Positions 1 through 12,133 of a DNA stretch of 12,133 nt are shown here, in pieces; within the stretch, counting starts at the first letter, position 1; every line of letters starts with the position of its first letter. The notes beneath the pieces are model-generated. The model was not told the DNA's origin. It worked only from the letters and a program-made list of their open reading frames with translations, and made no database searches. The stretch is from Candidatus Eiseniibacteriota bacterium. GTDB lineage: Bacteria; JAFGKV01. Both the position numbers and the translations under genes were made by a program. The stretch lies in NCBI GenBank assembly GCA_025453925.1, contig JALOPK010000071.1, positions 1 to 12,133 of the forward strand. Reading direction: 5' to 3'.

Positions 1-242
1 CCGGCGTCGGGGAGATCCCCCACGCGCAACTTGGGGCCTTGGAGATCGGCAAGGATCGCGACGAGGCGGCGCTCATCGTCGGCGACCCGTCGGATCGTGG
101 AAATGGCCTGAGCCTTCGTATCGTGGCCGCCATGGGAGAAGTTGATCCGCGCGACATCCATCCCGGCACGTATGAGGGCGCGTATGGTCTCCGGCGAGCT
201 CGTTGCAGGTCCGATGGTGCAGATGATCTTGGTCTGACGCAT
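1..242 (-). CDS. pyk: Pyruvate kinase, N-terminal fragment (runs off left edge)
   Basis: Pyruvate kinase makes pyruvate and ATP from phosphoenolpyruvate and ADP in the cytoplasm, the last step of glycolysis. Reading the minus strand from the ATG at 242 gives 80 codons before the edge. The start MRQTKIICTIGPATSS matches the family's first beta strand (KI.CTIGPA.S). It is followed by GMDVARINFSHG at residues 25-36, which holds the conserved Arg, Asn and SHG segment, and by ILADLQGPKLRVG near residues 64-76, the DLQGPK segment. About 80 of the usual 470 or so residues are visible, so the catalytic Lys and the C-terminal domain lie outside. The start fits the family N-terminus exactly. No clear Shine-Dalgarno site precedes it; a TATACT (minus strand, 268-263) could be a -10 box giving a very short leader, but no -35 box is visible. 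It is divergent from the GH18 gene. The identification is secure. Confidence 0.95.
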   Translation of the reverse strand, partial: MRQTKIICTIGPATSSPETIRALIRAGMDVARINFSHGGHDTKAQAISTIRRVADDERRLVAILADLQGPKLRVGDLPDA

Positions 243-533
243 GGGGGTTCACTGCTCACTACAGTATAGGGTTTGGGCGTGCCGCGCCTCCCCGCTCCCG
301 GGAGATCGAAGCAGATCCGGCCTCAATCGCGCGTACTCCCTGGGGAATAGCCCAAACTCCATTGCGGGAAGGACGCAGGTCAACGTGCGGTCTTGCGCAG
401 ATGCAGACCCCTGGAGCGGGCCGGCGGCAAAGCCTCAATGAGCCCCCTCCGAAGGCGTCGCGCAAGGGAGATGCGGACCCATGTTGCTGAGTGGGCGGTA
501 GACACCGCCGGCGTGGGATGGCGAACCGAGGCA

Positions 534-547
534 CGCATGCGCATGCG
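534..547. promoter_or_regulatory. 14-bp perfect palindrome, possible operator
   Basis: CGCATGCGCATGCG is its own reverse complement and lies about 20 bp upstream of the candidate -35 box of the GH18 gene. A dimeric regulator could bind it. Alternating CG/CA/TG sequence makes palindromes likelier by composition, and a 14-bp palindrome is expected roughly once in a 12-kb stretch by chance, so only its position favours function. Confidence 0.25.
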
Positions 548-564
548 ATCAGCCTGATGACTCA

Positions 565-593
565 TTGACGCGCGGGGCCACGGAGGGTTTCAT
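565..593 (+). promoter_or_regulatory. Candidate sigma-70-type promoter for GH18 gene
   Basis: TTGACG (565-570) matches the -35 consensus at five of six bases. After exactly 17 bp, TTTCAT (588-593) matches the -10 consensus at four of six. Transcription would start near base 600, giving a leader of about 38 bases that contains the strong AGGAGG at 627-632. The spacing and placement are good, but the -10 box is weak and the sigma factor preference of this organism is unknown. Confidence 0.4.
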
Positions 594-637
594 CTGACTC
601 GCTCCCAACCCCGACCTTCGCCGTCGAGGAGGTAATC

Positions 638-3079
638 ATGCCGCGCGTCGCGTCTGTCATCGCCGCGTTCTCCGTGCTTGCGGTCTCCCACGCCGCTGCT
701 CAGCGCAATCTCGGCCTTCCGCCCGAAGGATTTCGCAGCGTCCACCAGGCGGAGTTGGAAGCCCATCGAGGCGAACCGCCGGTCTTCGTGCCCCATGTCT
801 GGCCCTTGGCGCCCTTGGCAAGAGACCGGGGCCCGGCCTTGAGTCGCGAAGTCCTGGGGTACTACCCCTACTGGGTCAGCGGCTACTCCAGCCTCCGGTG
901 GGACCTTCTGTCGACGCTCGCCTATTTCTGTGTTGAGGCCAACGGCGACGGATCCCTGGGAGCCCTGAATGGGTGGCCGGCCACAGGTCTGATCAACGAG
1001 GCGCACCTCAACGGGGTTCGCGTCGTACTCACGGTCACGTGTTTCAGTTCTGCGACCATCACGTCCATCCTGAACTCGCCAGCCAACCGCACCAACCTGG
1101 TGAGCAACCTGCTGGCCCAGGTGCAGGCCGGCAGCGCTGACGGCGTCAATGTGGACTTCGAGGGCATGCCCTTGGCCCAGAGGGACAACCTGACCTTGTT
1201 CATGCAGGAGCTGTCATCGACGTTCTACGCCGCCATCCCGGGATCACACATCACCATCGCCACGCCGGCTGTTGACTGGTCTGGCGCATTCGACTACGAT
1301 CAACTCGCCTCCGCGTGTGACGGCCTCATGGTCATGGGCTACGACTACTTCTGGAGCGGAGCGCCCACCACCGGCCCCGTCGCGCCGTTGGACGGCTATT
1401 CCTACGATGTCACCTGGACGGTGAATGACTATCTCTACTACACCGGCGGCCAGAACGAGAAGATCATCCTGGGCTGTCCCTACTACGGGTTCGACTGGCC
1501 CTGCACGGGCAGTCTCCCCGGGGCATCGACGACCGGCGCCGGCACGGCCAAGACCTTCCAGGTCGCCGAGCCTCTGGCGCAGGCATACGGCAAGCAGTGG
1601 CATGTGCCCTCGTCGACGCCGTGGTATGCGTACAACTCAGGGAGCTGGCATCAGTGCTGGTATGACGACTGGGTGAGCCTCGGTGCGAAGTACAACCTGT
1701 TCGTTACCCAGGACTTGCAGGGGGCGGGGATCTGGGCGCTCCGCTACGACAGCAATCGCGTCGAGCTGTGGGATGCGCTGGATCGCTACTTCGGCACGGT
1801 ACCTCGGGATCTGAGAATCGTGAACGAGGGCGAAGGGGATCTCCGTGTGAGCTGGGCGGCAGTCAAGGGCGCGACGTCGTATCGCCTGTACCAGAGCAGC
1901 GACGGGGTGAACTTCGACGGCGGCACCCAGGTTGCGGATACGACAGTGATGCTGCCAGATCTGCCCATCGGTTTGGTGCACTACGTCAGGATGGCAAGCA
2001 TTGTCGCCGGCACCGAGAGCCCGGCAGGCGAGGTGCTCGGCGCCAGGGCATCGGTACTTCCGGCATCCGCAATGGTTGTGCACGCATTCGACCGGCGGTG
2101 GAGCGGCAACACCCGCGACTACATCCGCCAGCACGCCTCATCCCTCGCCAACCTCGGAATCGCTTTCGACGCGTGCAGCAATGAAACGGTGGTCGATGGC
2201 CGGGTTGCCCTGGGCGACTACGAGGCGGTGGATTGGATCACCGGCAATGAAAGCACCAGTGATGAGTCATTCGCATGGGGCGAACAGGAGATGCTGACGG
2301 ACTACCTCCAGGCGGGAGGGGCGGTGGTCCTCTCCGGCTCGGAGATCGGCTACGATCTGGAATCCCAGGGAAGCGCGTCGGATCAGGCATTCTATCACGA
2401 CTACCTGAAGACGGACTACACGGGAGACGACGCAGGTGTCTATCAGGCCCAAGGATCCGCCGGGAGCATCTTCGCGGGCGTGACCGCTTTCGGCTTCGAC
2501 AATGGCACGCACGGGACCTACGATGTCGCCTACCCCGATCGACTCAGCGCCTATGGCGGCAGCAGCGTTTGTTTGACCTACACCGGCACGGCCTACAATG
2601 CGGGCGTGCAGTTCGCCGGGACGGTTCCCGGGGGAAGCGCGCCTTGCCGCGTTGTCAGCCTCGGGTTTCCGCTGGAGACGGTCTACGCGTCCGCCGCTCG
2701 GGACACCCTGTTCTCCCGGATCATGGGCTTCTTCGGGGTTGCACCAGAGCCGGATGTCGTGCCCCCGGAGGCCGTAGGCGACCTCGTGGTTACCGCATCG
2801 GGGGCCGACTTGCTGTTGGCCTGGTCTGCGGTGACACAGGACACATTGGGGTCGGCGGAGACCATGGGCCACTACACCGTGTACCGGACGAGTGGCGCGT
2901 GGTCGGCCATCACTCCGGCGGACTCGGTGGCGGCGGTGCCGACTGCTGGGTGGACCCATCCGGCCGGTGTTCCCGGGAGTGGGCTGGCTGCCTACTACGC
3001 AGTCAAGGCGGTTGATCAGGAAGGCAACTCAGCAGCCATTTCGTCCCGCTCCGGCAGCATCAGCTTCGCGCTCCCATGA
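638..3079 (+). CDS. Secreted GH18-like glycosidase with FN3 and Rossmann-like modules
   Basis: 813 aa. AGGAGG five bases upstream fixes the start. Residues 1-21 are a signal peptide with likely cleavage after AAA, before Gln22. Residues ~72-386 are a GH18 (beta/alpha)8 barrel of the chitinase/YaaH-like type. DGVNVDFE (168-175) is the DxxDxDxE active-site motif with Asn171 for the middle Asp, Asp173 and the proposed acid/base Glu175. MGYD (233-236) is the strand-6 motif and GIWALRYD (364-371) fits strand 8 with Trp366. Then come an FN3 module (~387-472), a Rossmann/GATase1-like module (~476-702) and a second FN3 (~706-813). It probably hydrolyses a beta-1,4-linked amino-sugar polymer (chitin, peptidoglycan or exopolysaccharide) outside the cell; the substrate cannot be told. 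No LPXTG, lipobox or membrane anchor is seen. The Rossmann-like module recurs in the protein at the right edge. The 3' end overlaps the convergent gene by 64 bp. Confidence 0.88.
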   Translation: MPRVASVIAAFSVLAVSHAAAQRNLGLPPEGFRSVHQAELEAHRGEPPVFVPHVWPLAPLARDRGPALSREVLGYYPYWVSGYSSLRWDLLSTLAYFCVEANGDGSLGALNGWPATGLINEAHLNGVRVVLTVTCFSSATITSILNSPANRTNLVSNLLAQVQAGSADGVNVDFEGMPLAQRDNLTLFMQELSSTFYAAIPGSHITIATPAVDWSGAFDYDQLASACDGLMVMGYDYFWSGAPTTGPVAPLDGYSYDVTWTVNDYLYYTGGQNEKIILGCPYYGFDWPCTGSLPGASTTGAGTAKTFQVAEPLAQAYGKQWHVPSSTPWYAYNSGSWHQCWYDDWVSLGAKYNLFVTQDLQGAGIWALRYDSNRVELWDALDRYFGTVPRDLRIVNEGEGDLRVSWAAVKGATSYRLYQSSDGVNFDGGTQVADTTVMLPDLPIGLVHYVRMASIVAGTESPAGEVLGARASVLPASAMVVHAFDRRWSGNTRDYIRQHASSLANLGIAFDACSNETVVDGRVALGDYEAVDWITGNESTSDESFAWGEQEMLTDYLQAGGAVVLSGSEIGYDLESQGSASDQAFYHDYLKTDYTGDDAGVYQAQGSAGSIFAGVTAFGFDNGTHGTYDVAYPDRLSAYGGSSVCLTYTGTAYNAGVQFAGTVPGGSAPCRVVSLGFPLETVYASAARDTLFSRIMGFFGVAPEPDVVPPEAVGDLVVTASGADLLLAWSAVTQDTLGSAETMGHYTVYRTSGAWSAITPADSVAAVPTAGWTHPAGVPGSGLAAYYAVKAVDQEGNSAAISSRSGSISFALP

Positions 3080-5442
3080 CGTCGCGAACCAGGTTTCTCC
3101 CGCCCCGAACTCTCGCCGCTGCTCTCTGGTTGTGGGGCCGTCGTTGAGGAGTCCCGGAAGCTGAACAGGATGAGCAGGATCCCCCCGTACGCTGCCGCCG
3201 CGGCGTAGAACATCACCGCGTATCCGGTCACTATCGGGAGGACGAGCGACACCACGATCCCCAGGATGGAGAACGAGATGTCCGTCGCATATGCCAGCAC
3301 CACGTGTGCAGAACCCTTGGCCTGGGCCCGTTCGAGCAGGAACGGGAAAGGAACGCCTATCAGAAGCCCCAACGGCAGGAAGACCCCTCCGCAAAGTGCG
3401 ATTCGTCCGGCGAGCGTCAAAGACGCCAAGCTCCCCGTCATCGACTCCGTGAGAGCGGGAAGGCAGAGAATCGCGGCTACAGTCAACCCGAGCAGACCCC
3501 TGACCATCGCGGCCGGCACCGGAGTGCGGCGCAAACCCATCAGGAAGCTGGTAACCCCGGCACCGATGAGCACGGCGGTGATGACAACAGTGCCGGCCAA
3601 GTACGGCGCACCGAAGACGGGGACAATCCTCTGTATCAGCACGGTGACAATGGTCATGAATCCAAACCCCGTGAAGGCTGCGTACGCCACCTGCTTCCTG
3701 GCAAAGAACCGATCGAGACCTGAGAACACGCCGCCGCGTCGGGCCCGGCGAACCACGAACGAGACGGCAGCGAGTGAGGTGGCGAGCAGGAAGGCAGCAG
3801 CCTCTCGTACCGGCGCTGGCGGTGTCCTCCCCGCTATGTAGAAGAAGGGGCGGTTATTCGTGGTCGTCTTGGCCATGGCGGCGGTCCGCAGGAAGGAGGC
3901 CGAGTCAGTGAGCACCGCGAGGGAGGAGTCATCGGAGACCAAGTTCAGCAGTCGTGATCGATCGATGCCTCCCGGCTCGTAGATCATGAAGATGCCCCTC
4001 CCGGCCTCGTGCCGTGTCGTCAGAACCGCCGTGCAGTCGGGGTTGATGCCGAGCTCAAGCATGTTCCTGAAGAGGTGCACGGCGACCGTCGGGTAGGTGT
4101 TGATCATGGCCTGTCTCCCATACTCGTTCATGCTTTCCGCGAGATGAATGAACAGGACTCCCTTGGCACCAAGTGACTCCACGGCTGTTCTGAGCCCTTC
4201 GACGGTGTAGAGGTAGTTTTCCGCCTTCACGAGGCTCTGTAACGAGGACGCGATGAATGAGTCGGCGACGGGATAGATGATCAGTGAGTAAGGCCCGGGA
4301 TGCGACTTCAGGTACGAGAGCCCCTCCCATGACAGGTAATTGACGCCGGGAGAGAGCAGATAGGGGGCCTCATCTGCGTGCGAGAGGGTGAATGCGACCA
4401 CGGCAGGGTCGAGTTCAACCGCCACGATGCTGTCGGCTCTCCCGGAGAAATAGCCGACTTGGGGGGCCGCTCCCGCTCCGATAATGATGACGCGTGAGAG
4501 ATCTCGTGGATAGGAGTACAGCGGCGACGGCGCCATGCGGAGTCGTTCGGCAGGCGAGGCTTCCTGCGTGATGAGCGCCGTCGTCCCAAGGTTATCGTAT
4601 AGCACGACGTAGAGGCCATCGGCTTTCGTGAAGTTGAGCTTCCTGTAAGGAGACCATCCGATGTATTCGGTCCGATAGTCGCCGAAGAGAAATCCCCTAG
4701 CGGTGTCTACGATTCTGTCCGGCACACTTCCGTACTCTCGATCGCGGGCGCTCTGCAGGAGATCGAACTCCCGAACCGACGGAATGAGCGCGGCGTAGAC
4801 CGCACCTGATGCAGCGACAGCCAAAGGAAGTCCGACCCTGATGCCATAGCTCCGCCGCGGAATCTCCATGATGATGATGACCAGCAGGAGAGAACCAAGA
4901 ACCGGAAGGAAATAGAGCACCAGGGGATCGGCAATCGAGACAAGGACGATGGGCAACGCGCCTCCGAGAGCGGAGCCCGCAATGTCGCATGCCCAGGTTC
5001 GCAGGAGTCCGCCAGAATCCGCGGCACATGTGAGGATGTGGGCCAAGACGTAGCCGAAAAGAACGTAGACTGCAACGAAGAAAGGATACAGCAAATACAT
5101 GCAAATCATTATGTAGTCAAAGAAAGCAGATCTTGATACGAACTGCAAGAAGACCAATGAGAAAACAAGCACGAAAAGAATCAGCAGAAAGAGGAGAGCA
5201 GGCAGAAATGGCACGCATGCAAAGATGCGCGAAGGAGGCTTTCTGTGATGAGAAATCCAGATGAAGTTCCCAAGTCCGAGTCCTAAGATCGTTGAGGCAT
5301 AGACGAAGAACGACGCAAGCGTGAACCCGATACGTATGCCGGAGAGGATCCTGAGGAGGAGTAGTTCGCTGCTGATGACGGAAAAGGCCGCAAGAAAGGC
5401 GGCCAGGTGCGTCTTTGGTGGAGCGAGCGGCCTGAAGGTCAT
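3016..5442 (-). CDS. Polytopic membrane protein with spermidine-synthase-like domain
   Basis: 808 aa. AGGAGGG (5453-5447) four bases before the ATG supports the start. Residues ~12-220 form about six or seven membrane segments. The soluble part (~225-540) carries WSPYRKL at 263-269 and a Rossmann methyltransferase core: VIIIGAGAAPQ (318-328) as the AdoMet-binding glycine loop and AVELDP (341-346) as the acidic strand-2 motif. NNRPFFY (529-535) matches the motif that precedes the second membrane block in these proteins, and ~545-765 add about six more segments. The family is annotated as spermidine synthase-like or MFS-linked. Here the strand carrying the catalytic Asp of true aminopropyltransferases reads LIIYPVADSF (387-396), with Tyr390 at that position, so polyamine synthesis is doubtful. 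The function is unknown. Bases 5101-5160 are about 37% GC by hand count, well below their surroundings, partly from hydrophobic codons. The hydrophilic tail overlaps the GH18 gene. Confidence 0.85.
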   Translation of the reverse strand: MTFRPLAPPKTHLAAFLAAFSVISSELLLLRILSGIRIGFTLASFFVYASTILGLGLGNFIWISHHRKPPSRIFACVPFLPALLFLLILFVLVFSLVFLQFVSRSAFFDYIMICMYLLYPFFVAVYVLFGYVLAHILTCAADSGGLLRTWACDIAGSALGGALPIVLVSIADPLVLYFLPVLGSLLLVIIIMEIPRRSYGIRVGLPLAVAASGAVYAALIPSVREFDLLQSARDREYGSVPDRIVDTARGFLFGDYRTEYIGWSPYRKLNFTKADGLYVVLYDNLGTTALITQEASPAERLRMAPSPLYSYPRDLSRVIIIGAGAAPQVGYFSGRADSIVAVELDPAVVAFTLSHADEAPYLLSPGVNYLSWEGLSYLKSHPGPYSLIIYPVADSFIASSLQSLVKAENYLYTVEGLRTAVESLGAKGVLFIHLAESMNEYGRQAMINTYPTVAVHLFRNMLELGINPDCTAVLTTRHEAGRGIFMIYEPGGIDRSRLLNLVSDDSSLAVLTDSASFLRTAAMAKTTTNNRPFFYIAGRTPPAPVREAAAFLLATSLAAVSFVVRRARRGGVFSGLDRFFARKQVAYAAFTGFGFMTIVTVLIQRIVPVFGAPYLAGTVVITAVLIGAGVTSFLMGLRRTPVPAAMVRGLLGLTVAAILCLPALTESMTGSLASLTLAGRIALCGGVFLPLGLLIGVPFPFLLERAQAKGSAHVVLAYATDISFSILGIVVSLVLPIVTGYAVMFYAAAAAYGGILLILFSFRDSSTTAPQPESSGESSGREKPGSRRHGSAKLMLPERDEMAAELPS

Positions 5443-5701
5443 CCGGCCCTCCTGTCGGTTGTTCCCCGTTCAGGGATTAAGGGCTCAGAAGGAACCGGGG
5501 CCTTCCCCGCCATGCTCACCGAGTGCACTGCCTCGACGCGCGATAGTCGACAGGCTGCTTGCCGGAATGTGCGCATGATCCACGAAGGGTCACATGGGTG
5601 AGACCCTTGTTGGAGAACGTAATCAGAGCTCGTTGCGAACCCATCACGAGGGTGGCTCGATGCCGACGCCCTGAATCACGAGAAACCGCCGACGTGTAGC
5701 C

Positions 5702-5741
5702 ACGCCGCTCTGCGGCGTATTGCACGGCAGGGACTGCCGTG
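5702..5741. repeat. Two adjacent perfect hairpins
   Basis: ACGCCGC (5702-5708) pairs with GCGGCGT (5712-5718) across a 3-base loop. Four bases later CACGGCAG (5723-5730) pairs with CTGCCGTG (5734-5741) across another 3-base loop. GCCAC (5699-5703) could alternatively pair with GTGGC (5739-5743), folding the whole block into one structure. Neither strand has a T tract afterwards, so it is not a standard terminator. It could be a REP-like element or a structured leader of the membrane-protein gene, whose start is about 260 bp away on the minus strand. Confidence 0.45.
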
Positions 5742-6136
5742 GCGACAGTGCTTCGGCGACAGGCCGTATCGAGAAAAGCCGGTCGTGTCATTACGGCCCC
5801 AGGGCTCCCTTCTGCCCTGAGGCCGCACAGATCCTGTCGAGCAGTCCTCCGTCGCATACCCGATGTCAAGGCTACACCCAGAGAGAACCCCGGGCTGTGC
5901 CGGGGAGGGGAGCCGGAGGCAGACGGAGACAGTTGCACAGTCCATCGTCATTCCTGGCGAGTGAAACGAGGCTCGGGATCCGGGAGGAGTAGCGCTGGAT
6001 CCCCGTCCCCGATCGGGTCGGAGCCAGCTCTGCACGAGCATGACAGTGGGGCGAAGATGGGAAGAGGAGAAGAGATGGCCGGGTTCGGCGGTCTCAGACG
6101 GGTGCGGGCAGGCCTGTTTGAGAGACCGGCACTCGC

Positions 6137-6158
6137 AAAATCCCCGGCTTCGCCGGAG
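6137..6158 (-). terminator. Likely intrinsic terminator of DUF2156 gene
   Basis: Read on the minus strand, CTCCGGC and GCCGGGG form a 7-bp stem closed by a GAA loop and followed, after one base, by TTTT (6140-6137). One pair is G-T on the minus strand but would be A-C on the plus strand, which favours minus-strand function. It lies about 108 bases after the stop of the DUF2156 gene. The T tract is short, so strength is uncertain. Confidence 0.45.
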
Positions 6159-6266
6159 GTTGTCGACTGGCCGGGAGAACGCAGCGCGGACTCACCATCG
6201 CCGTATTCCCGGGTCACTGGCCTCTCGAGCGTCGGATCGGATCCCTCTGCGCCCCGCCCCCGCCTC

Positions 6267-7181
6267 TCATCGCGTCTCGATCAGGGAGATCCGGAGTTTC
6301 TCGATGAGTCGCGCCGGGTAATAGGACTCCTTCGCCCGGCGTAACCCGGGATTGCCGAGATCCTGCTCGCGGTTGACGAACAGCGTCTCGCTCCATGCCT
6401 TCTCGAGGAACTGCTGGTTGATCATCGGATAGAGTCCGCGGACTGCCGGATCAGCCTTCTCGATGTGAATCACCACCGTGGTGCTGTTCAGGAGTTCTCC
6501 CACGCTGAATGCTTTCACTTGCCCTTCGATGAGGATCATCCCGCCTGCCAACGGGAGCGCCTCGAAGTGCACCAGGGTTTTCGCCACCGCTTCCCATTCT
6601 CCGAGCAGCCCGAGATCATCCTCGCACCGGCCCGCGCACCACGTGTCGGCCAGTTCCAGGCACGCACGGGCGTCGGGTTCGGTGAGCGGCGCGTATGAGA
6701 ATCGGGTCGTCTGTGTGAATGCATTGATGTGATTGCGTTTCGCGTGGTAGTCACGCCCGGTGAGCTCGATCAGGGCTCGGGTGCTGTAGAGGTAGTCGAA
6801 GTGATCTCGAACGGGCTCTACCCGAAGGTCGTTCTCGCCCGCCATCTCCCGCGCGAACCAGCGATCCGCCCGCTCGATCCGAGGAGCCAGGGAACCCTTC
6901 TCGTCCCTGAGCCACCTCAAGAGCATCCGCGAAATGTCCAGCCTCGGAGGAGGACCGATGGGTTGGAGGGCCCATGCGTCTCCGGCCGTCCGCGTCGCCA
7001 CGATGAACACCCAGTGTCGGTAGACGCTCCACTCGAAACCATAGTGCGTCTGCCAGATGAAGAGGTTCGTGAACGTGAGCTCCGAGGTTTCCGGCTGATA
7101 GCGCCAGATGAACGGTTGGAGGAAGTCGCGATCCTCCAGGGCCACGGGTTTGAAGGAAGGGTACAGAGGCAGATCCAGCAT
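6267..7181 (-). CDS. DUF2156 / LPG-synthase C-terminal-like protein (GNAT fold)
   Basis: 304 aa, matching the usual length of the stand-alone family (PF09924, shared with the C-terminal domain of MprF-type phosphatidylglycerol lysyltransferases). The family shows tandem GNAT folds; MprF members pass an aminoacyl group from tRNA to a lipid, but stand-alone members like this one have no settled substrate. Diagnostic stretches are LTFTNLFIWQTHYGF (35-49), YSTRALIELTGRDYHAKRNH (131-150, with the basic KRNHIN segment), FEALPLAGGMILIEGQVKAF (near 208-227), VVIHIEKADPAVRG (near 236-249), YPMINQQF, and NREQDLGNPGLRRAKESYYP close to the C-terminus. No signal peptide or membrane segment is seen, so it is cytoplasmic or peripheral. 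The ATG at 7181 is the only usable start before an in-frame stop at 7205-7203. GAGG lies 11 bases upstream, a somewhat long spacing. The preceding hairpin suggests its own transcription unit. Confidence 0.88.
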   Translation of the reverse strand: MLDLPLYPSFKPVALEDRDFLQPFIWRYQPETSELTFTNLFIWQTHYGFEWSVYRHWVFIVATRTAGDAWALQPIGPPPRLDISRMLLRWLRDEKGSLAPRIERADRWFAREMAGENDLRVEPVRDHFDYLYSTRALIELTGRDYHAKRNHINAFTQTTRFSYAPLTEPDARACLELADTWCAGRCEDDLGLLGEWEAVAKTLVHFEALPLAGGMILIEGQVKAFSVGELLNSTTVVIHIEKADPAVRGLYPMINQQFLEKAWSETLFVNREQDLGNPGLRRAKESYYPARLIEKLRISLIETR

Positions 7182-7302
7182 GGTGCAATAGTCCTCACCG
7201 CGTCACAACGGGCTCCTGCTTACGCCGCACGGCTCACCCCTGCGGTTGCGCGACACGCCGAATTCCCACCGCCCCGACCGGGGCACTGGGGGCTGAAGCG
7301 GA

Positions 7303-7341
7303 GGGAAGGCCGCCGGCTGCTCCGAGCCCGGCGGCCTCCCC
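7303..7341 (-). terminator. Strong hairpin after C25-like gene, probable terminator
   Basis: Bases 7303-7316 pair with 7328-7341 in a 14-bp stem around an 11-base loop, starting 14 bases past the stop codon of the C25-like gene. The pair 7306/7338 is a G-T wobble on the minus strand but an A-C mismatch on the plus strand, which points to minus-strand function. The flank after the stem is pyrimidine-rich but lacks a real T tract, as is often true of hairpins after genes in GC-rich genomes. It could instead be an mRNA-stabilising 3' stem. Confidence 0.65.
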
Positions 7342-7355
7342 AGACGGCCCGCAGC

Positions 7356-9641
7356 TCACTGTTCGAGCTGGTAGTCCATCTCGCCGACGGGCGCCGACGG
7401 CCCCGAAGGCCCCTGGGTTGTCGACACCGCGACGATGCGGTAGAAATGATTGACCGCTGGGTCGCCGGCCATGCCCGCGTCGGTGTAGGTGGTGCCGGTC
7501 GGTGACGCGATGGGCGTCAGGCCGCTGACCAGGAAGTGCGGAATCGTATGGCGGTACACGCTATAGTGATCGATGGTAACCGGATTGCCCGTGACATCCT
7601 GGGTGACCGGACTCCAGGTGAGGACGACTGCTCCGAGCCCGGTGGCGGAGGCCGCCACATTCAGAGGAGTGCGCGGCGGGGTGGTCGCACTGGTCGGCAG
7701 TGTCCCCAGGTACGGGCGCACATTGTAGGCGGTCATGGTGACGTCGACGTCGCCGGAGGTCGTCGGGTTGACCGCCAGAGTGACCTGCCCGGACGCATTG
7801 GTATAGCCCCAAACGTAGACTTCCGACGACTTTCTCAGGCACACCAGCGCACCATGAATGGGCCCCCTGGCCGGGGTCGTGACGGTGGCAGTCACATTGG
7901 TCGTGGTCCCCACCGCCACCTGGCTCGGGCTGAGTGTCACTGAGGAGGTCCCCGGCACGTCGGTGAAGACTTGGACCGACGGATCCCCCAATACAGTGTA
8001 CTCGTGCATCCCCGAGTTCCGCTCTCCCGCGGTGAGGCCGGTGGCATGGTTCCACGCGTAGAGCTTGCCGGAGAGGAGGGATTGTCCCACCATGGTGGCG
8101 CCTGAGTCGGTCCATGCGAGGTAGATGCCCTGGTCCAATGGATCGTTGAAAAGGTAGGATGTGTACGCCTGTGAGCCGATGAAAGCTAAGGCCCCCTTGG
8201 GATTGGCGGGATCTTCGTAGTCTCTTCGGAGCAGGAGTTCGGCGGTCGTGGCGTAGTCGCTTGCGTCAAACCTGGCGGAGGAGCAACTCAAGACCGTCCA
8301 CACACCGAGTTTGTTCGTGTTGTTCACGTAGTCGACGTCATACGACGAGAACGTGCCATTCCAGTCCGTGCCGTCGCAGCTAGAGACCCGGCAGTTGTAA
8401 AACGTCACGCCCTGATTCACGACGGGAAGAATCTGGCTGGAGTTGGCCTGGTTCTGGAACCGTTCGGTCACGTTCATGCCCCAGGCACTGAGTTCGTCAC
8501 TGACGAAGTTCTTCGCCGCCGTAATGTGGTTGTTGACACTGGAGTCATAATGATTCGCTTTCAGCGTCATGAGGGCACTCTTCTGCCAGGTGCCGTTGAT
8601 GTAGGGAGTCTTCTCGTAGCCTATGGTTTTTGCGAGCTGATAGTTCATCCGCGAGGCGTTCGAGTCGGGGAATCGTCCCACCATGATATCGGCAAACACG
8701 TCGCTGCCTTCGAGGTACGAGTACCACTGATCGTGAAACATGTAGCCCTGGTAGTAGAACTCGTTGTAGAACTTCTTGGTATAGATCGACCCCGCCTGGT
8801 TGTTGCCATTGATGTCGCCAACCAGGAGCACGAAATCAAGCCCATCGGGCCACGTGTCGTACGCATTCTGGATGACGGCCTTGGTAGCGTCCATGCATGC
8901 GTCGGAGTTCGGGTTGGTGTATCCCAGGCTCTCCAGGGTGACCACCTGGACGCCGTATCCCTGGCGCGTCTTCCACTCCACGAACTGTGGCGTCTGCGTG
9001 TCGAATGCCGTGCGCGAGACCACGATGTACCGCTTACCGGTTCCGCGATCCAGGCGCGTCAGATTCAGCGAATCATAGTTGAGCACGTGCTTGCGGTACA
9101 TCCCCTCCCATGCGGGTGACACCGGGCGGGCTGGCCGCGTCTTCTCATTGAGCCCTGCGCCCCCGATGTTCTCGATGCGAAGGGTGAACCGGCGAGCGAC
9201 ATAGGATCGGTCCCCGACAGTCCAGCAGGGGGCGACCCCTACATCCACGACGCGCAAGTCACGCCAGATGCCGGGCTCGCCGACCGTCACCGTGGACAGC
9301 GGAACGTGCCGTGGATCGACCGTCTCGATCCGATCCGGATCCTCTGTGGGGGCGATCTCAGCTTCCACGACCGACACGCGGGCATTGCCCGTTGGAGCGA
9401 TGGCCACGAGGCCTACTCCGACCGCCTCGCTGGCCGGCAGGCGCGCCGGGTCGTCCAGGGTAATGGCAACCTCAAGGAGGATGTCATCCGAGGACGATGG
9501 GAGCACCACGCCCGACGCGCGATACGGCGGCGGGGCAACCGCACCGAGGGCTCCGCTGCATTCGTGGAGAGGTTCGGCAGCCTGCGTCGGACCGGCGCAG
9601 ATGAGGGCGGCGATCAAGAGGACTCCGAGGGCGGATCTCAT
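7356..9641 (-). CDS. Secreted gingipain-type (peptidase C25) protein, catalytic His apparently lost
   Basis: 761 aa from the ATG at 9641. Residues 1-22 are a signal peptide (MRSALGVLLIAALICAGPTQAA). Residues ~23-195 resemble the C25 propeptide region. Residues ~203-565 are a C25 caspase-like fold: YIVVSRTAF (205-213), FVLLVGDING (270-279), DIMVGRFP (318-325), the nucleophile segment WTVLSCSSARFD (448-459, Cys453), KGALAFIGSQAYTSY (482-496) and the family's closing motif YTVLGDPSVQV (548-558). Where gingipains and relatives read NY.GHGS...W, this protein reads NCRVSSCDGTDW (416-427), with Ser420 at the His position. Gingipains are Cys/His dyad proteases, so this one may be inactive or use other residues. 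An Ig-like module (~566-645) and a C-terminal FN3 (~657-761) follow. No T9SS-type or LPXTG sorting tail is recognisable. It is the downstream paralogue of the gene at the right edge. Confidence 0.85.
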   Translation of the reverse strand: MRSALGVLLIAALICAGPTQAAEPLHECSGALGAVAPPPYRASGVVLPSSSDDILLEVAITLDDPARLPASEAVGVGLVAIAPTGNARVSVVEAEIAPTEDPDRIETVDPRHVPLSTVTVGEPGIWRDLRVVDVGVAPCWTVGDRSYVARRFTLRIENIGGAGLNEKTRPARPVSPAWEGMYRKHVLNYDSLNLTRLDRGTGKRYIVVSRTAFDTQTPQFVEWKTRQGYGVQVVTLESLGYTNPNSDACMDATKAVIQNAYDTWPDGLDFVLLVGDINGNNQAGSIYTKKFYNEFYYQGYMFHDQWYSYLEGSDVFADIMVGRFPDSNASRMNYQLAKTIGYEKTPYINGTWQKSALMTLKANHYDSSVNNHITAAKNFVSDELSAWGMNVTERFQNQANSSQILPVVNQGVTFYNCRVSSCDGTDWNGTFSSYDVDYVNNTNKLGVWTVLSCSSARFDASDYATTAELLLRRDYEDPANPKGALAFIGSQAYTSYLFNDPLDQGIYLAWTDSGATMVGQSLLSGKLYAWNHATGLTAGERNSGMHEYTVLGDPSVQVFTDVPGTSSVTLSPSQVAVGTTTNVTATVTTPARGPIHGALVCLRKSSEVYVWGYTNASGQVTLAVNPTTSGDVDVTMTAYNVRPYLGTLPTSATTPPRTPLNVAASATGLGAVVLTWSPVTQDVTGNPVTIDHYSVYRHTIPHFLVSGLTPIASPTGTTYTDAGMAGDPAVNHFYRIVAVSTTQGPSGPSAPVGEMDYQLEQ

Positions 9642-9885
9642 GGGTGCACTCCTTGGGGCGGGGTGGGCTGCGGGGCGGTTGCAGGGCGGCATTGTCCGTC
9701 AATCGAGACGCAACACGGGGGGCGAAACAGCGGATGAACCACTACGCCGTCAAGCGTCGGCAATAGGGACTCGGGGAGTTCCGGCGGCATTGCCGCACTA
9801 CCGCACGCAAGCCGCCCGCCCGCCAGAGGCACCCCGTGTTGAGGGTGGGTGCGGTCTCCCCATCGGGGGGCGGGGGTGGCAATCA
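9642..9885. other. Spacer between the two C25-like genes
   Basis: This 244-bp spacer separates two tandem minus-strand genes and is rich in C and G runs. Weak inverted repeats (GCGGC/GCCGC at 9784-9796; GCACCC/GGGTGC at 9829-9852) follow the upstream gene, but neither has a T tract. On the minus strand two TTGACG hexamers occur without a convincing -10 partner. The length allows a separate promoter for the downstream gene, but I cannot point to one. Confidence 0.4.
9649..9654 (-). promoter_or_regulatory. Shine-Dalgarno site fixing the C25-like gene start at 9641
   Basis: AAGGAG on the minus strand sits seven bases before the ATG at 9641. The open frame reaches back to another ATG at 9692, but that codon has no good ribosome site and would put 17 Pro-rich residues ahead of an otherwise normal signal peptide. 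The 9641 start is therefore preferred. Confidence 0.8.
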
Positions 9886-12133
9886 TCACGGCGTCACGAA
9901 CTCCAGTTCGCCGACTGCCGGCGTCGCCGCACTCTGGTTGCCTGCGGCGTCCTTTGCGGTGACGCGGTAGAAGTAGTTCAGATTGGGATCGCCGAGGCCT
10001 TCGGTCATCAGGATACTGGTGGCCGTGGTTGTCGTCTGGGGCGTCATGCCCTGTACTTCAAAATAGGCCAGGGAAGTCCTGTACACGCAGTAGTGGTCCA
10101 CGCCGACATTGTCCGAAGCAGGGCTCCAGCTCAAGGTGCCATCCTGGGCGAAAGCCGGATTGGATGGAGACGTCGGGGCCAGCACATCCCCTCCGAGCCA
10201 GGTCAGAGACCGGTCAAGCACCGTCTCGATGTTGTTCGGATCTGACCCGCCCGTCGCGAAGGCCTCCAGCGGGACGCCGAAGAACACCACCCGGTAGGTG
10301 CCCGACCCGCCGGACGGATACCGGATCACCACCGGATCCCCACTGCCATCCATGCTGAATACCGTGGCCGCGCCCGTGGCGGGATCAACCCGATCGGGCA
10401 AATCCGACAGGTCGGCATGGTAGCTGAGCCCCACGGCGGCGCCGTTGCCGATGGGATCTCCGGTCTCTCCGTTCACCGCGCTCCCACTGCTCGCGGTGAA
10501 GGCACTCACGTGAAGGTAGTTGGAGGTGAAGGCCTCCCCGCCATAACTGGTGGAATAGTTCTCGGCAGAAAGCAGCAAGGCGCCCCCTTCATCGAGGTAC
10601 GACGACAGATTGGTCTGGTTCTGGCTCGTGACGCTGTTGGCGTTCTGATCACCCGCGGCCCACAGCACCGTCCGGTACATGCGTAGTGTGTCGACCGGTA
10701 CGGTTTCCATGCCGGAATCATACGTGTTCCATCGCACGTAGGAACGCCCCCGCGCGTCCAGCGCGTCGGTGATTCGCGTCTCGGTGACTTCGTTGTCAGC
10801 GTCCACGAAGAGGAGTTCGCGGAGCCCGATGGTAAGGGCGAAGCTGCCGGACGTGGTGTAGAATCCCGAGTTGGCCGTGAGTTCGAACTGAATCGTCGCC
10901 ACATGCGCCTGGGGGCATGACTGACTGATCTCCAGGCTGAATGCAGGGCTGGTCAGTTCGGCCCCCGCCGGGATGTTCCCGAGGTTCTGGGTGGACGATC
11001 CGTTGATGGATATGTAAGGATCCGACTCGCTGAGGGTCAGCAGTGCCGACCGGGCCGGCCCCGTGCCGTCGTTCCTGAGTTGCAGCGACATGTCCACCGT
11101 TTCCCCTGGGTCCGCGATGCCGGTGCCATTGCCCGTCGCGTCCAGCACTGGTGTGGCGAGCCTCACGACGACCGGGGCGCGCACCGTGGTGGAGAAACTC
11201 CCCGACCAGAGTGAGTCACCCGAGTGGATGGCCAGGCTGAACGGCACTGACGTCTGATCCGCCATCGTGCCGACGCGGAACCTGAATGGGGAGTAGGGGA
11301 GCGCGGTGCTGCCCGCGGCGATATTGCCGTAGTTTCTGGTGGCGTTGATCATGAGGATCGCCGGCTGGGCCGTGCTCAGCGTCGACTGCACCGAGGGCGC
11401 CGTCTGCGTGCCGACGTTGCGGAGTTGGATGTTCATGGACACCGTGTCTCCCACATCGGCGTAGCCGTCTCCGAGGATCGTGTTGGCGTCATAGACCACG
11501 TAGGGGCCGGATGTGGCCAGCACGGGCACGGTGGTGAGCACTGGTTGCTGGTTGTAGGCGGTCACCGTCAGGTCTACGTTCCCGATGGTGCCGGGAGTCG
11601 CGTTGAGCGTCACCTCGCCCGCGCCATTCGTGTACCCCCAGGCATAGACCTCGCCGGACTTGCGCAAGCAGACCAGTGCATCGGCGACCGGGCCTCTGGT
11701 CGGATCCGTCACGGTGACGGTCACGCTCGATGGCTGTCCCGCCACCAGAGTGGAAGGCACAACGGACGTGTTGGTGGTCTGGGGCACATCGGTCCACACC
11801 TGCAGCGAGGGATCCCCCAGAATGGTGTACTCATTCATCATGCACTCGCGGCGATTCGGATCGAAGCCGGCATACATGTGGTTCCACGCCCAGATCTTGC
11901 CCGACAGGAAGGCCTCACCAAGGATTGACTTGCCCGAGTCCGTCCAGCAGCGGTAAAACCCCTCATCAAGCGGGTTGTTGTACTCGTAGGCCGTGTAGGC
12001 CTGGGAGCCGATGAAGGCGACGGCACCCCTTGGCTCAGAGGTCGTCCCCAGCCGGAGCATCTGCTCGCAGAGGATGGCGTCATAGACCACGTAGGGGCCG
12101 GATGTGGCCAGCACGGGCACGGTGGTGAGCACT
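9886..12133 (-). CDS. Gingipain-type (C25) multidomain secreted protein, C-terminal part (runs off right edge)
   Basis: The frame is open to the window's right end, so the true start, signal peptide and most of the peptidase domain are missing. Counting visible codons from 12132: RGAVAFIGSQAYTAYEYNNP (35-54) and EYTILGDPSLQVWTDVP (101-117) are the end of a C25 domain. An Ig-like module (~118-205) closely matches the neighbour's (both contain ALVCLRKS.EVY.WGYTN). Two CARDB-like beta repeats follow (~208-320 and ~321-437), each with a GDG/GNG..AD.G(D/E)T entry motif. Next is a Rossmann/GATase1-like module (~438-648) homologous to the one in the GH18 protein, then a final FN3 (~650-748). The catalytic His and Cys are not visible. 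The first 19 visible codons duplicate residues 198-216 exactly and replace the segment expected to hold the nucleophile Cys, so the reading at the very edge is doubtful. It is probably extracellular. No sorting tail is recognised. Confidence 0.8.
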   Translation of the reverse strand, partial: VLTTVPVLATSGPYVVYDAILCEQMLRLGTTSEPRGAVAFIGSQAYTAYEYNNPLDEGFYRCWTDSGKSILGEAFLSGKIWAWNHMYAGFDPNRRECMMNEYTILGDPSLQVWTDVPQTTNTSVVPSTLVAGQPSSVTVTVTDPTRGPVADALVCLRKSGEVYAWGYTNGAGEVTLNATPGTIGNVDLTVTAYNQQPVLTTVPVLATSGPYVVYDANTILGDGYADVGDTVSMNIQLRNVGTQTAPSVQSTLSTAQPAILMINATRNYGNIAAGSTALPYSPFRFRVGTMADQTSVPFSLAIHSGDSLWSGSFSTTVRAPVVVRLATPVLDATGNGTGIADPGETVDMSLQLRNDGTGPARSALLTLSESDPYISINGSSTQNLGNIPAGAELTSPAFSLEISQSCPQAHVATIQFELTANSGFYTTSGSFALTIGLRELLFVDADNEVTETRITDALDARGRSYVRWNTYDSGMETVPVDTLRMYRTVLWAAGDQNANSVTSQNQTNLSSYLDEGGALLLSAENYSTSYGGEAFTSNYLHVSAFTASSGSAVNGETGDPIGNGAAVGLSYHADLSDLPDRVDPATGAATVFSMDGSGDPVVIRYPSGGSGTYRVVFFGVPLEAFATGGSDPNNIETVLDRSLTWLGGDVLAPTSPSNPAFAQDGTLSWSPASDNVGVDHYCVYRTSLAYFEVQGMTPQTTTTATSILMTEGLGDPNLNYFYRVTAKDAAGNQSAATPAVGELEFVTP
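11484..11542. repeat. 59-bp exact direct repeat, internal copy
   Basis: These 59 bases recur without mismatch at 12075-12133. This copy encodes the join between the Ig-like module and the first CARDB-like repeat (VLTTVPVLATSGPYVVYDA), where the sequence reads naturally into DANTILGDGYADVGDT. It is the copy that fits its protein context. Confidence 0.9.
12075..12133. repeat. 59-bp exact direct repeat, copy at the window end
   Basis: Identical to 11484-11542, offset by 591 bp, which keeps the reading frame (197 codons). It ends at the last base of the window. In the protein it sits just before ILCEQMLRLGTTSEPRGAVAFIG, where the neighbouring paralogue has its catalytic-Cys segment. This placement does not suit a C25 domain and suggests an assembly error or a recent internal duplication. 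Confidence 0.9.

Follow-up and report, generated by a model that had tools for sequence, protein, structure and literature searches.

A gingipain-fold protein without the catalytic histidine, and the His-less branch of peptidase family C25 to which it belongs

Introduction

The gingipains RgpB and Kgp (MEROPS family C25) are the closest described relatives of the protein discussed here. In RgpB, the Cys/His dyad sits at the ends of strands Hb3 and Hb4, and Gln282 and Trp284 of the S1 lid loop contact the P1 Arg (clan CD review, PMC4357240). Genes annotated as C25 'gingipain-like' made up more than 40% of the exported peptidase genes in estuarine sediment, where they were interpreted as encoding arginine-specific endopeptidases (PMC6752024). 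MEROPS has a category for non-peptidase homologues (PMC5753285). Within clan CD, the pseudo-orthocaspases (C14B) provide an example of replacement of the catalytic His, and one of their groups, with a QC dyad, keeps the Cys and has Gln in place of His (PMC6426788).

The window analysed in this work is a 12,133-nucleotide stretch of DNA from a Candidatus Eiseniibacteriota bacterium (contig JALOPK010000071.1 of assembly GCA_025453925.1), in which an earlier note, made from the sequence alone, had read a C25-like protease with Ser at the position of the catalytic His. This protein resembles the gingipains in its whole catalytic fold and IgSF domain, its Cys nucleophile, the positions of its active-site loops and a plausible type IX export. 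It differs from them by Arg in place of Thr209, by replacement of the catalytic His, by an L5 loop rebuilt with N-[N/D], and apparently by the loss of the S1 residues Asp163 and Trp284, the first of which lies in a poorly aligned region. It resembles the pseudo-orthocaspases as a clan CD protein in which His is replaced and, as in one of their groups, Cys is kept. Unlike this C25 protein, those proteins belong to C14 and carry Tyr (with Ser or Asn for Cys) or Gln as replacements, and the part of the account used here describes neither an Arg signature nor a linked loop change (PMC6426788).

The C25-like gene and its product

The gene and its peptidase domain are located as follows.

7356..9692, minus strand: C25-like gene, frame open over 778 codons from the first ATG
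7971..9029, minus strand: Peptidase_C25 domain (PF01364), residues 222-574, 149.1 bits

The second ATG, at 9641, is the likelier start of the gene and would give a product of 761 aa (7356-9641); it is preceded by a Shine-Dalgarno-like AAGGAG and followed by a signal peptide, as read by eye. Residues are numbered throughout on the 778-aa version that begins at the first ATG, so Cys417, Cys422 and Cys453 of the earlier note, which are exact when counted from the second ATG, become Cys434, Cys439 and Cys470.

The Pfam search that the earlier note had proposed as a check places the protein in the C25 homology family, with a PF01364 match that spans positions 1-373 of the 374-position profile and scores 149.1 bits against a cut-off of 23. 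By phmmer, gingipain R is the sole relative with a solved structure (E 2e-13). An AlphaFold2 model built from 69 sequences (mean pLDDT 94.9, pTM 0.94) has the gingipain fold including the IgSF domain. It matches RgpB (1cvr/4ief) with a VIA Z of 45.4 (for 1cvr, rmsd 2.2 over 418 residues) and Kgp with a VIA Z of 41, and Foldseek agrees on the fold (E 7e-29). Foldseek also matches the N-terminal part to the RgpB prodomain, but with an rmsd near 10, so we do not claim a prodomain for this protein. PorU, the type IX sortase, is a C25 protein of the same fold family (latent PorU against the model, Z 16.5); identity with PorU was rejected, as the NF033707 score is 29.9 bits against a cut-off of 420.

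The catalytic loop and its register

Comparison with RgpB identified the following features at the active site.

8361..8402, minus strand: catalytic-His loop, FYNCRVSSCDGTDW, residues 431-444, with Ser437 in the RgpB His211 column
8388..8390, minus strand: Arg435, the subfamily signature, in the RgpB Thr209 column; the class is defined by Arg at this position
8376..8378, minus strand: Cys439, present in all seven Fermentibacterota clade members with a readable motif
8283..8285, minus strand: Cys470, in the place of the RgpB nucleophile Cys244; all 200 domains that cover this position have Cys
8121..8174, minus strand: remodelled L5 (S1 lid) loop, residues 507-524

The sequence N-C-R-V-S-S-C stands where RgpB has N-Y-T-G-H-G-S, and the alignment places Ser437 on H211, Arg435 on Thr209 and Cys470 on C244. 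An active gingipain has the catalytic Cys, present here as Cys470, and a His followed by Gly; since Ser437-Ser438 replace this His-Gly pair, the protein is not filed as an active gingipain. It is a C25 sequence without one catalytic residue, and hence a non-peptidase homologue in the MEROPS sense. In the model, strands 431-436 and 463-467 end just ahead of Ser437 and shortly ahead of Cys470, which are the positions of the dyad in RgpB. This confirms the register and the absence of the His. The by-eye alignment of the earlier note is thereby upheld, as is its statement that the C25 fold and the nucleophile are kept. Its reading of a clean frame also stands: all 778 codons read through without interruption, and a frameshift or chance motif is excluded, since none of the six nearest relatives has the His either.

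The substrate pocket of RgpB appears to be altered as well, with His389 and Tyr513 in the columns of Asp163 (in the poorly aligned region) and Trp284. The L5 loop carries the signature residues Thr511, Asn516, Asp517, Asp520 and Tyr524 of the group of His-less domains described below, here called the Arg class. In this class the loop reads T-x-x-x-x-N-N, with Thr at 511 in 98 of 107 domains; N-[N/D] at 516-517 occurs in 101 of the 107 and in 1 of 83 His-bearing domains, counts for which a p value would be meaningless because they reflect shared descent and few events.

Residues peculiar to this copy and its clade

The nearest relatives, from Candidatus Fermentibacteria or from the same genome, read NYRGxxC and have no His. 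The full NCRVSSC motif, which the earlier note had proposed to look for in close homologues, is not found in them, and of its two extra Cys residues only Cys439 is common. Cys434 (Tyr in relatives) and Val436 (Gly in relatives) are private to this copy and are each one base change from the usual Tyr and Gly codons; Val436 occupies a Gly position that is nearly invariant in both His and Arg classes.

Across the seven Fermentibacterota clade domains, no Cys other than Cys439 and Cys470 is invariant, and in two of the seven they are the sole Cys. It is possible that they form a disulfide or redox pair at the former active site. Such a pair would be clade-specific, because Cys439 is invariant in the clade and its column holds no Cys in the remaining Arg-class members.

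Two contig-end fragments of the same genome (G000:C246 22-786 and G000:C250 2-1333; L042 and L040) are 46% identical to the protein under study and match its residues 38-295 and 321-772, and they probably represent opposite ends of a single additional clade member.

A His-less Arg class in family C25

The earlier note had described the altered motif for a single protein. Comparison across genomes shows that loss of the His, together with Arg at the position of Arg435, is a trait of a large, apparently undescribed C25 branch that many sediment bacteria share. When GTDB contigs were scanned with an alignment as query, 79 loci were obtained; the same scan with the single protein as query found no relatives. 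Since one of the two scan patterns included NYRG, counts from the scan over-represent the Arg class. A first alignment of 111 domains (the scan loci, paralogues and RgpB) contained 92 Arg-bearing domains that lack the His, 17 His-bearing domains that lack the Arg, 1 with both and 1 with neither, and all 111 had the Cys. Across all 201 aligned C25 domains, 107 lack the His and have Arg at the RgpB Thr209 column. The presence of Arg in 107 of 107 is circular, as the class is defined by it, while the Cys is kept in every one of them; 22 of the 107 were obtained outside the pattern scan.

A census independent of the NYRG pattern was made from the Pfam C25 matches in the focal genome and six further genomes. 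Among about 92 domains in these seven C25-rich genomes, 32 were Arg-only, a proportion of one third that is not a community average because the genomes were picked for their many C25 copies. The rest comprised 49 His-only domains, 4 with both residues, 1 uncovered and 6 others (in the His column itself, 3 of these have Arg and 1 has Thr, and 2 are unreadable at the motif). In this census, Arg and His are nearly mutually exclusive in C25 domains.

The Arg class occurs in at least eight named phyla, including Fermentibacterota, Cloacimonadota, Fidelibacterota, Zixiibacteriota, Eiseniibacteriota, Gemmatimonadota, Stahliibacteriota and Caldifarciminota, mostly at 22-32% identity to the protein under study. 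Most of its members are at least 1,000 aa long, and their His column is mostly Trp, Tyr or Phe, with Ser in the focal copy. The Arg class groups on trees built without the motif columns: on one it requires 2 changes versus 17.8 with shuffled labels, and on a second 4 versus 64.6. The class is close to one lineage, possibly of single origin, so Arg, His loss and the coupled loop change may have arisen in one or a few events. No description of a His-less C25 class was found in the open-licence literature, so this Arg class appears to be new, while pseudo-variants of clan CD are already known.

About one third of the C25 domains in the seven genomes lack the catalytic His yet score far over the Pfam cut-off. 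If this ratio holds in sediments, many of the 'gingipains' predicted there would not be ordinary proteases. The two C25 classes could then be told apart by a simple motif, His-Gly in one and Arg at the Thr209 column in the other.

Other arrangements of His and Arg were also seen in the family. A second His-less group from Fermentibacterota reads [ILM]GRGDFYTW, which places Arg directly in the His column, and retains the Cys (SCHSGR); it comprises L049 (824-3574, minus strand), L223 and L230, which are orthologues in G000, G002 and G001. Four domains read N-H-R-D-H-G, which combines the Arg with the His, and their L5 loop has N-D (L048, 684-3572, minus strand; L204, L205 and L208). They form one group with full tree support, and may be intermediate between the His and Arg classes.

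Proposed function and alternative explanations

We lean towards a secreted gingipain-fold protein that has no Cys/His dyad but still uses its Cys, probably with Arg435; any enzymatic role is hypothetical. Ordinary Cys/His hydrolysis of peptide bonds would have been lost, yet the site would still be in use, as all members, from many phyla, retain the Cys. Arg435 occupies the end of the strand leading to the lost His, and strand alternation would put it on the face that the His used, so it could adjoin Cys470 and hold its thiolate, the rebuilt loop or both. This contact is deduced from the register of the modelled strand. A site of this type might bind, covalently trap or transfer an extracellular ligand and would not cleave at Arg or Lys. 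Cys439 may cap Cys470 as a disulfide in the Fermentibacterota branch. A shifted dyad, raised in the earlier note, is possible, with Arg and not His as the candidate partner. In a stronger form of this proposal, which we put forward only tentatively, the His-less class would be a working family of enzymes or covalent traps with a Cys-Arg centre (Cys470, Arg435 and the T511/N516/N517 loop). We know of no example of Cys-Arg chemistry in clan CD. With the His-less class it could be tested cleanly if Cys and Arg are able to form a working site in clan CD.

The main alternative, to which we assign a substantial but lower probability, is that the whole subfamily is dead as a protease and that its members are secreted modules for binding, adhesion or structure, with Cys470 kept for folding or for a Cys439-Cys470 disulfide. 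The missing His and the apparently altered S1 residues (with the caveat on the Asp163 region) are as expected of such a pseudoprotease, as are the length of most class members and the status of Cys439 and Cys470 as the only clade-invariant, and in two members the sole, Cys residues. The pseudo-orthocaspases provide a clan CD precedent (PMC6426788).

In proteases that have died, the nucleophile is often missing from some lineages. In the Arg class, however, the nucleophile Cys is present in every member, no second conserved Cys is available outside the Fermentibacterota clade to pair with Cys470, and the loop that surrounds the site shows conservation, not drift. For these reasons, a rewired Cys-dependent site is favoured over a dead scaffold, though only moderately.

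It is improbable that the protein is an active protease that takes its general base from elsewhere, such as a His at position 512 or 322, or from a partner chain. The earlier note had named a conserved His next to the Cys as the finding that would overturn its reading, and no such His column was found among the 92 first-aligned His-less Arg-class domains. The two best columns, 322 and 512, the latter within the S1 lid loop, hold 62 and 58 His respectively among these 92 domains and could supply a base in many members, but neither is invariant, and the focal copy has Gln and Ser there. The six long Fermentibacterota members have a single invariant His, His202, and it precedes the C25 domain.

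Recent decay of this copy alone, or an assembly error, could account for the private, single-base changes at Cys434 and Val436, but as a source of NCRVSS it is very improbable and as the cause of the His loss it is refuted, given the six His-less nearest relatives, the open frame and the conserved surrounding blocks.

Tandem paralogue, export and neighbouring genes

A second C25 gene lies upstream of the first.

9886..12132, minus strand: upstream tandem C25 paralogue, cut by the contig end

The sequence present covers the last part of its C25 domain and its C-terminal modules, and the catalytic motif falls off the contig. It is 72% identical to a His-less relative from the same genus (L071) that reads NYRGDYC, and is probably of the same Arg class. 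Eight further loci with two Arg-class copies pair them together (L060/L077, L075, L078, L080, L083, L098, L142 and L144), and no mixed Arg/His pair was seen among them. The suggestion in the earlier note that the Ser-bearing protein is a binding or assembly partner of an active paralogue thus loses ground; a dead partner of an active enzyme is unlikely because the paralogue is itself probably Arg-class.

Export by a type IX-like route is likely, because homologues of SprA and PorV are encoded in the genome, with seven PorV-family loci over the cut-off. The PorV-family and SprA loci lie on G000 contigs C345, C380, C206, C401, C159, C6 and C422, and together they represent an expanded set of type IX secretion shuttle proteins.

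Elsewhere in the window, 638-3079 (plus strand) encodes a GH18-family protein (PF00704, 106 bits); its C-terminal half is similar to the modules at the C-terminal end of the C25 proteins. The gene at 3016-5442 (minus strand) encodes an 808-aa protein with many hydrophobic stretches and no Pfam match at 0.001, which by eye is a membrane protein.
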